Below are positions 1 through 64,000 of a stretch of 64,000 nucleotides of DNA, piece after piece (position 1 is the first letter of the stretch; every line of letters begins with the position of its first letter). The DNA is taken from positions 1 through 64,000 of the forward strand of contig NZ_BMQA01000025.1 in NCBI RefSeq assembly GCF_014647875.1. The letters are read 5' to 3'. Source of the stretch: Streptomyces brasiliensis (lineage in GTDB: Bacteria > Actinomycetota > Actinomycetes > Streptomycetales > Streptomycetaceae). The notes beneath the pieces were generated by a model. That model saw only the letters and a program-made list of their open reading frames with translations. It did not search any database and was not told the origin of the DNA. Both the position numbers and the translations under genes were made by a program.

Positions 1-2
1 GA

Positions 3-152
3 GCCGACCTCGAACGGACCCGGCGATGGATCGCCGCCGAGCAGCGGCGCGAGCGGGAACGACGGCAAGGGGGCAGCGGTCCCAGCCGCGGCGTGGTGAT
101 CGTCGCCGCCGGTGACGCTCACCGCTGGTCTTCGGCGTTGGGGAACGGCTGA
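3..152 (+). CDS. C-terminal end of an unidentified CDS entering from the left edge
   Basis: The third forward frame is open from the window edge and stops with TGA at 150-152. The roughly 49 visible residues start with a strongly charged helix (ERTRRWIAAEQRRERERRQ) followed by a Gly/Ser/Arg stretch and a short tail. The helix resembles the N-terminal part of the DUF6233 family common in Streptomyces, but only by eye, and the conserved C-terminal part of that family does not follow. It could be the tail of a broken gene. I cannot assign a function. Confidence 0.3.
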   Translation, partial: ADLERTRRWIAAEQRRERERRQGGSGPSRGVVIVAAGDAHRWSSALGNG

Positions 153-590
153 AGGAAGGGTCGCAGGGGACGCCCCGACTGGATGGCATGCGTGGCCCAT
201 ACGAGTAGCCTCTGCCAGAGCCGCGCCGGGGCGGGTCCTCTGCACGGTCCGAGGGTCCCCCGTGCCTGACCGGGGTGTCCCTTCCCCTGTCCGGTCCCTC
301 CCCTTCAGGCCGGCCCTCCGCAGTGAAACGGCCCCCTCGCCACCGAGCGGCCCCCAGGGACCGCCCGCCCTCGCCGCAGGCCTGTCATTCGTTCCGGCAC
401 CGCGAGGGCGTAGTGGCTGCCGGTCATGACGGCCACGCGCACGAACCGACCGCTGTGCGTCCCTGAGTGAAAACCGGGCCCGTGGCTCGGGCGGTGTTCT
501 GTCCCCGTTATTGGCGCATTGCCGGGTGCCGTGGCAGAACCAGGCGCCCCTGGGACCCGTTTCGGCCTGCCCGCTGTCGGGCCGCCGATT
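153..590. other. No recognisable gene
   Basis: The frames in this stretch are short, rich in Arg/Pro/Gly and carry no motif I recognise. The LLM pseudogene that follows has lost its N-terminal part, so some of this DNA may be degraded flank of that gene or of an insertion element. Confidence 0.4.
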
Positions 591-594
591 ACTC

Positions 595-1149
595 AACGGC
601 CTGCGCGTCTTCCCGCACACCGAGTCCGGGACGATCCCGACCTGGGTCGGCGTTGGCGGCAGCCCCGAGTCGGTGGTGCGGACCGCACGCCACGGGTTCG
701 CCCTGATGCTCGCCATCATCGGGGGCGACGTCGCCCGCTTCGCACCGTTCTCCGAGCTGTTCGGACGGGCACTGGCTGAGTTTGGGCAGCCGGTGCGGCC
801 GGTGGGCGTGCACGCGCCCGGCCACGTGGCCGCCACGGACGAACAGGCGTGGGAGGAGTTCCTGCCGCATCTGGAGAAGACGATGCGCAAGGTGTCGGCC
901 GAGCGCGGCTTCCGTCCCCCTACCCGGGCCGAGCTGATGCGGGACGTGGCGCCCGGCGGAGCCCTGCACGTGGGATCGCCCGAGACGGTGGCCCGCAAGA
1001 TCGCCGACTCCCTCAGAACTCTCGGCGCGACCCGGTTCGACCTGAAATACGGCATGGCCGGCATGGCGCACGCGCACGTCCTGTGATGCGTCGAACTGTT
1101 CGGCACCAAGGTCGCCCCCATGGTTCGGGACATGCTCAGCCAGGAGTGA
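595..1149 (+). pseudogene. Truncated LLM-class (luciferase-like) monooxygenase with in-frame TGA
   Basis: The frame encodes the C-terminal half of a flavin-dependent luciferase-like (LLM) oxidoreductase. Recognisable blocks are TIPTWVGVGGSPESVVR, the ARFAPFSELF segment, HVGSPETVARKIADSL and FDLKYG. The N-terminal half of the TIM barrel, about 170 residues in this family, is absent. A TGA at 1084-1086 interrupts the frame just before the typical end of the protein. The same frame then continues with CVELFGTKVAPMVRDML, which is the expected family C-terminus, to a second stop at 1147-1149. The gene is therefore broken twice: N-terminal loss plus a late stop. It was probably an F420- or FMN-dependent oxidoreductase. 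No start codon with a ribosome binding site is evident. Confidence 0.8.
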
Positions 1150-1211
1150 CGCGCCGCCTGTTCGGGACGCTCGTCCCACGGCCCCAGGACTGATCCTCGA
1201 AGCCCGCCGAT

Positions 1212-1668
1212 TCATGAATCGGCGGGCTCGGGAAGAGGTGCGCACGTGGTGTCCGCCTGCCGTCCGGGCTTGCGGTGAGGCAGGTCGCCGGTCGCCAGGC
1301 AGTCCGCGACAGCGTCATCGACACAGCTGTTCCCGTTGAGGGTGTTGGCGTGGTTGGTTCCGCCGGTCACGGCCAGCAGCGCCGAGTGAGGGAACCGTGA
1401 GCGCACTTCCAGGCTGCCCTCGAAGGGCGTGGCGGCGTCCTCGGTCTCCGACCGGCCGGCCGGACGCGGCGTCCCAGTAGAAGCAGGGCGAGTTCACCCA
1501 TCTCCAGGCCCATGCCACGTCCGGCGCCTGCTCATGTGCCTTCCAGGTGTGCGTCGACCACGTGTCCCAGTTCTTGGGCCATGGGGCCTCCGTGCACTCC
1601 TGCGCTACGGAAACCGCCGCGTTGTCGTCGCACGCGGCCGCGACGGACTGTTCCTCCCAGCAGTCCAC
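1212..1668 (-). pseudogene. Remnant of a TAP-like alpha/beta hydrolase, frameshifted
   Basis: Two minus-strand frames each carry part of the C-terminal domain of tripeptidyl-aminopeptidase-like hydrolases (Abhydrolase_4/TAP type). The upstream frame has the region before the last strand (CTEAPWPKNWDTWSTHT, then VNSPCFYWD). The downstream frame has ATPFEGSLEVRSRF, then a His-containing TNHANTL segment and GNSCVDDAVADCLATG, which is the family C-terminus. The two join near 1440 only by a frame change, with loss of the linker carrying the acidic residue. The N-terminal half with the nucleophile is missing. Intact homologues are secreted peptidases or esterases of about 500 residues. Confidence 0.7.
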
Positions 1669-1848
1669 CTTGCGCAGCCTATTTCCGCGTCGGTGGCGGC
1701 AGCTCCTTGGTCGCGACTGCTGTCGGTGCCGGCGTGTGCCGGTGTAGACGTTGCGTGGGACCTCCTCCTCACAGGCGGAGTGCTCCAGTGCGGACCGACG
1801 AGACCAAACTGGCAGACCTGCGACATCCCGCCTGCGCGTAGGCGCTGC

Positions 1849-2448
1849 TCAGCCCTCGGAGTCCGAGGCCGGCTGCTCCTGCTGTTCGGGAGTCTTTTCG
1901 CCTGCTGTTGTGGTGTAGAAGACGGACCTTCCTTGCTTGGACCGTTCGGCGAGGCCCTTGGCGACAAGGTTCTCGACGGTGGTGCGTACGACCGTGGTCT
2001 TGATGTTGCGCTCAGGGTGGGCTTGAGCGAGTGCGGCGGTGACCTCCGCGGCGGAGCGGGGGTCGGTCTGCTGTGACAGGTGCCGGGTGACGAGTTCGAC
2101 GAGCGTGGGCTGAGTCGCGTCACTGCTGACACTCGCTGTCTTGGCCGAGGTCTTCTTCGTTGTGGGCTTGGGCGCTGTGGCCGTCTTGCGGCGGGAGGCG
2201 GCCGCAGTTGTGCGAGGCGCGGGGACGGTCTTTTCGGCTGTGATGGGGACCGTGGTGTCGTTCTCCAGGGCTTTCTGCACGCCGAGCAGCACGGCCTGGT
2301 CGTGCTGGAGTGCGTTCAACTGCTGCTGGAGAGAGGCGACTTCGGCGCTGATGCGTTCCTGTTCCTTGGTGTTGCCTTCGAGATCGGCCGTTACCTGTTC
2401 GGCGTACTGGGCCTTGATGCCGGCTGTGTGTGACTGGACTTCGGTCAT
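1849..2448 (-). CDS. Coiled-coil protein with C-terminal winged-helix domain
   Basis: This 199-residue protein has three parts. Residues 1-70 are a predicted long helix/coiled coil rich in Gln, Glu and Leu. Residues 70-110 are a Lys/Thr/Ala/Pro-rich linker with KTA and KKT repeats, similar to nucleoid-associated DNA-binding tails. Residues 115-185 look like a winged helix (LVELVTRHL, then SAAEVTAALAQAHPERN, then VVRTTVENLVAKGLAERSK). Similar proteins in Streptomyces are annotated only as regulatory or hypothetical. The ATG is preceded by a GGGGCAGGA Shine-Dalgarno-like stretch, which supports this start. It is intact in a neighbourhood of broken genes. A role as a DNA-binding regulator is inferred from the domains. 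Confidence 0.8.
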   Translation of the reverse strand: MTEVQSHTAGIKAQYAEQVTADLEGNTKEQERISAEVASLQQQLNALQHDQAVLLGVQKALENDTTVPITAEKTVPAPRTTAAASRRKTATAPKPTTKKTSAKTASVSSDATQPTLVELVTRHLSQQTDPRSAAEVTAALAQAHPERNIKTTVVRTTVENLVAKGLAERSKQGRSVFYTTTAGEKTPEQQEQPASDSEG

Positions 2449-2589
2449 GGTCCTGCCCCTTATGTGCTGTGTTTTTAGTGCTGGGGGCGGATCGTACCCG
2501 CTGGTACGACGGACTCTCTACTCGGGCTCGAACTTGCTTGTGCGAGTTGTGCGCTTCTTTCCAGGCTGGAAGTTCGGGCATGTCCCGCC

Positions 2590-2772
2590 CGCATGAAGAC
2601 CTGGAAGATCCAGCGCGACTGCCGCTTCAGAGGCGACGGCGTCCGCCACGCCATCCTCGGCATCGCCCACCTGCACGATCTGGCCCTCACCAGATGGGGG
2701 CGCCTGCCCTCTCTTGCGGCGCTGCGGGATGATGAGGGGCAGTGCCCTGGTAGCGGTCGTCAGCAATGGTGA
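2590..2772 (+). pseudogene. C-terminal remnant of an IS5-family transposase
   Basis: A short forward frame begins MKTWKIQRDCRFRGDGVRHA and continues ILGIAHLHDLAL. This is the characteristic last segment of actinobacterial IS5-family DDE transposases, where the final catalytic region ends in a MKTWKILRDCR-like helix. Homology fades by about 2690, and the frame runs on to a TGA at 2770. The catalytic core and both IS ends are missing or unrecognisable. Confidence 0.65.
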
Positions 2773-3002
2773 CCGCGTGGCCCGCGGCGGCCTTGGTGCA
2801 TGCTGCATGGTCGCTTCCGCCAGCGCATGACCGCAGGCAAACGGCAGTTCAGCAGGAACCTCGCAACGACCACCGCTCAGGCGAACCCGTCGGCCACGGC
2901 CGCCAACGGAGGTGGCGTATTGAGTGGCCACTGCGCGCCCAGGTGTTCCGACGCGGCGGCCCGAAAGGTCTGCATGAGCGCGCACTTCGGATACGTGGAC
3001 TG

Positions 3003-3420
3003 ATGATGCTCCAGACATTCAAGGAGGCTTCTGCGCCTCGTAGTCACCCACCCGAGTTCCGGCGCAAGGTCCTCGATCTGGTCGAAGTCGTCCGGCCGTT
3101 CTCTCAGATCGCCCACGACCTTGGCATCAGCGAGCAGACGATCTACGTCTGGCGTCGTCAGCACATCATCGACACCGGGCAACTGCCGGGGCCGACCAGC
3201 GAGGACCAAGCCGAACTCGTGGCGGCACGACGGCGGATCGCCGAACTGGAGGCGGAATCGCCTCCTCCACCGCCGGGCAGCCGAGCTCATTGGTAAGGTG
3301 GTGCCCCCCAAAGACGCTTCGAGGCCGTCGCGGTGATGGCCGGCGAGGGCATGTCCTGTCCGTGCAGATGGCGATGAGAGTGCTCAACGTCTTTTGAGTC
3401 CGGCTGCTCGCCTGGCGCTC
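3003..3420 (+). pseudogene. Degraded IS3-family transposase (OrfA helix-turn-helix and start of OrfB)
   Basis: The OrfA part starts at an ATG near 3003-3006 and shows the IS3-type helix-turn-helix: FRRKVLDLVEV, FSQIAHDLGISEQTIYVWRR, then the leucine-zipper-like ARRRIAELEAE. A frameshift near 3255 moves HRRAAELIGKVVPPK into the next frame. Another near 3350 interrupts the junction between RFEAVAVMAGEGMS and SVQMAMRVLNV, which are early OrfB sequences. A stop then follows. The rest of OrfB, including the DDE domain, is gone. The element is dead and abuts a broken quinone oxidoreductase on the other strand. Confidence 0.75.
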
Positions 3421-3440
3421 CCGCCGACCCTCTCCACGGT

Positions 3441-3695
3441 CTCTGCGACCTGGAGTCTCTGCACCCCGGGCCCCACTGCGTCGATCCATCGGGCGCCGTC
3501 ATCATGAGGAACCACCTGCGGGAACGGCGTGGGCTCACCTCAGCCTTGACGGAACTTGTAGTCCACCGGATTCATTCCCGAGACCACCACCTGGACTCGG
3601 ACCTGGCCTTCCCCGGGCTGGGGCACCTCGCGTTCGACCAGATGCAGCACCTTCGCCGCGGCATCGGTCCTTTCATACACGACGGCTTTCATCAT
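3441..3695 (-). pseudogene. N-terminal fragment of NADPH:quinone oxidoreductase with in-frame stop
   Basis: Reading leftward from an ATG at 3692-3695 the product starts MKAVVYERTDAAAKVLHLVE and continues VPQPGEGQVRVQV and SGMNPVDYKFRQG. This is the N-terminus of a zinc-independent MDR-type quinone oxidoreductase. A TGA at 3540-3542 ends the frame. The same frame after the stop still reads EPTPFPQVVPHDDGA and IDAVGPGV, the expected next segment, so the stop is a nonsense or small-indel change. Homology ends near 3441, where the IS3 remnant begins, so the last two thirds of the gene including the Rossmann domain are lost. It is divergent from nothing intact and probably not functional. Confidence 0.75.
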
Positions 3696-3747
3696 CACGA
3701 CTCTCAGCCGATGAACCCGGTAAGGCCAGGGTTTCGGGCAACGTCGG

Positions 3748-4341
3748 CTAAGCGGGCTCCCGCAGCCCGGGCACAAGGAGCCGGTCAAAGACACTGCTGA
3801 AGAAGGCGTCGAACGGCTTTGCTGAGCGGCTGCTTCGAGCCGCCACGAGAGCCCCTTCCCATGAGGACAGCAGGAAGATCGCGGTCGTATCCGGGTCGAC
3901 CGTCGAGTCGACATCCCCCGTCATGACCGCGTCGCGCAGCGCCCCGGCCAGGGCATGGCTCCACTGGTCAAAGCCTTCGTGGATCTTGCCGCGCAGCGCC
4001 ATGCTGTGGTCGGCCACCTCAGCACCGAAGTTTCCCAGCAGGCAGCCGCGGGTGAACCCGTACTGTTCCTGCTCATCACGCAAGAACTCGAAATGTCTGC
4101 GAAGTCGCACCAACGGTTCGACGGATCGGTCGGACAGCTCACCCAGGCGCCTTGTCTCCCCATACAGCTCCAGGACGACAAGAGCCAGGGCCTCCTTGCT
4201 CTCGAAGTGGTTGTAAACCGAACCCTTCGGCACGCCGGCCGCCTCTGCGATGTCCTTGATGCCGGCCGCGTTGTAGCCGTGTGTATGGAACCGGTCTACC
4301 GCCGCGTTGACGATCTCTTCGCGCATGCTTCGCCTGGCCAT
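3748..4341 (-). CDS. TetR/AcrR-family transcriptional regulator
   Basis: This 197-residue repressor has an N-terminal TetR helix-turn-helix (residues 5-50: REEIVNAAVDRFHTHGYNAAG, KDIAEAAGVPKGSVYNHFESK) and a C-terminal ligand domain. That domain contains RGCLLGNFGAEVADHS, the signature of the TetR_C_16/AcrR subgroup that responds to electrophiles and quinones. I chose the ATG at 4341 (MARRSMREE) because upstream residues are not TetR-like. It is divergent from the zinc alcohol dehydrogenase at 4544, and the intervening DNA holds a perfect 10-bp palindrome, so autoregulation and control of the dehydrogenase are likely. The quinone oxidoreductase fragment just downstream was probably once part of the same reactive-compound response. 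Confidence 0.92.
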   Translation of the reverse strand: MARRSMREEIVNAAVDRFHTHGYNAAGIKDIAEAAGVPKGSVYNHFESKEALALVVLELYGETRRLGELSDRSVEPLVRLRRHFEFLRDEQEQYGFTRGCLLGNFGAEVADHSMALRGKIHEGFDQWSHALAGALRDAVMTGDVDSTVDPDTTAIFLLSSWEGALVAARSSRSAKPFDAFFSSVFDRLLVPGLREPA

Positions 4342-4419
4342 GAGCACCTCCGTCGTCCAATATGAACAGTCGTCTTGCTCTTGTGTCAACCGCGGGGGAT
4401 CGCCTTGACCGTTTTAAAG

Positions 4420-4429
4420 TGACCGGTCA
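4420..4429. promoter_or_regulatory. Perfect palindrome, candidate TetR operator
   Basis: TGACCGGTCA is a perfect 10-bp inverted repeat between the divergent TetR gene (start 4341) and alcohol dehydrogenase gene (start 4544). A related half, TTGACCG, lies 15 bp to the left at 4405. Its position between regulator and target is typical for TetR-family operators. Binding is inferred. Confidence 0.5.
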
Positions 4430-4543
4430 TTATTGCGGCAGCCGCAGGTGCCCAGGGCTGACCACCAGCTCGAGCCATTGCCGCCTACTGCCGGCACGGC
4501 CAATCCGCCACCGATCAAGGATTCGCGTCCACGGAGGGTTTCC

Positions 4544-5560
4544 ATGTCTGAATACCGAGCAGTCCAAGTCACCGGCTCACGCGTCTTCTCAGCCGTCCAG
4601 CGCGTTCAGGAGGCGCCGCGACCCGGCTTTGTGCGCCTGCGGGTCGAGGCCTGCGGTGTGTGCCACTCGGACGCACTGGCGGTTGAGGGACTGCGGGCCG
4701 ACCCCTCGACGCCCATCGTTCCCGGCCACGAGATCGTCGGCGTGATCGACGAGGTGGGCGAGGGGATCAGCGCCTGGCGTGTAGGAGAACGTGTGGGCGT
4801 CGGATTCCTCGCCGGGCACTGTGGCGAGTGCGAGTCCTGCCGACGCGGGATCTTCATCCACTGCGAGAACCAACAACAGATGGGTACGACGGTGGACGGC
4901 GGATACGCCGACGTTGTGATCGCCCGAGCGAACGGTCTTGTCCGCATCCCGGAAGGACTTTCTCCCGTGGAGGCCGCGCCACTGCTGTGCGCCGGGCTGA
5001 CATCCTTCATGGGACTGCGGTCCGTCGAGGCAGAGCCGGGAGCCCTGGTAGCAGTACAGGGCATCGGCGGACTCGGCCACCTCGCGCTCCAGTACGCTGC
5101 AAAGCTCGGCTATCGCGTAGCCGCGATCGCTCGCGGCAGGGAGAAGGAAGAACTGGCGCGGTCGCTCGGCGCTGACCACTACATCGACAGCATCGCCGAA
5201 GATCCGGGTCAGGCACTGCAGGGTCTGGGCGGCGCCGCTGCCGTTATCGCCACGGCAGCAAGCGGGCCCTCCATGTCGCCCCTTGTGCCCGGGCTCCGAC
5301 CTCGCGGCCAGTTCGTCGTACTCGGTGTCGATGCCGAGCCCATCGCTGTACACACGGCAGACCTCGTCTTCGGCAGCCGCACGATCAGCGGCCGTCTTAC
5401 CGGCACCCCGATCGACAACGAGGACAACCTGCGCTTCAGCCTCACACACGGCATCCGGCCGACAACCGAGGTGATGCCACTGTCCGACGCCCCCAAGGCA
5501 TACGAACACATGATGTCGGGGAATGCCCGATTCCGTGTCGTCCTCGACACCTCGGCGTAA
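4544..5560 (+). CDS. Zinc-dependent alcohol dehydrogenase (MDR family)
   Basis: This 338-residue medium-chain dehydrogenase should oxidise an alcohol or reduce an aldehyde with NAD(P)H. The catalytic zinc ligands are visible as ACGVCHSD near residue 38 and GHEIVG near residue 63. The structural zinc lobe is [19 protein letters not shown] at about residues 90-110. The nucleotide-binding site is [15 protein letters not shown] near residue 175. The length is normal. The ATG at 4544 is chosen because GGAGG sits 6 bp upstream and the N-terminus then aligns with the family. It is divergent from the TetR gene at 3748-4341, with a palindrome between them, so it is probably induced by that regulator's ligand. 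Confidence 0.93.
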
Positions 5561-5574
5561 CCCACCGCTACAGC

Positions 5575-5694
5575 TGGACAGCAAGGTTCATCGCGTCGGG
5601 ACGCCGGCCGACGTGGCCGCGGCAGTGACGTTCCTCGTGAGCGACGAGGCAGCCTTCCTCACGGGTGTCGTCCTGCCCGTCGACGGGGGCGGCA
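5575..5694 (+). pseudogene. C-terminal tail of a short-chain dehydrogenase
   Basis: About 38 codons encode [20 protein letters not shown], then [14 protein letters not shown], the near-universal C-terminal segment of classical SDR enzymes. No upstream Rossmann or YxxxK region exists, because the alcohol dehydrogenase occupies that DNA up to 5560. The fragment is a remnant left by deletion. Confidence 0.7.
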
Positions 5695-5803
5695 GGAGTC
5701 GGGCAAAAGTCCGCGCCCGTGAGCGCCGTTGTGAAACAGGACGCCATCGGGCGGGCCCGGCAGGGCCGGCCCGATGGGCGTTCCGACCGAATGGGAGTGA
5801 TTC

Positions 5804-6111
5804 ATGGCGTTGACCACCGTGATCGCGCGGTTCCCCCCTTCATCGAGGGCGCATCCCTGACCGTGCGAAGCAAGTTGCCAGCCCTGACGGAGGTACTGCG
5901 CAACGAACCTGGCTGCGTGGCCTACGAACCGTATCTGGCTCCGGACTGCATGCTCGTCATCGTGGAACGATGGGCGGACCAGGAATCCTGTCTGACTCAC
6001 AGGCGAAGCGCTGCGGCCGTTGAGCTCGGTACCGTGCTTCGGCCGTTGCTCTCCGACGCGTTCCACGTCTCTGTCGTGGAGCCACTGGCCGGACCCGGGC
6101 GGCGGAGCTGA
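5804..6111 (+). pseudogene. Antibiotic biosynthesis monooxygenase-domain protein, frameshifted at a C run
   Basis: An ATG at 5804 starts [10 protein letters not shown], the typical first strand of small ABM-fold proteins. The frame breaks at a run of six C residues near 5831-5836 and stops soon after. One frame over the protein continues with LPALTEVLRNEPGCVAYEPY, MLVIVERWADQESC and the C-terminal VELGTVLRPLLSDAFHVSV, ending with TGA at 6109. Removing one base from the C run would give a protein of about 100 residues, which is normal for a dimeric ABM protein. This is either a real homopolymer frameshift or a sequencing error. Such proteins act as small monooxygenases or stress-related heme or quinone enzymes. 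Confidence 0.6.
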
Positions 6112-6739
6112 GCACAGCCCCGGCGCCCGGGTCCGATCACCGGCTCGAACGCAGTGTGCAAAGCGGGGTCTCGCCGTGCTCCGCTTCGTGCACGGCCGCG
6201 AACCGGCCGGCGTGCTGGAGCCCCACCTGCGTGTGATCACCGCCACGCTGACGGTGTAGGAGTCCGCTGTCCGCAGCACAGTCGCACCGCGCGGAGGTGC
6301 GCCATCGGCGAGAGCCGCAGGAGGCGGCGGTAGCCGTGCTGGAGCGCTCGGACGCCGACCCCGCATCGCTCGGCGAGCGTCGTCACGTCCTGGGCTCAGA
6401 TTCGATCGACTCGGCCGCCGTCTGGACGACCTTCGGCCGCGCCGACGTGGCCGCCGTGGCCGAGTTCTATCGTGTGCACTTCTCAGTCTCCGGCCGGGCC
6501 GAAGCGTGCTGCTGCGGCCTCGACCACCCCATCCCACCGGACGCCCTGTCTCGTGAAAGCTCGAGGCTAGAGATCGGCAGCAGCAGGCGAACAACTCGTG
6601 CTCCGAGTCGGACGGTTCCTGGGAAAGATTCCCCTCGGGACGGTCCGCCCACGCGGGTGCTTGATTCCCAGGTGAGCCTACGCCGCGGTGGGCAGCGACG
6701 AGATTGAGCCCGTCGTCGGCATCGGGCCGATATGGGCTC
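6112..6739. other. No recognisable gene
   Basis: Open frames here are Arg/Ser/Pro-rich on both strands and show no family motif. The DNA is probably eroded coding sequence, like its surroundings, but I cannot name what it was. Confidence 0.4.
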
Positions 6740-7093
6740 TTATGTGCGCTTGAACCCGTGGCTCCGTTCCACCTTCGCGACATGCAGCGTGTAGCTCTGG
6801 TACCACTCGACTTGCCCGCGCTTCTGCGCCGCGCCGTGCTCGGCGTTGCTCCGCCACTCCGTGAGGGCGTCGGTGTCGCGGAAGTACCCGACGGTGATGG
6901 ACAGCCCACCAGGAGTCTGCGCGTGGTCCATCCCCAGGAACCCAGGGACGTCCTTCACCAGGTCTTCCATGCGTGCGTTGGTCTCGCTGTAGCCGCTCTG
7001 GTCCTGGGTTCGCACCGCAGTGAAGACAGCGACGTAGTAGGGGGGTTCATAGGCCTCGACGGGCGCGACAGGCGCTTTGGAGTGATCGCTCAT
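6740..7093 (-). CDS. Antibiotic biosynthesis monooxygenase-domain protein
   Basis: This 117-residue protein has an ABM-type dimeric alpha/beta barrel: the first strand YYVAVFTAVR, the helix GYSETNARMEDLVKDVPGFLGMD, the strand SITVGYFRD, the helix LTEWRSNAEHGAAQKRG and the last strand YTLHVAKVER. Homologues are annotated as antibiotic biosynthesis monooxygenase or DUF3291-like proteins of stress clusters. The ATG at 7093 starts a compact protein with the expected N-terminal lead (MSDHSKAP). It stands alone on the minus strand with degraded DNA on both sides. The substrate is unknown. Confidence 0.8.
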   Translation of the reverse strand: MSDHSKAPVAPVEAYEPPYYVAVFTAVRTQDQSGYSETNARMEDLVKDVPGFLGMDHAQTPGGLSITVGYFRDTDALTEWRSNAEHGAAQKRGQVEWYQSYTLHVAKVERSHGFKRT

Positions 7094-7232
7094 ATCGCCA
7101 CTTTGAGGCAGGACGTGGCCAAGGATCCAGTGCCTTGCCCAAACGGGATACATAAGGGGTCCAGCTCTTGACCAAGGCTCTCCGAGCTTCCTTTCTGCGG
7201 CACTCTGACGGTGGGACGCGAGCCGAGAGGGG

Positions 7233-7407
7233 CTATCGAGCCGCGACGGCGTGCCACAGGGACAGGGCGAGTCCAGCGGCTGCAACCAGTACGGCGATGC
7301 TGGGGGAGAGGCCAGCGGGCTCGCTCCAGCACGGTGACTGTCTCGACCAGCAGCACCCCCACGCGCCTGACCGACGGCCTCACGGCCGTTGCCCGGGACG
7401 CGGACAT
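7233..7407 (-). pseudogene. Possible small membrane protein, frameshifted
   Basis: From an ATG at 7407 one frame reads MSASRATAVRPSVRRVGVLL with a hydrophobic VETVTVLE. After a frame change near 7320 the next frame reads AGLSPSIAVLVAAAGLALSL, then WHAVAAR and a stop. Two hydrophobic stretches interrupted by a frameshift suggest a decayed small membrane protein. This is a weak call based on hydrophobicity only. Confidence 0.25.
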
Positions 7408-7679
7408 GCGGATACAGGTCAATACGCTTCACCGCAGAATGATCAAGTGGTGGACGGCATGCATCGCTCGTGAAAGCCCGAGGCCAGTGGGATGGCCGGT
7501 GTGGCGCGAGGAGGTCGGCCGGCTGCATCCTGTCGAGGAACCAGGCGCGTACCCCCGTGAAGTTCTCTCCCTTTCACAGGCGGAAAATCGTCTCCCTCAA
7601 AGACCATGACGTACCGTCAGGTATTCCGGGCCGGGCCGGCCCACCTGACGAACGCAACGAGACCCCAGTCGTGCAAGGG

Positions 7680-8642
7680 TCATAGTGATCTCCGTGCCAC
7701 CGGTGCCGCCGAGGTGACGCCGCTGCGCGATGGTGATGTCTGGTCGCTGGCCGCCGAGGGGCACAAAGACAAGGTCCGCGCGCATCCCTGACCAGCGCTC
7801 TGGTTCCGCGCCGATCCTGCCCAGCCCCAGGCGATGTCGTCGACCGCGAGGAACGGCTCGTTGATCACGGTCGCGGGGGTCAACCCGGTGAACGCCACGA
7901 CGTCCCGGTGCAGGTGCGACTGGTCGGAGAAGCCGCCGTCGGCCGCGACTCCCGCCGCGTCCTGCCCCGCGACCAGGCCGTGGACGGCGTGGTCGAAGCG
8001 GACCAGCTTCGCCGCGCGCTTGGGCGACAGACCGACCTGTGACCGGAACCGGGACCACAGCTGTTTACGGCTCCACCCGAGCTCGGTCGCGAGGCACTCG
8101 ATCCGGACCGTGCCCCGGCTGGCGGCGATCCGGCGCCAGGCCCAGGCCACCTCCGGGGCCACCCGCGACGCCGCCGCACATCGGCGAACGAGCCACGCGT
8201 CGATCCACGCGAAGCGGTCCGCCCAGGACGAAAACTCGCCCAAACGCTCACTGATCCGCGCCGACTCCCGGCCCCACAGGTCGTCGAGGGTCACCGCGGT
8301 GTTGTCGAGATCGGCCACGACACCGCCCAGAACGGCGTGTGCGACCACCGGTGACAGGCGCACCTGGAGGCACTCGAAGGCGTCGGCCCGCAGCGCGGCA
8401 AGGCGTTCGCCGAACCCGAGCCCGGTGACGAAGCTGCCCTGCTGCTGACGACCGGTGGTGTCCTCCACGGCGATCGTGCCGCCGAACACCAGCACCAGGG
8501 CCACGGCCGGGTGCGGGATGAGCCGGAGGGTGGGCGGGGTGATGCCACGGTCACGGAACCCGGCCATGGTGACCCCAGGCACGCGGATGGGCCGCGTGGG
8601 ACAGGTGATTTGCCACAGCAGGTCGTCCGTTTCGGCCCTCAT
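7680..8642 (-). CDS. AraC-family transcriptional regulator
   Basis: This 320-residue protein has an N-terminal cupin-like sensor (PTLRLIPHPAVALVLVFGG, then GLGFGERLAALRADAFECLQ) and a C-terminal double helix-turn-helix at about residues 170-265. The latter includes RIECLATELGWSRKQLWSRF, VGLSPKRAAKLVRFDHA, then GGFSDQSHLHRDVVAFTGLTP, the AraC signature. The last 45 residues beyond DIAWGW are low in complexity and may reflect a changed stop. It is divergent from an alpha/beta hydrolase gene 77 bp away, a common regulator/target arrangement. The target hydrolase carries a frameshift. Confidence 0.9.
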   Translation of the reverse strand: MRAETDDLLWQITCPTRPIRVPGVTMAGFRDRGITPPTLRLIPHPAVALVLVFGGTIAVEDTTGRQQQGSFVTGLGFGERLAALRADAFECLQVRLSPVVAHAVLGGVVADLDNTAVTLDDLWGRESARISERLGEFSSWADRFAWIDAWLVRRCAAASRVAPEVAWAWRRIAASRGTVRIECLATELGWSRKQLWSRFRSQVGLSPKRAAKLVRFDHAVHGLVAGQDAAGVAADGGFSDQSHLHRDVVAFTGLTPATVINEPFLAVDDIAWGWAGSARNQSAGQGCARTLSLCPSAASDQTSPSRSGVTSAAPVARRSL

Positions 8643-8719
8643 TCTTCGATGCTACGCACGTTGGCCGACCGGAGCATTTGTCCAAGCCGGCGGCCCGTAC
8701 CGGCGACCACAGTGCCTGT

Positions 8720-9545
8720 ATGGCTACTTCCGAGAACACGTCACGCCCCACCACCGAGGAAACGACCCTGTCCCTGACCGACGGCGAGATCCACGTCTGC
8801 CAGGACGGCCCCCGCCACGCCCCCACACTCCTGCTCATCCACGGGACCGCCGCGTCGGCCCGCTCGTGGGAACCGATGGTTCCGCTGCTGACCAGGTCAC
8901 ACCGGGTCATCCGGATCGACCTGCTCGGGTGCGGCCGGTCAGGGAAACTGGACGACGCCAGCTACGCGGTCGAAGACCAGGCCCGCCGGGCCGGCGAAGC
9001 ACTCGACTGGCTCGGCGTCGACCACGCCGGCGTCGTCGGCCACTCCAGCGGTGGGGTGTTCGCCACCGCCCTCGCCGAGCAACGGCCCAACCTCGTCAGC
9101 GCGATCGTGCTCATCAACACCGGACCCCACATGGCCGCCTACATTGCGACGGAGGTCCCCCTCCGGGTGACGTCGTGGGCGGACCTGACAGACGACCAGA
9201 TTCGCCTGGCCATGAGCGACGGCTTCCACGAGGGCTTCGAGATCCCCCAGGATTACGTGGACCAGTTCCGAGACATCGACTTCCACGTGTTCGGGGCGAC
9301 GTCGCAGGCGATCCACGCGTTTCTCGACGAGCGGCCGCTCCCGGCACGGCTGGCGCCGCTCGGCAAGCCGCTGCTGGTGCTCTTCGGCGAGGAGGACCGC
9401 AGGTGGCTCCCCACGTCCGCAGCCGACTACCGCGCCGTCCCCGGTACGACGGTCACGATGCTGCCCGGCCTACGGCCACTCACCCAACCTCGAGGACCCG
9501 CCGCGGACCGCCGTGCCACTTCTGGCCTTCACCGAGGGCCTGTGA
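8720..9545 (+). pseudogene. Alpha/beta hydrolase with a frameshift before the catalytic His
   Basis: From the ATG at 8720 the protein shows LLIHGTAASARSWEPMVPLL (oxyanion region), IDLLGCGRSGK, the nucleophile elbow VGHSSGGVFATA, then LVLFGEEDR with the acid. The frame shifts near 9468 at TGCCCGGCC. One base fewer would give YGHSPNLEDPPRTAVPLL and AFTEGL, stopping at 9545. This restores the catalytic His and a normal length of about 275 residues. In the actual frame the protein runs on to 9823 with an unrelated Arg-rich tail and lacks the His. It is either an inactivated esterase/hydrolase or a sequencing error. The AraC gene lies divergently upstream. Confidence 0.8.
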
Positions 9546-9918
9546 TAGGCGGACGACGCCGCCCTCCACATGTGACCGCCCCCATCGGGCACGGACGGCG
9601 GCGTCTCCAGCCCGGCGCCTCATGCGAGCGACGGGGGCACACTGCTGGGGACCAGCTGGGCGAAACGACACCTACGGATCCGCGCTCGCAGCGCATCCTG
9701 GCAGGTCGCAGAGGCGGCCAACTACCAACTCGGGCGCACAGCCCATCGTTCAACACCGGCCTGCCCATGCTGAATCCCCGGATGGCCCCTGGCCTCGACG
9801 GTCGCACCGTACGGCGAAACTGACGCCTCGTCACTGCCGCTATCAGAACGGGCCTCCACCGACCGTGGCAGGTGAAGCCGGGCCGGCCGGCGCCAGTCGG
9901 GGGCGGGGAGGCGCAGGC

Positions 9919-10236
9919 TCAGGCCGCTTCCTGCGCCACCCGGCCACGCAGTTTCGCAAGGCGTTGCAGTGGCGGGACTTGATCGTTCCCGTGGGTACAC
10001 CGAGGATGCCTGCCGACTCCTGGATGGTCCTGCCGTGCCAGTACAGGTGCACCAGGACCAACCCCTGTTCCGGGGGGCAACAGTTGCAGCGGGGGCCGGG
10101 CAACCATCGCCGTGAGCACGCGGTCGGCACGGTCGTCGTCCGACGCCGCGCCGTGGGTGTCAGGGGCGGCCTGATCGGACGCTGCCCAGGGCGAAACATC
10201 TCCGCGTGCACGACCTCCTCTGCCTGGAACCGACAC
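9919..10236 (-). pseudogene. ECF sigma factor remnant, sigma-4 region split by two frameshifts
   Basis: The minus strand encodes region 4 of an ECF sigma-70 factor in two alternating frames. One frame gives DVSPWAASDQAAP and DDRADRVLTAMVARPPLQ. The other gives PPEQGLVLVHLYWHGRTIQE and SAGILGVPTGTIKSRHCNAL, the -35-recognition helix-turn-helix. Then the first frame resumes with KLRGRVAQEAA and stop. Region 2 is missing. The sequence resembles SigL/SigK-like ECF factors of Streptomyces that are paired with an anti-sigma factor, which is also absent here. Confidence 0.7.
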
Positions 10237-10336
10237 ACCCCGCTGGCCAGAGACCTGAACGAACTACCCGCGAAGCAGGGAGGTGATTTCGTCCTCAGCT
10301 ACCGGTGAAGGACGGCTCGGCTGAGACGATGCCTCA

Positions 10337-10948
10337 GTGAACCACTTCGCGTATTCCAGCATCGGTCCTGGTCATGACCGGCGGCATCTCCCGAAGCCGA
10401 GGCGAGCCGAGCCCGGCCAGTGGCCGAAGCTGGAGGCTGCACTCGCCGTGGTCAACCGCGACCTGATGGCGACTCTGCCGGGTCAAGACCGGCTGATACT
10501 GATGGTTGCCCCGTCTTGGCGGCCTTTGCCCCCGAGCGGGATTGACAGAGGCCAGGTCTACGTGGCGATGCCAGACGGCCGTTGGCACGGAAATCCGGTG
10601 AACGCGCGCGACCTGGAGGAGGGCGACCCGCCAGAGCCGGACGATGCGCCGACGGTCCTGACCGTGGTCGCGGATGCGGCGCAGGCGACCATCATGGAGC
10701 TGCTCTGGCAGGTCTGGCCGATCTGCTGGGAACACAAGATCGGAATGCACCCTCGTCCCGCAGGGACGACTGACTGCTGGTACCAGGGCGAAACGGACGC
10801 GGCCGGCCCACCGGTGTGGTGGTGCCGGGGCAGCCGGGACGGCAAATGCCACGACGTCTCCCTGGTGGGCGAGTTGGCCGCCACCCTGCCGGGAAAGCAG
10901 CGTCGCGCACTGCGGCGCAGCGAGCGTAAACGCGACGGTCGTCGATAG
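10337..10948 (+). CDS. Hypothetical protein
   Basis: This 203-residue protein starts at GTG. It is soluble and Trp-rich (WPKLEAAL, LLWQVWPICWEH, PPVWWCRGS) with a basic C-terminus ending RRALRRSERKRDGRR. The middle holds HPRPAGTTDCWYQGE and a Cys/His pair in GKCHDVSLVGELA, which could be a small metal site. I do not recognise a family. Codon use (GC-rich third positions) is consistent with a real gene. It is flanked by a sigma-factor remnant and by 220 bp without any feature. Confidence 0.6.
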   Translation: MNHFAYSSIGPGHDRRHLPKPRRAEPGQWPKLEAALAVVNRDLMATLPGQDRLILMVAPSWRPLPPSGIDRGQVYVAMPDGRWHGNPVNARDLEEGDPPEPDDAPTVLTVVADAAQATIMELLWQVWPICWEHKIGMHPRPAGTTDCWYQGETDAAGPPVWWCRGSRDGKCHDVSLVGELAATLPGKQRRALRRSERKRDGRR

Positions 10949-11172
10949 CCGCGCGGCCAGACAACTGCCCGTTGTCCCAGAATCCACCATCCGCTGCCGC
11001 CTGCGAAGTACGGAAGCATTGAAGCAAGGGCGGCGTTGATCGTCTTGGTGTGCTTGGTGTGTTTGTGTCCCTCTCCGGCCTGTGCCGCAGTGTCAGATGT
11101 TTGTGCTCAACATGGTTGACGCCGTTGTGTCTTGCGCGGATATTGAGCCGAACCGTGTGTCATCGGAGCACT

Positions 11173-11937
11173 TCAGACCCACCCGCGTCGGGCCGCTGCC
11201 ACGCCGGCGCCGAACCGGTTGGTGGTGCCCAGTTCCCCGTAGAGGTCCTGGATGCGGCGCCGTAGCGTCCGCGTCGAGATCCCGAACTGGCGGGCGATGG
11301 TGTCGTCTTTGACACCCGCGGCGAAGAACGCGAGGAGCTTGCGCTCGTCCTCGGTGGGGGGCCGGGGCTGATCGCTCACCGCGGCCGGCGCCGCCGACCG
11401 GGGGCCGGGGACACCGCTCAGGGGCGAGGCGGCGCTCCAGTAGTGCTCGAAGAACTCGGTGAGCGCGTCCAGCAAGGGGGACGCCTCGGTGTAGAGGCAC
11501 TCAGGACTGTCGGGCGACAGGTCCAGTGACACCATGGCCGCCGACCGGTCCGCGATTGCCAGTTTGATGGGCAGGGACGGCACGACCCTGGCCTCCTCGC
11601 CACGCGAGACGAGACTGCCCAGTTCCTGCCAGCTGGCTTCGGTGTCGAAACTGGCGGCGGCGTAGACGGCACGCACCCGCACGCCGCGCCCGATCGCGGC
11701 TTCGTCCATCGGCTCGTTCGGAGCGAGGAGGAACGGCGGGCGTCCCAGCGCGGAGAACTCCTCCTGGGCGGCCTGCTTCAGACGGTAGTAGTGGTCACCG
11801 ACCGCCTCCGGGCCGCTGATCGTCCTGGTCGCGGGTACGGCCGCGCTGCCGCGCCGAGCGTTGTCGAATATCTCCCCCAGCGGACCCGCCGCCTCCTGCA
11901 CGGCGGCCAACTCAGGGCGGATACCGCTCGTGTGCAT
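11173..11937 (-). CDS. LuxR/TrmB-type helix-turn-helix regulator
   Basis: This 254-residue protein has an N-terminal effector region without known enzyme motifs, including VPSLPIKLAIADRSAAMVSL, a TrmB-like sensor strand. Its C-terminal LuxR-type helix-turn-helix covers about residues 195-250 (EDERKLLAFFAAGVKDDTIA, RQFGISTRTLRRRIQDLY, LGTTNRFGAGV). The same architecture and the same FxAGxxAxxRxW end occur in the regulator at 15340-16323, on the other side of the S8 protease. The ATG at 11937 is preferred because an AGAAGGGG sequence lies 9 bp upstream, while the longer ATG at 11964 has none. It is downstream of the protease on the same strand, after a strong terminator. Confidence 0.88.
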   Translation of the reverse strand: MHTSGIRPELAAVQEAAGPLGEIFDNARRGSAAVPATRTISGPEAVGDHYYRLKQAAQEEFSALGRPPFLLAPNEPMDEAAIGRGVRVRAVYAAASFDTEASWQELGSLVSRGEEARVVPSLPIKLAIADRSAAMVSLDLSPDSPECLYTEASPLLDALTEFFEHYWSAASPLSGVPGPRSAAPAAVSDQPRPPTEDERKLLAFFAAGVKDDTIARQFGISTRTLRRRIQDLYGELGTTNRFGAGVAAARRGWV

Positions 11938-12006
11938 GGACTGGGCCCCCTTCTGATGTGTCATGGTCCGGGGGCGAAGTCGGGGACAAGGCCGCACAAC
12001 GTGGTG

Positions 12007-12046
12007 GGCCCCGGGCCGGGGGTCGGTGAACCCCCGGCCCGGGGCC
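12007..12046 (-). terminator. Strong terminator after the S8 protease
   Basis: A perfect 17-bp GC-rich inverted repeat (12007-12023 with 12030-12046) with a 6-base loop lies 25 bp past the protease stop. No U-tract is needed in GC-rich actinomycetes. It also separates the protease from the LuxR gene. Confidence 0.85.
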
Positions 12047-12071
12047 GGTCAGGAAGGCGAGGGACGGCAGG

Positions 12072-15000
12072 TCAGCCGATGGTGACCAGGGTCCCGGCGC
12101 CGTTCGGGTAGGCGACGTAGCCTGTGGCGGGCTTGTCGCCGGGTACGCCCGACCACGAGGCGGTGAGCGTCACGGGGACGCCCGGGGTGGTCGCCGGGTG
12201 GGTGGGCGACACCGTGAAGGTGCCGGGTGCGGTCGGGCCGTCCGGCGTGACCAGGTTCGACTGGAAGGTGAAGGGCGTGCTCGTGGTACCCGGCGCGTTC
12301 CCGAGGTTGACCACGATGGCGACGTAGTTGCCCGGCTTGAGGGTGCTCAGGCTGACCAGCGGCCGGTTCTGCTCGAGAGCGATGTCGCCGACCACGAACG
12401 GCTTCTGGCCGTCACCCGGGTTGTAGGCGATCAGCAAGGTCAGCTTGGCGTCGGGGTTGTCCGGCGTCACGAAGAACTGCCCGGCCCTGGTGCCCTCGGG
12501 GACGGTGAACGCGAAGTCCTGCTCGCTGTTGTCCGGCGAGGACACCGATCCCTTGACCGAGGGGCCGACGATGGGACCGATCGCCTGGGGCGTGAGGTTC
12601 GCGGTGCCCGGCGTGACGGAGAAGGCCGCGCTGCCGCTGCCCGCGGGGCCGCTCACGGCGTTCGGCGCGAGCACGCTCCACGGCGTGATGACGACGGGAC
12701 TGCGCACCTCGGTGCCGCCGTGCGTCCACACCAGCGAGCCGGTGGTCAACTCGCCCGAGGGTGCGGTGGTCTGCTCGAAGGTGATGGTGAACTTCGCGGT
12801 CTGCCCCGCCTTGTTGAAGGTCAGGGTGGACGGGTGAACGGTGGCCTTCATGCCCGGCACGTCGACCGTGGCGCGGTACGTGCCGGCGGCGACCGCCGTG
12901 ACCTCGCGGGTGACGGTCTGCGAGCCGACCAACTGGCCGATCGATATGGACGGGTAGTTGAGATCGCTGGGGCCAACGGCCTTCACTCCGGTTCCGGTGT
13001 CGACCCCCAGGCCCTCCAGGTAGGCCAGCCAGTCCTGCTCCGAGGAGTCGTAGACCAGGCCGGGGTTGAGCATGTCGGAGGGGTTCACCTCACCGGCGCC
13101 CTGGGCGTACACATCCGTGTTGTCCGCGCCCGACGCGGTCTTGGTGTCCACCGTGGTGGTCATCATCGCGGACTTGACCGCCATCGGCGACCAGGTGGGG
13201 TGCTGGGCGAGGTACAGCGCGGCGAGGCCCGAGATCTGCGGCGTCGCCATCGATGTGCCGCTGAGGAAGTCGAAGGTGTGGCCGGAGTTGGACGGGGGCG
13301 CCACCGCGGCGAGGATGCCGACTCCTGGAGCGGCGATGTCGGGCTTGAGCAGGTCGCCCTTGTTCACCACGGAGGGTCCGCGCGATGAGAACGGCGCGAT
13401 CTGCGGGTAGGGCTGGCCCGTCGTGCCGCCCGGAACCAGGCTGGCCGTGGCGCCCTGCGTCGCGGCGTACGCGCGTACGTTCGCGGCGTCCGGGACGTTC
13501 AGGTGCACGGTCGGAATGCTGTGCAGATCGGCGTCGGTCTCCAGGTCGGTGCGGTTGACCAGCACCATGCCCACGCCGCCGGCCCGGGCGACCTCGGCGG
13601 ACTTGGCCACCCGAGGGTTGACCCCACGGTCGCAGACCACGATCGTGCCCGCCACCTTCGCCGGGTCCAGGGAGCCGTCCTGGCACAGCTGGGCGTCGGA
13701 GGTGGTGGCGCTTGCGTTCTTCACGTTCTCGGCGAGCACCAGGGGCTTCGGGCCGACCGTCGTCTCGACCGTGGTGCTGGAGCCGACGAAGCTGTGGCCG
13801 TCGCCGAGCTGCACCGTGGCCTCGTACGGCTGGATGGTGCTGGCAGCGACCGTCGTCGTCCAGGGTGCGACGTTGTCGAGGCTGGACGGGTCCGGGCCGG
13901 AGTTGCCGGCGGCCGTGGAGACGAAGATGCCCGCGGCGGCCGCTGTGCGGAAGGCCGCCTGAACCGGGCTGTCGGGGCCGGTCTCGATGATCGACCCCGC
14001 CGAGTAGTTGAGCACATCCACGCCGTCGGCGACGGCCTGGTCCACAGCGGCGACGATGTCCGAGTTCAGGGCCCCGGAGTCGCTGGCCGACTTGCCTGTC
14101 CAGAACGCCTTGTACACGGCGATCGCTGCGCCCGGCGCGACGCCGGAGATTTTTCCGAAGTCCCGGTTGCCCACGGTGACATCGACGTCGGCGTCACCGG
14201 CGGCCGTCGACGCGGTGTGCGTGCCGTGGCCCTCGCCGTCCCGCGGGGAGATGTAGTCGGCTCGGCGCTCCGGGGGGACGATCGACGTCCATCCGTCGCC
14301 GAAGTAACGGGCGCTGATCACCTTGCTGTTGCAGGCGCTCATGGTGAACTGCTCGCCGGTCTGGCAGGTTCCGGTGAACGTGCTGCCGTCGGCCTTGTGC
14401 ATCACGGTCGTGGAGCCCTGCAGGTAGGGGCGGTACGGGTTCTTCGCCGTCGGGCTGGCGGTGCCCAGCGGCGAGGCGGCGAACGAGGGGCTCTCCGGCC
14501 AGATTCCGGTGTCGATGTCACCGATCACCACGCCCTTGCCCGCGTTCGCGGTGCCGCCGAGCGACGCCCACAGGCCGTGCTTCCCGGAAAGGCCGAGGAA
14601 ATCGGTGGAGTTCTTGTCGTCGTTCGTCTTGTTCCACGTGTCCGGGGTGACCGACAGGACCCCGGGCTCACCGGTCAGCTTGACGGCCTGGGCGGCGGAC
14701 AGGGTGGCGGTGAAGCCGTTCGTGGCGACGGCGTAGCGGTCCTTGACCTTGGCACCGACGGTGGCCGCGACACCGTTCTGCTGCCGCGTCAGGTGGTCAC
14801 GGTAGCGCCGCGCGTTGGCGCTGGCCACGTTCACCTTTGCGCCCTTGGCCGGTGCGGTGGCGGCGATGCCGTCAACACCGCCCTGGTAGGTCACGATGGG
14901 TTTGTCGGCAAGGGTGACGACGTAGCGGCCGGCCGCCAGGTGGGACGCGGTCGGGACGGGAGCGGGAGCAGCGGCGGCCGCGGGGGACTGCATGGTCGCG

Positions 15001-15086
15001 GGCAGGGCGGTTGCGGCGACGAGGGCGATCGTCGCGAGCGCGGCGGATCTGCCGCGTGGGGTGGGGGCCAACTCAGGGTCCTCCAT
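12072..15086 (-). CDS. Secreted S8 subtilisin-like protease with PA domain
   Basis: This 1004-residue protein is a secreted serine protease. Residues 12-40 form a signal peptide (ALATIALVAATALP, then Ala-rich cleavage region). An I9-type propeptide follows at about 50-150. The catalytic triad is Asp192 in GDIDTGIWPE, His287 in GEGHGTH and Ser612 in LSGTSMATP. The oxyanion Asn lies in TAAGNSGPD near 395. A protease-associated (PA) domain is inserted at about 450-555. The tail from 690 on holds Fn3-like beta domains (TREVTAVAAGTYRATVDVPG) and ends in a further beta-sandwich. The length is typical of plant-cucumisin-like Streptomyces subtilases. It sits between two related HTH regulators, which suggests regulated secretion. 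Confidence 0.95.
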   Translation of the reverse strand: MEDPELAPTPRGRSAALATIALVAATALPATMQSPAAAAAPAPVPTASHLAAGRYVVTLADKPIVTYQGGVDGIAATAPAKGAKVNVASANARRYRDHLTRQQNGVAATVGAKVKDRYAVATNGFTATLSAAQAVKLTGEPGVLSVTPDTWNKTNDDKNSTDFLGLSGKHGLWASLGGTANAGKGVVIGDIDTGIWPESPSFAASPLGTASPTAKNPYRPYLQGSTTVMHKADGSTFTGTCQTGEQFTMSACNSKVISARYFGDGWTSIVPPERRADYISPRDGEGHGTHTASTAAGDADVDVTVGNRDFGKISGVAPGAAIAVYKAFWTGKSASDSGALNSDIVAAVDQAVADGVDVLNYSAGSIIETGPDSPVQAAFRTAAAAGIFVSTAAGNSGPDPSSLDNVAPWTTTVAASTIQPYEATVQLGDGHSFVGSSTTVETTVGPKPLVLAENVKNASATTSDAQLCQDGSLDPAKVAGTIVVCDRGVNPRVAKSAEVARAGGVGMVLVNRTDLETDADLHSIPTVHLNVPDAANVRAYAATQGATASLVPGGTTGQPYPQIAPFSSRGPSVVNKGDLLKPDIAAPGVGILAAVAPPSNSGHTFDFLSGTSMATPQISGLAALYLAQHPTWSPMAVKSAMMTTTVDTKTASGADNTDVYAQGAGEVNPSDMLNPGLVYDSSEQDWLAYLEGLGVDTGTGVKAVGPSDLNYPSISIGQLVGSQTVTREVTAVAAGTYRATVDVPGMKATVHPSTLTFNKAGQTAKFTITFEQTTAPSGELTTGSLVWTHGGTEVRSPVVITPWSVLAPNAVSGPAGSGSAAFSVTPGTANLTPQAIGPIVGPSVKGSVSSPDNSEQDFAFTVPEGTRAGQFFVTPDNPDAKLTLLIAYNPGDGQKPFVVGDIALEQNRPLVSLSTLKPGNYVAIVVNLGNAPGTTSTPFTFQSNLVTPDGPTAPGTFTVSPTHPATTPGVPVTLTASWSGVPGDKPATGYVAYPNGAGTLVTIG

Positions 15087-15339
15087 GAGGGGGAGGGGCC
15101 GGAGCGGGTGCTGCTCCGGCCCGTACGGCGGGGAAGCGCGAGCACGAGAGCGAGACGAGCCCTGGGGGGAGCGAAGTTGACGCCTCGACCTCGATGTGTT
15201 CGCGACAATGAAGTGAACGATGCGTCAAGGGGCGGCGTCCAGGGGCTCGAGTGGCGTCCTCTGGCCAATGGCCGAGGACGCCACGGTGTGCCGTCTGTGG
15301 TCTCCTGCTGGCAGGAACGTGAGGACGAGGAGTGAGGCC

Positions 15340-16323
15340 GTGCTCGATGCCCTGGGAATCAGCGACTTCGACGAGCGGATATACCGCGCCCTACTCGCAC
15401 ACGGAGAGATGACGGCACAGGAAGCCGCCGAGCAGGCCGCCGTTTCGCCGGGCGGTGCACGGCGTGCGCTTGCCCGGCTCGCCGAACTCGGCCTGGTGCG
15501 CCGTACGAGCCGGGCCCGTTACCAACCCGCGCGGCCCGAGGAGGCGTTGACGGCACTGCTGACCAGGCGCCGGCTGGAGGCCGAGTCCGCCTTCGACAAG
15601 GTGCGCTCGGCGGTGGAGGACCTCAGACAGGAGTACCGGGCCGGGCGGCTGCGCACCGACCCGGGCAACCTTGTCGAGGTACTGAGCGGACGGGACGTCG
15701 TCATGGAGCGCATGGACGAGCTCAGGCGAACGATCAGCACGCATTTGTGGGTCCTCGACAAACCTCCCTATGTGGAACGGGTCGACGGTGACCCGCACAG
15801 CAACGATGAGGAGAAGGCCCAAACCACGGAGTGGCTCCGGCGCGGTGTGGAGGTGCGCTCCATCTACTGCCCCGAGTCGATGGAGCGTCCGGGAAGGTTC
15901 GACACCGTCCTTGAACTGACCGAACTCGGCGAGAAGGCCCGCCTCCTGCCGAGGCTCCCGTTCAAGCTCCACATCGTCGACCGGAAGGTCGCCCTCGTCC
16001 CGTTGATCGGTGGCGGTTACGACGGCCTCGCCGTCGTGCGCCCCTCGGGACTTCTGGACGCGCTCATCGAGCTCTACGAGGCCTACTGGGCCCGCGCCGA
16101 GCCGATCCGGTCGGCCACCGCATCGCTCGACGACGGCCCCAGCCGGGAAGAGGCCCTGCTGCTGTCCATGCTCAAGGCGGGGCTCAAGGATCAGGCCATA
16201 GCGCGCCAGCTGGGCTGGAGCCCCCGCACTGTCACCCGGAAGATCGCCGCCCTGATGACCCGCCTCGGCGCCGACACCCGCTTCCAGGCAGGCATCGAAG
16301 CGACGGCGCGCCGCTGGATCTAG
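15340..16323 (+). CDS. TrmB/LuxR-type helix-turn-helix regulator
   Basis: This protein of about 327 residues has an N-terminal TrmB winged helix (DERIYRALLAHGEMTAQEAA, VSPGGARRALARLAELGLV), a central TrmB-type effector domain (STHLWVLDKPPY, GVEVRSIYCPESM, LPFKLHIVDRKVALVP) and a C-terminal LuxR-like helix-turn-helix (LKDQAIARQLGWSPRTVTRK). The GTG at 15340 is preferred because GAGGAG lies 7 bp upstream and the product then starts right at the winged helix. It is divergent from the S8 protease, with about 250 bp between them. The effector and C-terminal parts resemble the regulator at 11173-11937, so the two probably arose by duplication and may both act on the protease gene. Confidence 0.9.
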   Translation: MLDALGISDFDERIYRALLAHGEMTAQEAAEQAAVSPGGARRALARLAELGLVRRTSRARYQPARPEEALTALLTRRRLEAESAFDKVRSAVEDLRQEYRAGRLRTDPGNLVEVLSGRDVVMERMDELRRTISTHLWVLDKPPYVERVDGDPHSNDEEKAQTTEWLRRGVEVRSIYCPESMERPGRFDTVLELTELGEKARLLPRLPFKLHIVDRKVALVPLIGGGYDGLAVVRPSGLLDALIELYEAYWARAEPIRSATASLDDGPSREEALLLSMLKAGLKDQAIARQLGWSPRTVTRKIAALMTRLGADTRFQAGIEATARRWI

Positions 16324-16381
16324 ATGATCGAATCCAAGGGATCGGCTGCGCGCACAAGGGGAGGGAGCCCAACGTCGGTGT

Positions 16382-16920
16382 GTGAGGACAGAGCTGGACT
16401 CCCTCGCCACCGCACTCATCGGGATGGCTCCGCAACCGGCCGATGCCGAGCTGGTCACGCTCGTGATGATGCAGGCCATGCCGGGCTTCACCTCCGAGGC
16501 CAAGTGGCTTCGCTACGCCCGCTCCCACCTGCGGCATCTCTTCCCCTGCCTGCCGAAGCAGCCCGGCTACAACAAGTGCCTGCGCAAGGCCGCCGAGTTG
16601 CTGCGGCGAGCGACCCGGCTGCTGGCCACCGACACCTCCGTATGGAGCGACGACGTGTGGATCGTGGATTCCACGCCGGTGGAGTGCGGACACTCCCGCG
16701 AGACCGTCAAACGCTCCGACCCGGCCGGATGGGCCGAGTACGGGTACTGCGCCAGCCACAGCCGCTTCTTCTGTGGCCTGTGCCTGCACCTGGTGTGCAC
16801 CCTGCAGGGCCTGCCGATCGCCTTCGCCCTGACCGGGGCCGAGGCCGACGAACGCGAGACTCTGCTGGACCTGCTTGCCGCCGAACCGGGCCTGACCGCC
16901 GCCCGGCCCGGACAGACGCC
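16382..16920 (+). pseudogene. Truncated IS982-family transposase
   Basis: The frame carries IS982-family transposase blocks: DAELVTLVMMQAMPGFTSEA, HLRHLFPCLPKQPGYNK, the catalytic DDVWIVDSTPVECGHSRETV, and WAEYGYCASHSRFFCGL. The N-terminal part has an internal deletion after LDSLATAL. The 3' end is lost at about 16920, within PGLTAARPGQT, before the later catalytic residues. The open frame reads on without a stop into the downstream mer-type gene, so a naive annotation would give a false 317-residue fusion protein. The break falls directly at the -35 box of the mer promoter. Confidence 0.85.
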
Positions 16921-16922
16921 GC

Positions 16923-16954
16923 TTGCAACCGGTACCTGGGTACAGGTTTACCGT
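16923..16954 (+). promoter_or_regulatory. MerR-type promoter/operator
   Basis: TTGCAA at 16923-16928 and TACCGT at 16949-16954 are separated by 20 bp. The spacer carries the dyad GTACC-TG-GGTAC (16932-16943). Over-long spacers with a centred dyad are the hallmark of promoters activated by MerR-family proteins. The merR-like gene lies second in the operon that this site would drive. Confidence 0.7.
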
Positions 16955-16999
16955 CGGAGGTGTCCCCAGCGGCGGGATGTGATGACGGGAGTGAGTGCG

Positions 17000-17335
17000 A
17001 TGACGGATATGGCGTGGGTGCCGCAGTCCTGCACACTGCCCACCGAGGAGCGGCCTCTGCGGGTCGCCGAGTGGGACGCGCTGTTCGCCGAGCGGCTGAC
17101 CGCCCTGGCCCACCCCCAGGCGCTGCGCCTGCGCCTCGACCTGGTCGGAGGACCGGGGGTCGTCGACCGGATCCGTGACCTGGCGGAGCGTGAGGGCGGC
17201 TGCTGCTCGTTCTTCGCCTTCACCGTCACTCCGGGCGAGGACTTGGTCCACCTGGAGATCACGGTGGACCAGGCGCACGAGGCCGTTCTGGCGGCCATCG
17301 CCGCGCGGACGGGCACGGCGGGGGAGGCGCGGTGA
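17000..17335 (+). CDS. Conserved protein of unknown function in the MerR operon
   Basis: The product is 111 residues (MTDMAWVPQSCTLPTEERPL at the start). A Cys pair lies in EGGCCSFFAFTV, and the fold appears mixed alpha/beta. Homologues occur next to merR in other actinomycetes, where they carry no experimentally known role. The vicinal cysteines and the setting suggest a thiophilic metal or metalloid-binding role (inference). The ATG at 17000 has GGGAG 8 bp upstream; the longer open frame to the left is transposase. It overlaps the merR GTG start by 4 bp. Confidence 0.75.
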   Translation: MTDMAWVPQSCTLPTEERPLRVAEWDALFAERLTALAHPQALRLRLDLVGGPGVVDRIRDLAEREGGCCSFFAFTVTPGEDLVHLEITVDQAHEAVLAAIAARTGTAGEAR

Positions 17336-17778
17336 GCACGGGCCTGCGCAGTGGGCAGGTGGCCGAGGCGGCCGGGGTGAATGTCCAGACGCTGCGCTAC
17401 TACGAGCGGCGCGGTCTGCTGGCCGAGCCGGAGCGCAGCAACGGCGGGCACCGCCTGTACGGCGAGGAGGCAGTGACCGCGCTGCGGGTCATCAAGGCCG
17501 CCCAGCGCCTGGGGTTCACGCTGGATGAGGTGGCCGAGCTGCTGGAGGCCGGGCGCCATCGCCACGGCCGCCCGGTCGCCGGGTTGCAGGAGCGGGCGGC
17601 CTCCAAGCTCGCCGAGGTCGACGCGAAGATCGCCGACCTCAGTACGATCCGCACCGCCCTGGCCGCGGCCGTCGAAGCGGGCTGCGACGACCTGACCGTC
17701 TGCGCCTCGATGGACTGCTGCCCCATTCCCTTCACCGACCTCGCCGAGGAGAACCGCCATGCCGGCCCCTGCTGCTGA
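17332..17778 (+). CDS. merR: MerR-family regulator, probably mercury or thiophilic-metal responsive
   Basis: This 148-residue MerR protein has a winged helix (SGQVAEAAGVNVQTLRYYER at 7-26, RGLLAEPERSNGGHRLY), a dimerisation helix (about 80-115) and a Cys-rich metal loop (Cys118, Cys124, Cys129, Cys130) close to the CxxxxxC pattern of Hg(II)-sensing MerR. Two more cysteines end the protein (GPCC). The first of the three cysteines of classical MerR, at the start of the dimerisation helix, is not apparent: this region reads LLEAGRHRHGRP. The metal specificity is therefore uncertain. It starts at a GTG overlapping the preceding stop and overlaps the next gene, so the three genes form one operon under the dyad promoter at 16923. 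Confidence 0.88.
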   Translation: MSTGLRSGQVAEAAGVNVQTLRYYERRGLLAEPERSNGGHRLYGEEAVTALRVIKAAQRLGFTLDEVAELLEAGRHRHGRPVAGLQERAASKLAEVDAKIADLSTIRTALAAAVEAGCDDLTVCASMDCCPIPFTDLAEENRHAGPCC

Positions 17779-18073
17779 TCCGCACCCCCGCAAGACGCCG
17801 AGGGTGCTCGCGGCTCTGGCCGCCCTGGCCTGCGTGGCGTGCTGCGCGCTGCCCGTCCTGATCACCGCGGGAGTCCTGGGTGCCGGCGCCGGGGCGGTGG
17901 TGGGCTGGCTGCCCGCCCTCGCCGTCGTCCTGGCCGTGCTCGCCGGCGGAACCTGGTGGCTCGGACAACGCCGCCACGCCTGCTCCTGCACGCCCGAAGC
18001 GGCTGGTGAGGACGGGTGCGGGTGCCAGTCGTCGCCGCACCCAGTGAAGATCACCGGAATGGGCCGTCAGTAG
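17759..18073 (+). CDS. MerT/MerF-like small membrane protein
   Basis: This 104-residue protein has two transmembrane helices ([20 protein letters not shown], then [20 protein letters not shown]). The first has a CVACC motif, as in the MerF/MerT/MerC mercury importers, where a Cys pair in the first helix carries Hg(II). The cytosolic tail adds CSC and CGC pairs. It overlaps merR by 20 bp. No mercuric reductase (merA) or organomercurial lyase is in the window, so the operon looks incomplete as a resistance system. It may serve transport or sensing only. Function is inferred from motifs and context. Confidence 0.75.
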
Positions 18074-18360
18074 GGTCACCGGCCTGGTTGTCGCTCGCTC
18101 TGTTCGAGATCGGCGGCGCCTGGCTGGTGTGGCAGGGCATCCGTGCACACAAGGGCTGGATCTGGGCCGGCGCCGGCGTCATCTCCCTGGGCCTGTACTC
18201 AGTCGTCGCCACCTGGCAGCAGGATGACAACTTCGGCCGGATCCTCGCCGCCTGCGGCGGGATCTTCGTCGCCGGGTCCATGCCCGATCTGCTGATCACC
18301 TTCGACCCTCCGTACATGCTTGTCACGGACCGTCTCATCGAGGAGACAGCCGTCTTCTGA
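18070..18360 (+). pseudogene. YnfA-family (UPF0060) membrane protein, C-terminally replaced
   Basis: The frame gives [20 protein letters not shown] and [20 protein letters not shown], then [17 protein letters not shown], which is the central part of the four-helix YnfA/UPF0060 family. The expected continuation (the next two helices) is replaced after FVAGS (near 18283) by an unrelated 26-residue tail ending at 18360. The normal N-terminal start is also missing. YnfA genes often lie in metal-resistance operons, so this was probably the fourth gene of the mer-type operon before a deletion. Confidence 0.7.
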
Positions 18361-18469
18361 CACCTTCGCGGCCCTGGGGCGGTCGCGTAAACGTGGCGCT
18401 GCGCCTGGGCCTCCGGTCCCCAGCTTCCCCCAGCGTGTCGCGACGCCTGCGTCATTCGGCGCCATGACC

Positions 18470-18737
18470 GGCCGAAGTACGTCCGCGCTCATGTCCACGG
18501 ACACTTGCGCTGTCCGCCCGGACCACGGCACCGCCGGCAACGACAACACCATCGAGGTGCGGCGCGCGACGGTCGCCGGCGTGCGTCCCCGGCACGGGCC
18601 TGGCGCGCAACGCCCGGATACCGAAAGCGCCTCTTGCGCACCGGCAACTGCGGTTCGAGCCGGTCCCACAGCTCATCCGACACGCTCCGCGGCATGTTTC
18701 GGATCTCCAGGTCGTCGATCGGCAGCGAACCCCACAT
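18470..18737 (-). pseudogene. Degraded IS5-type transposase remnant
   Basis: On the minus strand MPRSVSDELWDRLEPQLPVR followed by KRRFRYPG resembles the N-terminus of IS5-family transposases (DxxWxxIxPLLP). A second frame carries ADSASVRGHERG, similar to the DSxxVRA catalytic motif of the same family. The two are out of frame and everything else is missing. This is a weak call, based on two short motifs in the right order. Confidence 0.4.
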
Positions 18738-18794
18738 GTGGCTGGACCCGTCGGCGGCTTGTCCGCGTGACCGCCGGGGCCGAGAAAGCACAGC

Positions 18795-18860
18795 GGACTG
18801 CGTTCGGAGAAGCCCTGGTTCCGCACCACAGGACGCGGGTTCGATTACTGCCATCTCCAC
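18795..18860 (+). ncRNA. ssrA: 3' fragment of ssrA (tmRNA), probable attachment-site remnant
   Basis: GACTGCGTTCGGAGAAGCCC, then GGACGCGGGTTCGATT and CCATCTCCAC, match the conserved 3' tRNA-like end of actinobacterial tmRNA (T arm and acceptor strand). The expected CCGCC after GATT reads ACTGCC, so the T stem is mutated, and no CCA is encoded. The upstream tag-peptide region and the 5' acceptor half are absent. A perfect terminator follows 11 bp later, as in intact ssrA genes. The ssrA 3' end is a well-known integrase target, so I read this as one end (attL or attR) of a past integration. No integrase gene is visible. Confidence 0.65.
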
Positions 18861-18871
18861 TCTTCCCGTGG

Positions 18872-18909
18872 ACACGAAGGGCCCCGCCGCACGGCAGGGC
18901 CCTTCGTGT
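18872..18909. terminator. Perfect hairpin terminator
   Basis: A 13-bp perfect inverted repeat (18872-18884 with 18897-18909) lies just after the ssrA fragment and 14 bp from the stop of the minus-strand protease at 18924. It can serve both directions. Confidence 0.85.
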
Positions 18910-18923
18910 CTCCAAGAGTCAGG

Positions 18924-21900
18924 TCACCTCAGGCCGAAGGCCCGGACGACGGTCTGGGTGACGGAACTTCCCGCGGCGGCCTTCGCAGTCGTCCGCAGGG
19001 AGACGAACCGGGCTCCGGACGGGGCGCGCAGGGACGCCCGCCAGTTGCCCTCCTTCTCGAGGTCCTTCTTCAGGACCTGCGTCTGCCAGGTGGCGCCGTC
19101 GTCATAGGAGACCTCCAGCCGCACGGAGGCCACCGCGCCGGCTCCGGCGGCGCCCGGCACCGACGGCGTGATCGTCAGGTCGGACGTGCGTGCGGCCCGC
19201 CCGGCGGCGTCCAGGTCCGTCCCGTAGTCCAGCTGCACCAGCGGCACGGGCGTGCCGCTGGGCTGCGCGCCGGAGGTGAAGTCCCACTCGGTGCGGGTCC
19301 GGGCGGAGTAGGGGCTGAACGCCGGGTCGCCGGTTGTCTCGTCCACCAGCCGGTAGGGCAGCTCTTCCGGGGCCAGGTCGTAGGCGTACAGATAGGGGTT
19401 GTGCGTCTGCAGGAGCTGCCGGTCGCCCTGGTACAGCGTGACCGTGGAGGACATCTGCGTGCCGTACTGGGTGTCGCCGCTGTGTGCGGCTCCGGAGTCG
19501 CTGAAGCCGTGGAGCACCATGGACAGCGAGGTCTCGTCGCGCGTCGGGATCGCGTCGTGGGTCATCCGGGGGCGGACGACCGGTGCGAACCACCGCTCCT
19601 CGTGGATGCTGCGCGGCGCGTAGGACGTCGGCTCGTTCTGCGCGCCGAGCCAGCCCGGGATGTAGGCCGACTGCTGCCATGTGACGTCGTCGCTCGCCGA
19701 GACCCAGTCGGTGCGCGGTCCCTGGGCGGCGGGCTCGTAGCCGAACGCGGGGGCCGCGGCCCAGTCGTAGGGCGGGAAGTCCGTGCGCGACTCCGTGGCC
19801 TGCTTCCCGGCGGGCTGGGCGAAGTCGACGTCCACCCGGGCCAGGTTTTTCGGGTCAGCCGTCAGGGAGGCGTCCTCGGGGACGGCGCCCATGTGGTACT
19901 TGACGAGGTCGTACAGGTACGCGGGCGCCGGGTGGGCGGTCACCCGCACCTGCACCGGCCGGTTCCCCGGCGCGGCGGTGATCTGCCGGATCAGCTCCTC
20001 ACCCTCCTCGTGGGTCACAGAGGCGGCGGGCAGCGGCCCGGTGGTGACCCCGTCCGCGTTCCCGTACCAGTCGTCGACGCGCCCCAGGCCGTCGTTGACC
20101 ACCAGCAGCAGCGCCGCACCGGCCGCGCGGGCCGCCGCGGCCTGCTCCGACGGGGACACCCCGGCGTTGCGGCGGACCACGGCGACGGCGCCCCGGGCGG
20201 ACAGGCCGGCGTAGTCGGCGGCCGAGCCGTGGCCGGCGAACACCGCGGCGGACACCGACGTGCCGTCCGGCAGTGGCCGGGACCCGCGCTGTGCGAGCGT
20301 GTCGTCGAGGTGCCGGCCGCCGTAGGACACGTCGAGCGGGGTCTGCTCGGCGCGCAGCCGCGTGGTGAAGACGAAGCTGCCGTGCGCGACCTTGTCACCG
20401 GTCGGCTGGGCCCAGACGCTGTCGTACCCGGAGGAGACCATGGCGGTGCTCACGAAGGAGCGGTAGTCGCCGGGGGCCGGCACGGTCGAGGCGAACGAGC
20501 GGAAGTACTCCAGCCGGGTGTTCACCAGGGCCGTCGGCTTCGGTGTCAGGGCCCGCACCTGGTGCGCCTGCGAGGCGTCCAGGGCGATCTCCCGGTCCTG
20601 CGTCAGCTCCACCTCGGGGTCGCCGAGCAGGGCGATCCCCCGGGAGCTCGCTCCGTGGGTGCCCTGGACCCCCGTGAACATCATCACGGAGTACGAGTCG
20701 GGGGCCAGGCGCAGCGTCAGCGTGCCGGAGTCGGGGACCTCCTGGAACATGGTGGAGGTGCCGAGGGCGCCCTTGATCTCGGCGAGCCCTCCCATGGGCC
20801 GGCCATCGCGGTCCTTCACCGTGACGGTGAGGTCGTACCGCTCGGGCTCGACGCTCACGCCCACCGTGGTGTGCGCGACGACCGCGCCCGAGGCGTTCCG
20901 CGCGAGGACCTGCCCGGTGTAGTTCCCGGCGGCCAGACGGCCCCGGCTTGCGACGAGATTCACCTGCGAGCTGCCGTGGGCCGGCACGGTCACCTCGTCG
21001 GCGTCCAGGACGAACGCCTCGGCGGGCGAGGTGCGGGGGTCCACCGCGAGCTGCAGCGTCACGGGGGCGTCCCCCGTGTTGGTGTATGTGATCGGCCGCT
21101 CGACCGGCGCGGGGGTCTCCCGCGACCAGCGCAGCTGTGCGAACGCCGAGCCCGTCGCCACGACTTCGGTGTGGGCGGCGGCGGCCGCGTCGACACGCCC
21201 GGACCCGCCCTGGTAGGCGGTGAAGCCGGGGGTCGGCCTGCTGGTGCTCATCAGGGCGTCCTTGAGCTGCTGCCCGGTCCAGTCGGGGTGCTCCTGCGCC
21301 AGCAGCACCGCGGCGCCGGCGACATGGGGCGCCGCCATCGAGGTGCCGCTCAGCGTCATGTAGGAGCCCTCGCCCTCCTGGGCGTACTGCGAGCGGGCCG
21401 CCAGGATGTCTACTCCCGGCGCGCTCAGGTCGGGCTTGAGGCCCTCGTCGCCCTTGCGTGGACCGGCGCTGGAGCGGGGATCGACCTGGTCGGCGGAGTT
21501 CCCCGCCGCGACGGTGAGCGCGGCGTCGGCGGTACCGGGGGCGCTGACGCTGTACGGGGAGGGACCGGAGTTGCCCGCGGCGACGACGAAGAGCGTCCCG
21601 GTCTCGGCGCTGAGCGCGTTGAGGCTCTGGCTCATCGGGTCGTTCTGGTCGTTGATCCAGCGGTTGCCCAGGCTCATGTTGACGACCTTGGCGTGCGCGG
21701 TCCGTGCCGCCCACTCCATGCCGGCGATGATCCAGGACTCCTGCCCCACGCCGTCGTTGTCGAGGACCTTGCCGATCAGCAGGTCGGCGTCGGGGGCGAC
21801 GCCCTTCTCCTTGCCGCCGGAGGCGGCGCCCGTGCCGGCGACGGTGGACGCGGTGTGCGTCCCATGGCCGTCCCGGTCGGTGACGTCCTGGTCGGGCACG

Positions 21901-22730
21901 AAGCTGCGGGTGTCGACGATGCGCGGTGCGAGGTCCGGGTGCTCCTCGTCGACGCCGGTGTCCAGGACCGCGACTCTGACGCCGGCGCCGGTGGTTCCCG
22001 TGTTCCAGACCTGGGGCGCGCCGATCTGGGCCGTGGAGTCCGCGAGGGTGGCCTCGCTCTTGCCGTCCAGCCAGATCTTGTCGATGGCCGCCGCGAACGA
22101 AGGCGCGGCGGGGGCGCCGGCGGCGGCCGTCCTGCCCGCCGCCGGCGTGCCCGCCCCGTTGGTGAGGGCGGACCAGAAGGCGGCCGCTGTGGACCGGTCG
22201 GCGGTGATCGCCTCGCCGTCGACGGACGGGAGGGCCAGCTTCGTCTGCGTGCCCGGCAGTTCGGCGGAGGTGCTCCGGAGCGCCGCGTGCTTCGAGTTCT
22301 TCGCGTGCGTGACGATCAGGGGCAGCCGGGGTGCCCGGCTGTCGTCGTAGCCCTGCGCTATGAGCTGCGTGACGTCGAACAGGCGCTTGTCGAGGCGGTC
22401 CGCGGCGACGTAGGCGAGAGTCTCCTCCGGATACACATAGGTGTCGGCTCCCTCGGTGACGACGCGCACCACACCGGTTGCGCCGGGCGGGCGTTCCACG
22501 CTGACCGAGCCCGACGTTCCCTTGGGGCCCGGGGCGACGGTCACCTTGTCACCGGTGATCAGGGTGACCACCCGCGGTGCACCGGCGGCCGGCCCCGGAG
22601 CGGGTGACGTTGCCGACTTCCCGTCGAGGGCGGCGTCTTGGGCCGCCGCGGACGGAAGGACCGTGGCCAGCACGGCGACTGACGCGCCGAGAGCCAGCAC
22701 GGCTGATCTTCGGAAAGGGGGGTGTCCCAC
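18924..22730 (-). CDS. Secreted S8 subtilisin-like protease, 1268 residues
   Basis: This large secreted protease has a signal peptide (RRSAVLALGASVAVLATVLP at 7-26, cleavage near AAAQD), a propeptide region to about 215 and a subtilase domain. Asp257 lies in VAVLDTGVDEEHPDL, His289 in DGHGTHTAST, Asn in AAGNSGPSP and Ser464 in SGTSMAAPHVAG. The subtilase part ends near 520. A long C-terminal part of about 750 residues follows, with Fn3-like beta modules and a PA-like segment near 830-890 (ARGAVAVVRRNAG, AAGAALLLVVNDG). Long Streptomyces subtilases of this type degrade extracellular proteins. An ATG start with GAGGAACAGT upstream fits. It faces the catabolic cluster divergently. Confidence 0.95.
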   Translation of the reverse strand: MGHPPFRRSAVLALGASVAVLATVLPSAAAQDAALDGKSATSPAPGPAAGAPRVVTLITGDKVTVAPGPKGTSGSVSVERPPGATGVVRVVTEGADTYVYPEETLAYVAADRLDKRLFDVTQLIAQGYDDSRAPRLPLIVTHAKNSKHAALRSTSAELPGTQTKLALPSVDGEAITADRSTAAAFWSALTNGAGTPAAGRTAAAGAPAAPSFAAAIDKIWLDGKSEATLADSTAQIGAPQVWNTGTTGAGVRVAVLDTGVDEEHPDLAPRIVDTRSFVPDQDVTDRDGHGTHTASTVAGTGAASGGKEKGVAPDADLLIGKVLDNDGVGQESWIIAGMEWAARTAHAKVVNMSLGNRWINDQNDPMSQSLNALSAETGTLFVVAAGNSGPSPYSVSAPGTADAALTVAAGNSADQVDPRSSAGPRKGDEGLKPDLSAPGVDILAARSQYAQEGEGSYMTLSGTSMAAPHVAGAAVLLAQEHPDWTGQQLKDALMSTSRPTPGFTAYQGGSGRVDAAAAAHTEVVATGSAFAQLRWSRETPAPVERPITYTNTGDAPVTLQLAVDPRTSPAEAFVLDADEVTVPAHGSSQVNLVASRGRLAAGNYTGQVLARNASGAVVAHTTVGVSVEPERYDLTVTVKDRDGRPMGGLAEIKGALGTSTMFQEVPDSGTLTLRLAPDSYSVMMFTGVQGTHGASSRGIALLGDPEVELTQDREIALDASQAHQVRALTPKPTALVNTRLEYFRSFASTVPAPGDYRSFVSTAMVSSGYDSVWAQPTGDKVAHGSFVFTTRLRAEQTPLDVSYGGRHLDDTLAQRGSRPLPDGTSVSAAVFAGHGSAADYAGLSARGAVAVVRRNAGVSPSEQAAAARAAGAALLLVVNDGLGRVDDWYGNADGVTTGPLPAASVTHEEGEELIRQITAAPGNRPVQVRVTAHPAPAYLYDLVKYHMGAVPEDASLTADPKNLARVDVDFAQPAGKQATESRTDFPPYDWAAAPAFGYEPAAQGPRTDWVSASDDVTWQQSAYIPGWLGAQNEPTSYAPRSIHEERWFAPVVRPRMTHDAIPTRDETSLSMVLHGFSDSGAAHSGDTQYGTQMSSTVTLYQGDRQLLQTHNPYLYAYDLAPEELPYRLVDETTGDPAFSPYSARTRTEWDFTSGAQPSGTPVPLVQLDYGTDLDAAGRAARTSDLTITPSVPGAAGAGAVASVRLEVSYDDGATWQTQVLKKDLEKEGNWRASLRAPSGARFVSLRTTAKAAAGSSVTQTVVRAFGLR

Positions 22731-22929
22731 TGTTCCTCCATGAAGTTATGTGATCAAAATTGATCATCTCTCCTTCGGGTCTTGGTGATCCAGGGGTTTC
22801 GGATCGGTAACTTGCCTGCCTTCCCGTCACACTGACGCTCCGTCACCTCCGGTCGATACGCCCATCGACGATATGGACCAACTGCGGCCTGGTGAGGACT
22901 TCGTCCCGGCCGCCGACTGCGAACAGGAG

Positions 22930-22956
22930 CACCCCCGAGCGCTTGCGCCGGGGGTG
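22930..22956. terminator. GC-rich hairpin in the divergent intergenic region
   Basis: An 8-bp inverted repeat (22930-22937 with 22949-22956) with an 11-base loop lies between the protease start and the crotonase start. No gene ends here, so it may be an insulator-like hairpin or a regulatory structure rather than a classical terminator. Confidence 0.45.
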
Positions 22957-22972
22957 AGGGACTGTCACTATT

Positions 22973-22986
22973 CTACCGATCGGTCG
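22973..22986. promoter_or_regulatory. Palindrome CTACCG-AT-CGGTCG, candidate TetR operator
   Basis: The core ACCGATCGGT is a perfect 10-bp palindrome, 66 bp upstream of the crotonase start at 23052. A matching site occurs at 27488-27501 next to the TetR gene at 26697-27341, which is therefore the likely regulator of both. Confidence 0.6.
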
Positions 22987-23051
22987 ATTTTTCTCGACCG
23001 TTGAGTTGGTCAAGGGGCAACGGGTAAGAGTTGGCAGAAGCGAGTGGAGAT

Positions 23052-23825
23052 ATGCTGGAATTCGAGTTCCTGGACGTGCGGACCACGAACCGTGTTGCGA
23101 CCGTCACGATGAACCGACCGCCCGTCAACGCCGTCGGCGTGCCGATGTACGACGAGATCAAGGCCCTGTTCAGTGAGATCGAGCGCCATGCGCCCCAGGC
23201 GCGGGTCGTCATCCTGACGGGAGCCGGCAAGCACTTCTGCGGTGGGAATGATCTTGACGAATTCCTGACCATGAACCCGGAGAACGCCGCTGAGCGCATG
23301 AGGCATGTGCGCGAGGCGTTCTGGTCGATCTACGACTGTCCCCTGCCGGTGATCGCGGCCGTTCATGGCGTCGCCGTGGGGACAGGACTGGCACTGGCCG
23401 GCTCGTGTGACATGGTCGTGGCCGCCGAGGGTGCCAGGTTCAGCCTCCCCGAGATCCAGGTCGGCGCGATGGGCGGTGCCAAGCACGCCTCGCGCCTGGT
23501 CCCGCAGGCGCTGGTGCGCCGCATGCACTTCACCGGCGACATGGTCCCGGTCGAGGAACTGGCCAGGTACGGCGGCATCGACAACGTCGTGCCCGGCGAT
23601 CAACTGCTCGTCGCCGCAACCGAGTTGGCCCAACGGATCGCCCGGCACAGCCCGGTCGCCATCAGAATGGCCAAGCGCAGCCTGAATCACATCGAGTACA
23701 TGGGACTCAAGGACGGTTACGCGTTCGAGCAGAGTCTCACCGGCGAACTCTCCGGATACGACGACGCCAAGGAGGCTGTCACCGCCTTCTTCGAGCGGCG
23801 TGAGCCGCAGTACACCGGGAAGTGA
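23052..23825 (+). CDS. Enoyl-CoA hydratase/isomerase (crotonase)
   Basis: This crotonase of about 257 residues starts its first strand at VATVTMNRPPVNAVG. The oxyanion-hole signals are LTGAGKHFCGGNDLDEFL near residue 70 and VHGVAVGTGLALAGSCDMVV near 108. The acidic residue of LPEIQVGAMGG is kept, as in active hydratases. It should hydrate an enoyl-CoA in beta-oxidation, or isomerise a related thioester. The ATG at 23052 is chosen, although a TTG at 23031 is also possible. It is the first gene of a four-gene operon with two acyl-CoA dehydrogenases and a SnoaL-fold protein. The TetR-type palindrome at 22973 lies upstream. Confidence 0.92.
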   Translation: MLEFEFLDVRTTNRVATVTMNRPPVNAVGVPMYDEIKALFSEIERHAPQARVVILTGAGKHFCGGNDLDEFLTMNPENAAERMRHVREAFWSIYDCPLPVIAAVHGVAVGTGLALAGSCDMVVAAEGARFSLPEIQVGAMGGAKHASRLVPQALVRRMHFTGDMVPVEELARYGGIDNVVPGDQLLVAATELAQRIARHSPVAIRMAKRSLNHIEYMGLKDGYAFEQSLTGELSGYDDAKEAVTAFFERREPQYTGK

Positions 23826-23833
23826 GCTGCGGC

Positions 23834-24997
23834 ATGGCCCACATCACAGACCTGGATGCCTACCGTCGACAGATCCGAGCGTGGCTCGCGCAGGCGACCG
23901 TCCCCGAGGTGCCCCTCGACCTGGAAGGCCGCTTCACTGTCCTGCGAGCGTGGCAGAAGACTCTCTACGAGGCCGGATTCGTCGGGATCTCCTGGTCCAA
24001 GGCGGTCGGCGGGCAAGGACTCACCCCGCTGCACCAGCTGGTCTTCTCCGAGGAGCTCGCCCGAGCCGGAGCCCCGCAGCCCATCGGCCTGATCGGCGTG
24101 GATGTCGTGGGCAAGTCGATCGAGACGTATGGGCGCGAATGGCAACGGGAGCAGTTGCTGCCCCGCCTGCTGTCCGGCGACGACATCTGGTGTCAGGGAT
24201 TCTCCGAGCCGGAGTCCGGATCCGACCTGGCCTCGCTGCGTACCCGCGCACGGATCGAGGGTGATGAATTCGTCATAAACGGCCAGAAAGTATGGACCAG
24301 TTGGGCCCACAAGGCTCAGTGGTGCGCACTGTTGGCGCGCACGGACGCGGACGCGCCGAAACACAGGGGCATCAGCTACATCCTCGTCGACATGAGTACC
24401 CCCGGCGTCACCGCACGGCCGCTGGTGCAGATGACCGGTGACGACGAGTTCTGCGAGGTCTTCTTCGAGGACGTCCGTGTGCCGGTGGGCAATCTGGTCG
24501 GAAAGCTCCATGAGGGGTGGGCCATCGCCCAGGACACCCTGAGTCACGAGCGGGGTTCGTACACGCTCCGCCGGCGCGTGGAGTACGAGGTGGCAGTCGA
24601 GGAGGCTGTGCGGGACCTGCGAGACCATGTCGACGAGACCGGAACCGAACCCTCGGACTGGGTCCTTGAGCAGCTCGGCCGCTCCTACACGGCGGTGCGG
24701 TCGCTGGAGGCGCTGACCCGCCGGACCATTGAGCGGCAGCTCGCCGGCGACATTCCCAGCCCTCTCGACTCGGTGGACAAGCTCAGCCTCAACGAGGTGG
24801 AGCAGCTGGTCTACACATCCATCACCAACGTTCTCGGGCCGTTCCGCCTGGCAGCCGACGGGGTTGCGTTCGGTCTCGACGGCCCGCGGTGGGTCAAGGA
24901 TCACTACTACTCCCGGGCGGCGTCCATCTACGGGGGGACGTCCCAGATTCAGAAGAACATCATCGGCGAGCGACTGTTGGGACTGCCCCGTGGCTGA
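23834..24997 (+). CDS. Acyl-CoA dehydrogenase (large, FadE-type)
   Basis: This 387-residue flavoprotein has the usual ACAD layout: an N-terminal helical domain, a middle beta domain (WCQGFSEPESGSDLASLRT, the FAD/substrate signature, then VINGQKVWTSWAHKAQWCAL) and a C-terminal helical domain ending GGTSQIQKNIIGERLLGLPR. It should introduce a 2,3-double bond in an acyl-CoA. The next gene encodes a smaller ACAD with an 8-bp overlap. Paired ACADs of unequal type form alpha2beta2 heterotetramers in actinobacterial steroid and terpenoid side-chain degradation (FadE26/27, FadE28/29), so the two probably work as one enzyme. The ATG at 23834 is preferred over a GTG at 23822 overlapping the previous stop. 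Confidence 0.95.
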   Translation: MAHITDLDAYRRQIRAWLAQATVPEVPLDLEGRFTVLRAWQKTLYEAGFVGISWSKAVGGQGLTPLHQLVFSEELARAGAPQPIGLIGVDVVGKSIETYGREWQREQLLPRLLSGDDIWCQGFSEPESGSDLASLRTRARIEGDEFVINGQKVWTSWAHKAQWCALLARTDADAPKHRGISYILVDMSTPGVTARPLVQMTGDDEFCEVFFEDVRVPVGNLVGKLHEGWAIAQDTLSHERGSYTLRRRVEYEVAVEEAVRDLRDHVDETGTEPSDWVLEQLGRSYTAVRSLEALTRRTIERQLAGDIPSPLDSVDKLSLNEVEQLVYTSITNVLGPFRLAADGVAFGLDGPRWVKDHYYSRAASIYGGTSQIQKNIIGERLLGLPRG

Positions 24998-26144
24998 CGA
25001 AGACATCCTGCAGGCGCTCAAGGCGTTCCTTGACCGTGACTACCCGGCCGAGCGCAGGCGCGCCGCACTGCAGGCCCAGGGCGAGGACCGGCAACTGTTC
25101 GAAGAAGCGGTAGAACAGGGCTGGTTCGCACTGGTGGCGCCCGAGGCGGAGGACGGCCTCGGACTGCACCCCGCCACTCTCGTGCCGATGTTTCAGCTGT
25201 TCGGGCAACGTCTTGTGACCGGCCCCCTGCTGGAGCAGATACTGCTGCCGGGACTGCTGCTCAGGACGACCTGCACCGACGGCGCGCGAACCCGGCTGGC
25301 GGCCACGCTGACCGGAAGACGACGGGTGGCGGTGTTGGACCCCGGTGTCACACTCGACTGGCGGGCGGCCAACGGCTCGCTGACCCTGCGCTCCGGCACG
25401 CTCGTCGGGTCGGTGGACCTGGTGCGATTCGGGGCGGTCTCGGACCTGTTCGTCGCGATCATCGATGGCGCCCCGGACGGCGCGGCTGCAGTCCTGGTCA
25501 TCGATCGCGCCCAGCCCGGTCTCACCGTCACCGGGCACCGGAGTACGGACCCGGGTGCGAGCTACGCTCGCGTGGTCCTCGACGGGGTCGCAGTCGGACC
25601 GGGCGACATCGTTGCGCGGGGCGAGGACGCGGTGGCTCTCGTGGCCGCACTGCGGAGTTGGCAGCGGGTGCTGGTCGCCGCTGAACTCTCCGGCATCGCC
25701 CGCCATGTACTCGACCTGAGTGTCGGGTTCGCCAAGCAGCGCGAGCAGTTCGGCCGTCCCATCGGGGGCTTCCAGGCGGTCAAGCACATCGCGGCTTCGG
25801 CCGCCCAGCGGGTGATCATGCTGGAGAGTCTTGTCGCGGCCACGGCCGCTGACTCGGCGACCCTCCCCCCGAAGTCCTTCGATCTCGCGGCCCTGACCCT
25901 GAAGGCCGCCGCCGCCGAGGTCGGCCGCTCGGCATGTGAGGACGCCCTGCAGATCCACGGCGGCATCGGATTCACATACGAGCACGAGTTGCACTGGTAC
26001 TACAAGCGCGCGCTGTCCCTGCGCACCTGGTACGGGGACGAGCGGGAGGCCGCCACGGAGGTCGGGCGACGCAAGGTGTGTCACGGGATGCCCGTCTCGC
26101 TCACGGACGGACGCCATCATCGATCTCCCAGGAAGGCCTCGTGA
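24990..26144 (+). CDS. Acyl-CoA dehydrogenase (partner subunit)
   Basis: This 384-residue ACAD starts at a GTG overlapping the previous stop by 8 bp. The N-terminal domain is recognisable (FEEAVEQGWFALVAPEAEDG). The middle domain is degenerate: it lacks the EPxxGSD signature. The C-terminal domain is well kept (FAKQREQFGRPIGGFQAVKH, CEDALQIHGGIGFTYEHELH). This is typical of the non-catalytic or half-site partner of heteromeric ACADs. Its role is presumably to complete the FAD sites of the preceding gene product. The stop overlaps the next start (TGATG). Confidence 0.93.
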   Translation: MADEDILQALKAFLDRDYPAERRRAALQAQGEDRQLFEEAVEQGWFALVAPEAEDGLGLHPATLVPMFQLFGQRLVTGPLLEQILLPGLLLRTTCTDGARTRLAATLTGRRRVAVLDPGVTLDWRAANGSLTLRSGTLVGSVDLVRFGAVSDLFVAIIDGAPDGAAAVLVIDRAQPGLTVTGHRSTDPGASYARVVLDGVAVGPGDIVARGEDAVALVAALRSWQRVLVAAELSGIARHVLDLSVGFAKQREQFGRPIGGFQAVKHIAASAAQRVIMLESLVAATAADSATLPPKSFDLAALTLKAAAAEVGRSACEDALQIHGGIGFTYEHELHWYYKRALSLRTWYGDEREAATEVGRRKVCHGMPVSLTDGRHHRSPRKAS

Positions 26145-26614
26145 TGGCACCGGACGGCTTCCCCGTCGCGGACGAACTCGAGATTCACCGTCTCAACGCG
26201 CGATACAACTGGGCCTGTTACGAGCGCGATGCCGAGGCGTACGCGGACTGTTTCACCCCGGACGGCGTGTACGAGTCCGCAAACACCGGCAGCCGGAACT
26301 GCGGGCGCGAGAGCCTGGCCGCAGGCATCCGTGCCGCTGCGGTCTCTGCCTGGCTCATGGGGCACGTGACGGCCGACAGCATGGTCGACATAGCTGGCGA
26401 CGCGGCGACGCAGAAGGTCTTCGTGCTGCTCTACCGCCGGGAGAGCAGCGACGGCGACAACGCCTTCTTCGCCAGCGGGTGGTACCGGGACCGCCTGGTG
26501 CGGACGCCCGACGGCTGGAGGTACAGCCACCGCACGTCGTACCTCGACCGCTCTCGGCTGCCCTGGACGCGCTATGCGCGGGGAGCCCACGGACCGGCCG
26601 CCGACCGCGACTGA
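26144..26614 (+). CDS. SnoaL-like (NTF2-fold) protein
   Basis: This 156-residue protein has the NTF2/SnoaL cone fold of polyketide cyclases, steroid isomerases and dehydratases: LEIHRLNARYNWACYERDAE, YADCFTPDGVYES, HVTADSMVDIAGD and a C-terminal WRYSHRTSYLDRS. The conserved RYxxxxDxxDxxxxxxCF pattern fits SnoaL_4-type enzymes. In bile-acid and steroid operons such proteins act as dehydratases or isomerases. The ATG at 26144 has AGGAAGG 7 bp upstream. It is the last gene of the operon and faces the TetR gene tail to tail. The substrate is unknown. Confidence 0.88.
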   Translation: MAPDGFPVADELEIHRLNARYNWACYERDAEAYADCFTPDGVYESANTGSRNCGRESLAAGIRAAAVSAWLMGHVTADSMVDIAGDAATQKVFVLLYRRESSDGDNAFFASGWYRDRLVRTPDGWRYSHRTSYLDRSRLPWTRYARGAHGPAADRD

Positions 26615-26696
26615 AGACGGTATCGAGTACTTCCCCCCTTCGCCGTAGCAGACAGGCCGTCCCCTCCCGTGCGGCTGGTCGGCAGGTCCGTCCCGC

Positions 26697-27341
26697 TCAG
26701 CCCGCGTCGGTGCGCGGCATCAGGGACCGGACGGCCTGCCGGCTCAGCGCCGTGGCGATCTCGGACGGCGACAGCGTCCCTTCCGGGCGGTACCACTGGT
26801 GGATCCAATTGATCATGCCCAGCACACCGAACACCGCGAGCCGGGAGTCCAGGTCCGCGGCGAACTCGCCCGCTTCCTGGCCACTCCTGACGAGTCGGCG
26901 CAGGGACGCCTCATAGGCGTCGCGGGTGGCGACGATGCGCTCCTGGTATGCGTCGGACAGGGTCGGCCGCTCGTTGTAGAAGGCGGCCGTCACGTGGAAG
27001 TGCTCGGCGGCGAACCTCGCGTGCTGGAACAGCATGCGTTCCAGCGTCTGCAGCGGCGTGCCGCCTTCGGCCTTGGCATTCTCGGTGAGCTCGACGAAGA
27101 ACCTGTGCGCGTAATCCGTGATGGCGAAGAGCAGGTCCTTCTTGGAGTCGATGTAGTAGTAGAGGCTGCCCTTCTTCAGGCCCACCGCGCCGGCCAGGTC
27201 CTGGAGGGATGTGGCCGCGTACCCCTTTTCGTAGAACAGCCGGGCAGCCGCCTCGAAGATCTGATCGTTCCTCACCTCGGCCTTGCGGGGGCGAATCTTG
27301 GGGCGCGGCCATTCCCGGCTCGTCTCACTCACGTGACCCAT
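26697..27341 (-). CDS. TetR-family regulator of the 23-28 kb acyl-CoA genes
   Basis: This 214-residue protein has an N-terminal helix-turn-helix (RNDQIFEAAARLFYEKGYAA, TSLQDLAGAVGLKKGSLYYY) with the KGSLYYYIDSKKDLLF recognition region common in TetR repressors of fatty-acid and steroid catabolism (FadR/KstR2-like). The C-terminal ligand domain is helical (WIHQWYRPEGTLSPSEIATA). The ATG at 27341 (MGHVSET) is chosen over 27407 because the extra residues look like translated leader. It is divergent from the crotonase at 27646. The palindrome at 27488 and its sibling at 22973 suggest it represses both the four-gene operon and the crotonase, with acyl-CoA as the likely inducer (inference). Confidence 0.92.
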   Translation of the reverse strand: MGHVSETSREWPRPKIRPRKAEVRNDQIFEAAARLFYEKGYAATSLQDLAGAVGLKKGSLYYYIDSKKDLLFAITDYAHRFFVELTENAKAEGGTPLQTLERMLFQHARFAAEHFHVTAAFYNERPTLSDAYQERIVATRDAYEASLRRLVRSGQEAGEFAADLDSRLAVFGVLGMINWIHQWYRPEGTLSPSEIATALSRQAVRSLMPRTDAG

Positions 27342-27463
27342 CCTCAAACCTGGGAGCCTTTGGGGACACGAGCATCGCACCAACCCTGACACAAGGGGAC
27401 ACCCCACCGGACGTTGCTTGTTCCGGCACGGCGAGCTCTTGCACGCTCCAAGTGATCACTAGC

Positions 27464-27501
27464 ATAATCCTATCGGTAGATTATTTTCTAACGCTCGGTA
27501 G
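27464..27501. promoter_or_regulatory. Two adjacent inverted repeats, candidate TetR operators
   Basis: ATAATC (27464-27469) pairs with GATTAT (27479-27484). Directly after, CTAACG-CT-CGGTAG (27488-27501) is a 14-bp imperfect palindrome that matches the one at 22973-22986. The rest of the 27342-27645 gap shows no gene. Confidence 0.55.
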
Positions 27502-27645
27502 GTCGTACGGATCGAGGGATCGTATGCGGGCCATCGGAAGGCTGGGACGGATCGTGGATACGGCTGAGGTGCGAGAAGGGGGCCAGGTGTCCATGCCCGC
27601 AGGGGTCGCAGGAATCGCCGCAGCCGCACGAAAGGCGTACGGGGC

Positions 27646-28548
27646 ATGAGCGCGGCAACGGACGTCGGAAAATTCCAGACCCTGTCGACCGAACTGGAGC
27701 GCGGGGTTCTCACCGTCACCCTCGACCGCCCCGACCGGATGAACGCCTTCACTGTCGACATGGCGAACGAACTCGTGCTGCTGTTCACCGAGGTGAACGT
27801 GCGTGACGAGGTGCGTGCCGTGGTGGTGACGGGAGCCGGCCGGGCCTTCTGCGCGGGCATGGAACTCGCGTCGGAGGGCAACGTGTTCGGGCTGGACGAG
27901 TCCCAGCGGCCGATGCTGTCCGACATGGGCGACCTCGACGACCCACAGATCCTGCGGGGCGTGCGCGACACAGGCGGACGGGTGACCCTGGCGATCTTCG
28001 AATGCCGCAAGCCCGTGATTGCGGCGATCAACGGCCCGGCCGTGGGCATCGGGGCCACGATGACCCTGGCCATGGACATCCGGCTGGCGTCGGAGGAGGC
28101 ACGGATCGGCTTCGTCTTCGGCAAGTTGGGCATCGTCCCCGAGGCGGCGTCGACCTGGTTCCTGCCACGGATCGTCGGCATGGCCCGGGCACTGGAGTGG
28201 GTGTACTCGGCCGAGATCCTTTCGGCGGAGGAAGCCAGGGACGGCGGACTGGTGAGCCGTGTCGTGGCTGCTACGTCGCTGCTCGAAGAGGCACAGGACC
28301 TGGCACGGCGGATCTCGCAGAACCGGTCGCCGGTCGCCGTCGCGCTCACGCGGCAGATGATGTACCGCAACAGCGCCCTGCCGCACCCGAGGGAGGCGCA
28401 CCGGATCGACTCGCTGGCGATGTTCTACACCAGCGCGGGAGATGGCAAGGACGGCGTCAGGGCTTTCCTCGAGAAGCGGGAACCCCGCTTCTCGAGCAGC
28501 GCGCACACGGGGATGCCCCCGTTCTACCCCTGGTGGGACGACGAGTGA
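27646..28548 (+). CDS. Enoyl-CoA hydratase-related protein (crotonase)
   Basis: This 300-residue crotonase shows VLTVTLDRPDRMNAFTVDMA, VVTGAGRAFCAGMELASEG and AAINGPAVGIGATMTLAMDI, with the late motif KLGIVPEAASTWFLPRIVG. The last is typical of a crotonase subgroup in actinobacteria and proteobacteria that keeps one catalytic Glu (VPEA). The C-terminus is extended to PPFYPWWDDE. It stands alone on the plus strand, divergent from TetR. It is likely a second hydratase with different chain or branch preference than the 23052 enzyme. Confidence 0.92.
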   Translation: MSAATDVGKFQTLSTELERGVLTVTLDRPDRMNAFTVDMANELVLLFTEVNVRDEVRAVVVTGAGRAFCAGMELASEGNVFGLDESQRPMLSDMGDLDDPQILRGVRDTGGRVTLAIFECRKPVIAAINGPAVGIGATMTLAMDIRLASEEARIGFVFGKLGIVPEAASTWFLPRIVGMARALEWVYSAEILSAEEARDGGLVSRVVAATSLLEEAQDLARRISQNRSPVAVALTRQMMYRNSALPHPREAHRIDSLAMFYTSAGDGKDGVRAFLEKREPRFSSSAHTGMPPFYPWWDDE

Positions 28549-28722
28549 GGAACACCCGGGACGGGTGAAGGTCACCGGCTGACGGACCGGCCGTCATCTC
28601 GTGCGGGCCGCGCGGGTCGAGTGATGCGCGCTGAGTTTCGTCGAGGTGGTCGTACGGGTGGGCGGGGCGGCCGCAGAAATGGCTGCCCTCCTCTGAGTGA
28701 GCGTCACGGACCTCGTGACCGG

Positions 28723-29907
28723 TCAGCGCCGGACAGGTGCCGTGGTGAGCTCCTGCTGGAGATCGCGGCGCAGCCGCAGGAAGCGGCGCGGGTTGTGGAA
28801 GGCGGCGACCGCTACGCGGCGGTCCGTGGCGTCGGTGAAGGCGAACACGGTGCCGCGGTCGGATCCGTCCTCTCCGGCTTCGAGTACGTGGACCGAGGAC
28901 GCGAGGTCGGGGCGGCCGACCAGCTGGAAGTTCACGTCGTACTGGGTGCTCCAGAAGTAGGGCAGCGCCGGTGGGCGGCCCGACTCCCGGCCGAGGACGG
29001 CGGCCGCCACCACGGCCGCCTGGTCGACCGCCGTAGTCCAGTGCTCGTGACGTGCGCAGTCGCCGTACATCGGCTCCTCCCACACGGCGACGTCACCGAG
29101 CGCCCACACCCGGTCGGCGGCCCGACCGCGGGCGTCGCACGGCACGCCCGCGGCGTCATCGAGGCCGAGGCCGGCCAGCCAGTCGTTGTTGGGTTTTGCG
29201 CCGATGCCGACGACGACGTGGGCTGCGACGAGTTCGGTGCCGTCGGCGAGCCGGACGGCCACGGTGTCGGGCGTCTCCTGGAGCGAGGTGATGGGGACGC
29301 CGGTCAGTACGCGCACTCCTGCGGCTCGGTGCAGCCGGGTGAAGCAGGCGCCGAGCTCGGGGCCGAGGACGGGTTCGAGAGGCGTGCTCGCGAGCTCGAC
29401 GACGGTGACGTCCAGCCCGGACCCGCGCGCGGCGGCCGCGACCTCGAGCCCGATGAAACCGCCGCCCACGACGGTCATCGGGCCGTCGTCCGCCAGCGCG
29501 GTACGCAGCCGGACGCTGTCGGTCAGGGTGCGCAGCCGGTGGACGCGACCGTCGGGGGCTGCGCCCGGCCAGGTGCGGGCGGCCGCGCCAGTGGCCACGA
29601 CGAGCTGGTCGTAGTCGATCCGGTCGCCGTCGGCCAGCGTGACGGCCTCGGTGTCCACTGCGACGGCTCGAGCGCCGAGCACGGTTTCGATGCCGGCCTC
29701 CGCGAGCTTCTCGGGGGTGGTCAGCGCGGTACGCGAGGCCTCCCATTCGCCGGTCAGCACCTGCTTGGACAACGGCGGGCGGTCATAGGGGAGGTGGTGC
29801 TCGTCGCCCACCAGCCGCAGCCTGCCCGTGTATCCGTTGCCTCGCAGCGCCTCGGCGACCCGCAGGCCGGCGAGCGAGGCGCCGACGACGACTATCCCGC
29901 CGCTCAT
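28723..29907 (-). CDS. FAD-dependent ferredoxin reductase
   Basis: This 394-residue pyridine nucleotide-disulphide oxidoreductase has IVVVGASLAGLRVAEALRGN (FAD dinucleotide fold), LPYDRPPLSKQVLTG, QLVVATGAAARTWPG, the second dinucleotide fold MTVVGGGFIGLEVAAAARG and DRVWALGDVAVWEEP with the FAD-binding Gly-Asp. The C-terminal domain (YFWSTQYDVNFQLVG) is of the ferredoxin/rubredoxin reductase type that serves P450s and Rieske oxygenases. It would pass electrons from NAD(P)H to the [3Fe-4S] ferredoxin at 59111 and on to the three P450s. It is a single gene on the minus strand; the start ATG is at the expected glycine-rich N-terminus. Confidence 0.93.
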   Translation of the reverse strand: MSGGIVVVGASLAGLRVAEALRGNGYTGRLRLVGDEHHLPYDRPPLSKQVLTGEWEASRTALTTPEKLAEAGIETVLGARAVAVDTEAVTLADGDRIDYDQLVVATGAAARTWPGAAPDGRVHRLRTLTDSVRLRTALADDGPMTVVGGGFIGLEVAAAARGSGLDVTVVELASTPLEPVLGPELGACFTRLHRAAGVRVLTGVPITSLQETPDTVAVRLADGTELVAAHVVVGIGAKPNNDWLAGLGLDDAAGVPCDARGRAADRVWALGDVAVWEEPMYGDCARHEHWTTAVDQAAVVAAAVLGRESGRPPALPYFWSTQYDVNFQLVGRPDLASSVHVLEAGEDGSDRGTVFAFTDATDRRVAVAAFHNPRRFLRLRRDLQQELTTAPVRR

Positions 29908-30054
29908 GCCTGGGTCCTCGGACCACCGGCCCGGTCGGGGTGAATTCCGGGTGTGGGGACGGGGGCGGTCAAGGCTCGGAAGGTGGCGGTCATCGGTCTC
30001 CCTCGAGGGCTGTATCGGGGATGGACGGAATCAGCGTGAAGATCTTGATATAGA

Positions 30055-30076
30055 AACCAATCACTGTCAGGATAAT
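30055..30076. promoter_or_regulatory. Cluster-wide dyad motif, site 1
   Basis: AACCA, 9 bp, AGGAT: a member of the nine-site AAYCA-N9-NGRTT family, about 100 bp upstream of the aldehyde dehydrogenase start. Confidence 0.5.
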
Positions 30077-30174
30077 GTGTCACTGATCACGGTCGGCGCA
30101 ACTCCTGGCGCGCCTGCGCCCTGCCACATGGCCGACGTGGCTCACCCATCGCGAACCGGACGTGGAGGAAACCC

Positions 30175-31575
30175 ATGCTGAGCATGACGATCGACGGCGA
30201 GACCGTCGACGCACATGACACGTTCGACGTCGTCAACCCGGCGACCGGGGCCGTCGAGGCGCAGGCACCCGAGTGCACGCCGGAGCAGCTCGACCAGGCG
30301 ATGACGTCGGCCGCCCGTGCCTACCAGAGCTGGAAGCGTGACGACGACGCGCGCCGGCAGGCCCTGCGCGACCTGGCCGACGCCGTCGACGCCCACCAGA
30401 AGGAATTGACCGCGCTCCTGGTCCAGGAGACCGGCAAGCCGCTGGCCGTCGCCGCGGGCGAAGTCGCCTCCTCGGCACCCTGGATCCGCTACTACGCCGA
30501 ACTGGAGTGGCCGAAGCGGGTGATCCAGGACGACGACGCCGCCAGGATCGAGGTGGCCCACCGCCCGATGGGCGTGGTCGCCGCGATCACCCCATGGAAC
30601 GGCCCGGTCGGCATGTGGACCTGGAAGATCGCCCCGGCCCTGCGCGGCGGCAACACCGTCGTGCTCAAGCCCTCGCCGTTCACTCCGCTCTCGACCCTGC
30701 TGCTGGGCCGGATCGGCGCCGAGGTGCTGCCTCCCGGCGTCATCAACATCGTCACCGGTGGCGACGAGCTCGGCAAGGCCATGACCGCGCACCCGACGCC
30801 GCGCAAGGTCAGCTTCACAGGTTCGATCCCGGCTGGGCGGTCCGTGGCCGTCAACGCCGCCCACGACCTCAAGCGGGTCACCCTCGAACTCGGAGGCAAT
30901 GACGCAGCGATCGTCCTGGACGACGCGGACCTGGAGAACGCCGCCGGCACCCTGTTCGCGTTCTCGATGTTCAACTGCGGCCAGATCTGCTGCATCCCCA
31001 AGCGCATCTTCGTTCCCGCGAACCGTTACGAGGAATTCGTCGACGCGTTCGGCGCGGCCGCGCGCTCGATGGTCGTCGGCGATCCGACCGACCCCGTCAC
31101 GGCGATGGGCCCGCTGACCACCCGGCCCCAGTTCGACCGGGTCTCGGAGCTGGTGTCCGACGCCGTCGCCGGCGGCGCACGGGTGGTGGCCGGAGGCAAG
31201 CCCATCGAGGGCGGCGGGTACTTCTTCGAGCCGACGGTCTTCGCCGACGTGGCGGAGGGCGTGCGGATCGTCGACGAGGAGCAGTTCGGCCCGGCGATCC
31301 CGCTGCTGAAGTACGACACCGTCGACGAAGTCGTCGCGCGTGCCAACGCCACCGACTACGGCCTGTCCGGTTCGGTCTGGTCCGCCGACGAGGAGAAGGC
31401 CGGGGCCGTTGCCGAACAGCTCGAGTGCGGCACGGCCTGGATCAACTGCCATGCGATGCTGCCCTCCCACGCGCCCTTCTCCGGTGCCAAACACAGTGGC
31501 CTCGGTGTGGCCAATGGTGAGGACGGGCTGCTCTCCTTCACCGAGCAGCAGGTTGTCCACACGGCGAGGGGCTGA
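30175..31575 (+). CDS. Aldehyde dehydrogenase
   Basis: This 466-residue NAD(P)-dependent aldehyde dehydrogenase has the cofactor site TPWNGPVGMWTWKIAPAL and VSFTGSIPAGR, the general base Glu238 in LELGGNDA and the catalytic Cys272 in FNCGQIC. A second Cys follows directly. It would oxidise an aldehyde, such as one made by P450 or alcohol dehydrogenase action, to the acid, which the acyl-CoA synthetase at 49728 could then activate. It leads an operon with a lipoprotein binding protein (5 bp gap), a flavoprotein and a SnoaL protein. The start ATG at 30175 follows GGAGGAAACC. Confidence 0.95.
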   Translation: MLSMTIDGETVDAHDTFDVVNPATGAVEAQAPECTPEQLDQAMTSAARAYQSWKRDDDARRQALRDLADAVDAHQKELTALLVQETGKPLAVAAGEVASSAPWIRYYAELEWPKRVIQDDDAARIEVAHRPMGVVAAITPWNGPVGMWTWKIAPALRGGNTVVLKPSPFTPLSTLLLGRIGAEVLPPGVINIVTGGDELGKAMTAHPTPRKVSFTGSIPAGRSVAVNAAHDLKRVTLELGGNDAAIVLDDADLENAAGTLFAFSMFNCGQICCIPKRIFVPANRYEEFVDAFGAAARSMVVGDPTDPVTAMGPLTTRPQFDRVSELVSDAVAGGARVVAGGKPIEGGGYFFEPTVFADVAEGVRIVDEEQFGPAIPLLKYDTVDEVVARANATDYGLSGSVWSADEEKAGAVAEQLECGTAWINCHAMLPSHAPFSGAKHSGLGVANGEDGLLSFTEQQVVHTARG

Positions 31576-31580
31576 TCCCG

Positions 31581-32762
31581 ATGGGCAGAGGAACTCTCAC
31601 CGGACTCGCGGTGCTTCCGCTGCTGCTCACCGCATGCGGTGGCGGCGGAGCGGGGGGAGCGGCTGCCGACGGGCCGATCAAGATCATGACGATCGCTTCG
31701 TTCGAGAGCCCGGTCTACTCCGTGCCGTGGCTGAAGACGGCCGTGACCGCCGCGGTGGACCGGCTCAACGACGAGGGTGGCATCGACGGCCGTAAGGTCG
31801 AAATGCTGACCTGCAACGACAAGTTCGACCCCAATGAGGCCACGGCGTGCGCGCAGCGCGCCGTGTCCGAACAGGTCGTCGCGGTCGTCGGACCGCTCTC
31901 GCCCAATATCGGTCCGATCGCGGCGGTGATGAAGCAGGCGCGGATTCCGATCATCGGCCCTGGGGGTGCCGACGGCCAGAACGAGGCGACCAGCCCGGTG
32001 TCCTACCCCATCAACGCGACCCCCGTCGGCATGGGTGTCGGCGCCGGAAAGCTCGCGGTCGAGCGCGGGGGCCCGAACGTCGTCGTGATCGGCGGAGACA
32101 ACGAGACCGCCCGCGCCGGCGCCAAATGGGCCGCGAAGGGCGTCGAGTCGGCCGACGGCAAGGCGACCACGATCTACGCCCCGATCGGCTCGGCCGACTA
32201 CTCGACGGTGGCGGCCAAGGCGGTCGACCTCCACCCCGACGCGGTGTCCCTGCAGGGCTCGGGCGCCGACGCCGGCCGGATCGCGGCTGCCCTCCGAGCG
32301 GCCGGATACGACGGTCTGATCACCGGAATCTCCTCGATGGTCACCCCGGGTGTCCTGAAGATCCTCGGAACGGGCGCGAAGAACATCCTGCTCACGTCCC
32401 GCGGTCACGCCGCGTCCGACACCTCGATCCCCGAGATCGCGACGTTCACCAAGGCGATGAAGGCCGCCGACCCCAAGGTCAACGTCGACGACATCGGTCT
32501 CAACGGCTGGCTGGCGGTCAAGCTGTTCGCCGCGGTCGCCGAGGGCCACCGGATCACCGACGGTGCGTCGGTCATCGAGGCCCTCGCCAATATCAAGGAG
32601 CCGGTCAGCCTGGGCGACGCCTACCCGGATTACAAGGGCATCCAGGATCCCCCTCCGCTGCCGGAGTACCCGCGGGTCGCGTCGTTCGAGGTGGGCACCA
32701 GCGCCGTCGAGAACGGCCGGATCGTCCCGGACGGCGGCTTCTTCGATCCCTTCGCCAAGTAA
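31581..32762 (+). CDS. ABC-transporter substrate-binding lipoprotein (Leu/Ile/Val type)
   Basis: This 393-residue periplasmic-binding-protein-like lipoprotein has an N-terminal signal peptide with the lipobox LLLTACG (Cys near residue 19). A type I binding fold follows (VDRLNDEGGIDGRKVEMLTC, then VVGPLSPNIGPIAAVMKQAR, PIIGPGGADGQNEA), as in LivK-type receptors. Homologues in catabolic clusters bind aromatic or alicyclic acids. No permease or ATPase gene is in the window, so the receptor is an orphan or uses a distant transporter. It sits between the aldehyde dehydrogenase and flavoprotein genes of one operon, which suggests that it captures the pathway substrate. Confidence 0.92.
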   Translation: MGRGTLTGLAVLPLLLTACGGGGAGGAAADGPIKIMTIASFESPVYSVPWLKTAVTAAVDRLNDEGGIDGRKVEMLTCNDKFDPNEATACAQRAVSEQVVAVVGPLSPNIGPIAAVMKQARIPIIGPGGADGQNEATSPVSYPINATPVGMGVGAGKLAVERGGPNVVVIGGDNETARAGAKWAAKGVESADGKATTIYAPIGSADYSTVAAKAVDLHPDAVSLQGSGADAGRIAAALRAAGYDGLITGISSMVTPGVLKILGTGAKNILLTSRGHAASDTSIPEIATFTKAMKAADPKVNVDDIGLNGWLAVKLFAAVAEGHRITDGASVIEALANIKEPVSLGDAYPDYKGIQDPPPLPEYPRVASFEVGTSAVENGRIVPDGGFFDPFAK

Positions 32763-32829
32763 CCCGGCGTCGGCGAGGGACTGCGACGGGGCCGCCTTCG
32801 CCGACACCGCAGTGCAGAAAGGCTCATTC

Positions 32830-34254
32830 ATGGCAGGAACCCGCAGGATCGTCGTGATCGGGGCCGGTGGCGCCGGCCTCGCCGCCGCACTCGAGGCCGG
32901 CCGGGCCGGCGCCGACGTACTCCTTCTCGAAGCAGCCGAGCAGGTCGGTGGCGCGACAGCCCGGGCCGGGGGCGTCGTCTACGCCTCCGACACCCCGGTC
33001 CAAAAGGCCCGTGGCGTCCAGGACTCCGTCGACGAGCTCATCAACTACTACATGACGGTGAGCCGGCACGAACTCGAGCCGCGGCTGCTGCGCGCATCGG
33101 CCGAGGGCACCCGGCAGGTGATCGGCTGGCTCGAAGACCTCGGCATCACCTGGAACCCCGATCGCCTGTACATCGCCGGGCTGGAGCACAAGCCGCGCGG
33201 CCACATGCCCACCGGTGACACCCGCGGGCTCGGCCCGGCGGGCGGTGCCATGATCGTCGCCGCCCTGCTCACCGCGGTCGAGCGGGCCGACAACGTCGAG
33301 ATCCGCACGGGCACCCGGTGCACCTCGCTGCTCACCGGTGAGGACCAGGTTGTGGTCGGCGTGCGCACCGAGACCGGTGAGGAGATCCCGGCGGACGCCG
33401 TCATCCTCGCCACGGGCGGCTTCGGCGCCGGCACCGAGATGCTGCGGAAGTACTGGCCCGACGCGGTCCGACACGGCGACTGGCACTGGTATCTCGGCCC
33501 CGACACCAACATCGGTGACGGGGTCCGGATGGGCCTGGCCGCCGGAGGCGAACTCCGCGGCCGCGGTGGCACCTTGCTCGAGACGCCGAACTTCGGCCGG
33601 CTCAACGACGCCTTCACCCCGCCCTGGCTCATCTACGTCAACAAGCACGGCCACCGGTTCGTCGACGAGACCGACACCTACTGCGTGATGCCGCACCTCA
33701 TCGGCCGCCAGCCCGAGGGCAGGTGCTGGGCGGTCTTCGACGATGCCGCGCTGCAGAAGGTCGCCGACGGCGGGTACGTCGACCCTTACGGCCTCGGTGT
33801 CGACCTGGAGTCGAACTGGACCGCAGCCATGCTGCGCAGGCAGATAGAGGCCGGCGTCGTGACGTCCGGCGCCACCCTGGCCGAACTCGCCGCGCGCACG
33901 GGTATCGCAGCCGCGGGACTCGAGGCGACCGCTGAGCAGTGGAACGCCGATGTCGCGGGCGGACGCGACACGGTCTTCGAGAAGCAGGGGACGCTGGCGC
34001 CGGTCTCGACCGCCCCGTTCTACGCCGTGGAGCTGCGGCCGGCCATCATCGGCATCACCTTCGCCGGGCTCCGGATCGACCACGAGGCCCGAGTGCTCGA
34101 CACGGCGGGCCGCCCGATTCCGGGCCTGTTCGCAGGCGGCGAGGTGGTCGGCGGTCTCGACGCCGATGTGTACGCCGGAGGCGGCACCTCCATCGGCAAC
34201 GCCCTCGTCTTCGGCCGCACCGCCGCCCGGACGGCGACCGGGGGAGCGGCGTAG
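32830..34254 (+). CDS. FAD-dependent dehydrogenase/reductase, KSTD-fumarate reductase type
   Basis: This 474-residue flavoprotein has an N-terminal FAD fold (RIVVIGAGGAGLAAALEAGR), the VGGATARAGGVVYAS loop, a substrate-domain insert and a C-terminal FAD region (PIPGLFAGGEVVGGLDADVY, AGGGTSIGNALVFGR). The last block is typical of 3-ketosteroid-delta1-dehydrogenase-like and fumarate-reductase flavoproteins. It would insert or reduce a C-C double bond next to a carbonyl in a ring. The active-site tyrosines of true KSTDs cannot be assigned by eye, so steroid specificity is unproven. The ATG at 32830 has AGAAAGG upstream. Its stop overlaps the next start. Confidence 0.9.
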   Translation: MAGTRRIVVIGAGGAGLAAALEAGRAGADVLLLEAAEQVGGATARAGGVVYASDTPVQKARGVQDSVDELINYYMTVSRHELEPRLLRASAEGTRQVIGWLEDLGITWNPDRLYIAGLEHKPRGHMPTGDTRGLGPAGGAMIVAALLTAVERADNVEIRTGTRCTSLLTGEDQVVVGVRTETGEEIPADAVILATGGFGAGTEMLRKYWPDAVRHGDWHWYLGPDTNIGDGVRMGLAAGGELRGRGGTLLETPNFGRLNDAFTPPWLIYVNKHGHRFVDETDTYCVMPHLIGRQPEGRCWAVFDDAALQKVADGGYVDPYGLGVDLESNWTAAMLRRQIEAGVVTSGATLAELAARTGIAAAGLEATAEQWNADVAGGRDTVFEKQGTLAPVSTAPFYAVELRPAIIGITFAGLRIDHEARVLDTAGRPIPGLFAGGEVVGGLDADVYAGGGTSIGNALVFGRTAARTATGGAA

Positions 34255-34754
34255 TGGCCCCGGCGCTTCCCGCCCCCGGTGACCGGAGCACCCAGGAGGT
34301 CGCGGACCGCCTGGCCATCCACGAGCTCTACGCCCGCTACGCCCAGGCAGCCGATCTGGCGGACGGCGCGGCCTACGCCGACTGCTTCACCGAGGACGGT
34401 TGGACCGACATCTCCTCCTTCGGCCACACCGCCGAGTCCTTCCAGGCGAGGGGTTTGGACATCCTCGACGAGACCGGGAAGGTACGCGGTCGCGCCCGTC
34501 TGCGCGCCATCGCGACCAAAGCCTCCGGCGCACCGCTCTACCACCACCTCACGGTCAACGTCCTTGTCACCTCCTACGACGGGGACCGGGCCACTGGCGC
34601 GGCATACTTCGTCGTGCTCTCGCCCGACGGTCGCGTCCACCAGTTCGGGCGCTACGAGGACGTCATCGTCCGCGACACCGACGGACAGTGGCGGTTCGCG
34701 GAGCGGAGGGACCTCGCGGCGTACAACTCCGGCACGACCCTTCCCCAGGGCTGA
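34254..34754 (+). CDS. SnoaL-like (NTF2-fold) protein, second copy
   Basis: This 166-residue protein starts at a GTG overlapping the TAG of the flavoprotein by one base. It has the SnoaL_4-type pattern DRLAIHELYARYAQAADLAD, YADCFTEDGWTD, a His-rich YHHLTVNVLVTSYDGD strand and WRFAERRDLAAYNSG. It is related in pattern to the 26144 protein but divergent. Co-translation with a KSTD-like flavoprotein suggests it isomerises or dehydrates the flavoprotein's product (inference). A hairpin terminator follows at 34786. Confidence 0.88.
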   Translation: MAPALPAPGDRSTQEVADRLAIHELYARYAQAADLADGAAYADCFTEDGWTDISSFGHTAESFQARGLDILDETGKVRGRARLRAIATKASGAPLYHHLTVNVLVTSYDGDRATGAAYFVVLSPDGRVHQFGRYEDVIVRDTDGQWRFAERRDLAAYNSGTTLPQG

Positions 34755-34785
34755 GTCCGGCACGGCGAGGGAGGCATTCCACGGC

Positions 34786-34826
34786 CACCTGCCCACACGA
34801 CGCTGATCGCGGGGTGTGGGCAGGTG
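34786..34826. terminator. Bidirectional terminator between convergent genes
   Basis: A 13-bp perfect inverted repeat (34786-34798 with 34814-34826) lies between the SnoaL gene (plus, ends 34754) and the P450 gene (minus, ends 34859). Confidence 0.8.
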
Positions 34827-34858
34827 CAATGTGCCGGGCGTCCGGGGGAGACAGGTCG

Positions 34859-36058
34859 TCAGGCCGGCCGGGAGGCGTGGCGGACGGGCAGAGCGGTGAG
34901 ACCGTAGGTGGTGAAGTAGGTCCGGGTGGTGACCTCGCCGTCGAGGTCGAGGTCGGGCAGGTGGTCGAGGATGTACTCGAGCACAATGGTGATCTCGAGT
35001 TTGGCCAGTGCCTCGCCGATGCAGCGGTGGCGGCCGAAGCCGAAGGTCAGGTGGCCGTGGACGCCGGGGCGGTCGGGGTCGAAGCGGTCGGGGTTCTCGA
35101 ACTTCTCCGGGTCGTAGTTACCGGCGCCGAAGGTGAGCATCACCTTCTCTCCGGGGCAGATTCCGACGCCTCGCACCTCGGCGTCCTTGCGGGCGGTGCG
35201 GCCCATGTTCCAAACCGGCGGATTGATACGCAGCGACTCGTCGATGACCTTGGCCAGCACGGAGCGGTCGGCCCGCAGCGTAGCCATCAGACCCGGTTCG
35301 GCGAGCACCCGGTGCACGGTGTTGGCGATGCCGTCGACGGTGGTGCCGTGACCGGCCACGATGAAGACGATGCACAGACCGAGCAATTCGGCGTCGGTGA
35401 GCGGCGCACCCTCGACCTCTCCCTGCATGATCTTGCCGAGGACGTCCTCGGCAGGCTTCCCGCGGCGCTTGCTGATCTCCTCCCTGACGACGGCCTCGAC
35501 GGCGGCGGCCGCCCGGCGCGCGCGGTCCTGATCGGCCGTGTCGCCCGTGGAGGCCATCCACTCGTCGACGATGTCGGAGATGTGGTTCCAGTCCTGGTCG
35601 AAGCCCAGGATCGCCGAGATCGAGGAGGTCGGGACCTTGCGGGCGACGTCGGCGACGAGGTCGCCGCGGCCTCCCGCGACCAGCCCCGCGAAGGCATCCT
35701 CGACGATCCGCTCGATCACCGGGCGGTAGCTCTCGACGGTCTTCGGGGTGAAGTAGGGCACGAGGAACCGGCGCCACGGTGTGTGCAGAGGCGGGTCGAC
35801 CTCGGCGAGCGGGAGCATCACCGACTTTCCGGTGGACGGGATGGTGTGGCCCTGTTCGACGGTGTAGGTCTCCCAGTCATTGGCAGCCGCGGTGATGTCG
35901 GCGTATTTCGTCAGCATCCAGAATCCGCCGACCGCGTCGCTCCACGCGACGGGACACTTCGCCTGTACGTCTTTCAGCGTCTCGAAAAGATGTGGGGCGA
36001 GAGAACGATCGGTGTTGTCCAGGTAGTACGCGTGCTCGGACTTACGGCTCTCGGTCAT
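34859..36058 (-). CDS. Cytochrome P450 (first)
   Basis: This 399-residue P450 has the heme signature FGFGRHRCIGEALAK with the axial Cys at residue 346, the ExxR motif in VIDESLRINPP and the I-helix AGHGTTVDGIANT. In that I-helix the usual acid before the threonine is replaced by Gly (GHGTT), which is unusual for proton delivery. It is a class I bacterial P450 without fused redox domains and needs ferredoxin and reductase, both encoded in the cluster. The ATG at 36058 has AAGGA 7 bp upstream; a longer start at 36127 would overlap the operator dyad at 36081. It probably hydroxylates the pathway substrate. Confidence 0.93.
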   Translation of the reverse strand: MTESRKSEHAYYLDNTDRSLAPHLFETLKDVQAKCPVAWSDAVGGFWMLTKYADITAAANDWETYTVEQGHTIPSTGKSVMLPLAEVDPPLHTPWRRFLVPYFTPKTVESYRPVIERIVEDAFAGLVAGGRGDLVADVARKVPTSSISAILGFDQDWNHISDIVDEWMASTGDTADQDRARRAAAAVEAVVREEISKRRGKPAEDVLGKIMQGEVEGAPLTDAELLGLCIVFIVAGHGTTVDGIANTVHRVLAEPGLMATLRADRSVLAKVIDESLRINPPVWNMGRTARKDAEVRGVGICPGEKVMLTFGAGNYDPEKFENPDRFDPDRPGVHGHLTFGFGRHRCIGEALAKLEITIVLEYILDHLPDLDLDGEVTTRTYFTTYGLTALPVRHASRPA

Positions 36059-36080
36059 GGAGGATCCTTGTCGTGCGCGC

Positions 36081-36101
36081 TTAAACCAAACAGCGTTACA
36101 G
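36081..36101. promoter_or_regulatory. Cluster-wide dyad motif, site 2
   Basis: AACCA, 9 bp, ACAGT, 23 bp upstream of the first P450. It is the weakest right half of the nine sites but has the same AACCA half and GTT spacer end. Confidence 0.4.
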
Positions 36102-36163
36102 TAAAGTGGTACGTGATACTCGGACAAGGCGGCTGACGGCGGCAGACGCGCCGTCAGCCACCC

Positions 36164-37180
36164 TCAGGTGCGCTCCCGCAGCCGGGCGGCGACCCGGGCG
36201 CGGGCGTTCTCGTCGAGGTCGTACGGCGTGACGAGGGTGAACCGGTCGAAGACGTCGCCGTACCGCGTGGCCAGGGTGTCCGCCGCCTCCTCCGGGGTGC
36301 CGACCGCCGCGAACTCGTACAGCACCTCGTCGTCGACCGCCGCGGTCATGGCCTTCCAGTCGCCCGCGCGGGACAGGGCGTGGAGCCGTACACCGAGCTC
36401 GCCCCATCCATGCGCCTCGAGCACCGGCCGGTAGGACGGGGTCGAGGCGTAGAACGCGATCTGGTTCCGGGTCGCCTCCGCCGCCCCGGAGATCTGCTCG
36501 GGTGTCGAACCGGTGGCCACGAACGGCCCGCCGACCCGCTGGAAGTCCGGACGCCGGGAAAGCCGTCGGCCACGCTCGAGGGCCGTGAGGGTGTGTTCGC
36601 GGAGATAGCGCTCGGTGAGGAAGCTGTGGAACAGGATGCCGTCACCGACCTCTCCGGCCACTTCGGTCATCAGGTCGCCGACAGCCGCGACGACGACCGG
36701 TGGTGTGCCGTGACCGTGCGGGGCCGGCGTGAACATCGGTGTCATCAGCGTGTGCGAGTAGAACCGGCCCTCGAAGGCGAGGCGCTCACCGGTCTCCCAG
36801 GCGGACCAGATGGCGCGGAGGGCCTGAACGTACTCGCGCATACGGGCGGCCGGCTCGGACCAGGGCATCGAGAAGCGCCGGGTGATGTGCGCGCGTACCT
36901 GGGTGCCGAGTCCCAGCATGAAGCGGCCGCCCGAGAGCCGTTGCAGGTCGTGAGCCATCGAGGCGACGTTCATCGGGCTGCGGGCGAAGGCCACCGCGAT
37001 GCCGGTGCCCAGGCCGATCCGCTCGGTCGCGGTGGTGGCCACGGCGAGTTGCAGGAACGGATCGCGGTCGAGCTCGCTTGCCCAGACGGCGTCGTACCCG
37101 GCTTCCTCGGCCATGCGTGCCGCCGCGGCCGGATCGGCGCCGCCCTTGATGGGCAGCGCGGTGTCGACGTGCACGGCCAT
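36164..37180 (-). CDS. LLM-class F420/FMN-dependent oxidoreductase
   Basis: This 338-residue luciferase-like TIM-barrel protein shows AAARMAEEAGYDAVWASELD, ERIGLGTGIAVAFARSPMNV, MLGLGTQVRAHITRRFSMPW and PPVVVAAVGDLMTEVAGEVG. This matches the TIGR03617-type F420-dependent LLM subgroup of actinobacteria. The ATG at 37180 is preferred because GGGGAGG lies 7 bp upstream. It starts 2 bp after the stop of the flavin reductase/IclR fusion gene, so the two are co-translated. A two-component monooxygenase (reductase plus oxygenase) or an F420-linked dehydrogenase are both possible. Confidence 0.9.
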   Translation of the reverse strand: MAVHVDTALPIKGGADPAAAARMAEEAGYDAVWASELDRDPFLQLAVATTATERIGLGTGIAVAFARSPMNVASMAHDLQRLSGGRFMLGLGTQVRAHITRRFSMPWSEPAARMREYVQALRAIWSAWETGERLAFEGRFYSHTLMTPMFTPAPHGHGTPPVVVAAVGDLMTEVAGEVGDGILFHSFLTERYLREHTLTALERGRRLSRRPDFQRVGGPFVATGSTPEQISGAAEATRNQIAFYASTPSYRPVLEAHGWGELGVRLHALSRAGDWKAMTAAVDDEVLYEFAAVGTPEEAADTLATRYGDVFDRFTLVTPYDLDENARARVAARLRERT

Positions 37181-37182
37181 GC

Positions 37183-38370
37183 TCATGCCTCCCCGCTGAT
37201 CGCCGCGGCCAGGGCGTCGGCCCCGCCGATCTTGCTGCTCACCTCGTCGGCCGCGTCGACCAGCCGGGCCGCGATCCGCTCGACCTCGGCGCCGTCGAGG
37301 TGCTGGCGGAAGCCCCGGACGGCGAGGCCGAGTTCGACCTTCCGGGGGCCGAAGACGGGTGCCACGAGCATTCGGACGTCGTACGCGGTGCGCTGGTCGA
37401 GTGTGGGGTCGAACTGTTCCCCGCGCAGTCTTCTCATGACACTGCCGAGTTCGTCCTCCGGTGGATGGCGCAGTTGCCGGCTCACCGCGTGCTCGAGCTG
37501 GTCGTAGTCGTCGTCGCCGATCGCGACGGACCAGCGACGCCGGCGGGTGCGCCGGAGCGCGGCCTCGCCGATCGCGGCCCGGGCCGGGTCCTTCGGGAGC
37601 CAGCCCTCGGTGCCGTCCGGGTCCCAGGCGACGAATACCGAGCCGACCGGGAACACGAACGGGGTGCGGTAGCCCACCCGCGAGGAGGTGTAGTCGGCGT
37701 TCGGGGAGTCGGCGATGGCAAGGCACACCGACTGCTGGTCGACCGTCCCGACGGCCAGGCATTCGAGGTCGAGTTCCCTGGCGAGCCGCTCCATGTGCGG
37801 ACGGGCGCGACCCGTCAGTTGGATCAACTCGACGAGGTCACGCTCGGGTGCAGCCATCAGTGACGGCGTCGTGAATCCGCCGTACCCGCCGCGGAAGAAC
37901 ACCAGCGGCGGCCCCGGCCGGAGCTCGGAGAGCTGGTTGACCTCGCCGACGACGATGAAGTGGTCGCCCGCCTCGTACCGCTGCGCGAGCGAGCAGTCGA
38001 TCCAGGCGAGAGCCCCGTCGATGACAGGTGCACCGGACGGCGCCGGGAACCACTTGATCCCACTGAACTTGTCGGCACCCTTGGTCGCCATCATCCGGCA
38101 CACGTCCTCCTGGTCGGCGCCGAGGATGCTCACGCAGAACTGCCGGGCGGCCTCGATCTGCGGGTAGGTGCTCGATGTGCGCGCAGGCATGAACCCCACC
38201 AGCGGTGGATCGAGCGAGACCGAACTGAACGTCCCCACCGCCATGCCGTGGGGCTGACCCTCCGCGTCGAGCGCTGTGACGACCGCGACGCCGGTGGGAA
38301 ATTGTCCGAGGACGTCGCGGAAGTAGCGCGAGTCCTGTGGCGGGGCGGTCGCCTGGCCGTAGTTGCTCAC
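37183..38370 (-). CDS. Flavin reductase fused to an IclR-type effector domain
   Basis: This 395-residue protein has an N-terminal FMN-binding flavin reductase domain (residues 10-165: FRDVLGQFPTGVAVVTAL, VGTFSSVSLDPPLVGFMPAR, GDHFIVVGEV). The C-terminal region of about 200 residues resembles the IclR ligand domain (MERLARELDLECLAVGTVDQ, PVGSVFVAWD, ELGLAVRGFRQ) but lacks a winged helix. Such fusions accompany oxygenase components in actinobacteria. The second half may sense substrate and gate FMNH2 supply (inference). The GTG at 38370 is chosen because GAGG lies 6 bp upstream, whereas the GTG at 38382 has none. It is co-transcribed with the LLM gene and divergent from the nitronate monooxygenase. 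Confidence 0.92.
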   Translation of the reverse strand: MSNYGQATAPPQDSRYFRDVLGQFPTGVAVVTALDAEGQPHGMAVGTFSSVSLDPPLVGFMPARTSSTYPQIEAARQFCVSILGADQEDVCRMMATKGADKFSGIKWFPAPSGAPVIDGALAWIDCSLAQRYEAGDHFIVVGEVNQLSELRPGPPLVFFRGGYGGFTTPSLMAAPERDLVELIQLTGRARPHMERLARELDLECLAVGTVDQQSVCLAIADSPNADYTSSRVGYRTPFVFPVGSVFVAWDPDGTEGWLPKDPARAAIGEAALRRTRRRRWSVAIGDDDYDQLEHAVSRQLRHPPEDELGSVMRRLRGEQFDPTLDQRTAYDVRMLVAPVFGPRKVELGLAVRGFRQHLDGAEVERIAARLVDAADEVSSKIGGADALAAAISGEA

Positions 38371-38399
38371 ATCGCACCTCACTGGGACGGCAACAACTT

Positions 38400-38421
38400 A
38401 ATCTAACAATATTTGATTCTA
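38400..38421. promoter_or_regulatory. Cluster-wide dyad motif, site 3
   Basis: AATCT, 9 bp, TGATT, 30 bp upstream of the flavin reductase/IclR fusion gene (minus strand). Confidence 0.5.
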
Positions 38422-38495
38422 TGGCCAAGGGGAGAGGGGAAGTGGGGCCGGGTAGGCGCGGGCCCGCAGGGTGAGCGGCGGGGCCTTGGCCCGAT

Positions 38496-38517
38496 AATCA
38501 AATGCCGTTAGGCTGAG
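38496..38517. promoter_or_regulatory. Cluster-wide dyad motif, site 4
   Basis: AATCA, 9 bp, AGGCT, about 50 bp upstream of the nitronate-monooxygenase-type gene (plus strand). With site 3 it gives each divergent gene its own copy. Confidence 0.45.
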
Positions 38518-38564
38518 TTGATCCGGCCGGGAAGGCCGTTTGCGCACTCAGCGAAGGGATCGAC

Positions 38565-39608
38565 GTGGGAGCGGTATGGCAGGCCCTGTGCGGCCGACTC
38601 GGAACGAAGTACCCGATCATGCAGGACGGCATGGGCCCGTCACCCACCACCTCGCTGGCGACCGCCGTGTCAGCGGCCGGCGGGCTCGGCTCGGTCTCGA
38701 CACCGGGCCTGCTCACACCCGAGGCCGAACTGCGCAAGAAACTGCGCGACCGGATGGAGCAGGTGGCGGTCGACGCGCAGGGCTCCTTCGCCGTCAACAT
38801 CCCGGTCGGAACCCTCTCCTCCGGCGAGATGCTCCCCGCCTCCGAGGCATGCATCGACGAGGCGATCCGGGTCAAGCTCGCCGGCGGTCCGGTCGGCGAG
38901 CGCTTCGCCGCCATCACCACCTCGGCGGGTTTCCCCGGTGGCTTCACCGAGCGCATCAAGGAAGCCGGCCTTCTCCACATCCACAAGGTGGGCTCCGTGC
39001 GTCACGCCGTCAAGGCCGCCGAGGCCGGCGTCGACGTCGTCATCGCCTCGGGGTACGAGATGGGCGGTCATACACACCTCCGGCCGGTCTCCACGATGGT
39101 GCTCGCCCCACAGGTGATCGCGGAGGTCGACATCCCTGTCATCGTCTCCGGCGGCATTCACGACGGTTACGGACTTGCCGCGATGCTCGCCATGGGCGCC
39201 GCCGGTATCGCCATGGGCACCCGGTTCATCGCGACCGAGGAACACGAGTGGCACCGGAACTACAAGCAGTACATCGTCGACTCGCGCGAGTGGGACGACA
39301 TGACCTACCAGGGCTACTACGCGCCCAGCCGCGGCCTCAGGAACAAGGCCCTCCTGGAGGACCTGCCGGCCGTCAAGGCCACGGGCATCCCGGTCGACGA
39401 GCTCAACCAGTGGAAGGAGGACCGGGGTTACCTGGCCCAGATGGAGGGCGACACGGAGGCCGGCATCGTCGTCGCCGGTCAGGTCGCAGCCGCCATCAAG
39501 GACATCGTGCCGGTCAGGGTGCTCCTGGAGCGGATGATGGACCAGGCCATCGACCTCCTCGAGAACACCTCGGCATCGCTCGCGGCCCTCAAGGCCACCC
39601 GCGCCTGA
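38565..39608 (+). CDS. Nitronate monooxygenase-type flavin oxidoreductase
   Basis: This 347-residue FMN TIM-barrel protein of the 2-nitropropane dioxygenase/IMPDH-like family shows YPIMQDGMGPSPTTSLATAV, SAAGGLGSVST, then IASGYEMGGH and IPVIVSGGIHDGYGLAAMLA with GAAGIAMGTRFIA. This last block is the FMN phosphate site. Family members oxidise nitronates, but many act as trans-enoyl-CoA reductases or NAD(P)H:quinone reductases in catabolic clusters, and the latter seems more likely here. The GTG start has GAAGGGAT 7 bp upstream. It ends before a bidirectional terminator. Confidence 0.9.
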   Translation: MGAVWQALCGRLGTKYPIMQDGMGPSPTTSLATAVSAAGGLGSVSTPGLLTPEAELRKKLRDRMEQVAVDAQGSFAVNIPVGTLSSGEMLPASEACIDEAIRVKLAGGPVGERFAAITTSAGFPGGFTERIKEAGLLHIHKVGSVRHAVKAAEAGVDVVIASGYEMGGHTHLRPVSTMVLAPQVIAEVDIPVIVSGGIHDGYGLAAMLAMGAAGIAMGTRFIATEEHEWHRNYKQYIVDSREWDDMTYQGYYAPSRGLRNKALLEDLPAVKATGIPVDELNQWKEDRGYLAQMEGDTEAGIVVAGQVAAAIKDIVPVRVLLERMMDQAIDLLENTSASLAALKATRA

Positions 39609-39626
39609 ACCTTTCGCCGCAGGCCG

Positions 39627-39657
39627 ACGGCCCGGTCCCGATGCGGGGCCGGGCCGT
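39627..39657. terminator. Bidirectional terminator between convergent genes
   Basis: A long hairpin (39627-39639 with 39645-39657, one G-T pair) lies between the nitronate monooxygenase gene and the P450 gene that ends at 39682. Confidence 0.8.
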
Positions 39658-39681
39658 TCGTCGTCCCGTTGCTGCGATCAG

Positions 39682-40995
39682 TCAGGCGTGCCGGGCGGAC
39701 GACCGGTCCGGCGGAGCGAGATCCCGCGGCCGATCCGGCTGAACGGCCGTCCGGCACGGCAGAGGAGCGAGGTGCTCCGGGACGACCCGCGGGCCGGGGG
39801 TGAACCGGATCGGCATGACGGTCCAGCCGTTGACCAGGGGGATGATCGGCCGGTGGACGAGAGCCTCGCGGTCGATGGCGAAGTCCGGCATCCGGCGGAG
39901 CACGGCGCGGACCACTTCCACCAACTCGGCCCTGGCGAGATACGCGCCGACACAGCGGTGCACGCCGAGCCCGAACGCCACATGCTTGTGCGCGTTCGAG
40001 CGGTCGGGATCGACGGTCTCCGCATCCGGGAATACCGTCTCGTCGCGGTTGGCCGAGCCGATGCCGAGGAAGAGCCGGTCGCCCGGCCGGAGCGCGACGT
40101 CGCCGAGGGTGGTCGGCGCGACGACGGTGCGGGCCGCCCCGGTACCGGGGCTGTACAGCCGCAGGAGCTCGTCCGTCGCGCTGGGGACGGCGTCGGGATC
40201 CTCGATCAGCCGCAGACGCAGCCCGGGATGCGCGTCCAGGTGCTCGACGACGTTCGAGATCTGCGCCGTGGTGGTGTCGACGCCTCCGGTGAGCAGCATG
40301 AACACCAGCTCGGCGACCAGGTCGTCGTCGATCGGTCGCCCGTCGACCTCGGCCTCCAGGAGCGCCGTGCACACGCCCGGGGGGCCGGCGCCGCGGGCAC
40401 GCCATTCGGCGACCAGTTCCCGCATCTCCCGCATCACGCCGACGATCGCCCGCGCCGAACCCTTCACGTGGCCGGCGCCCTGGTGCAGCGCGTGCGCGTA
40501 GTGCTGCCAGCGCTCGAGAGGCAGGCCCAGCAGGTCGACGATGACCAGCGGCGGCAGCATCGCGCCGAGGTCGCCGACGACGTCCATCCGGCCCGACTCG
40601 ATGGTGCGGTCGAGAATCCAGTCGACGATCGTGGTGAGACGGGGAACGTATTCGCGGACCGTGCGGGCGGAGAAGTACGGGGCGATGAGCCGGCGGTAGA
40701 TCAGGGAGGCCGGCGGGTCCATCTCCATCATCCCGAGCCGCGAGGCCGTGACCGGCACGGTGGCACCGCCCACGATCCTGCCGTCGAACTCCAGCTCGCG
40801 ACCTGACGCGAACGTCTCGGGTTCCTGGAGCACGCGGCGGACGTCGTCGTACCGCGTGACGGCGTAGAACCCGCCGTGCTGCGGCGACTGCCCGACCGGG
40901 CACCTGGTGCGCATCCCGGCGTAGATCTCGGGCCACCGCTCGGCGAACCGGGGGGAGTGGTGGTCGAAGGGCTCCTGAGCGTGGGCCGACGTCAC
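39682..40995 (-). CDS. Cytochrome P450 (second)
   Basis: This 437-residue P450 has the heme signature FGLGVHRCVGAYLAR with axial Cys348, the ExxR motif in SATDELLRLYSPGTG, and the I-helix LLTGGVDTTTAQISN, which keeps the Asp-Thr pair. A Pro/Arg-rich C-terminal tail of about 35 residues extends past the usual end. It starts at a GTG overlapping the stop of the third P450 by 4 bp, so the two P450s are translationally coupled. They may hydroxylate successive positions of one substrate. Confidence 0.93.
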   Translation of the reverse strand: MTSAHAQEPFDHHSPRFAERWPEIYAGMRTRCPVGQSPQHGGFYAVTRYDDVRRVLQEPETFASGRELEFDGRIVGGATVPVTASRLGMMEMDPPASLIYRRLIAPYFSARTVREYVPRLTTIVDWILDRTIESGRMDVVGDLGAMLPPLVIVDLLGLPLERWQHYAHALHQGAGHVKGSARAIVGVMREMRELVAEWRARGAGPPGVCTALLEAEVDGRPIDDDLVAELVFMLLTGGVDTTTAQISNVVEHLDAHPGLRLRLIEDPDAVPSATDELLRLYSPGTGAARTVVAPTTLGDVALRPGDRLFLGIGSANRDETVFPDAETVDPDRSNAHKHVAFGLGVHRCVGAYLARAELVEVVRAVLRRMPDFAIDREALVHRPIIPLVNGWTVMPIRFTPGPRVVPEHLAPLPCRTAVQPDRPRDLAPPDRSSARHA

Positions 40996-42251
40996 AGGAC
41001 CCCTCCCTGGGCCGGTCGCACCCGCTCGCCGGTCAGCCGGGGCAGGTCGCCCGGGTCGCTGCCCTCACGCTCTCCGCGTCGGTACGCCATCGTCATCGAG
41101 TAGAAGCCGTTGGTCAGCGGGATTTTTTCGTAGGACCGGACCGCGGTGATCTCGTAGTCGGGGATGCGGCGCAGCAGTTCGCCGAGGAACAACTCGGCGT
41201 TGGTGGAGGCCAGCAACGCGCCCGGGCAGCGGTGGACACCGCCGCCGAAGGCGAGGTGCGGGTTGGGCGAGCGGGTGATGTCGGGGGTCTCGGGGTCGCG
41301 GAAGACGTCCTCGTCGAAGTTGCCCGACGCATAGGAGAGCAGCACCCGGTCCCCGGGCTGGAACGCGTGGCCGCCGACCTCGACCGGCTGGTTGACGGTA
41401 CGGGCCAAGCCTGGCGACGGCGCGTGGTACCGCATCATCTCGTCGACCGCGGTCGGCAGGATCGACGTGTCGGCCGCGAGCCGTGCCCGGTCCTCCGGGC
41501 GGTCGTAGAGGTGTTTGAGCATGTGCGCGATGGTCGCGATCGTGGTGCCCTCACCGCCGAGCAGCAGCATGTTGACGAGCTCGGTGACCCACTCGACGCC
41601 GAGCGGTTCGCCGTCGACGACGGCGTCGTTGAGACCGCTGATCAGTCCGGGCCGAGGCGTGATGCGCTGACGCTCGACCTCCTTGCGCACGTCCTCGCGC
41701 ATCCAGACGGCACCCTCGCCGCGGTCCTCGGTCTGCCGGACCATCCGTTCGGCGACGTCGGCGTAGGCCGACCAGCGCTCCAGCGGAATGCCCAGGAGGT
41801 CGAGGATGACGATGGCCTGGAACGGCCCGGCGAGATCGGTGATGATGTCGCACTCACCCGCCTCGACGATCCGGTCGATCGCCCACGTCGCGATCTGCCG
41901 GATGCGCTCGCGGCCGCGAGCGATGGCCTGGCGGGTGAACCAAGGGGTCAGCAGCCGGCGGTACTTCAGGTGCTCCGGCGGGTCCATCTCGAGAATGCCG
42001 ACCCGCACCGGCTGGTGCGGGATCGAGACACCGAGGCCCTTGTCGGCGCCGTCCGCGTGCCAGGACCGCTCGGAGGAAAACACCTGGTGGTTGCGGAGCG
42101 CCTCGGTGATGTCGGCGTGTTTCGTCAGCACGTAGTAGCCGCCGTGCCGGTCGGAGTGGACGACCGGGCACGTCCGGCGGGCCTCCGCGAGGATCTCCCG
42201 CCAGCGTTCGGCATGGGCCTCGGAGGTGTGGTCGAAGGGTTCGGGCGTCAT
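40992..42251 (-). CDS. Cytochrome P450 (third)
   Basis: This 419-residue P450 has the heme signature FGGGVHRCPGALLAS with axial Cys342, the ExxR motif in VDEMMRYHAPSP and the I-helix LLLGGEGTTIATIAH. Here again the acid directly before Thr is Gly, although a Glu sits one residue earlier. The ATG at 42251 is chosen over the GTG at 42257 because GGGG lies 5 bp upstream of it. The gene leads a two-P450 operon and is divergent from an SDR gene. The dyad motif at 42265 lies in the short space between them. Confidence 0.93.
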   Translation of the reverse strand: MTPEPFDHTSEAHAERWREILAEARRTCPVVHSDRHGGYYVLTKHADITEALRNHQVFSSERSWHADGADKGLGVSIPHQPVRVGILEMDPPEHLKYRRLLTPWFTRQAIARGRERIRQIATWAIDRIVEAGECDIITDLAGPFQAIVILDLLGIPLERWSAYADVAERMVRQTEDRGEGAVWMREDVRKEVERQRITPRPGLISGLNDAVVDGEPLGVEWVTELVNMLLLGGEGTTIATIAHMLKHLYDRPEDRARLAADTSILPTAVDEMMRYHAPSPGLARTVNQPVEVGGHAFQPGDRVLLSYASGNFDEDVFRDPETPDITRSPNPHLAFGGGVHRCPGALLASTNAELFLGELLRRIPDYEITAVRSYEKIPLTNGFYSMTMAYRRGEREGSDPGDLPRLTGERVRPAQGGVL

Positions 42252-42264
42252 CTGCACCCCTATT

Positions 42265-42287
42265 AATCAACCAGTATTGGGTTTAGG
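42265..42287. promoter_or_regulatory. Cluster-wide dyad motif, site 5
   Basis: AATCA, 9 bp, GGGTT lies in the 45-bp gap between the divergent P450 and SDR genes, so one protein bound here would cover both starts. Confidence 0.6.
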
Positions 42288-42296
42288 ATGCTAGGC

Positions 42297-43112
42297 ATGC
42301 CGGACAAGGGGTGTCAACGAGAGTCGAAACCATCGGCCGGACGCATGGAGGGCTGCGTCGCCGTCGTCACGGGAGGCTCGCGGGGGATCGGGCTCGGGAT
42401 CGCGCGCCGCTTCCACGAGCTGGGCGCGCGGGTCGTGCTGTGTGCCCGCAACGCCGACAACGCGATGGCCGCGGCGCACGCCCTCGACCCCTCGGGCGAG
42501 ACCGCGCTCGGTGCGGGCGTGCACGTCTCCGACGAGGACGCCGCCCGGACCCTGCTGGCGGATGCGCGTGGCCGCTGGGGCGCACTCGACGTGCTGGTCA
42601 ACAGCGCCGCGGTCAACCCGCACTTCGGCCCGACCCGCTCGGTCGACCACGGCCGCTGGCAGAAGATCATGGAGGTCAACCTGTGGGCCCCGCTGCGGTG
42701 GACGCAGCTGGCGCTCGAGGAAGGGCTGGGTGCGACGCGGCCCGGCTCGGTCCTGATGGTTTCCTCCAACCTCGCCGACACCCCTGGCAGCCCGTCGGGC
42801 GTGTACGGCATGAGCAAGGCGGCGCTCAACTACCTGACCGCGCAGCTCGCGGTCGAGCTCGGCCCGCGGGTGCGGGTGAACGGCATCGCGCCGGGCGTCG
42901 TGAACACCCGGTTCGCCGCGCCGCTGGTCGCTTTCGGCGAGAAGGTCTACGGGCGCTGGCCGGTGCCGCGCTTCGGTGAGCCCGAGGATGTGGCGGCGGC
43001 CGCCGAGTTCCTCGCGACCGAGGCGTCGTCGTGGGTCACCGGACAGGTGCTGACCGTCGACGGCGGGGCGCTGCTCGGCGGCGACGAGTTCTCCGCGCTG
43101 GAGGTCTCCTGA
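42297..43112 (+). CDS. Short-chain dehydrogenase/reductase
   Basis: This classical SDR of about 271 residues has the cofactor motif VTGGSRGIGLGIARRF, the NSAAVNPHFG strand, the catalytic Ser in VSSNLADTP, YGMSKAALNYLTAQL with Tyr and Lys, and the C-terminal GQVLTVDGGALLGG. It would oxidise or reduce an alcohol/ketone of the pathway, for instance a P450-made alcohol. The ATG at 42297 has AGGA 8 bp upstream; 42288 and 42345 are alternatives. The stop overlaps the start of the crotonase gene (TGATG). Confidence 0.93.
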   Translation: MPDKGCQRESKPSAGRMEGCVAVVTGGSRGIGLGIARRFHELGARVVLCARNADNAMAAAHALDPSGETALGAGVHVSDEDAARTLLADARGRWGALDVLVNSAAVNPHFGPTRSVDHGRWQKIMEVNLWAPLRWTQLALEEGLGATRPGSVLMVSSNLADTPGSPSGVYGMSKAALNYLTAQLAVELGPRVRVNGIAPGVVNTRFAAPLVAFGEKVYGRWPVPRFGEPEDVAAAAEFLATEASSWVTGQVLTVDGGALLGGDEFSALEVS

Positions 43113-43915
43113 TGGCCTCGGTGACGACTGTCGACCACGGCGGCGGAGTCCTCGAAGTCCGGCTCGACGAGCCCGAGCGGTTCAACACCCTCGAAGCGGT
43201 GATCGTCCAGGAGCTGCACGACGTGCTCTCCGGCCTGGCGCCGCGCACCGACGTGCGCGTCCTGGTGCTGACCGGGGCAGGCAAGCACTTCTGTGCCGGT
43301 GCCCACCTCGGGGGTCACGGCGCGGCGCCCGGCGGTGACGGGTCGAGGACGATCCCGGACTGGATGTCAGTGCAGGAGCACATCGCGACCCTCGTGACCC
43401 GGCTGCGCTCGCTGCGGATGCCGGTCGTGGCGGCGGTCCAGGGCGCGGCGTCAGGTGGCGGATTCGCGCTGGCGCTCGCCTCCGACGTCCGGGTCTGCGC
43501 CGACGACGCCCGGTTCAACGCGGCGTTCGTCAAGGTCGGCCTCTCCGCCTGCGACATCGGGGTGAGCTGGCTGCTGCCCCGGCTGATCGGGGCGTCGCGC
43601 GCCTTCGAGCTGTTGCTCACCGGCCGCTTCGTCGAGGCCGAGGAGGCCGACCGGATCGGCTTGGTCTCGCGGCAGGTGCCCCGTGCGGAACTCCTGGACA
43701 CCGCCCTCGAGGTGGCCCGCGCGATCGCCGCGCACTCGCCCTACGGTGTCCGGATGACCAAGCAGGTGATGTGGTCGCAGCTGGAGATCTCCAGTCAGGT
43801 CGCCGGCCTCGACCTCGAGAACCGCACCCAGGTGTCCGCTGCCGTCACCGCCGACCATCGCGAGGCCGTCGCGGCCTTCCTCGACAAACGGGACCCGGTC
43901 TTCCAGAACCGGTAG
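43112..43915 (+). CDS. Enoyl-CoA hydratase/isomerase (crotonase), third copy
   Basis: This 267-residue crotonase shows VLEVRLDEPERFNTLEAVIV, LTGAGKHFCAGAHLGGHG, VQGAASGGGFALALASDVRV and VGLSACDIGVSWLLPRLIG. The last block carries Asp in place of the usual Glu region, which marks a subgroup of crotonases with altered chemistry. It is translationally coupled to the SDR. It may act on a bulky, ring-bearing thioester. It ends 6 bp from the convergent LLM gene. Confidence 0.93.
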   Translation: MASVTTVDHGGGVLEVRLDEPERFNTLEAVIVQELHDVLSGLAPRTDVRVLVLTGAGKHFCAGAHLGGHGAAPGGDGSRTIPDWMSVQEHIATLVTRLRSLRMPVVAAVQGAASGGGFALALASDVRVCADDARFNAAFVKVGLSACDIGVSWLLPRLIGASRAFELLLTGRFVEAEEADRIGLVSRQVPRAELLDTALEVARAIAAHSPYGVRMTKQVMWSQLEISSQVAGLDLENRTQVSAAVTADHREAVAAFLDKRDPVFQNR

Positions 43916-43921
43916 ACCGGG

Positions 43922-44806
43922 CTACTCCAGCAGGGCTCCGGCCAGGGTGCTCGCGGCGTCCAGAGGCAGGGTGCCGGGGGCACCGAGGACCTGCAGGCAC
44001 ACGTGGTCCGCGCCTGCGTCGTGGTGGGCGCGGACGCGGTCTGCGATCTGTTCCGGAGTCCCCCAGGCGACGAGGGCGTCGATCAACCGGTCGCTGCCCC
44101 CGCCCGCGATGTCGTCGGGGGTGAAGCCGAGGCGGAGCCAGTTGTTCACGTAGTTGGGCAGCCCGAGGTAGATCGCGAGTGCTTCCCGGGCGGTGGCGCG
44201 GGCCGAGGCCGGGTCGGTGTCGAGGATCACCCCCTGCTCGGGCATCACTCGGGCGTGGCCACCGACGGCCGCGCGTATCTCCGCGGTGTGCTCGGGAGTG
44301 ACGAGGTACGGGTGCGTGCCGAGCGACCGCTCGGCACAGAGCGCGAGCATTCTCGGGCCGTGGGCGCCGATGATCCGGTCCTCGGGCGGCACAGGGGTGG
44401 CCGATGCGTCCAGCTCGTCGAGGTAGCCGTTCATCCTGGCCAGCGGTTTTTCGTACTTGCCGAGTCCGGACCGCTCGACCATCGGTCCGTGGCTCACGCC
44501 GAGGCCGAGCAGGAAGCGTCCGGGGTGCGCCGCGTCGAGGCGGGCGAACTCCGTGGCCGACTCAGACGGCGGGTTGGCCCAGATGTTGGCGATGCCGGTC
44601 GCGACGACGACCCGCGAGGTGGCCTCGAGGAGCACCGTGGCGGTGTCGAAGGTGCGCCGAAGACCGCCGGGATACCAGAGCGCGGCATAGCCCATCTCCT
44701 CCAGCGCGGCGGCGGCGTGGGCGACGAGGGCGCGGTCGCCGAGGCGGAACGCGCCGGCCCAGATGCCGACCGTCCGTCCCGGCCCGCGCAGTGGGCGGGG
44801 GCTCAT
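43922..44806 (-). CDS. LLM-class F420-dependent oxidoreductase (second)
   Basis: This 294-residue luciferase-like protein begins VGIWAGAFRLGDRALVAHAA and shows LGYA-like ALEEMGYAALWYPGG, VATGIANIWANPPSESATEF, GRFLLGLGVSHGPMVERSGL and a C-terminal GTPEQIADRVRAHHDAGADH. This pattern fits the TIGR03620-type F420-dependent subgroup. It overlaps the stop of the FMN reductase gene (ATGA), so the two are coupled: reductase first, then LLM enzyme. FMN-dependent two-component chemistry is therefore also possible. Confidence 0.92.
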   Translation of the reverse strand: MSPRPLRGPGRTVGIWAGAFRLGDRALVAHAAAALEEMGYAALWYPGGLRRTFDTATVLLEATSRVVVATGIANIWANPPSESATEFARLDAAHPGRFLLGLGVSHGPMVERSGLGKYEKPLARMNGYLDELDASATPVPPEDRIIGAHGPRMLALCAERSLGTHPYLVTPEHTAEIRAAVGGHARVMPEQGVILDTDPASARATAREALAIYLGLPNYVNNWLRLGFTPDDIAGGGSDRLIDALVAWGTPEQIADRVRAHHDAGADHVCLQVLGAPGTLPLDAASTLAGALLE

Positions 44807-45405
44807 GCGACGGGCTCGAACGTGGTGGTGGCGGCCCGGACGGCGCCGGCGAACGCCGCCACCTGGGCCCCGACCCGGCCGAACTGCTCGTCGATCGCGG
44901 GGTCGACGCATCGCCCGTCGCGGAAGGCGGCTCCTTGGGCAACCACGGCCGCGCCGTACGGCGTCGGAAAGCCGCGCAGGGCGTGCGCGACGGTGCGGAG
45001 CTGGTCGATGACCGCGACGGCGGCCTGCTTGCCGTAGGCGACGCCGATGCAGCCGACCGGCACGGCGTCGAGGTAGGGGCGCGGGTCGCCCGCGAGGTCC
45101 TCGGCGTAGTCGAGGGCGTTCTTGACCAGGCCCGACACCGATCCGTGGTAACCGGGACTCGAGACGATCAGTCCGTTGGCCACGCGCAACGCCTCCACCA
45201 GCCTTGTCGCCTGGGGCGAGCGCGCAGTGTGCTGCTCGTAGAAGGGCAACGCGATGTCGTGGGCGGTCAGGCACAGCGTGCGGGCACCGGCGGCCGCGGC
45301 CGCCGCGAGTGCGGAGCGCAGTCCCGCCTCGGAGCTGGAGTTGCTCCGGATCGTGCCACCGATGCCGACGACCAGCGGTCGTTCGTCGAGCGGATGTTCA
45401 GGCAT
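44803..45405 (-). CDS. NADPH-dependent FMN reductase
   Basis: This 200-residue flavodoxin-fold reductase shows VVGIGGTIRSNSSSEAGLRS (FMN phosphate loop), LPFYEQHTA, GLIVSSPGYHGSVSGLVKNA (the typical SPxYxxSxxGxLKNALD-like motif) and LDYAEDL. It supplies reduced FMN, most likely to the LLM enzyme encoded immediately downstream. The dyad motif begins only 2 bp upstream of the start codon, so a protein bound there would directly block translation-start DNA. Confidence 0.93.
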   Translation of the reverse strand: MPEHPLDERPLVVGIGGTIRSNSSSEAGLRSALAAAAAAGARTLCLTAHDIALPFYEQHTARSPQATRLVEALRVANGLIVSSPGYHGSVSGLVKNALDYAEDLAGDPRPYLDAVPVGCIGVAYGKQAAVAVIDQLRTVAHALRGFPTPYGAAVVAQGAAFRDGRCVDPAIDEQFGRVGAQVAAFAGAVRAATTTFEPVA

Positions 45406-45406
45406 A

Positions 45407-45430
45407 CCAATAAACTAACAGTGGTTGATT
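45407..45430. promoter_or_regulatory. Cluster-wide dyad motif, site 6
   Basis: On the minus strand AATCA, 9 bp, AGTTT lies immediately upstream of the FMN reductase gene (start 45405). Confidence 0.5.
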
Positions 45431-45444
45431 CATGCTGGCAAGGA

Positions 45445-46740
45445 TCAGCGGACCGCCATGGTCTCCGGGTGCCGCCGGACGACGAACCACATCACACTCG
45501 CGGCACAGGCCGTGGCGGCCAGCATCGCGGTGGCCATCGCGACGCCGTCGGCCCCGCCCAGGCCCACAACCGGCGCCACGACGCTGCCGATGACGAACTG
45601 CATGAACCCCATCAACGCGGCTGCGGTGCCGGCCCGGTGGCCCTGCCGGTTCAGAGCCAGCGCCTGGCTGTTCGGCATGCTCAGTCCATACCCGGCGACC
45701 GACAGCGCCAGGACCGCGACGACGGCGACCAGCGGTCCCTCGCCAAAGACCAGCAGCGGGAACAGCAGCGCCGAGCTCACCAGACCGAGCACGGTGGCGC
45801 ACGTGAGCACGTTCGCCGGCCCGAAGCGCCGGATCAGCAGCGGGTTCACCTGGGCCAGGACCGTCAGACCGACCGCGTTGGCGGCGAAGACCAAGGCGAA
45901 CTGCTGCTGGCTCAGCCCGAACCGGACCTGGAGGACGAACGACGCCCCCGAGACGTAGCTGAACAGGGTCGAGAACATCAGCCCCCCGACCAGGATCAGG
46001 GAGAGATACGTCGGGTCGCCCAGCAGCGTGCGGTACGACGCACGGACGGCCGTGAACGTCGCCTGACCGCGGCGTTCGGGCGGCAGCGTCTCGGGGAGCG
46101 ATGTCGCGGCCACGACGAGCAGCAACACGCCGAGACCGGCGAGTGCGAGGAATATGAACGGCCATTCGGCGACCGTGAGCACTCCGCCGCCGATGGTGGG
46201 GGCGAGCACCGGGGCCACTCCGATGACGAGGAACATCCGCGACATGACCCGCGCGTAGCCCGAACCCGCGAACAGGTCGCGCACGGTGGCCATCGCCACC
46301 ACGGCGACCGCGGCGCACGACAGGCCCTGCAGCAGCCGGGTACCGGCGAGCAGATCGGGGTCGCGCGCGACGAAGCAGAGCAGCGAGGCGACAATGTGCC
46401 CGACGAGGCCGACCAGCACGGGGCGGCGGCGGCCGAACGCGTCCGCCAGCGGTCCGGCGACCAGCTGGCCCAGTGCCAGGCCGACCAGCACCCCGGTGAG
46501 GGACAGCTGGACCTGCGAGGGCGTCGCGTCCAGGGCGCGGGCCATCTCGGGCAGGGCCGGGAGGTACATGTCCATGGTGAAGGGCGACACCGACATCAGC
46601 AGCGCGACGACCACGACCATTCTGGTTGCGCTCGCTGCCGAGCGTGCCGGTGCGCCCGATGCCGGGTCCGGGTTCGGTGGCGCCCCTGCAGCGGGGTCGA
46701 CCGGCCGAGTGCGTGGGGGATCGGTCTGGTCCTCGGGCAC
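45445..46740 (-). CDS. MFS transporter, Bcr/CflA type
   Basis: This 431-residue protein has 12 predicted membrane helices and the MFS loop GPLADAFGRRRPVLVG between helices 2 and 3. SPFTMDMYLPALPEMARALD at the first helix is the signature of the Bcr/CflA drug-resistance subfamily. It probably exports the substrate or a toxic intermediate of the pathway. The GTG at 46740 is used as start; a TTG at 46764 gives a slightly longer product, and neither has a strong ribosome site at ideal distance. It is divergent from a TetR gene, the classical layout for regulated efflux. Confidence 0.92.
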   Translation of the reverse strand: MPEDQTDPPRTRPVDPAAGAPPNPDPASGAPARSAASATRMVVVVALLMSVSPFTMDMYLPALPEMARALDATPSQVQLSLTGVLVGLALGQLVAGPLADAFGRRRPVLVGLVGHIVASLLCFVARDPDLLAGTRLLQGLSCAAVAVVAMATVRDLFAGSGYARVMSRMFLVIGVAPVLAPTIGGGVLTVAEWPFIFLALAGLGVLLLVVAATSLPETLPPERRGQATFTAVRASYRTLLGDPTYLSLILVGGLMFSTLFSYVSGASFVLQVRFGLSQQQFALVFAANAVGLTVLAQVNPLLIRRFGPANVLTCATVLGLVSSALLFPLLVFGEGPLVAVVAVLALSVAGYGLSMPNSQALALNRQGHRAGTAAALMGFMQFVIGSVVAPVVGLGGADGVAMATAMLAATACAASVMWFVVRRHPETMAVR

Positions 46741-46929
46741 TGGGGCACTGTCCTTTCCGTGCAATGAGATGGTGGTCGTGATGAGCCACGCCGAGGTCCT
46801 GACCGTTCACGAGGACACGATGCAGCCGGTGCACGCGATCTGAGGCCAGGCCAGGAAATGGACCGGGCATACAACGCCGATGGATTAAGGTTCATGGGGA
46901 CGAGAGCCCGGAGATGAGGAGAGTTCCGC

Positions 46930-47577
46930 ATGGCCCGACCGAAGGTCCCGCTGATCTCGCGCCGCAAGGCGCTTGAGGCGGCGCTCGAGATCGTTGACAC
47001 CGAGGGTCTCGATGCCCTGAGCATCCGGCGTCTGGGCGAGGCCCTGAAGGTCAACGGTGCCTCGCTCTACCACCACTTCCGCAACAAGGACGAGATCCTG
47101 GTCGGGGTCACCCAGCTCGCACTGGCCGACGTGGCGACCCCGCGTACCGAGAACGAGAACTGGCGGATCTGGCTGCCGCTCAACGCCTACCGCACCCGGC
47201 AGGCGTTGATCTCCCACCCGGAGCTGATCCCGGTGATGCTGCGCCGTGCACCGCTGGGCATCGGTCTGGCGGAGGTCGAGGCGAGCGTGCAGCGACTGCA
47301 GTCCGAAGGCGTGCCGCTGCCTATGATCTCGCCGCTGATGGAGAGCCTGGAACTGCTGGCGATCACCAGTGCGTTGCAGGAGAGCGGCCGGGCCGGTCCC
47401 ATGGAGGGTGAGGACAGTGAGATCGCCACCCCGTCGCTGCACGCGGCCATCGAGGCGCGTGGCATGAGCTCCGAGGAACTCTTCCAGGTGATGGCCTCCT
47501 CGATGATCTCGATCATCGAGAGCACCATCCAGCTGAAGGAGACCCGGCTGGCGGCCGAGCGGCTCTCGAAGGCCTGA
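46930..47577 (+). CDS. TetR-family regulator, central to the cluster
   Basis: This 215-residue TetR protein has its helix-turn-helix at residues 8-55 (SRRKALEAALEIVDTEGLDA, LSIRRLGEALKVNGASLYHH, FRNKDEILVG), with the TetR_C-type C-terminal domain seen in tetracycline-type repressors. Its ATG has GAGGAGAG 6 bp upstream. It is divergent from the MFS exporter. A weaker relative of the nine-site motif (GATGGATTAAGGTT) lies near 46879, upstream of its own start. It is one candidate for the protein that binds the AAYCA-N9-NGRTT sites; the MarR protein at 59307 is another. Confidence 0.92.
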   Translation: MARPKVPLISRRKALEAALEIVDTEGLDALSIRRLGEALKVNGASLYHHFRNKDEILVGVTQLALADVATPRTENENWRIWLPLNAYRTRQALISHPELIPVMLRRAPLGIGLAEVEASVQRLQSEGVPLPMISPLMESLELLAITSALQESGRAGPMEGEDSEIATPSLHAAIEARGMSSEELFQVMASSMISIIESTIQLKETRLAAERLSKA

Positions 47578-47616
47578 GGAGCCGGAAAGCCGCTGGTGGG
47601 GAGGGGTGAACATGTG

Positions 47617-47650
47617 GCCGGGCGCGCCCCGCGTCCGAGGCGCGCCCGGC
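47617..47650. terminator. Bidirectional terminator
   Basis: A 12-bp perfect GC-rich inverted repeat (47617-47628 with 47639-47650) separates the convergent TetR gene and the hypothetical gene at 47679. Confidence 0.8.
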
Positions 47651-47678
47651 AGGGTGTGCGTCGGACGCCCGGCGTACG

Positions 47679-48050
47679 TCAGCCGACGAGATGGAGACCG
47701 CCGTGGCTCTGGACCGTCCCGGCCGGCCCGGCGTCGACCGCGGTCCGGAGCTCGAGGGGCAGGCCGGCCTCGACGGTGAGCAGGTGCAGCGGCCAGTTGC
47801 CGACCTGCCCTACGCCGGCGGTATGGAGCGCCGACTTGTAGCTGCCACGCAGATGCGCAAGTGCGGCCTCGGCAGAGGGCGCTTTCATGGACAGGCGCAC
47901 CGTGGCGGTGTCGGCGCTGATGGTCACTTCGGGGAACATCCAGTCCAGACCCGCACGTACCGACGCGGCGACGGCAGCAGGATCCGCCACGGCCGGTAGG
48001 AAGGCCGGCCTCGTCGCTCCGAATCTGGCGGTGTACATCGACCAGCCCAT
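47679..48050 (-). CDS. Small hypothetical protein
   Basis: This 123-residue protein starts MGWSMYTARFGATRPAFLPA. It appears mixed alpha/beta (DWMFPEVTISADTATVRLSM, then APSAEAALAHLRGSYKSALH). I recognise no family. AGGAGAGG lies about 8 bp upstream of the chosen ATG, and the reading frame has normal actinomycete codon bias, so it is likely real. It lies between the TetR gene and the VOC gene on the minus strand, and could be co-transcribed with VOC across a 114-bp gap. Confidence 0.6.
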   Translation of the reverse strand: MGWSMYTARFGATRPAFLPAVADPAAVAASVRAGLDWMFPEVTISADTATVRLSMKAPSAEAALAHLRGSYKSALHTAGVGQVGNWPLHLLTVEAGLPLELRTAVDAGPAGTVQSHGGLHLVG

Positions 48051-48164
48051 GGGCCTGACCTCTCCTGTGCTGCCGGCGGCAGCGGGCATGGGAAGAACTG
48101 ACAATGTGCTGATGGCGCCCCTTCTCTTCGGGGGCACGGTCGCGGCGGGGCGTGGCCGCACGGG

Positions 48165-48728
48165 TCACTCCGAGGACGGCGCCTCGATGATCCGTCCGTC
48201 CGGCAGGTAGATGACCCCCGGGTAGTCAGGCATGCTGGCGGGCTCGTCGTCGGCGAGCAGTTCCCGGGCCTCGGCCTTGTCGTCGTCGGTGAGCGGGCGG
48301 GTGTTGGTCGTGAACTCGACCATGTTGCCGTCCGGGTCCCTGGTGTAGATCGAGGTGATGAACTCGTGGACGACCTCGCTCACCTTCTGGCCATGGGACA
48401 GCCAGTGCTGCTTCTTCGCCTCGAGCTCGTCGAGGCCCTCCACCTCGAAGGCGACGTGGTTGATCCACCAGGGCAGACCGAGTCCGACGGAAATCGAGGG
48501 ATCCCAGTCCTCGTCCTGCTCGAAGCCGTTGAGGTGGAGGTCCCAGAGCACGAAGTACGAGCCGGAACCCTTGGCGGTCTCGTAGAAGACGTGCTTGGTC
48601 CAGCCGGCCTTGGACCCGCCCATGGCCTGACGCTTGACGATCTTCACGAGCTCGAAGCCCATGACTTCGGTATAGAACCTGTGCGACACGTCGAAGTTCT
48701 TCGGGGTGATGGCCAGGTGGTGAATCAC
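48165..48728 (-). CDS. VOC-family (glyoxalase/extradiol dioxygenase-fold) protein
   Basis: This 187-residue protein has two VOC beta-alpha-beta-beta-beta modules: IHHLAITPKNFDVSHRFYTE at the N-terminus and INHVAFEVEGLDELEAKKQH near residue 90. Candidate metal ligands are His in HHLAI, His in NHVAF and Glu in GNMVEFTTNTRP (RDPDGNMVEF is the typical last strand). Many family members are dioxygenases, glyoxalases or epimerases, including methylmalonyl-CoA epimerase. Which applies here is unknown. It is divergent from the EthD gene; the 18-bp repeats at 48798 and 48827 lie in between. Confidence 0.9.
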   Translation of the reverse strand: MIHHLAITPKNFDVSHRFYTEVMGFELVKIVKRQAMGGSKAGWTKHVFYETAKGSGSYFVLWDLHLNGFEQDEDWDPSISVGLGLPWWINHVAFEVEGLDELEAKKQHWLSHGQKVSEVVHEFITSIYTRDPDGNMVEFTTNTRPLTDDDKAEARELLADDEPASMPDYPGVIYLPDGRIIEAPSSE

Positions 48729-48797
48729 GGCCCCTCCTCGCGCTGGAAGACGTCCCGATTACTGGGGGTGCCTCCACAGTGGCTTACACAACATCGA

Positions 48798-48844
48798 TTG
48801 TCAAAGGCTTGACGTAATGGAAGTACTTGTCAAAGCCTTGACGT
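48798..48844. repeat. Two 18-bp palindromic direct repeats, candidate operators
   Basis: TTGTCAAAGGCTTGACGT (48798-48815) and TTGTCAAAGCCTTGACGT (48827-48844) differ at a single central base and start 29 bp apart, about three helical turns. Each contains the inverted repeat GTCAA-N4-TTGAC. They lie between the divergent VOC and EthD genes and are likely binding sites for a dimeric regulator, different from the nine-site motif. Confidence 0.65.
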
Positions 48845-48873
48845 GTAATCGCGACGCACGTCAGCATTCGCCC

Positions 48874-49581
48874 ATGTCTGACCAGATGACAGCCCATCCG
48901 GCCGATACCGCCGCCACTGTGATCAGATCCGTGGCTCCCGTGCGCCGGCGCAGGGGCCTCGATTGGGCGGAGTTCTCCCGCCACTGGCGTGAGGAGCACG
49001 CCGCGATCGCCAGGCGGCTGCCGGGCATGGTGGGTTACACCCAGGGGCACGCGATCCCCGAGGAGCAACCGCAAGAACGTCCGGCAAGCTGGGAGTACGA
49101 CGGGGTGGCACTGGCGTCGTTCCCGGATCTCGGGGCCATCGAGGTACTCAGATCCCATCCGGATTACCGTGCCCGCGCCGTGCCGGACGAGGCGGAGTTC
49201 ACCGACCGGTCCAGCATGGCTGCGGTACTGCTGGCGCACTGCTTCGGCGAGGCGCCGGACCCGGTGGCCGACGGGCGCACGCTGATGGTCTTCGCGCGGA
49301 CGGCGAGCACCGGCGAACGCGCCGGCCGGACGCTGGTCCGGGCCCTCGATGCTGTACCCGGGGCGGACGCGGCCATCGGGCACCGGTGGAGCACGGCGAT
49401 GGACGCCGACCCGGGGCTCTCGCCGCGCGGCGCGTCGGATCGGCCGTACTCCGGGCTGCTGGAGGCCTGGTTCCGGGACGCCGCCTCGGCCGCCGAAGTC
49501 GCGCTGGCGGTGGCGGCCGACGCCGCTCTGCTGCCGTTGAAGGTGTCCTGCCTGGTGGTGCGTGAGAACCGGGTCATCTGA
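48874..49581 (+). CDS. EthD-domain protein, two tandem domains
   Basis: This 235-residue protein has an N-terminal EthD dimeric alpha/beta barrel (RRRRGLDWAEFSRHWREEHA, AIARRLPGMVGYTQGHAIPE, ASFPDLGAIEVLRSHPDYRA). A second, more divergent barrel from about residue 125 follows (TLMVFARTAS, AAEVALAVAADAALLPLKVS). EthD proteins accompany P450 systems (as in ether-degrading eth clusters) and some polyketide tailoring enzymes. Their exact role is unknown. The ATG at 48874 (MSDQMTAHP) is the best start, since the upstream residues fall on the operator-like repeats. It is followed by the acyl-CoA synthetase with its own operator-like site. Confidence 0.85.
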   Translation: MSDQMTAHPADTAATVIRSVAPVRRRRGLDWAEFSRHWREEHAAIARRLPGMVGYTQGHAIPEEQPQERPASWEYDGVALASFPDLGAIEVLRSHPDYRARAVPDEAEFTDRSSMAAVLLAHCFGEAPDPVADGRTLMVFARTASTGERAGRTLVRALDAVPGADAAIGHRWSTAMDADPGLSPRGASDRPYSGLLEAWFRDAASAAEVALAVAADAALLPLKVSCLVVRENRVI

Positions 49582-49618
49582 GGCGTCGCCCAAGCGCTGT
49601 CCGATCCGTTGACCACTT

Positions 49619-49639
49619 AACCCGATGCTGTTAGGTTTT
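49619..49639. promoter_or_regulatory. Cluster-wide dyad motif, site 7
   Basis: AACCC, 9 bp, AGGTT, about 90 bp upstream of the acyl-CoA synthetase that leads a five-gene operon. Confidence 0.5.
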
Positions 49640-49727
49640 CGCCCGCTCGGCCACGTGACTGAGGGCATATGACGGCTCGGGATGCCGCACCTCCACCTCC
49701 ACTTCCACCACCAGCGAGGGAGCACGA

Positions 49728-51248
49728 GTGGTCACTCATCTGACGGACTGGGTCACCTACAACGCGGACCGCTACGGGTCCGAGGTCGCCGTGGAAAGCC
49801 TTGACACCGGCCGGCAGGTTACCTGGATCGAACTCGAGGACCGGATCGCCCGGCTCAGCTCGGTGCTGGTCGATCTCGGTATTCGGCACGGTGACCGGGT
49901 CGGACTGATCGCGGACGACGACTGGCGCGTCCTGGCCCTGCAATTCGCCTGCATTCGGACGGGTGCGATCTTCGTGCCGTTCAACTGGAGACTGACGGTC
50001 AACGAGATCGAGGTGCTCTGCAACGACGCCGAACTCGGGCTGCTGATCCACGACGCGACCTGGCAGGACACCGCGACCAAGCTCGGCGAGCACCTCGGGG
50101 TGCAGCTGGCTGGCTGGTCGTGCGCCGATGTCCGCAACGACATCGACGCGCTGATGGACCTGGCGACGCCGATCCGCAGCACCGGCCACTACGCCGGCGA
50201 CCAGATCGCCCAGATCCTGTACACCTCAGGAACCACGGGCCTTCCCAAGGGAGCGCTGATCACGCTCGGCGGGCTGGCCTGGCACGCGATGAACGTCCAG
50301 CACGAGATGCGCATCGGAAGCCCACCGGCCCGCTACCTCAGCGCGTTGCCGCTCTTCCACGCGGCCGGCCTCAACGCAATCGTCAACCCGACGCTGATGG
50401 CCGGCGGCCGGATCGGCATCCTGCGCCGCTTCGACCCCGCCCGGACGGCCGAACTGCTCGGCGACAAGAGGCACGGCTTCACCCACTTCAACGCCGCGCC
50501 GGTGATGTACCGGATGGTGATGGAGAACGTATCCGGTCCGGCCGACTTCTCCCACATCCACGCCGGCATGGTCGGCGGCGGTGCGATCCCGACCGACGTC
50601 GGCTCCTACTTCAGTGAGCGTGGCCTCGAGCTGCAGGCCGGTTGGGGCGCCACCGAGATGGGGCCGAGCGTGACGCTGATGCCGAAGGCATCGCGTGTGG
50701 CGAAGGCGCACACGGTCGGGTTCCCCGTCCAGCACGTCCAGATCCGCATCGTCGACCCCGCTACCAACGAGGAGGTCGCCTCGGGTGAGGTCGGCGAGGC
50801 GTGGGTCCGCGGCCCTTCCATCTCGCCCGGTTACTGGCGTCGCGATCCCGAGACCGATGAGGACAGCGTGGCGGGCTGGTTCAAGTGCGGTGACGCCGTC
50901 TCGATCGACGAGGAAGGCTTTGTCGTGCTGCGGGGCCGGTTCAAGGACATGTACAAATCCGGCGGCGAGAACGTCTTCTGTGCCGAGGTCGAGCGAGTCA
51001 TCGCCAGTCACCGCGACGTTCAGGACGCGGCGGTCGTCGGGATGCCGCACGAGAAGTGGGGCGAGGTCGGGTACGCCGTGGTGGTCCCCGAAACGGGCCG
51101 CACGGTCGACGAGTCCGATCTGATCGCACACGTGGCCTCACGCCTGGCCAAGTACAAGGTGCCGACGAAGGTCGTCGTCGTCGAGGACTTCCCGCGCAAC
51201 GTCACCGGGAAGATCCAGAAGAACGTACTGCGCGACCAGCTCAGCTGA
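49728..51248 (+). CDS. AMP-dependent acyl-CoA synthetase/ligase
   Basis: This 506-residue adenylating enzyme has the A3 loop ILYTSGTTGLPKGALITLGG, the A5 region LQAGWGATEMGPSVTL, A7 GWFKCGDAVSID, A8 RGRFKDMYKSGGENVFCAEV and the catalytic Lys in VTGKIQKNVL near the C-terminus. It activates a carboxylic acid to the CoA ester via an acyl-AMP. It is the first gene of an operon with two OYE-type reductases, an HMGL-type lyase and a PPOX protein, so it likely makes the thioester that these enzymes use. GTG start, with GAGGGAG upstream. Confidence 0.95.
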   Translation: MVTHLTDWVTYNADRYGSEVAVESLDTGRQVTWIELEDRIARLSSVLVDLGIRHGDRVGLIADDDWRVLALQFACIRTGAIFVPFNWRLTVNEIEVLCNDAELGLLIHDATWQDTATKLGEHLGVQLAGWSCADVRNDIDALMDLATPIRSTGHYAGDQIAQILYTSGTTGLPKGALITLGGLAWHAMNVQHEMRIGSPPARYLSALPLFHAAGLNAIVNPTLMAGGRIGILRRFDPARTAELLGDKRHGFTHFNAAPVMYRMVMENVSGPADFSHIHAGMVGGGAIPTDVGSYFSERGLELQAGWGATEMGPSVTLMPKASRVAKAHTVGFPVQHVQIRIVDPATNEEVASGEVGEAWVRGPSISPGYWRRDPETDEDSVAGWFKCGDAVSIDEEGFVVLRGRFKDMYKSGGENVFCAEVERVIASHRDVQDAAVVGMPHEKWGEVGYAVVVPETGRTVDESDLIAHVASRLAKYKVPTKVVVVEDFPRNVTGKIQKNVLRDQLS

Positions 51249-51322
51249 CATCGCGTCGCACGGAGGCAATCCGAGCCGCAGAAACCACAGGACAGCAGGA
51301 CCACGGCACGAAAGGAACGTAT

Positions 51323-53374
51323 GTGAGCGCCAGGGATCTTCACGAGCAGGCCGAGCGGGCACTGGAACTGGTCTGGCAGCCGCTCACGATCAAGAACGTC
51401 ACGCTCCGCAACCGCATTGTCCGGTCCGCGCACGGCACCGGCTTCGCCCGGGGCCTGGTGACGGACACACTGAAGGCCTATCAGCTCGAACGGGCCCGGG
51501 GTGGCGTCGCACTCGGGTTCGGTGAGGGCGGGCAGGTCCACTGGAGCTCACCCGGCTTTTTGGACCTGACCACCGACGACGTCCTCGACGGGCTCGCCGA
51601 CATGGCGGCGGCCGTGCAGGCCGAGGGCATGAAACTGTTCCAGCAACTCATGCACGGCGGCCCGACGCTCTACGCCCACGACGGATCGGCACCCTGGGCG
51701 GCCTCGGCGGTGCCGGACCCGGTCCTCGGTCTGGTGCCGCACCCGATGACCAAGAACATGATCGAGGAGGTCGTCGAAGGCTTCGCCGCCGCGGCGGGCC
51801 GGGTCCAACAGGCCGGACTGGACGGCGTCGAGCTGCACGGCGGACACAGCTACCTCTTCAGTTCCTTCCTCTCTCCGGCCACCAACCGTCGCACCGACGA
51901 GTACGGCGGGTCGTTGGAGAACCGGTCGCGGATTCTGTTCGAGGCTCTACGCGCTGTCCGGGACCGGGTCGGCCCGGACTTCGTCGTCGGTGTGCGGCTC
52001 TCTCCGGACGGTGCCGACAACATGACCACGGCCGACGACATCGGCCAGGTGGTGGAGCGGCTGGAGGCCGAGGGTCTGGTCGATTACCTCAATGTCTCCT
52101 ACGGCAGCCACTACCGCCGGTCCAAGCTGATCGGTGTCACCCGGGAACCGCGGTGCTACATGGTCAAACAGGTCACCGGGGAGATCACCAAGCGAGCCGC
52201 GCTGCCCACCATGGTCACCGGCAGGATCCTCTCTCTGCACGATGCCGAGGAGATCCTGCGCAACGGAGAGGCCGACATGGTCTCGATGGTCCGCGCGCTC
52301 ATCGCCGACCCGCACCTGGTCAAGAAGACCAGGGAGGGGCGTACCGCGGAGGTCCGGCCCTGCATCTCCTGCAACCAGGCGTGTGCCGGCGGCCTCACCA
52401 GCCGCGGCCTGATGGGATGCGTGGTCAACCCGGCCTGCGGCTACGAGAAGGACCGCGGTGACCATCTGCTTCGGATCAGCCCGCGTCGGCGTACCGTGCT
52501 GGTCATCGGCGGCGGTCCGGCGGGCCTCGAGGCAGCCCGCTCGTGCGCGTTGGCCGGGCACCGCGTCGTCCTGCACGAGCGTGCCGACCGGTTGGGCGGT
52601 CAGCTCACGCTGATAGAGAAGTCCCCGTCACGCTCCGATGTGGCCTCGCTGCTGCCCTATTACGAGGCGGAGATGGCCCGCCTCGGCGTCGAGGTCGTGC
52701 TGAACTCCCCGCTCGACTCCCGCGAGGCGGTCGACGCGGTCGGTGCCGACCGGGTCGTCGTCGCGACCGGAGCGACTCCGCGTCGCGACGGCTTCCAGGC
52801 ATGGCGGCCGGGTGAGTCGCCGGCGGGTCTGGCGAGCATCGAGCTGCTGACCGGCTGGGACGTCCTGTCCGGCGCCGAGATCACCGGGCCGGTGCTGCTG
52901 GTCGACGAGCTCGGACACTACGAGGCCATCGACGTTGCCGAGACTCTCGTCCGGGCGGGTCATCAGGTGCATCACGTGACCCGCTTCTCGAACCTCGCTG
53001 CCAACATCCCGGTCGCCTACGACTACGCCGCGGCACCACATGCGGAAGAGCTCTACAAGGGCGACTACGAGCTCTACACACGCACCCTCGTCCATGCCGT
53101 CGAGCCGGGCAGGGCCACCGTGGCCCCGCTGGCGGCCCCGAACCGGTTCCAGGTGCTGGATGTGAACACGTTCGTGTTCATGTCCGGTGCCGTGCCCGAC
53201 CACGCACTGCACGCCGAGCTCGAGGACATCCCGGACCTCTACGTCATCGGTGACGCGCTCGGACCGCGCACGCTGGAGCCGGCGATCACCGAGGGTTCAC
53301 TGGCCGCCGCCCGTTTCGAAGCGAACTGGCAGCGCGCGACATGGGTTCGTTACTCCGGCGGAAGCTCGGTCTGA
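51323..53374 (+). CDS. Old-yellow-enzyme/Fe-S flavoprotein reductase (first)
   Basis: This 683-residue enzyme has the layout of 2,4-dienoyl-CoA reductase, trimethylamine dehydrogenase and BaiCD/BaiH. An N-terminal FMN TIM barrel (about 10-370; ELHGGHSYLFSSFLSP and RRTDEYGGSLENR) comes first, then a [4Fe-4S] motif CxxCxxxC with a fourth Cys 12 residues on (PCISCNQAC, LMGCVVNP). An FAD/NAD(P)-binding domain follows (VLVIGGGPAGLEAARSCALA, RVVVATGATP). It would reduce an alpha,beta-unsaturated carbonyl or dienoyl-CoA. The GTG at 51323 has AAAGGA 7 bp upstream. The stop lies 12 bp before the next gene, which is a paralogue. Confidence 0.94.
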   Translation: MSARDLHEQAERALELVWQPLTIKNVTLRNRIVRSAHGTGFARGLVTDTLKAYQLERARGGVALGFGEGGQVHWSSPGFLDLTTDDVLDGLADMAAAVQAEGMKLFQQLMHGGPTLYAHDGSAPWAASAVPDPVLGLVPHPMTKNMIEEVVEGFAAAAGRVQQAGLDGVELHGGHSYLFSSFLSPATNRRTDEYGGSLENRSRILFEALRAVRDRVGPDFVVGVRLSPDGADNMTTADDIGQVVERLEAEGLVDYLNVSYGSHYRRSKLIGVTREPRCYMVKQVTGEITKRAALPTMVTGRILSLHDAEEILRNGEADMVSMVRALIADPHLVKKTREGRTAEVRPCISCNQACAGGLTSRGLMGCVVNPACGYEKDRGDHLLRISPRRRTVLVIGGGPAGLEAARSCALAGHRVVLHERADRLGGQLTLIEKSPSRSDVASLLPYYEAEMARLGVEVVLNSPLDSREAVDAVGADRVVVATGATPRRDGFQAWRPGESPAGLASIELLTGWDVLSGAEITGPVLLVDELGHYEAIDVAETLVRAGHQVHHVTRFSNLAANIPVAYDYAAAPHAEELYKGDYELYTRTLVHAVEPGRATVAPLAAPNRFQVLDVNTFVFMSGAVPDHALHAELEDIPDLYVIGDALGPRTLEPAITEGSLAAARFEANWQRATWVRYSGGSSV

Positions 53375-53386
53375 GGAAGGGGTGTC

Positions 53387-55393
53387 ATGGATCTCGAGCA
53401 CGTGCTCTCACCGCTCCGAGTGGGGTCGCTGACGATCCGTAACCGCATCGCGACGACGGCCCACATGACGGGGTACGCCGAGAACGGCCTGGTTTCCGAC
53501 ATCCTCGTCGAGTACCTGACCGCCCGGGCGCGCGGGGGCGTCGGCCTGCTGATCACCGAGGCCGGCTCCGTCCACCCGACGTACCGACCCGCGTCGTACC
53601 AGCTCTACCGTGACGACGTCGGGCCCGGCCTGGCCCGGCTTGCTGCCGCCGTCCATGCGGAGGGCGCGGTGCTGTTCGGTCAGGCCAACCACGGCGGGGC
53701 GGCCTCGCCACCGCTGCCCGACGGCCGCCCGGCGTATTCCGCGTCCGACAACGACGGCCTCAACGGGGCGCCGGCCCGGGCGATGACGCATGCCGAGATC
53801 GCGGAGATCCAGGACGCTTTCGTGCACGCCGCACAAGTGATGTCGGACGCCGGGCTGGACGGCTGCGAGGTGCACGGCGCCCACCACTACCTTGTCAACC
53901 ACTTCCTCTCGTCGCTCTACAACCGGCGCGAGGACGAGTACGGCGGAAGCTTCGACAACCGGTTGCGGTTCGCCGCCGAGATCCTCGAGCGGATGCGGGC
54001 CGAGACCCGGCCGGGTTTCGTCCTGGGCGTGCGGCTCAGCGCGGACATCGGCCCGGGCGGCATCGACTCCGAGGTGATGCTCGCGATCGGGCAGGCGCTG
54101 CAGGAGCGCGGCCTCGTCGACTACGTCGGATTCTCGCTCGGCGGCCGGACCCCCGAGGCGTTTCCGCTGATGACCGGCGGGATGGAGCGGCCGGCCGGCT
54201 ACGAACTGCCGTGGAACGAACTGCCTTCGCGCGGCCTTTCGCTGCCCACCCTGGTCACCGGGCGCTATCGCACGCTGGAGCAGGCCGACGAGGCCATCGC
54301 CTCGGGCGCCGCGGACCTGATCGGCATGACACGGGCCCATATAGCCGACCCGGATCTGGTCCGCAAGACGACGTCCGGGCAGGCCGCGCGGGTGCGGCCC
54401 TGCATCGGCTGCAACGAGTGCCAGCGCTCGATCATCACCGAGGGCGCGATCCGGTGCGCCGTCAACCCGGCGCTCCCGGGCGCCGGAACCACGGGCGACC
54501 TGCCGTTCCCCATCCGGCGGGCCCGTCGGGTCACCGTCGTCGGCGGCGGCCCGGCCGGTCTCGAGGCCGCCCGGGCCGCGGCGCTGGCCGGGCACACCGT
54601 GACGCTGTTCGAGGAGACCGACGAGCTCGGCGGAGTGGCCCGCCGCGCCGCGCGGGTGATGCCGAACGCTGCCGGCATGCTCGACGCGATCGCCTGGTCC
54701 GAGCGCGAGGTGCGCGGCGCGGGCGTCGACGTACGGCTGGGTGTGGGCGCGACGGTCGACGCCGTCCTCGCCACCTCGCCCGACCTGGTCATCGCGGCCA
54801 CCGGATCGGTGCCGAAGCCGGGCGCCCGCCAAACGGCGCGGCCCGGTGCGGCTGTTGCGGGCGCGCACCTGCCGCACGTGATGCACTCGCGGGAGGTTCT
54901 CGGACTGACCACCGTCCCGGCGGCCGCGGTCGTGGTCGACGAGATCGGTGAGTACGAGGCCCTCGGGGTGAGCGAGATGCTCGTCGAAAGAGGGGCGCAG
55001 GTCACCTTCGTGACGCCGTTCGCGTCGGTCGGACTGCGGGCGGACGCGACCGGACGCCCCTCGACCGCGCTCGGCCGGCTCCGCGCCCACGGCCGGTTCA
55101 CGGCGCTGCCGCTGTCGATGGTCGTGGCGATCAACGGGACCGCCGTCGACGTCGAAGACCTCCTCGGCCACACGGTGTCCACGCACGAGGCGGGCCTGGT
55201 GGTGATGGTGACCCGCACGGCGCCGTCGCGGCCCTCGTGGACGGCACGGTTGGGGGTCCCGGTGGAATACGTCGGCGACGCGGTTCTCCCGCGGTCCTAC
55301 CGGACCGCGGTGCTGGAGGGATACGTGGCGGCGACGCGGATCGAGGAGCTCTGCGGCACGGAGCAGGGAGCGACATCGGAGGCAAGGGCATGA
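53387..55393 (+). CDS. Old-yellow-enzyme/Fe-S flavoprotein reductase (second)
   Basis: This 668-residue paralogue has the FMN barrel (VHGAHHYLVNHFLSSLYNRR, EDEYGGSFDNR), the [4Fe-4S] motif CxxCxxC with a fourth Cys 12 later (PCIGCNECQ, AIRCAVNP) and the FAD/NAD(P) domain (VTVVGGGPAGLEAARAAALA, LVIAATGSVP). The barrel differs enough from the first copy that a different substrate or stereochemistry is likely. The tandem of two such genes mirrors baiCD/baiH in bile-acid 7-dehydroxylating bacteria, where the pair acts on the two stereoisomeric enones. It overlaps the next start (ATGA). Confidence 0.94.
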   Translation: MDLEHVLSPLRVGSLTIRNRIATTAHMTGYAENGLVSDILVEYLTARARGGVGLLITEAGSVHPTYRPASYQLYRDDVGPGLARLAAAVHAEGAVLFGQANHGGAASPPLPDGRPAYSASDNDGLNGAPARAMTHAEIAEIQDAFVHAAQVMSDAGLDGCEVHGAHHYLVNHFLSSLYNRREDEYGGSFDNRLRFAAEILERMRAETRPGFVLGVRLSADIGPGGIDSEVMLAIGQALQERGLVDYVGFSLGGRTPEAFPLMTGGMERPAGYELPWNELPSRGLSLPTLVTGRYRTLEQADEAIASGAADLIGMTRAHIADPDLVRKTTSGQAARVRPCIGCNECQRSIITEGAIRCAVNPALPGAGTTGDLPFPIRRARRVTVVGGGPAGLEAARAAALAGHTVTLFEETDELGGVARRAARVMPNAAGMLDAIAWSEREVRGAGVDVRLGVGATVDAVLATSPDLVIAATGSVPKPGARQTARPGAAVAGAHLPHVMHSREVLGLTTVPAAAVVVDEIGEYEALGVSEMLVERGAQVTFVTPFASVGLRADATGRPSTALGRLRAHGRFTALPLSMVVAINGTAVDVEDLLGHTVSTHEAGLVVMVTRTAPSRPSWTARLGVPVEYVGDAVLPRSYRTAVLEGYVAATRIEELCGTEQGATSEARA

Positions 55394-56313
55394 CGGAGCC
55401 TTTGGGCATGGCCGAATCGGTGCAGGTGGTCGAGGTCGGCCCCCGCGACGGCCTGCAGAACGAGGCGACGATCCTCGCCGCCGAGGACAAGGTCCGGTTC
55501 ATCGAGCTGGCGATCGCGGCCGGTGTCCGCCGGGTGGAGGCGGTCTCCTTCGTCCGTCCGGATGCCGTGCCGCAGATGGCCGACGCCGAGAAGGTGATGG
55601 CCCAGGTCTCCCGGCGCGACGACGTGTCCTACATCGGGCTGGTGCTCAACAGACGCGGCTTCCAGCGGGCGCTGGACTCCGGTGTCGACGAGATCAACCT
55701 GGTGCTCGCCGCCAGTAACTCCTTCAACCTCCGCAATCAGAAAGCCACCACCGACTCCCTCGTCGCGATGGTCGAGGAAGTGCTCGATCTCGCCTCGTCC
55801 GCCGGAATGCCGGCGTCGGTGACGATCGCGACCGCGTTCGGCTGCCCCTTCGAGGGCGAGGTGCCGCCCGACGTGGTCGCCGGCCTCGTGGCGCGGGCGT
55901 CGGCCGCCGGCGCCCGCGAGATCGCGCTGGCCGACACCATCGGGGTCGGCGTGCCGCGCCAAGTGCGTGAGCTCTTCGACATCGCCCGAGGACTGACCGA
56001 CGCGCCCCTTCGGGCGCACTTCCACAACACCCGCAACACGGGCTACGCCAACGCCGTGACGGCCCTCGACATCGGAGTGGACATCCTCGACTCGAGCATC
56101 GGCGGCATCGGCGGCTGCCCGTTCGCGCCCCGGGCGACGGGCAACATCGCCACCGAGGACCTCGTCTACACCCTGGACCGCTCGGGCTACGCCAGCGGGC
56201 TGTCCGTCCCCGCGCTCGTCACCGCCGCCGAGTTCGTCGGCAAGAAGCTCGGCAAGGAGGTCCCCTCGATGGTATCGAAAGCGGGCGGCTTCCCGCGGGG
56301 GGCGGCATCATGA
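55390..56313 (+). CDS. HMG-CoA lyase-type aldolase
   Basis: This 307-residue TIM-barrel lyase shows VEVGPRDGLQNEATILAAED (metal and substrate Asp/Arg), the strand VSFVRPDAVPQMADAEK, HFHNTRNTGYAN (metal His pair) and the flexible active-site loop GGIGGCPFAPRATGNIATED with its Cys. The family cleaves 3-hydroxy-3-methylglutaryl-CoA or related 3-hydroxy-acyl thioesters to acetyl-CoA and an acid. In this cluster it may split a tertiary 3-hydroxyacyl-CoA with a methyl branch, analogous to the last step of acyclic terpene or leucine degradation. It is coupled to its neighbours by ATGA overlaps on both sides. Confidence 0.94.
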   Translation: MTEPLGMAESVQVVEVGPRDGLQNEATILAAEDKVRFIELAIAAGVRRVEAVSFVRPDAVPQMADAEKVMAQVSRRDDVSYIGLVLNRRGFQRALDSGVDEINLVLAASNSFNLRNQKATTDSLVAMVEEVLDLASSAGMPASVTIATAFGCPFEGEVPPDVVAGLVARASAAGAREIALADTIGVGVPRQVRELFDIARGLTDAPLRAHFHNTRNTGYANAVTALDIGVDILDSSIGGIGGCPFAPRATGNIATEDLVYTLDRSGYASGLSVPALVTAAEFVGKKLGKEVPSMVSKAGGFPRGAAS

Positions 56314-56726
56314 CGTCCCCGCGCCCGGAGGTTCCGGCGAGCCACCTCGATCTGACAAGAGCCATGACCGCCACCCTGTCCACGATCGGTGTGGACGGGC
56401 TCCCGCAGGTCACGGCTGTCGCATTCCATTACGACGAGGCCGACGGCGTCTTCCGCATCTCGCTCAACGACTCCCGGCAGAAGGCCCGCAACCTGCGGCG
56501 GACCCCGCTGGCCACACTCTTCATCATCGATCCCGAGAACAGGTTCCGGACCCTCGAGGTCCGCGCCGGCGTCGAGGTCGAACCCGACGCCGACTTCTCG
56601 TTCGCGGCCGAGGCAGGCGCGAAGTACGGCCACGACTTCCACGACCACGACCTGCCGGGTCAGACCCGCAGCAAGGTCACCTTCCATCCGCGGCGGATCG
56701 TCGCGACGGACGTGACGCCGCACTGA
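56310..56726 (+). CDS. PPOX-class F420-dependent oxidoreductase (split barrel)
   Basis: This 138-residue split-beta-barrel protein starts with SHLDLTRAMTATLSTIGVDG and has PQVTAVAFHYDEADGVFRIS, NDSRQKARNLRRTPLATLFI and KVTFHPRRIVA. This pattern is the TIGR03618-type F420-binding PPOX family. It likely reduces a double bond or acts on an aromatic ring with F420H2. It is the last gene of the operon and ends 15 bp from a convergent epimerase gene. The role in the pathway is inferred from position only. Confidence 0.88.
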   Translation: MTSPRPEVPASHLDLTRAMTATLSTIGVDGLPQVTAVAFHYDEADGVFRISLNDSRQKARNLRRTPLATLFIIDPENRFRTLEVRAGVEVEPDADFSFAAEAGAKYGHDFHDHDLPGQTRSKVTFHPRRIVATDVTPH

Positions 56727-56741
56727 GGCCCGGTCAGGGCC

Positions 56742-57869
56742 TCAGCGCCCCCGGGCGTCTGCCTGGAGTGACGGCACCCTGGGGTGCGGCATCGCATGCG
56801 CCATCTCGACGGCGGTGTCCGGCGCGTGCCGGCGGACGTAGGCGCGGGCGTGGTCCCATGCGGCCAGCAGTCGGTTCTCCATGGCGTAGTCGAATCGCGC
56901 GTTGTACGTCGGGTAGTTCTCGGCGGTGACGGGGTGCTCGGTAAGCCAGGCGACGGTCTCGGCGAGAGCGTCGGCGGCCGTGACGACCTCGCGGTAGCCG
57001 AGCAGCCGTTTGGCACGCGAGGCGTCGACGAGGACGTGCGGGCGGGCCGTGGGGGAGAGCAGTTCGCCCATGGCGGAGGGGGCGAGTTCGGACGGGATGC
57101 CGACGAACTCCATGTCCGCGCCGAGCAGCATGGCCACGTTCTCGGCCCACTGGCGGGTGGTCTGCTGGTCGTCGTCGGCGACGTTGAACGCCTCGCCCGC
57201 GGCGGCCGGGTTGCCGACCGCGCACAACAGCACCTCGGCGGCGTTGCGGGCGGCGCAACGGGTCACGATCCACAGGCCTGCATCGGGGAGGATCATCCGG
57301 TGCCGCCCGTCCGCGATCCGCTTCATGACGGCCCACTCCCACGGCACGATGTTGCGAGGGCCGTAGATCTGGGAGTAGCGGACCATGGTGGCGGCATAAG
57401 CCCCCTCCGCGCCGAGGCGGAACACCTCCCGCTCGGCTGCCACCATCTTCGCTGCGAAGGGAGCGACCGGCTCGCAGGCGTCGGCGAGCGTGCTGTCCTC
57501 GCGTGCGAGCAGTCGCATGCCGTAGGGCTTGGTGCCGGCCGGGTCGAAGAACCCCCGGTAGACCGGGACGCCGCCGACCCCGATGAACTGCCCGCACTTG
57601 CCGGCGAAGGCCTGAGAGACGGTCCTGAGCCGTCCGTACGTCGCCAGAACGACGTCCCAGGTACGGGTGGCGATGGCGTCGTCGAGGGTCTCGGGGAAAT
57701 GCGGGTCCGCGTGGATGTGGCGGACGTCGGGCAGTCCCGGCGATTCGTGGACGCCGCGGTGGAGGATCTCCACGTCGTACCCGCGCTCCAGCAGTCCGGT
57801 GAGAAGGTGCGGCCCGGTCGGGCCGGTGCCGCCGACGACGAGTGCGGTACGGGAGGACTTCATAACCAT
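56742..57869 (-). CDS. NAD-dependent epimerase/dehydratase
   Basis: This 375-residue extended-SDR protein begins ALVVGGTGPTGPHLLTGLLE (cofactor loop), then LATYGRLRTVSQAFAG, FIGVGGVPVYRGFFD, RYSQIYGPRN (Tyr-type catalytic region) and FNVADDDQQTTRQWAE. The C-terminus extends past the usual end. Such enzymes in catabolic clusters often act as hydroxysteroid-like dehydrogenases or as epimerases of CoA thioesters. The start may be the ATG at 57869 or the second at 57863. The dyad motif at 57864 covers both, so its own promoter is under control of that motif. Confidence 0.9.
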   Translation of the reverse strand: MVMKSSRTALVVGGTGPTGPHLLTGLLERGYDVEILHRGVHESPGLPDVRHIHADPHFPETLDDAIATRTWDVVLATYGRLRTVSQAFAGKCGQFIGVGGVPVYRGFFDPAGTKPYGMRLLAREDSTLADACEPVAPFAAKMVAAEREVFRLGAEGAYAATMVRYSQIYGPRNIVPWEWAVMKRIADGRHRMILPDAGLWIVTRCAARNAAEVLLCAVGNPAAAGEAFNVADDDQQTTRQWAENVAMLLGADMEFVGIPSELAPSAMGELLSPTARPHVLVDASRAKRLLGYREVVTAADALAETVAWLTEHPVTAENYPTYNARFDYAMENRLLAAWDHARAYVRRHAPDTAVEMAHAMPHPRVPSLQADARGR

Positions 57870-57884
57870 ACGGTAATTGGTTTA
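57864..57884. promoter_or_regulatory. Cluster-wide dyad motif, site 8
   Basis: AACCA, 9 bp, TGGTT is the most symmetric of the nine sites (5-bp perfect arms). It lies on the start of the epimerase gene and 50 bp upstream of the divergent CoA-transferase gene. Confidence 0.6.
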
Positions 57885-57935
57885 CGCTGTCGGCGCCACT
57901 GGTGCCGTGCGCCGGTGCGGATCACAGGAGGAGAC

Positions 57936-59114
57936 ATGTCAGGACCGCTGAGCGGGCTGTCGATCGTGGAGCTCGGCGGCCTGGGCCCGAGTGCCTTTGC
58001 GACCATGCTGATGGCCGACCTCGGCGCGGACGTGATCCGGATCGACCGGGCGCGGGCCGCACACGGCGGTGTCGAGGCCGCGGCCGAGCCGAGGTTCGAC
58101 CTGCTCAACCGCGGCAAGCGGTCCCTGGCTCTGGACCTCAAGCGGTCCGAGGCCGTGGAGATTGTGCTCTCGCTCGTCGAGCGGGCGGATGCCGTGACCG
58201 AGCCGTTCCGGCCGGGCGTCGCCGAACGGCTCGGGCTGGGCCCCGACATCTGCCTGGCCCGCAACCCGAAACTCGTCTACGCCCGGATGACCGGCTGGGG
58301 TCAGGAGGGCCCGTTGTCCGCGACCGCCGGCCACGACATCAACTACATCGCCCTCACCGGCGCCCTGCACGGCATCGGCCGAGCCGATGGACCACCGCAG
58401 ATCCCGGTCAACTACCTGGGCGACTTCGGCGGAGGCGCGACCTATCTCGTCATCGGCCTGCTCGCCGCACTGCGGGAGGCCGCGAGCACCGGCACGGGCC
58501 AGGTCGTCGACGCGGCCATCGTCGACGGTGTCTCCCATCTGCTCTCCAGCACTCTTGCGATGTACGCCGGCGGCATGTGGCAGGACCGGCGCGGCGTGAA
58601 CGTCCTCGACGGCGGCGCCCCCTTCTACTCCGTCTACGAGTGCGCCGACGGCGGGTGCGTCGCGGTGGGTGCCGGCGAGGCGAAGTTCTACGCCGAGCTG
58701 CTCCGCCGGCTCGGGCTCGACGACGACCCGCGTCACCAGCTCGACGAGTCCCGCTGGCCGGACCTGCGCCGACGGATGGCCGCGGTCTTCGCCACCCGGA
58801 CCCGCGGTGAGTGGGCGGCGGAGTTCGAGCAGACGGACTGCTGCGTGACTCCGGTGCTCGGCCTGGTCGAGGCCGCCGACCATCCGCACATACGGTTCCG
58901 GCGGTCGCTGGGGGTGCGCGACGGCGTCCTCCAGGCCGGTACGGCACCCCGGTTCTCGGGTTCGGCCCCCGGCGTTCCGACGCCGCCGCCCTTGCCGGGA
59001 CAGCACAGCCGCGACATCCTCGCCGCCCTCGGACTCGACGCCGACCGGCTCGTCGAGACGGGTGTGGTGACCGCGAGCCCCGTACCACAGGATCCGAAGG
59101 AGAAGCAGCGATGA
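57936..59114 (+). CDS. CaiB/BaiF CoA-transferase-family protein, alpha-methylacyl-CoA racemase type
   Basis: This 392-residue family III CoA-transferase-fold protein shows VELGGLGPSAFATMLMADLG, RGKRSLALDLK, WGQEGPLSATAGHDINYIAL (His133) and NYLGDFGGGATYLVIG (Asp163), then GAGEAKFYAELLRRLGL (Glu248). His, Asp and Glu in these places are the catalytic residues of alpha-methylacyl-CoA racemase rather than the Asp of true transferases (GQxxD). It should epimerise the 2-methyl centre of a branched acyl-CoA, so that (S)-specific acyl-CoA dehydrogenases can act. It is followed by a ferredoxin with a 4-bp overlap. Confidence 0.94.
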   Translation: MSGPLSGLSIVELGGLGPSAFATMLMADLGADVIRIDRARAAHGGVEAAAEPRFDLLNRGKRSLALDLKRSEAVEIVLSLVERADAVTEPFRPGVAERLGLGPDICLARNPKLVYARMTGWGQEGPLSATAGHDINYIALTGALHGIGRADGPPQIPVNYLGDFGGGATYLVIGLLAALREAASTGTGQVVDAAIVDGVSHLLSSTLAMYAGGMWQDRRGVNVLDGGAPFYSVYECADGGCVAVGAGEAKFYAELLRRLGLDDDPRHQLDESRWPDLRRRMAAVFATRTRGEWAAEFEQTDCCVTPVLGLVEAADHPHIRFRRSLGVRDGVLQAGTAPRFSGSAPGVPTPPPLPGQHSRDILAALGLDADRLVETGVVTASPVPQDPKEKQR

Positions 59115-59305
59115 CCAAGGCAGTGATCGACACCGACAAGTGCGTGGGCCACGGCCAGTGCGCGATGATGGCCCCTGACGTGTTCGACCTCGATGCCGAC
59201 GGCTACGCCCGCGTGATCGCCGCCGACATCACCGGCGACCTGCGCCGCGACACCGAGACCGCGGCCATGGCCTGCCCCGAGCAGGCCATCGGCATCGAGG
59301 ACTGA
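59111..59305 (+). CDS. [3Fe-4S] ferredoxin
   Basis: This 64-residue ferredoxin has only three cysteines in cluster positions: Cys11 and Cys17 in CVGHGQCAMMAPDVF and Cys55 in ACPEQAI. The second cluster Cys is replaced by His, as in the P450-associated [3Fe-4S] ferredoxins of actinomycetes (FdxE, SuaB/SubB type). It would deliver electrons from the reductase at 28723 to the P450s. It overlaps the CoA transferase stop (ATGA) and lies right before a MarR gene. Confidence 0.95.
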   Translation: MTKAVIDTDKCVGHGQCAMMAPDVFDLDADGYARVIAADITGDLRRDTETAAMACPEQAIGIED

Positions 59306-59306
59306 G

Positions 59307-59840
59307 GTGGGTGGCCCTATCCTTCTGGACGTGAACTCCCGTCACACGCAGGCGCAGCCGAGCTTTCGCGACATCCTCCATGCCCGGCTCGTCGAGCAGG
59401 GCACCGTGCCACCCGATGTCGCCGACCGCACCGACCTGGTCTTCAATCTGACCAAGTTCTGGAACCGACTCGGCCAGGACGCCGAGTCGGTTCACCGTCG
59501 ACTGGGCTGGAGCTGGGCCGGGTTCCGCTTGATGAACCTGCTGTGGGTTGCCGGTCCCCTGGAGGCCCGGCACCTCACGCGGCTTTCGGGAGCCTCGCGC
59601 GCCGCCACCTCGGCCGTTCTCAACACTCTGGAGCGCGACGGCCTGATCAGCCGTGACCGAAGCGAGAGCGACCGCCGCCAGGTGCTGGTCTCGCTCACGG
59701 AGGAGGGCAGCTCCAGGCTCATGGAAGGCCTGCGCGCCCAGGCCGAGCGCGACCGCGCCTGGTTCGCCGTTCTTACCCCTGAGGAGCAGCAGCAGCTCGG
59801 CCGGCTCCTGATGCGGCTCGCCGACCAGCGCACGCCGTGA
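59307..59840 (+). CDS. MarR-family regulator
   Basis: This 177-residue protein has a MarR winged helix at about residues 65-130: SWAGFRLMNLLWVAGPLEAR, HLTRLSGASRAATSAVLNTL, ERDGLISRDRSESDRRQVLV. Its C-terminus continues in a helix for dimerisation. Its GTG start (59307) follows the ferredoxin stop directly, so it is co-transcribed with the ferredoxin and CoA transferase genes. It might bind the AAYCA-N9-NGRTT sites, since MarR dimers often recognise such short dyads. An alternative start GTG at 59331 is possible. Confidence 0.92.
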   Translation: MGGPILLDVNSRHTQAQPSFRDILHARLVEQGTVPPDVADRTDLVFNLTKFWNRLGQDAESVHRRLGWSWAGFRLMNLLWVAGPLEARHLTRLSGASRAATSAVLNTLERDGLISRDRSESDRRQVLVSLTEEGSSRLMEGLRAQAERDRAWFAVLTPEEQQQLGRLLMRLADQRTP

Positions 59841-59869
59841 CGTCGGCGGTATGAGCTTCCGCAAGCAAT

Positions 59870-59891
59870 AACCAATCAATGCTTGTTTAAG
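59870..59891. promoter_or_regulatory. Cluster-wide dyad motif, site 9
   Basis: AACCA, 9 bp, TGTTT, about 90 bp upstream of the fused E1 gene and directly after the MarR gene. Confidence 0.5.
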
Positions 59892-59979
59892 TCCCCCTCC
59901 TGTGCGACAGTGAGCCCGGTCGCGATTGCGGTCCGTGACGGACGCCGCGACTCGATCCCCCGCGAGGACAGGGAGCACG

Positions 59980-61980
59980 ATGACACACGTCCAGGAGAGG
60001 CTCCGCCCGCATTCGACCCCGAGCGATCGGACGGACCTGGCCCACCTCCACCGCGACATGCTGCGCATCCGGATGTTCGAGGACCGGGCCGCGGCGCTCT
60101 ACCGCGACGGAGTGATCCGTGGGTTCGTGCATCTCTCGGTCGGCCAGGAGGCGGTGCCGGTCGGTACCGCGGCGGCACTGCGGCCCGACGACGTGATCAC
60201 CTCGACCCACCGCGGGCACGGCCACGTCCTGGCCAAGGGACTCGACCTCTCCGGCGCCTTCGCCGAACTCTTCGGCAGGGAGGCCGGGACCAATCGCGGC
60301 CGGGGCGGTTCGATGCACATTGCCGACCCGGCGCTGGGAATCTTCGGCGCCAATGGCATCGTCGGCGCCGGGGTGCCGATCGCGGCCGGCGCCGCCACCG
60401 CGGCCATGCTGCGGCAGGACGGTAAGGTCGCGGTCAGCTTCTTCGGCGATGGCGCCACCAGCACCGGTGCGTTCCATGAGGGCGCGACGCTGGCGGGCGA
60501 CTGGCGGCTGCCGCTGATCCTGCTCTGTGAGAACAACCAGTTCTCAGAGTTCTCCAGCACCCACCTGAAGGCGCCCGGACTGATGGAGGCCCGTGCGGCG
60601 GCCTACGGCATGTCCTTTCACCGTCTCGACGGCAACGACGTGGTCGCGATGGCGGACGCGATGGAGGACATCGTGGCGGCGGTACGCCGTGGTGAGGGCC
60701 CCGCGTTCGTCGAGGCCGTGACGTTCCGCGCCCGCGGCCACTACGAGGGCGATCCGCTGAAGTACCGCGACGCGGAGCTCGCCGCGGCCTGGGCCGAGCG
60801 GGACCCGATCCTGCTCGCCGAGACGCGCTTGCGGGCGGGCGGCACGAGCGAGGCCGAGATCGCGAGCGTGCACGCGTCGGTGACCGAGGAGATCGAGCAG
60901 GCAGTGGCGGCCGCGATGGCCGGACAGGAGCCGTCGGCCGGCAGCCTGTTCGAGTATGTTCGTACCCCTCCGAAACCCGTCGTCGAGCCGGCGCTGCCCG
61001 CCGACGCAGAACCGGTGCGCTACAGCCGGGCGGTCAAGGCGGCACTCCGCCGCGAACTGGAACGGGACCCGTCGGTCTTCGTGGCCGGCATCGACGTCGG
61101 CGAGGGTGGCAACGTCTTCGGCCTGACCCGCGGCTTGGCCGCGGACTTCCCCGGACGGGTGCGTGACACCCCGATCGCCGAGAGCGCGATCGTCGGGGCG
61201 GGCGTGGGCGCCGCGATGGCAGGCATGCGGCCGGTCATGGAGATCATGTACTCCGACTTCGTCGCGGTCTGCCTCGACCAGATCATGAACCAGGCCGCGA
61301 AGCTGCGGTACATGACGGGCGGCAAGGTGAGCGTGCCGCTGACGATCCGCACCCAGTTCGGCGCCGGGCGCTCCTCGGGCGCCCAGCACTCCCAGGCGAT
61401 CGAGGCTCTGCTCGCCCACATCCCTGGCCTACAGGTCGTGATGCCCTCGACGCCCGCGGACGCCTACGGCCTGCTCCGCAGCGCGATCCAGGAGGACAGC
61501 CCGGTCGTGGTCATCGAGCACCGCCTCCTCTACGAGAAGACCGGTCCGGGGTTCGCCCCTGACCACGTGGTGCCGATCGGAAAGGCGAAGGTGCTCCGCG
61601 AGGGCACCGACGCGACCGTCGTCAGCGTCTCGCGCATGGCTCGCGACAGCCTCGCCGTCGCCGAATCGCTGGCTGCCGAGGGCATTTCGGTCGAGGTCGT
61701 CGACCTTCGCACCGTCGCCCCCATCGACTGGGAGACGGTGCTGGGCTCTCTCGCCAAGACCAACCGGCTCGTGATCGCGCAAGAGGCGGTCCTCGACTTC
61801 GGGATCGGGGCCGAGATCGCCGCCCGGGCCGTCGACGAGGGTTTCTGGACGCTCGACGCCCCCGTGCTGCGCGTGGGGGCTCCCTTCACACCCGCGCCCT
61901 ACGCCCCCGTCCTGGAGAAGGAGTGGGTGGTCGGGCAGCGCGACATCGAAGACGCGATTCGCAGGATCCTCGCCGTCTAG
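59980..61980 (+). CDS. Fused alpha-beta E1 component of a 2-oxoacid dehydrogenase
   Basis: This 666-residue TPP enzyme joins the alpha and beta subunits of an acetoin/branched-chain-type E1. The alpha part (about 1-325) has the TPP motif FFGDGATSTGAFHEGATLAG with Asn near residue 185 (CENNQFSEF), and the RGHGHVLAKG and GRGGSMH loops. A linker follows at about 325-345. The beta part (about 345-666) shows GEGGNVFGLTRGLAADF, RVRDTPIAESAIVGAGVGAA and RTQFGAGRSSGAQHSQ. E1 fusions are less common than separate subunits. No E2 or E3 gene is in the window; they may lie further right. The ATG at 59980 has AGGGAG upstream. Confidence 0.93.
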   Translation: MTHVQERLRPHSTPSDRTDLAHLHRDMLRIRMFEDRAAALYRDGVIRGFVHLSVGQEAVPVGTAAALRPDDVITSTHRGHGHVLAKGLDLSGAFAELFGREAGTNRGRGGSMHIADPALGIFGANGIVGAGVPIAAGAATAAMLRQDGKVAVSFFGDGATSTGAFHEGATLAGDWRLPLILLCENNQFSEFSSTHLKAPGLMEARAAAYGMSFHRLDGNDVVAMADAMEDIVAAVRRGEGPAFVEAVTFRARGHYEGDPLKYRDAELAAAWAERDPILLAETRLRAGGTSEAEIASVHASVTEEIEQAVAAAMAGQEPSAGSLFEYVRTPPKPVVEPALPADAEPVRYSRAVKAALRRELERDPSVFVAGIDVGEGGNVFGLTRGLAADFPGRVRDTPIAESAIVGAGVGAAMAGMRPVMEIMYSDFVAVCLDQIMNQAAKLRYMTGGKVSVPLTIRTQFGAGRSSGAQHSQAIEALLAHIPGLQVVMPSTPADAYGLLRSAIQEDSPVVVIEHRLLYEKTGPGFAPDHVVPIGKAKVLREGTDATVVSVSRMARDSLAVAESLAAEGISVEVVDLRTVAPIDWETVLGSLAKTNRLVIAQEAVLDFGIGAEIAARAVDEGFWTLDAPVLRVGAPFTPAPYAPVLEKEWVVGQRDIEDAIRRILAV

Positions 61981-62019
61981 GACTTCCGGCACGGCGAGGC
62001 TTCCGGACAGGAGAGACGC

Positions 62020-63987
62020 ATGACGACCAGCTCCACCACCGGGCCGACGTCCCCGCGCACGGATGGGAAATACGCCCGTCTGCTCAGCCCGATGACCATC
62101 CGTGGCAACGTGCTCCGCAACCGGATGATCACTACGGGGCACAGCATCATGGCGCCCTGGCACCCGGCCGGCGACGAGACGACCTATGTCGACTACTGCC
62201 GCCGCCGCGCGAAGGGCGGCGCTGCGCTGCTCATCGCTCAGCCCGTCAACGTCGAACCGTTCCACGACTGGCCGTGGCCGGTGGTGGACCGGCTCAAGCG
62301 GCTGGCCGACGCCGTGCACGAGGAGGGCGCGCTGGTCACTCCGCAGGTGGTGAACTTCGGCCGTCAGATCGGTTCGCACGTGCTGCTCGACGAAAGGGCG
62401 GAGTGGTCCTTCAACGGTGGCCAGGACGAGTTCGGCGAAGCCGCGCACCGGATGACCAGTGCCGAGGTGCAGTTGATGGTCGACGCTTTCGGCCGGCTGG
62501 CCGAGGTGTTCCGCGAGGCCGGTCTGGACGGGCTCGAACTGCACGGCGCCCACGGCTATCTGCTGCAGCAGTCCTACAGCCCTTGGGGAAACGGCCGCGA
62601 CGACGAATGGGGTGAGCAACTGGCCTTCTCGACCGCGGTGCTCCAGGCTGTCCGCTCAGGACTGGGCGAGGACAAGATCCTGGGCTGGCGGATGACCGCC
62701 GACGACCAGCTGCGCGAGGAGGAGAACGGCCTGACCGCCGAGGAGCTCATGGACGTCGCGAGGCGCCTGGTGGACACCGGGCACATCGACTTCATGAACC
62801 TCTCCATCGGCACCAAGGCACCGGCGTACAGCCAGCCCGCGGTGGCCTCCTTCCGCTACCCCAAGGGCTACGACCTCGAACTGGCCAAGGGCCTGCGGGA
62901 CGCGATCGACGCGCGGGTGCCGGTGGTCGGCGTGGGTGGCATCGTCGACCCGGACATGGCCGAGCAGGCGCTGGCCGACGAGATGTGCGACCTGATCGGC
63001 ATGACCCGCGGCTTCATCTCCGACCCGGACATGGGCGTGAAGATCCTGCGCGGCGACGAGGACCGCATCCGTACCTGCGTGCGGGTCGCCGAGTGCAACA
63101 GCCGGCGCGTGGACGGCAAGGTCGTGCAGTGCTGGCACAACCCGGAGTTCGGGCGCGAGGCTCGGTTCGCCGCAGTGCCGGCGCCGGCGCGGCGCAAGAG
63201 CGTACTCGTCGTGGGTGCCGGTGTCGCCGGACTGCAGGCCGCCGAGGTTGCGGTCAAGCGGGGCCATGATGTGAGGATCGTGGAGGCGAGCGACCATCCG
63301 GGCGGCCGGCTGCGGAACATCCTCGGCACCCGGGCCGCCGAACTGTTCGGCACCGTCGACCACCTGGTGAACGAGCTCAGGCACGAGGGCGTGCGGGTCG
63401 AGTACGGACACCGGCTCACCGCGGCGGAGATCCGGGCGTTGGACTTCGACGAGGTCGTCGTGGCCACCGGCGCCGAGCACGACCTCGCCGCTCACGGCCT
63501 GGACCGGCCGGGGATCGTCTCGGTCGACGACGCGATCGTCGGCGAGCTCCCCGAGGGCGTGAAGGTGCTGGTCGTGGACCGCACCGGCCACAACCCGGCC
63601 GGCGTGGCGGTCGAGAAGCTGGCTCTGGAGGGCCACGAGGTCGTCTACGTGACACCGTTCGACCGGATGGTCACCAACGGCGGTTACAACCACCGGCTCG
63701 ACTACCAGGACCTCTTCCGCCGGTCGCCGCTCATCACGGCGATGACCTTCAAGGACCTGAGGTCGTTCGAGAACGGCAAGGCCATGCTCGTCGACCCCGA
63801 CGGCATCGAGAGCCACCTGCTGGGCATCGACGTCGTGGTGGCCGCAGTGCATCCCGTCCCGCGCGACGGGCTGGTCCACGAACTCGACGCGCTCGGAGTC
63901 ACCGTGCACACCTGCGGCGACGTGATCGCCCCCCGAGGCGTCACCACGGCCACCCGCGAGGCGACTCTGCTGGCGCAGACGTTCTGA
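62020..63987 (+). CDS. Old-yellow-enzyme/Fe-S flavoprotein reductase (third), with one cluster Cys missing
   Basis: This 655-residue paralogue has the FMN barrel (GLELHGAHGYLLQQSYSPWG, NGRDDEWGEQ) and the FAD/NAD(P) domain (SVLVVGAGVAGLQAAEVAVK, EVVVATGAEHD). It differs from the other two in the barrel loop, where the usual RxDEYGGS reads DDEWGEQ. It also differs in the iron-sulphur motif, where CVRVAEC plus a Cys 12 residues on (VVQCWHNP) leaves three instead of four cysteines. The cluster may be altered or lost. It follows the E1 gene by 39 bp and probably belongs to the same operon. The gene is complete and stops 13 bp before the window edge. Confidence 0.93.
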   Translation: MTTSSTTGPTSPRTDGKYARLLSPMTIRGNVLRNRMITTGHSIMAPWHPAGDETTYVDYCRRRAKGGAALLIAQPVNVEPFHDWPWPVVDRLKRLADAVHEEGALVTPQVVNFGRQIGSHVLLDERAEWSFNGGQDEFGEAAHRMTSAEVQLMVDAFGRLAEVFREAGLDGLELHGAHGYLLQQSYSPWGNGRDDEWGEQLAFSTAVLQAVRSGLGEDKILGWRMTADDQLREEENGLTAEELMDVARRLVDTGHIDFMNLSIGTKAPAYSQPAVASFRYPKGYDLELAKGLRDAIDARVPVVGVGGIVDPDMAEQALADEMCDLIGMTRGFISDPDMGVKILRGDEDRIRTCVRVAECNSRRVDGKVVQCWHNPEFGREARFAAVPAPARRKSVLVVGAGVAGLQAAEVAVKRGHDVRIVEASDHPGGRLRNILGTRAAELFGTVDHLVNELRHEGVRVEYGHRLTAAEIRALDFDEVVVATGAEHDLAAHGLDRPGIVSVDDAIVGELPEGVKVLVVDRTGHNPAGVAVEKLALEGHEVVYVTPFDRMVTNGGYNHRLDYQDLFRRSPLITAMTFKDLRSFENGKAMLVDPDGIESHLLGIDVVVAAVHPVPRDGLVHELDALGVTVHTCGDVIAPRGVTTATREATLLAQTF

Positions 63988-64000
63988 GCGGCACGATCGG

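Follow-up and report, generated by a model that had tools for sequence, protein, structure and literature searches.

How does the 3′ end of an ssrA gene, followed by a terminator-like hairpin, come to lie directly behind a protease gene and apart from the remainder of a tmRNA gene, and does it mark the border of an element integrated at ssrA, as an earlier note on this DNA had proposed? The window, meaning the whole stretch of DNA analysed here, corresponds to bases 1–64,000 of C25, a contig of 114,932 bp in a Streptomyces genome of 10.69 Mb and 278 contigs. We find that the sequence is an ordinary decayed ssrA tail, a molecular fossil in a mosaic of gene scraps. Analyses of its pairing, of its flanks and of related loci across the genus allow us to weigh where it came from, how it may have been stranded and what use its hairpin may now have.

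Extent and identity of the ssrA-derived tract

On the + strand, positions 18728–18860 align with the last 133 nt of ssrA (nt 235–367 of 367). With the linker included, the alignment to the genome's own ssrA (nt 235–377) reaches 18870 (144 columns, 83% identity, E 9e-37, BLASTN). The ssrA homology has its 3′ end at 18860, from where a linker and a terminator-like hairpin continue up to 18910. The first two features are:

18728–18860, + strand: decayed ssrA tail (PK4, then the 3′ tRNA-like end), a pseudogene (blastn, genus matches, alignments)
18861–18870, + strand: ssrA 3′ linker, part of the ssrA-derived tract (aligned with the regions downstream of 30 ssrA genes)

The 5′ tRNA-like half and the tag frame are missing, homology starting only at ssrA nt 235. 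An ssrA 3′ end with its terminator and without the rest of the gene had been recognized before, from 18795 on, and our alignments bear this out over a longer stretch that starts at 18728. Across the genus, 148 of 150 genomes, its own included, match 18725–18925 at E ≤ 0.001, one of them (G130) with an E of only 1.2e-4; the main matches listed are 76–90% identical to the tract.

The tmRNA covariance model (RF00023) gives the tail 18.6 bits, with an E of 3.4e-5 in a search space of 1.2 kb and of 7.1e-5 in a search of the whole genome. The match thus exceeds chance, on which the earlier note had made its reading depend, but narrowly and under the Rfam gathering score of 47 bits. Five places in the genome other than the real ssrA outscore it (24.5–30.5 bits), of which at least four are tRNA genes according to ARAGORN and most or all are probably such genes. 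Neither a scan at the Rfam gathering cut-off nor ARAGORN gave any match in the window. As the covariance model is weak by itself, it is the plain alignment that decides the homology. The complete ssrA for which the earlier note had advised a search lies on another contig (C8:281312–281680, 170 bits with the covariance model), beside a gene that, judged by eye, may be smpB. Its tag peptide matches Streptomyces species in the ARAGORN list, and on this basis the genus is taken as Streptomyces. The presence of this complete gene rules out that the tail is the 3′ end of the genome's sole ssrA in a rearranged assembly.

Decay of the tmRNA part

To describe the decay we used an alignment of 30 ssrA genes, namely the genome's own and the 29 best genus loci, all of which passed the 3′-end pattern, with none dropped. 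At 12 of the 105 columns that are invariant in these genes the tail is changed, or at 11 if an edge column is left out (column 2, which merely marks where the tail was cut for the alignment). The same test applied to the genes themselves in leave-one-out controls gave no change in 25 of 30 and a single change in the other 5. The T stem, whose five pairs are all formed in 30/30 ssrA genes, has one of five pairs broken and one G-U pair in the tail, and the fold of the 3′ tRNA-like stretch is no more stable than those of its shuffled versions (z −0.75). The PK4 pseudoknot keeps 12 of 12 pairs. The tail is a dead copy, an ssrA pseudogene fragment freed from tmRNA constraint, and it yields no working tmRNA, which agrees with the earlier argument from the mutated T stem.

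Linker, hairpin and right junction

Behind the linker, the tract runs into a hairpin and then into a convergent gene:

18871–18910, strand not assigned: terminator-like hairpin, on the − strand 13 nt past the stop of the protease gene (stem, folding, flank score)
18924–22730, − strand: S8 subtilase gene, convergent with the tail and with an intact open frame of 1268 aa (Pfam PF00082, 3e-60)

The hairpin has a stem of 18 pairs on the − strand. The terminator had earlier been described as perfect; on the + (ssrA) strand it is not, having one C-A mismatch, and on the − strand that pair is G-U and the stem is unbroken. Folded as 55 nt, the − strand reaches −46.1 kcal/mol as against −37.8 kcal/mol for the + strand, with z-scores of −8.0 and −7.4, respectively. 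A terminator scan of 17000–24000 did not report the hairpin, which has no U tail.

We scored linker and hairpin together, as a 52-nt stretch starting at the last base of the gene, against the downstream flanks of the 30 ssrA genes. The score to the nearest flank is 29.5, a value reached by none of 3436 random 52-mers from the window, which were scored against the first 8 of the 30 flanks; 88 hairpins were scored against all 30, and the best that comes neither from an ssrA end nor from this place reached 17.0. On this comparison the hairpin, too, is probably ssrA-derived. In most of the 30 flanks a TCCCATG-like box stands between ssrA and the hairpin, whatever the sequence of the hairpin.

On its right side, the DNA that the protease gene shares with its two paralogues in this genome reaches as far as 18922, two bases past the stop codon. 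The hairpin ends at 18910, or at 18918 if its outer CTCTT/AAGAG arms are counted. With the stem ending at 18910 and the protease homology at 18922, the right junction lies between these two positions. Between 18860 and 18918 the palindrome reaches outward past the hairpin (CTCTT ... AAGAG). The CTCTT arm depends on a base in which this linker departs from other ssrA linkers (CTCAT); the outward palindrome might be a trace of template-switch repair.

A candidate terminator of the S8 protease gene

The position of the hairpin suggests a role for it on the protease side: it is plausibly the terminator of the convergent S8 gene. The two paralogues of the 1268-aa protease, on C1 and C8, show 69.5% and 73% DNA identity, and a hairpin of 13–20 pairs stands 4–42 nt behind the stop in 7/7 of the protease relatives compared, a non-random sample of these two paralogues and five high-ranking loci. 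Searching for the orthologous locus by way of the protease gave no close one (55% protein identity at best, with 80 loci kept of 440). Two S8 protease genes flank the scrap region, at 12072–15086 (1004 aa) and 18924–22730 (1268 aa).

One reading of this arrangement goes further. The hairpin of a dead, foreign ssrA would have replaced the native terminator of the protease gene and would now be kept by selection on the protease strand. It cites the G-U pair on the protease strand and the C-A mismatch on the ssrA strand, in a tract whose tmRNA part rots. A single base pair says little about selection on the hairpin, and we put this take-over forward tentatively, with more doubt than confidence.

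GC-rich hairpins are frequent both in genomes of this kind and in the protease's family, so the hairpin could also be the protease's own. The ssrA tract would then stop at the linker, and the native terminator of the protease gene would follow it. The strong hairpins near the stop in all seven protease relatives compared fit this proposal, as does a stem that is unbroken on the protease strand. They are to be set against a linker and hairpin that keep the same register behind the ssrA 3′ end as their counterparts in other ssrA genes, and against the difference in flank score (29.5 against 17.0). We regard a native origin of the hairpin as unlikely; it would concern the hairpin only and is compatible with the remainder of our preferred reading, that of a stranded ssrA tail.

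A mosaic of scraps and intact genes on the left

The left flank contains remnants of other genes, and three features stand nearest to the tail:

16921–18057, + strand: merR mini-module (118-aa-type ORF, MerR, small Cys-rich protein), apparently intact (G016 similarity, MerR models)
18087–18281, + strand: internal scrap of ynfA (UPF0060), without either end (Pfam PF02694, 1.1e-18, profile positions 10–72 of 107)
18612–18697, − strand: N-terminal scrap of an IS5-family transposase, about 86 nt, cut on both sides (DNA matches, longer relative)

DNA matches to the IS5 scrap (73–88% identity) occur in 53 of 295 genus genomes, and the family was assigned through a longer relative that matches the IS5 / DUF4096 models. 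The IS5 homology stops at about 18697; the 30 nt that separate it from the ssrA tail (18698–18727) are without assigned homology, and no IS end was seen at this junction. The ynfA scrap is 77% identical to a fuller ynfA of the same genome on C66. Both truncated pieces lie within 650 bp of the ssrA tail.

The merR module shows 82.9% DNA identity over 1143 columns to contig C3 of G016. MerR models match 17332–17778. With the cut-offs applied, the first and last genes of the module matched no family; DUF1096 came up below threshold. The left side had been described as worn, with a decayed mer operon, and the right as intact. IS and gene scraps do lie on the left; so do apparently intact genes, among them the 1004-aa S8 protease gene, regulators, an alcohol dehydrogenase gene and the merR mini-module, which belongs to what had been called the decayed operon.

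Two further truncated genes were observed on this side. Positions 16442–16880 hold the N-terminal part of an IS982-family transposase (NCBIfam 9e-29, residues 21–166 of a 317-aa ORF); as it runs in frame into the first ORF of the merR module, mechanical ORF calling fuses both. Near the contig end, 511–1086 hold a truncated luciferase-like monooxygenase gene (profile positions 154–321 of 337). Gene-scrap mosaics with truncated pieces side by side are known from Streptomyces accessory regions.

Evidence for and against an integration border

A border at ssrA is a reasonable expectation. Genomic islands of Dehalococcoides are flanked by ssrA and by a 20-bp repeat of its 3′ end, which is located downstream of the gene at a distance of up to 100 kb; in sixteen islands a serine recombinase forms part of an integration module (PMC3146451). 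The available part of an actinobacterial survey mentions tmRNA only as a cited prophage preference and in the title of a reference (PMC3218068). The tail could accordingly be a relict att site, either the far-end repeat or an attP-borne copy of a lost or rearranged element that had integrated at ssrA. In favour of this, ssrA is a known integration site at which islands leave a copy of the 3′ end (PMC3146451), and the tract here ends with the ssrA 3′ end and terminator and adjoins IS and gene scraps. C25 also holds two 15-nt matches (93%) to ssrA nt 348–367, at about 93.7 and 94.3 kb, but with an E of 7.7.

The remaining evidence argues against it. Of the genome's recombinase matches at E 0.001, 0/32 for PF00589 and 0/11 for PF00239 fall on C25 or C8. 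There is no significant second ssrA repeat on C25, which was compared over its whole length with ssrA and its flank and has no other match better than E 0.6, nor in 17 kb around the resident ssrA. The search that the earlier note had recommended thus found no integrase on the two contigs and no significant second att copy on C25. The tract is also long for a core: its start lies some 100 nt ahead of the 3′ tRNA-like domain, and it comprises 133 nt, linker and hairpin, unlike a short att core. Among 50 viral contigs with the ssrA 3′ 24-mer, none aligns with this ssrA over more than 36 nt, and the best 20 of the 75 places with phage matches span 33 bp.

The flank of the tail is not that of the resident ssrA, from which it differs in the type of both linker and hairpin, and the protease was not found within about 1.5 kb of the 30 ssrA genes. 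Behind the resident ssrA an esterase gene follows one place further on; of 30 other loci searched, one (L022) likewise has this gene after its ssrA, so the resident flank looks undisturbed there. With no integrase on C25 or C8, no significant second repeat and so long a tract, the proposed border of an element integrated at ssrA is not supported. As the contig extends only 18.7 kb to the left of the tail, there is room for a lost element, and we consider a relict att site improbable rather than refuted.

Origin of the tail

The stranded tail can be compared directly with the resident gene. Two PK4 pairs differ between them on both sides of the helix (A-T to G-C and T-A to C-G), and the pair types of the tail occur in 12/30 and 15/30 ssrA genes. 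The linker of the tail reads TCTTCCCGTG, the commonest in relatives being TCATCCCATG; it is of the CTC type (CTCTTCCC, in the relatives' form CTCATCCC), whereas the resident ssrA has a linker of the CGA type (CGATTCCC). Linkers of the types CTC, CAA and CGA recur among the 30 ssrA 3′ flanks (L001, L009–L037). Because two compensated PK4 pairs set it apart from the resident ssrA, the tail probably comes from another or older Streptomyces ssrA lineage and not from the resident gene, as judged by comparison of sequences.

A tree on 136 columns resolves little and is too short to decide the origin. In it, the resident ssrA falls within a supported clade of six (98/99) and the tail outside; FastTree groups the tail with L028 and L016, a set to which IQ-TREE gives a support of 93/86, not starred; and an AU test keeps a clade of tail and resident ssrA (p 0.33). 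As the tree does not reject this clade, the case for a foreign origin depends on the linker and on the altered pairs. The same AU result would suit an old ssrA duplicate that arose by rearrangement within the resident lineage and has since decayed. Such a duplicate would have to account for two compensated PK4 pairs and a linker type that are unlike the resident gene, and for the position of that gene in a supported clade from which the tail is absent; we think it very unlikely. Chance resemblance or an assembly error deserves practically no credence: the covariance score does lie under the family cut-off and below those of five other non-ssrA places in the genome, but the E of 9e-37 to the own ssrA and the matches across the genus refute chance, and the tail is too diverged from the resident ssrA for a misassembled duplicate.

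Other sources were considered and set aside. A phage tmRNA gene was rejected, none of the 75 phage records that match doing so over 80% of the query. For a plasmid donor, three records (11.8, 2.7 and 0.4 Mb) cover 58%, 50% and 29% of the query at 76–78%; two of these three records also turn up with the 3′ end of the resident ssrA as query, and nothing points to a plasmid donor of the tail. A 552-bp match of 65% in L022 that runs into the protease would make ssrA and protease neighbours there; as it is without protein-level support, it was taken as GC-rich drift.

Second ssrA pieces are rare in the genus. Among the 36 genomes with at least two matches, a second piece of at least 60 nt occurs in one only (G041), and the other second matches in the 36 rechecked genomes measure 20–47 nt. 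The piece in G041 (L159, 6960–8400) was rejected, being an inverted repeat of the same flank beside an N run; this inverted copy of the ssrA 3′ end with its flank is probably a scaffold join artefact.

Interpretation

Taken together, we consider it fairly likely that the tract is the 3′ tail of an ssrA of another or older lineage that was stranded by rearrangement, and that its hairpin probably ends the protease transcript. The final third of an ssrA gene, together with linker and hairpin, is cut off on its 5′ side. An illegitimate or IS-associated rearrangement probably stranded it in the mosaic of gene scraps, and its hairpin, 13 nt behind the protease stop, probably acts as the protease terminator.

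For the reading of similar loci, this means that finding an ssrA tail in a window does not by itself prove an integrated element. The decay of such a tail is measurable, and compensated pairs can help to separate a scrap of a foreign RNA gene from a duplicate of local origin. If the take-over of the terminator is true, the locus would be a small, clear case of a dead RNA gene that lends a working part to its neighbour. Its importance for biology at large is little.

Comparison with known systems

With the ssrA repeats of the Dehalococcoides islands the tail shares that a copy of the ssrA 3′ end lies away from the gene; those repeats measure 20 bp, whereas the tract here comprises 133 nt with linker and hairpin, lies on another contig than the gene and has no recombinase found with it (PMC3146451). 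With Streptomyces ssrA (RF00023) it has in common the last 133 nt, the PK4 pairing, the outline of the T arm, the 3′ acceptor strand, the linker and the terminator. Unlike that gene, it is without the 5′ two thirds and has no tag frame, its T stem contains one mismatch and one G-U pair, and 11–12 changes fall at invariant columns. The closest resemblance in setting is to the mosaics of Streptomyces accessory regions, with which this locus shares adjoining pieces of a truncated transposase gene, ynfA and an RNA gene, and from which it differs in that the RNA gene piece is a tail with a hairpin that its neighbour has possibly taken over.
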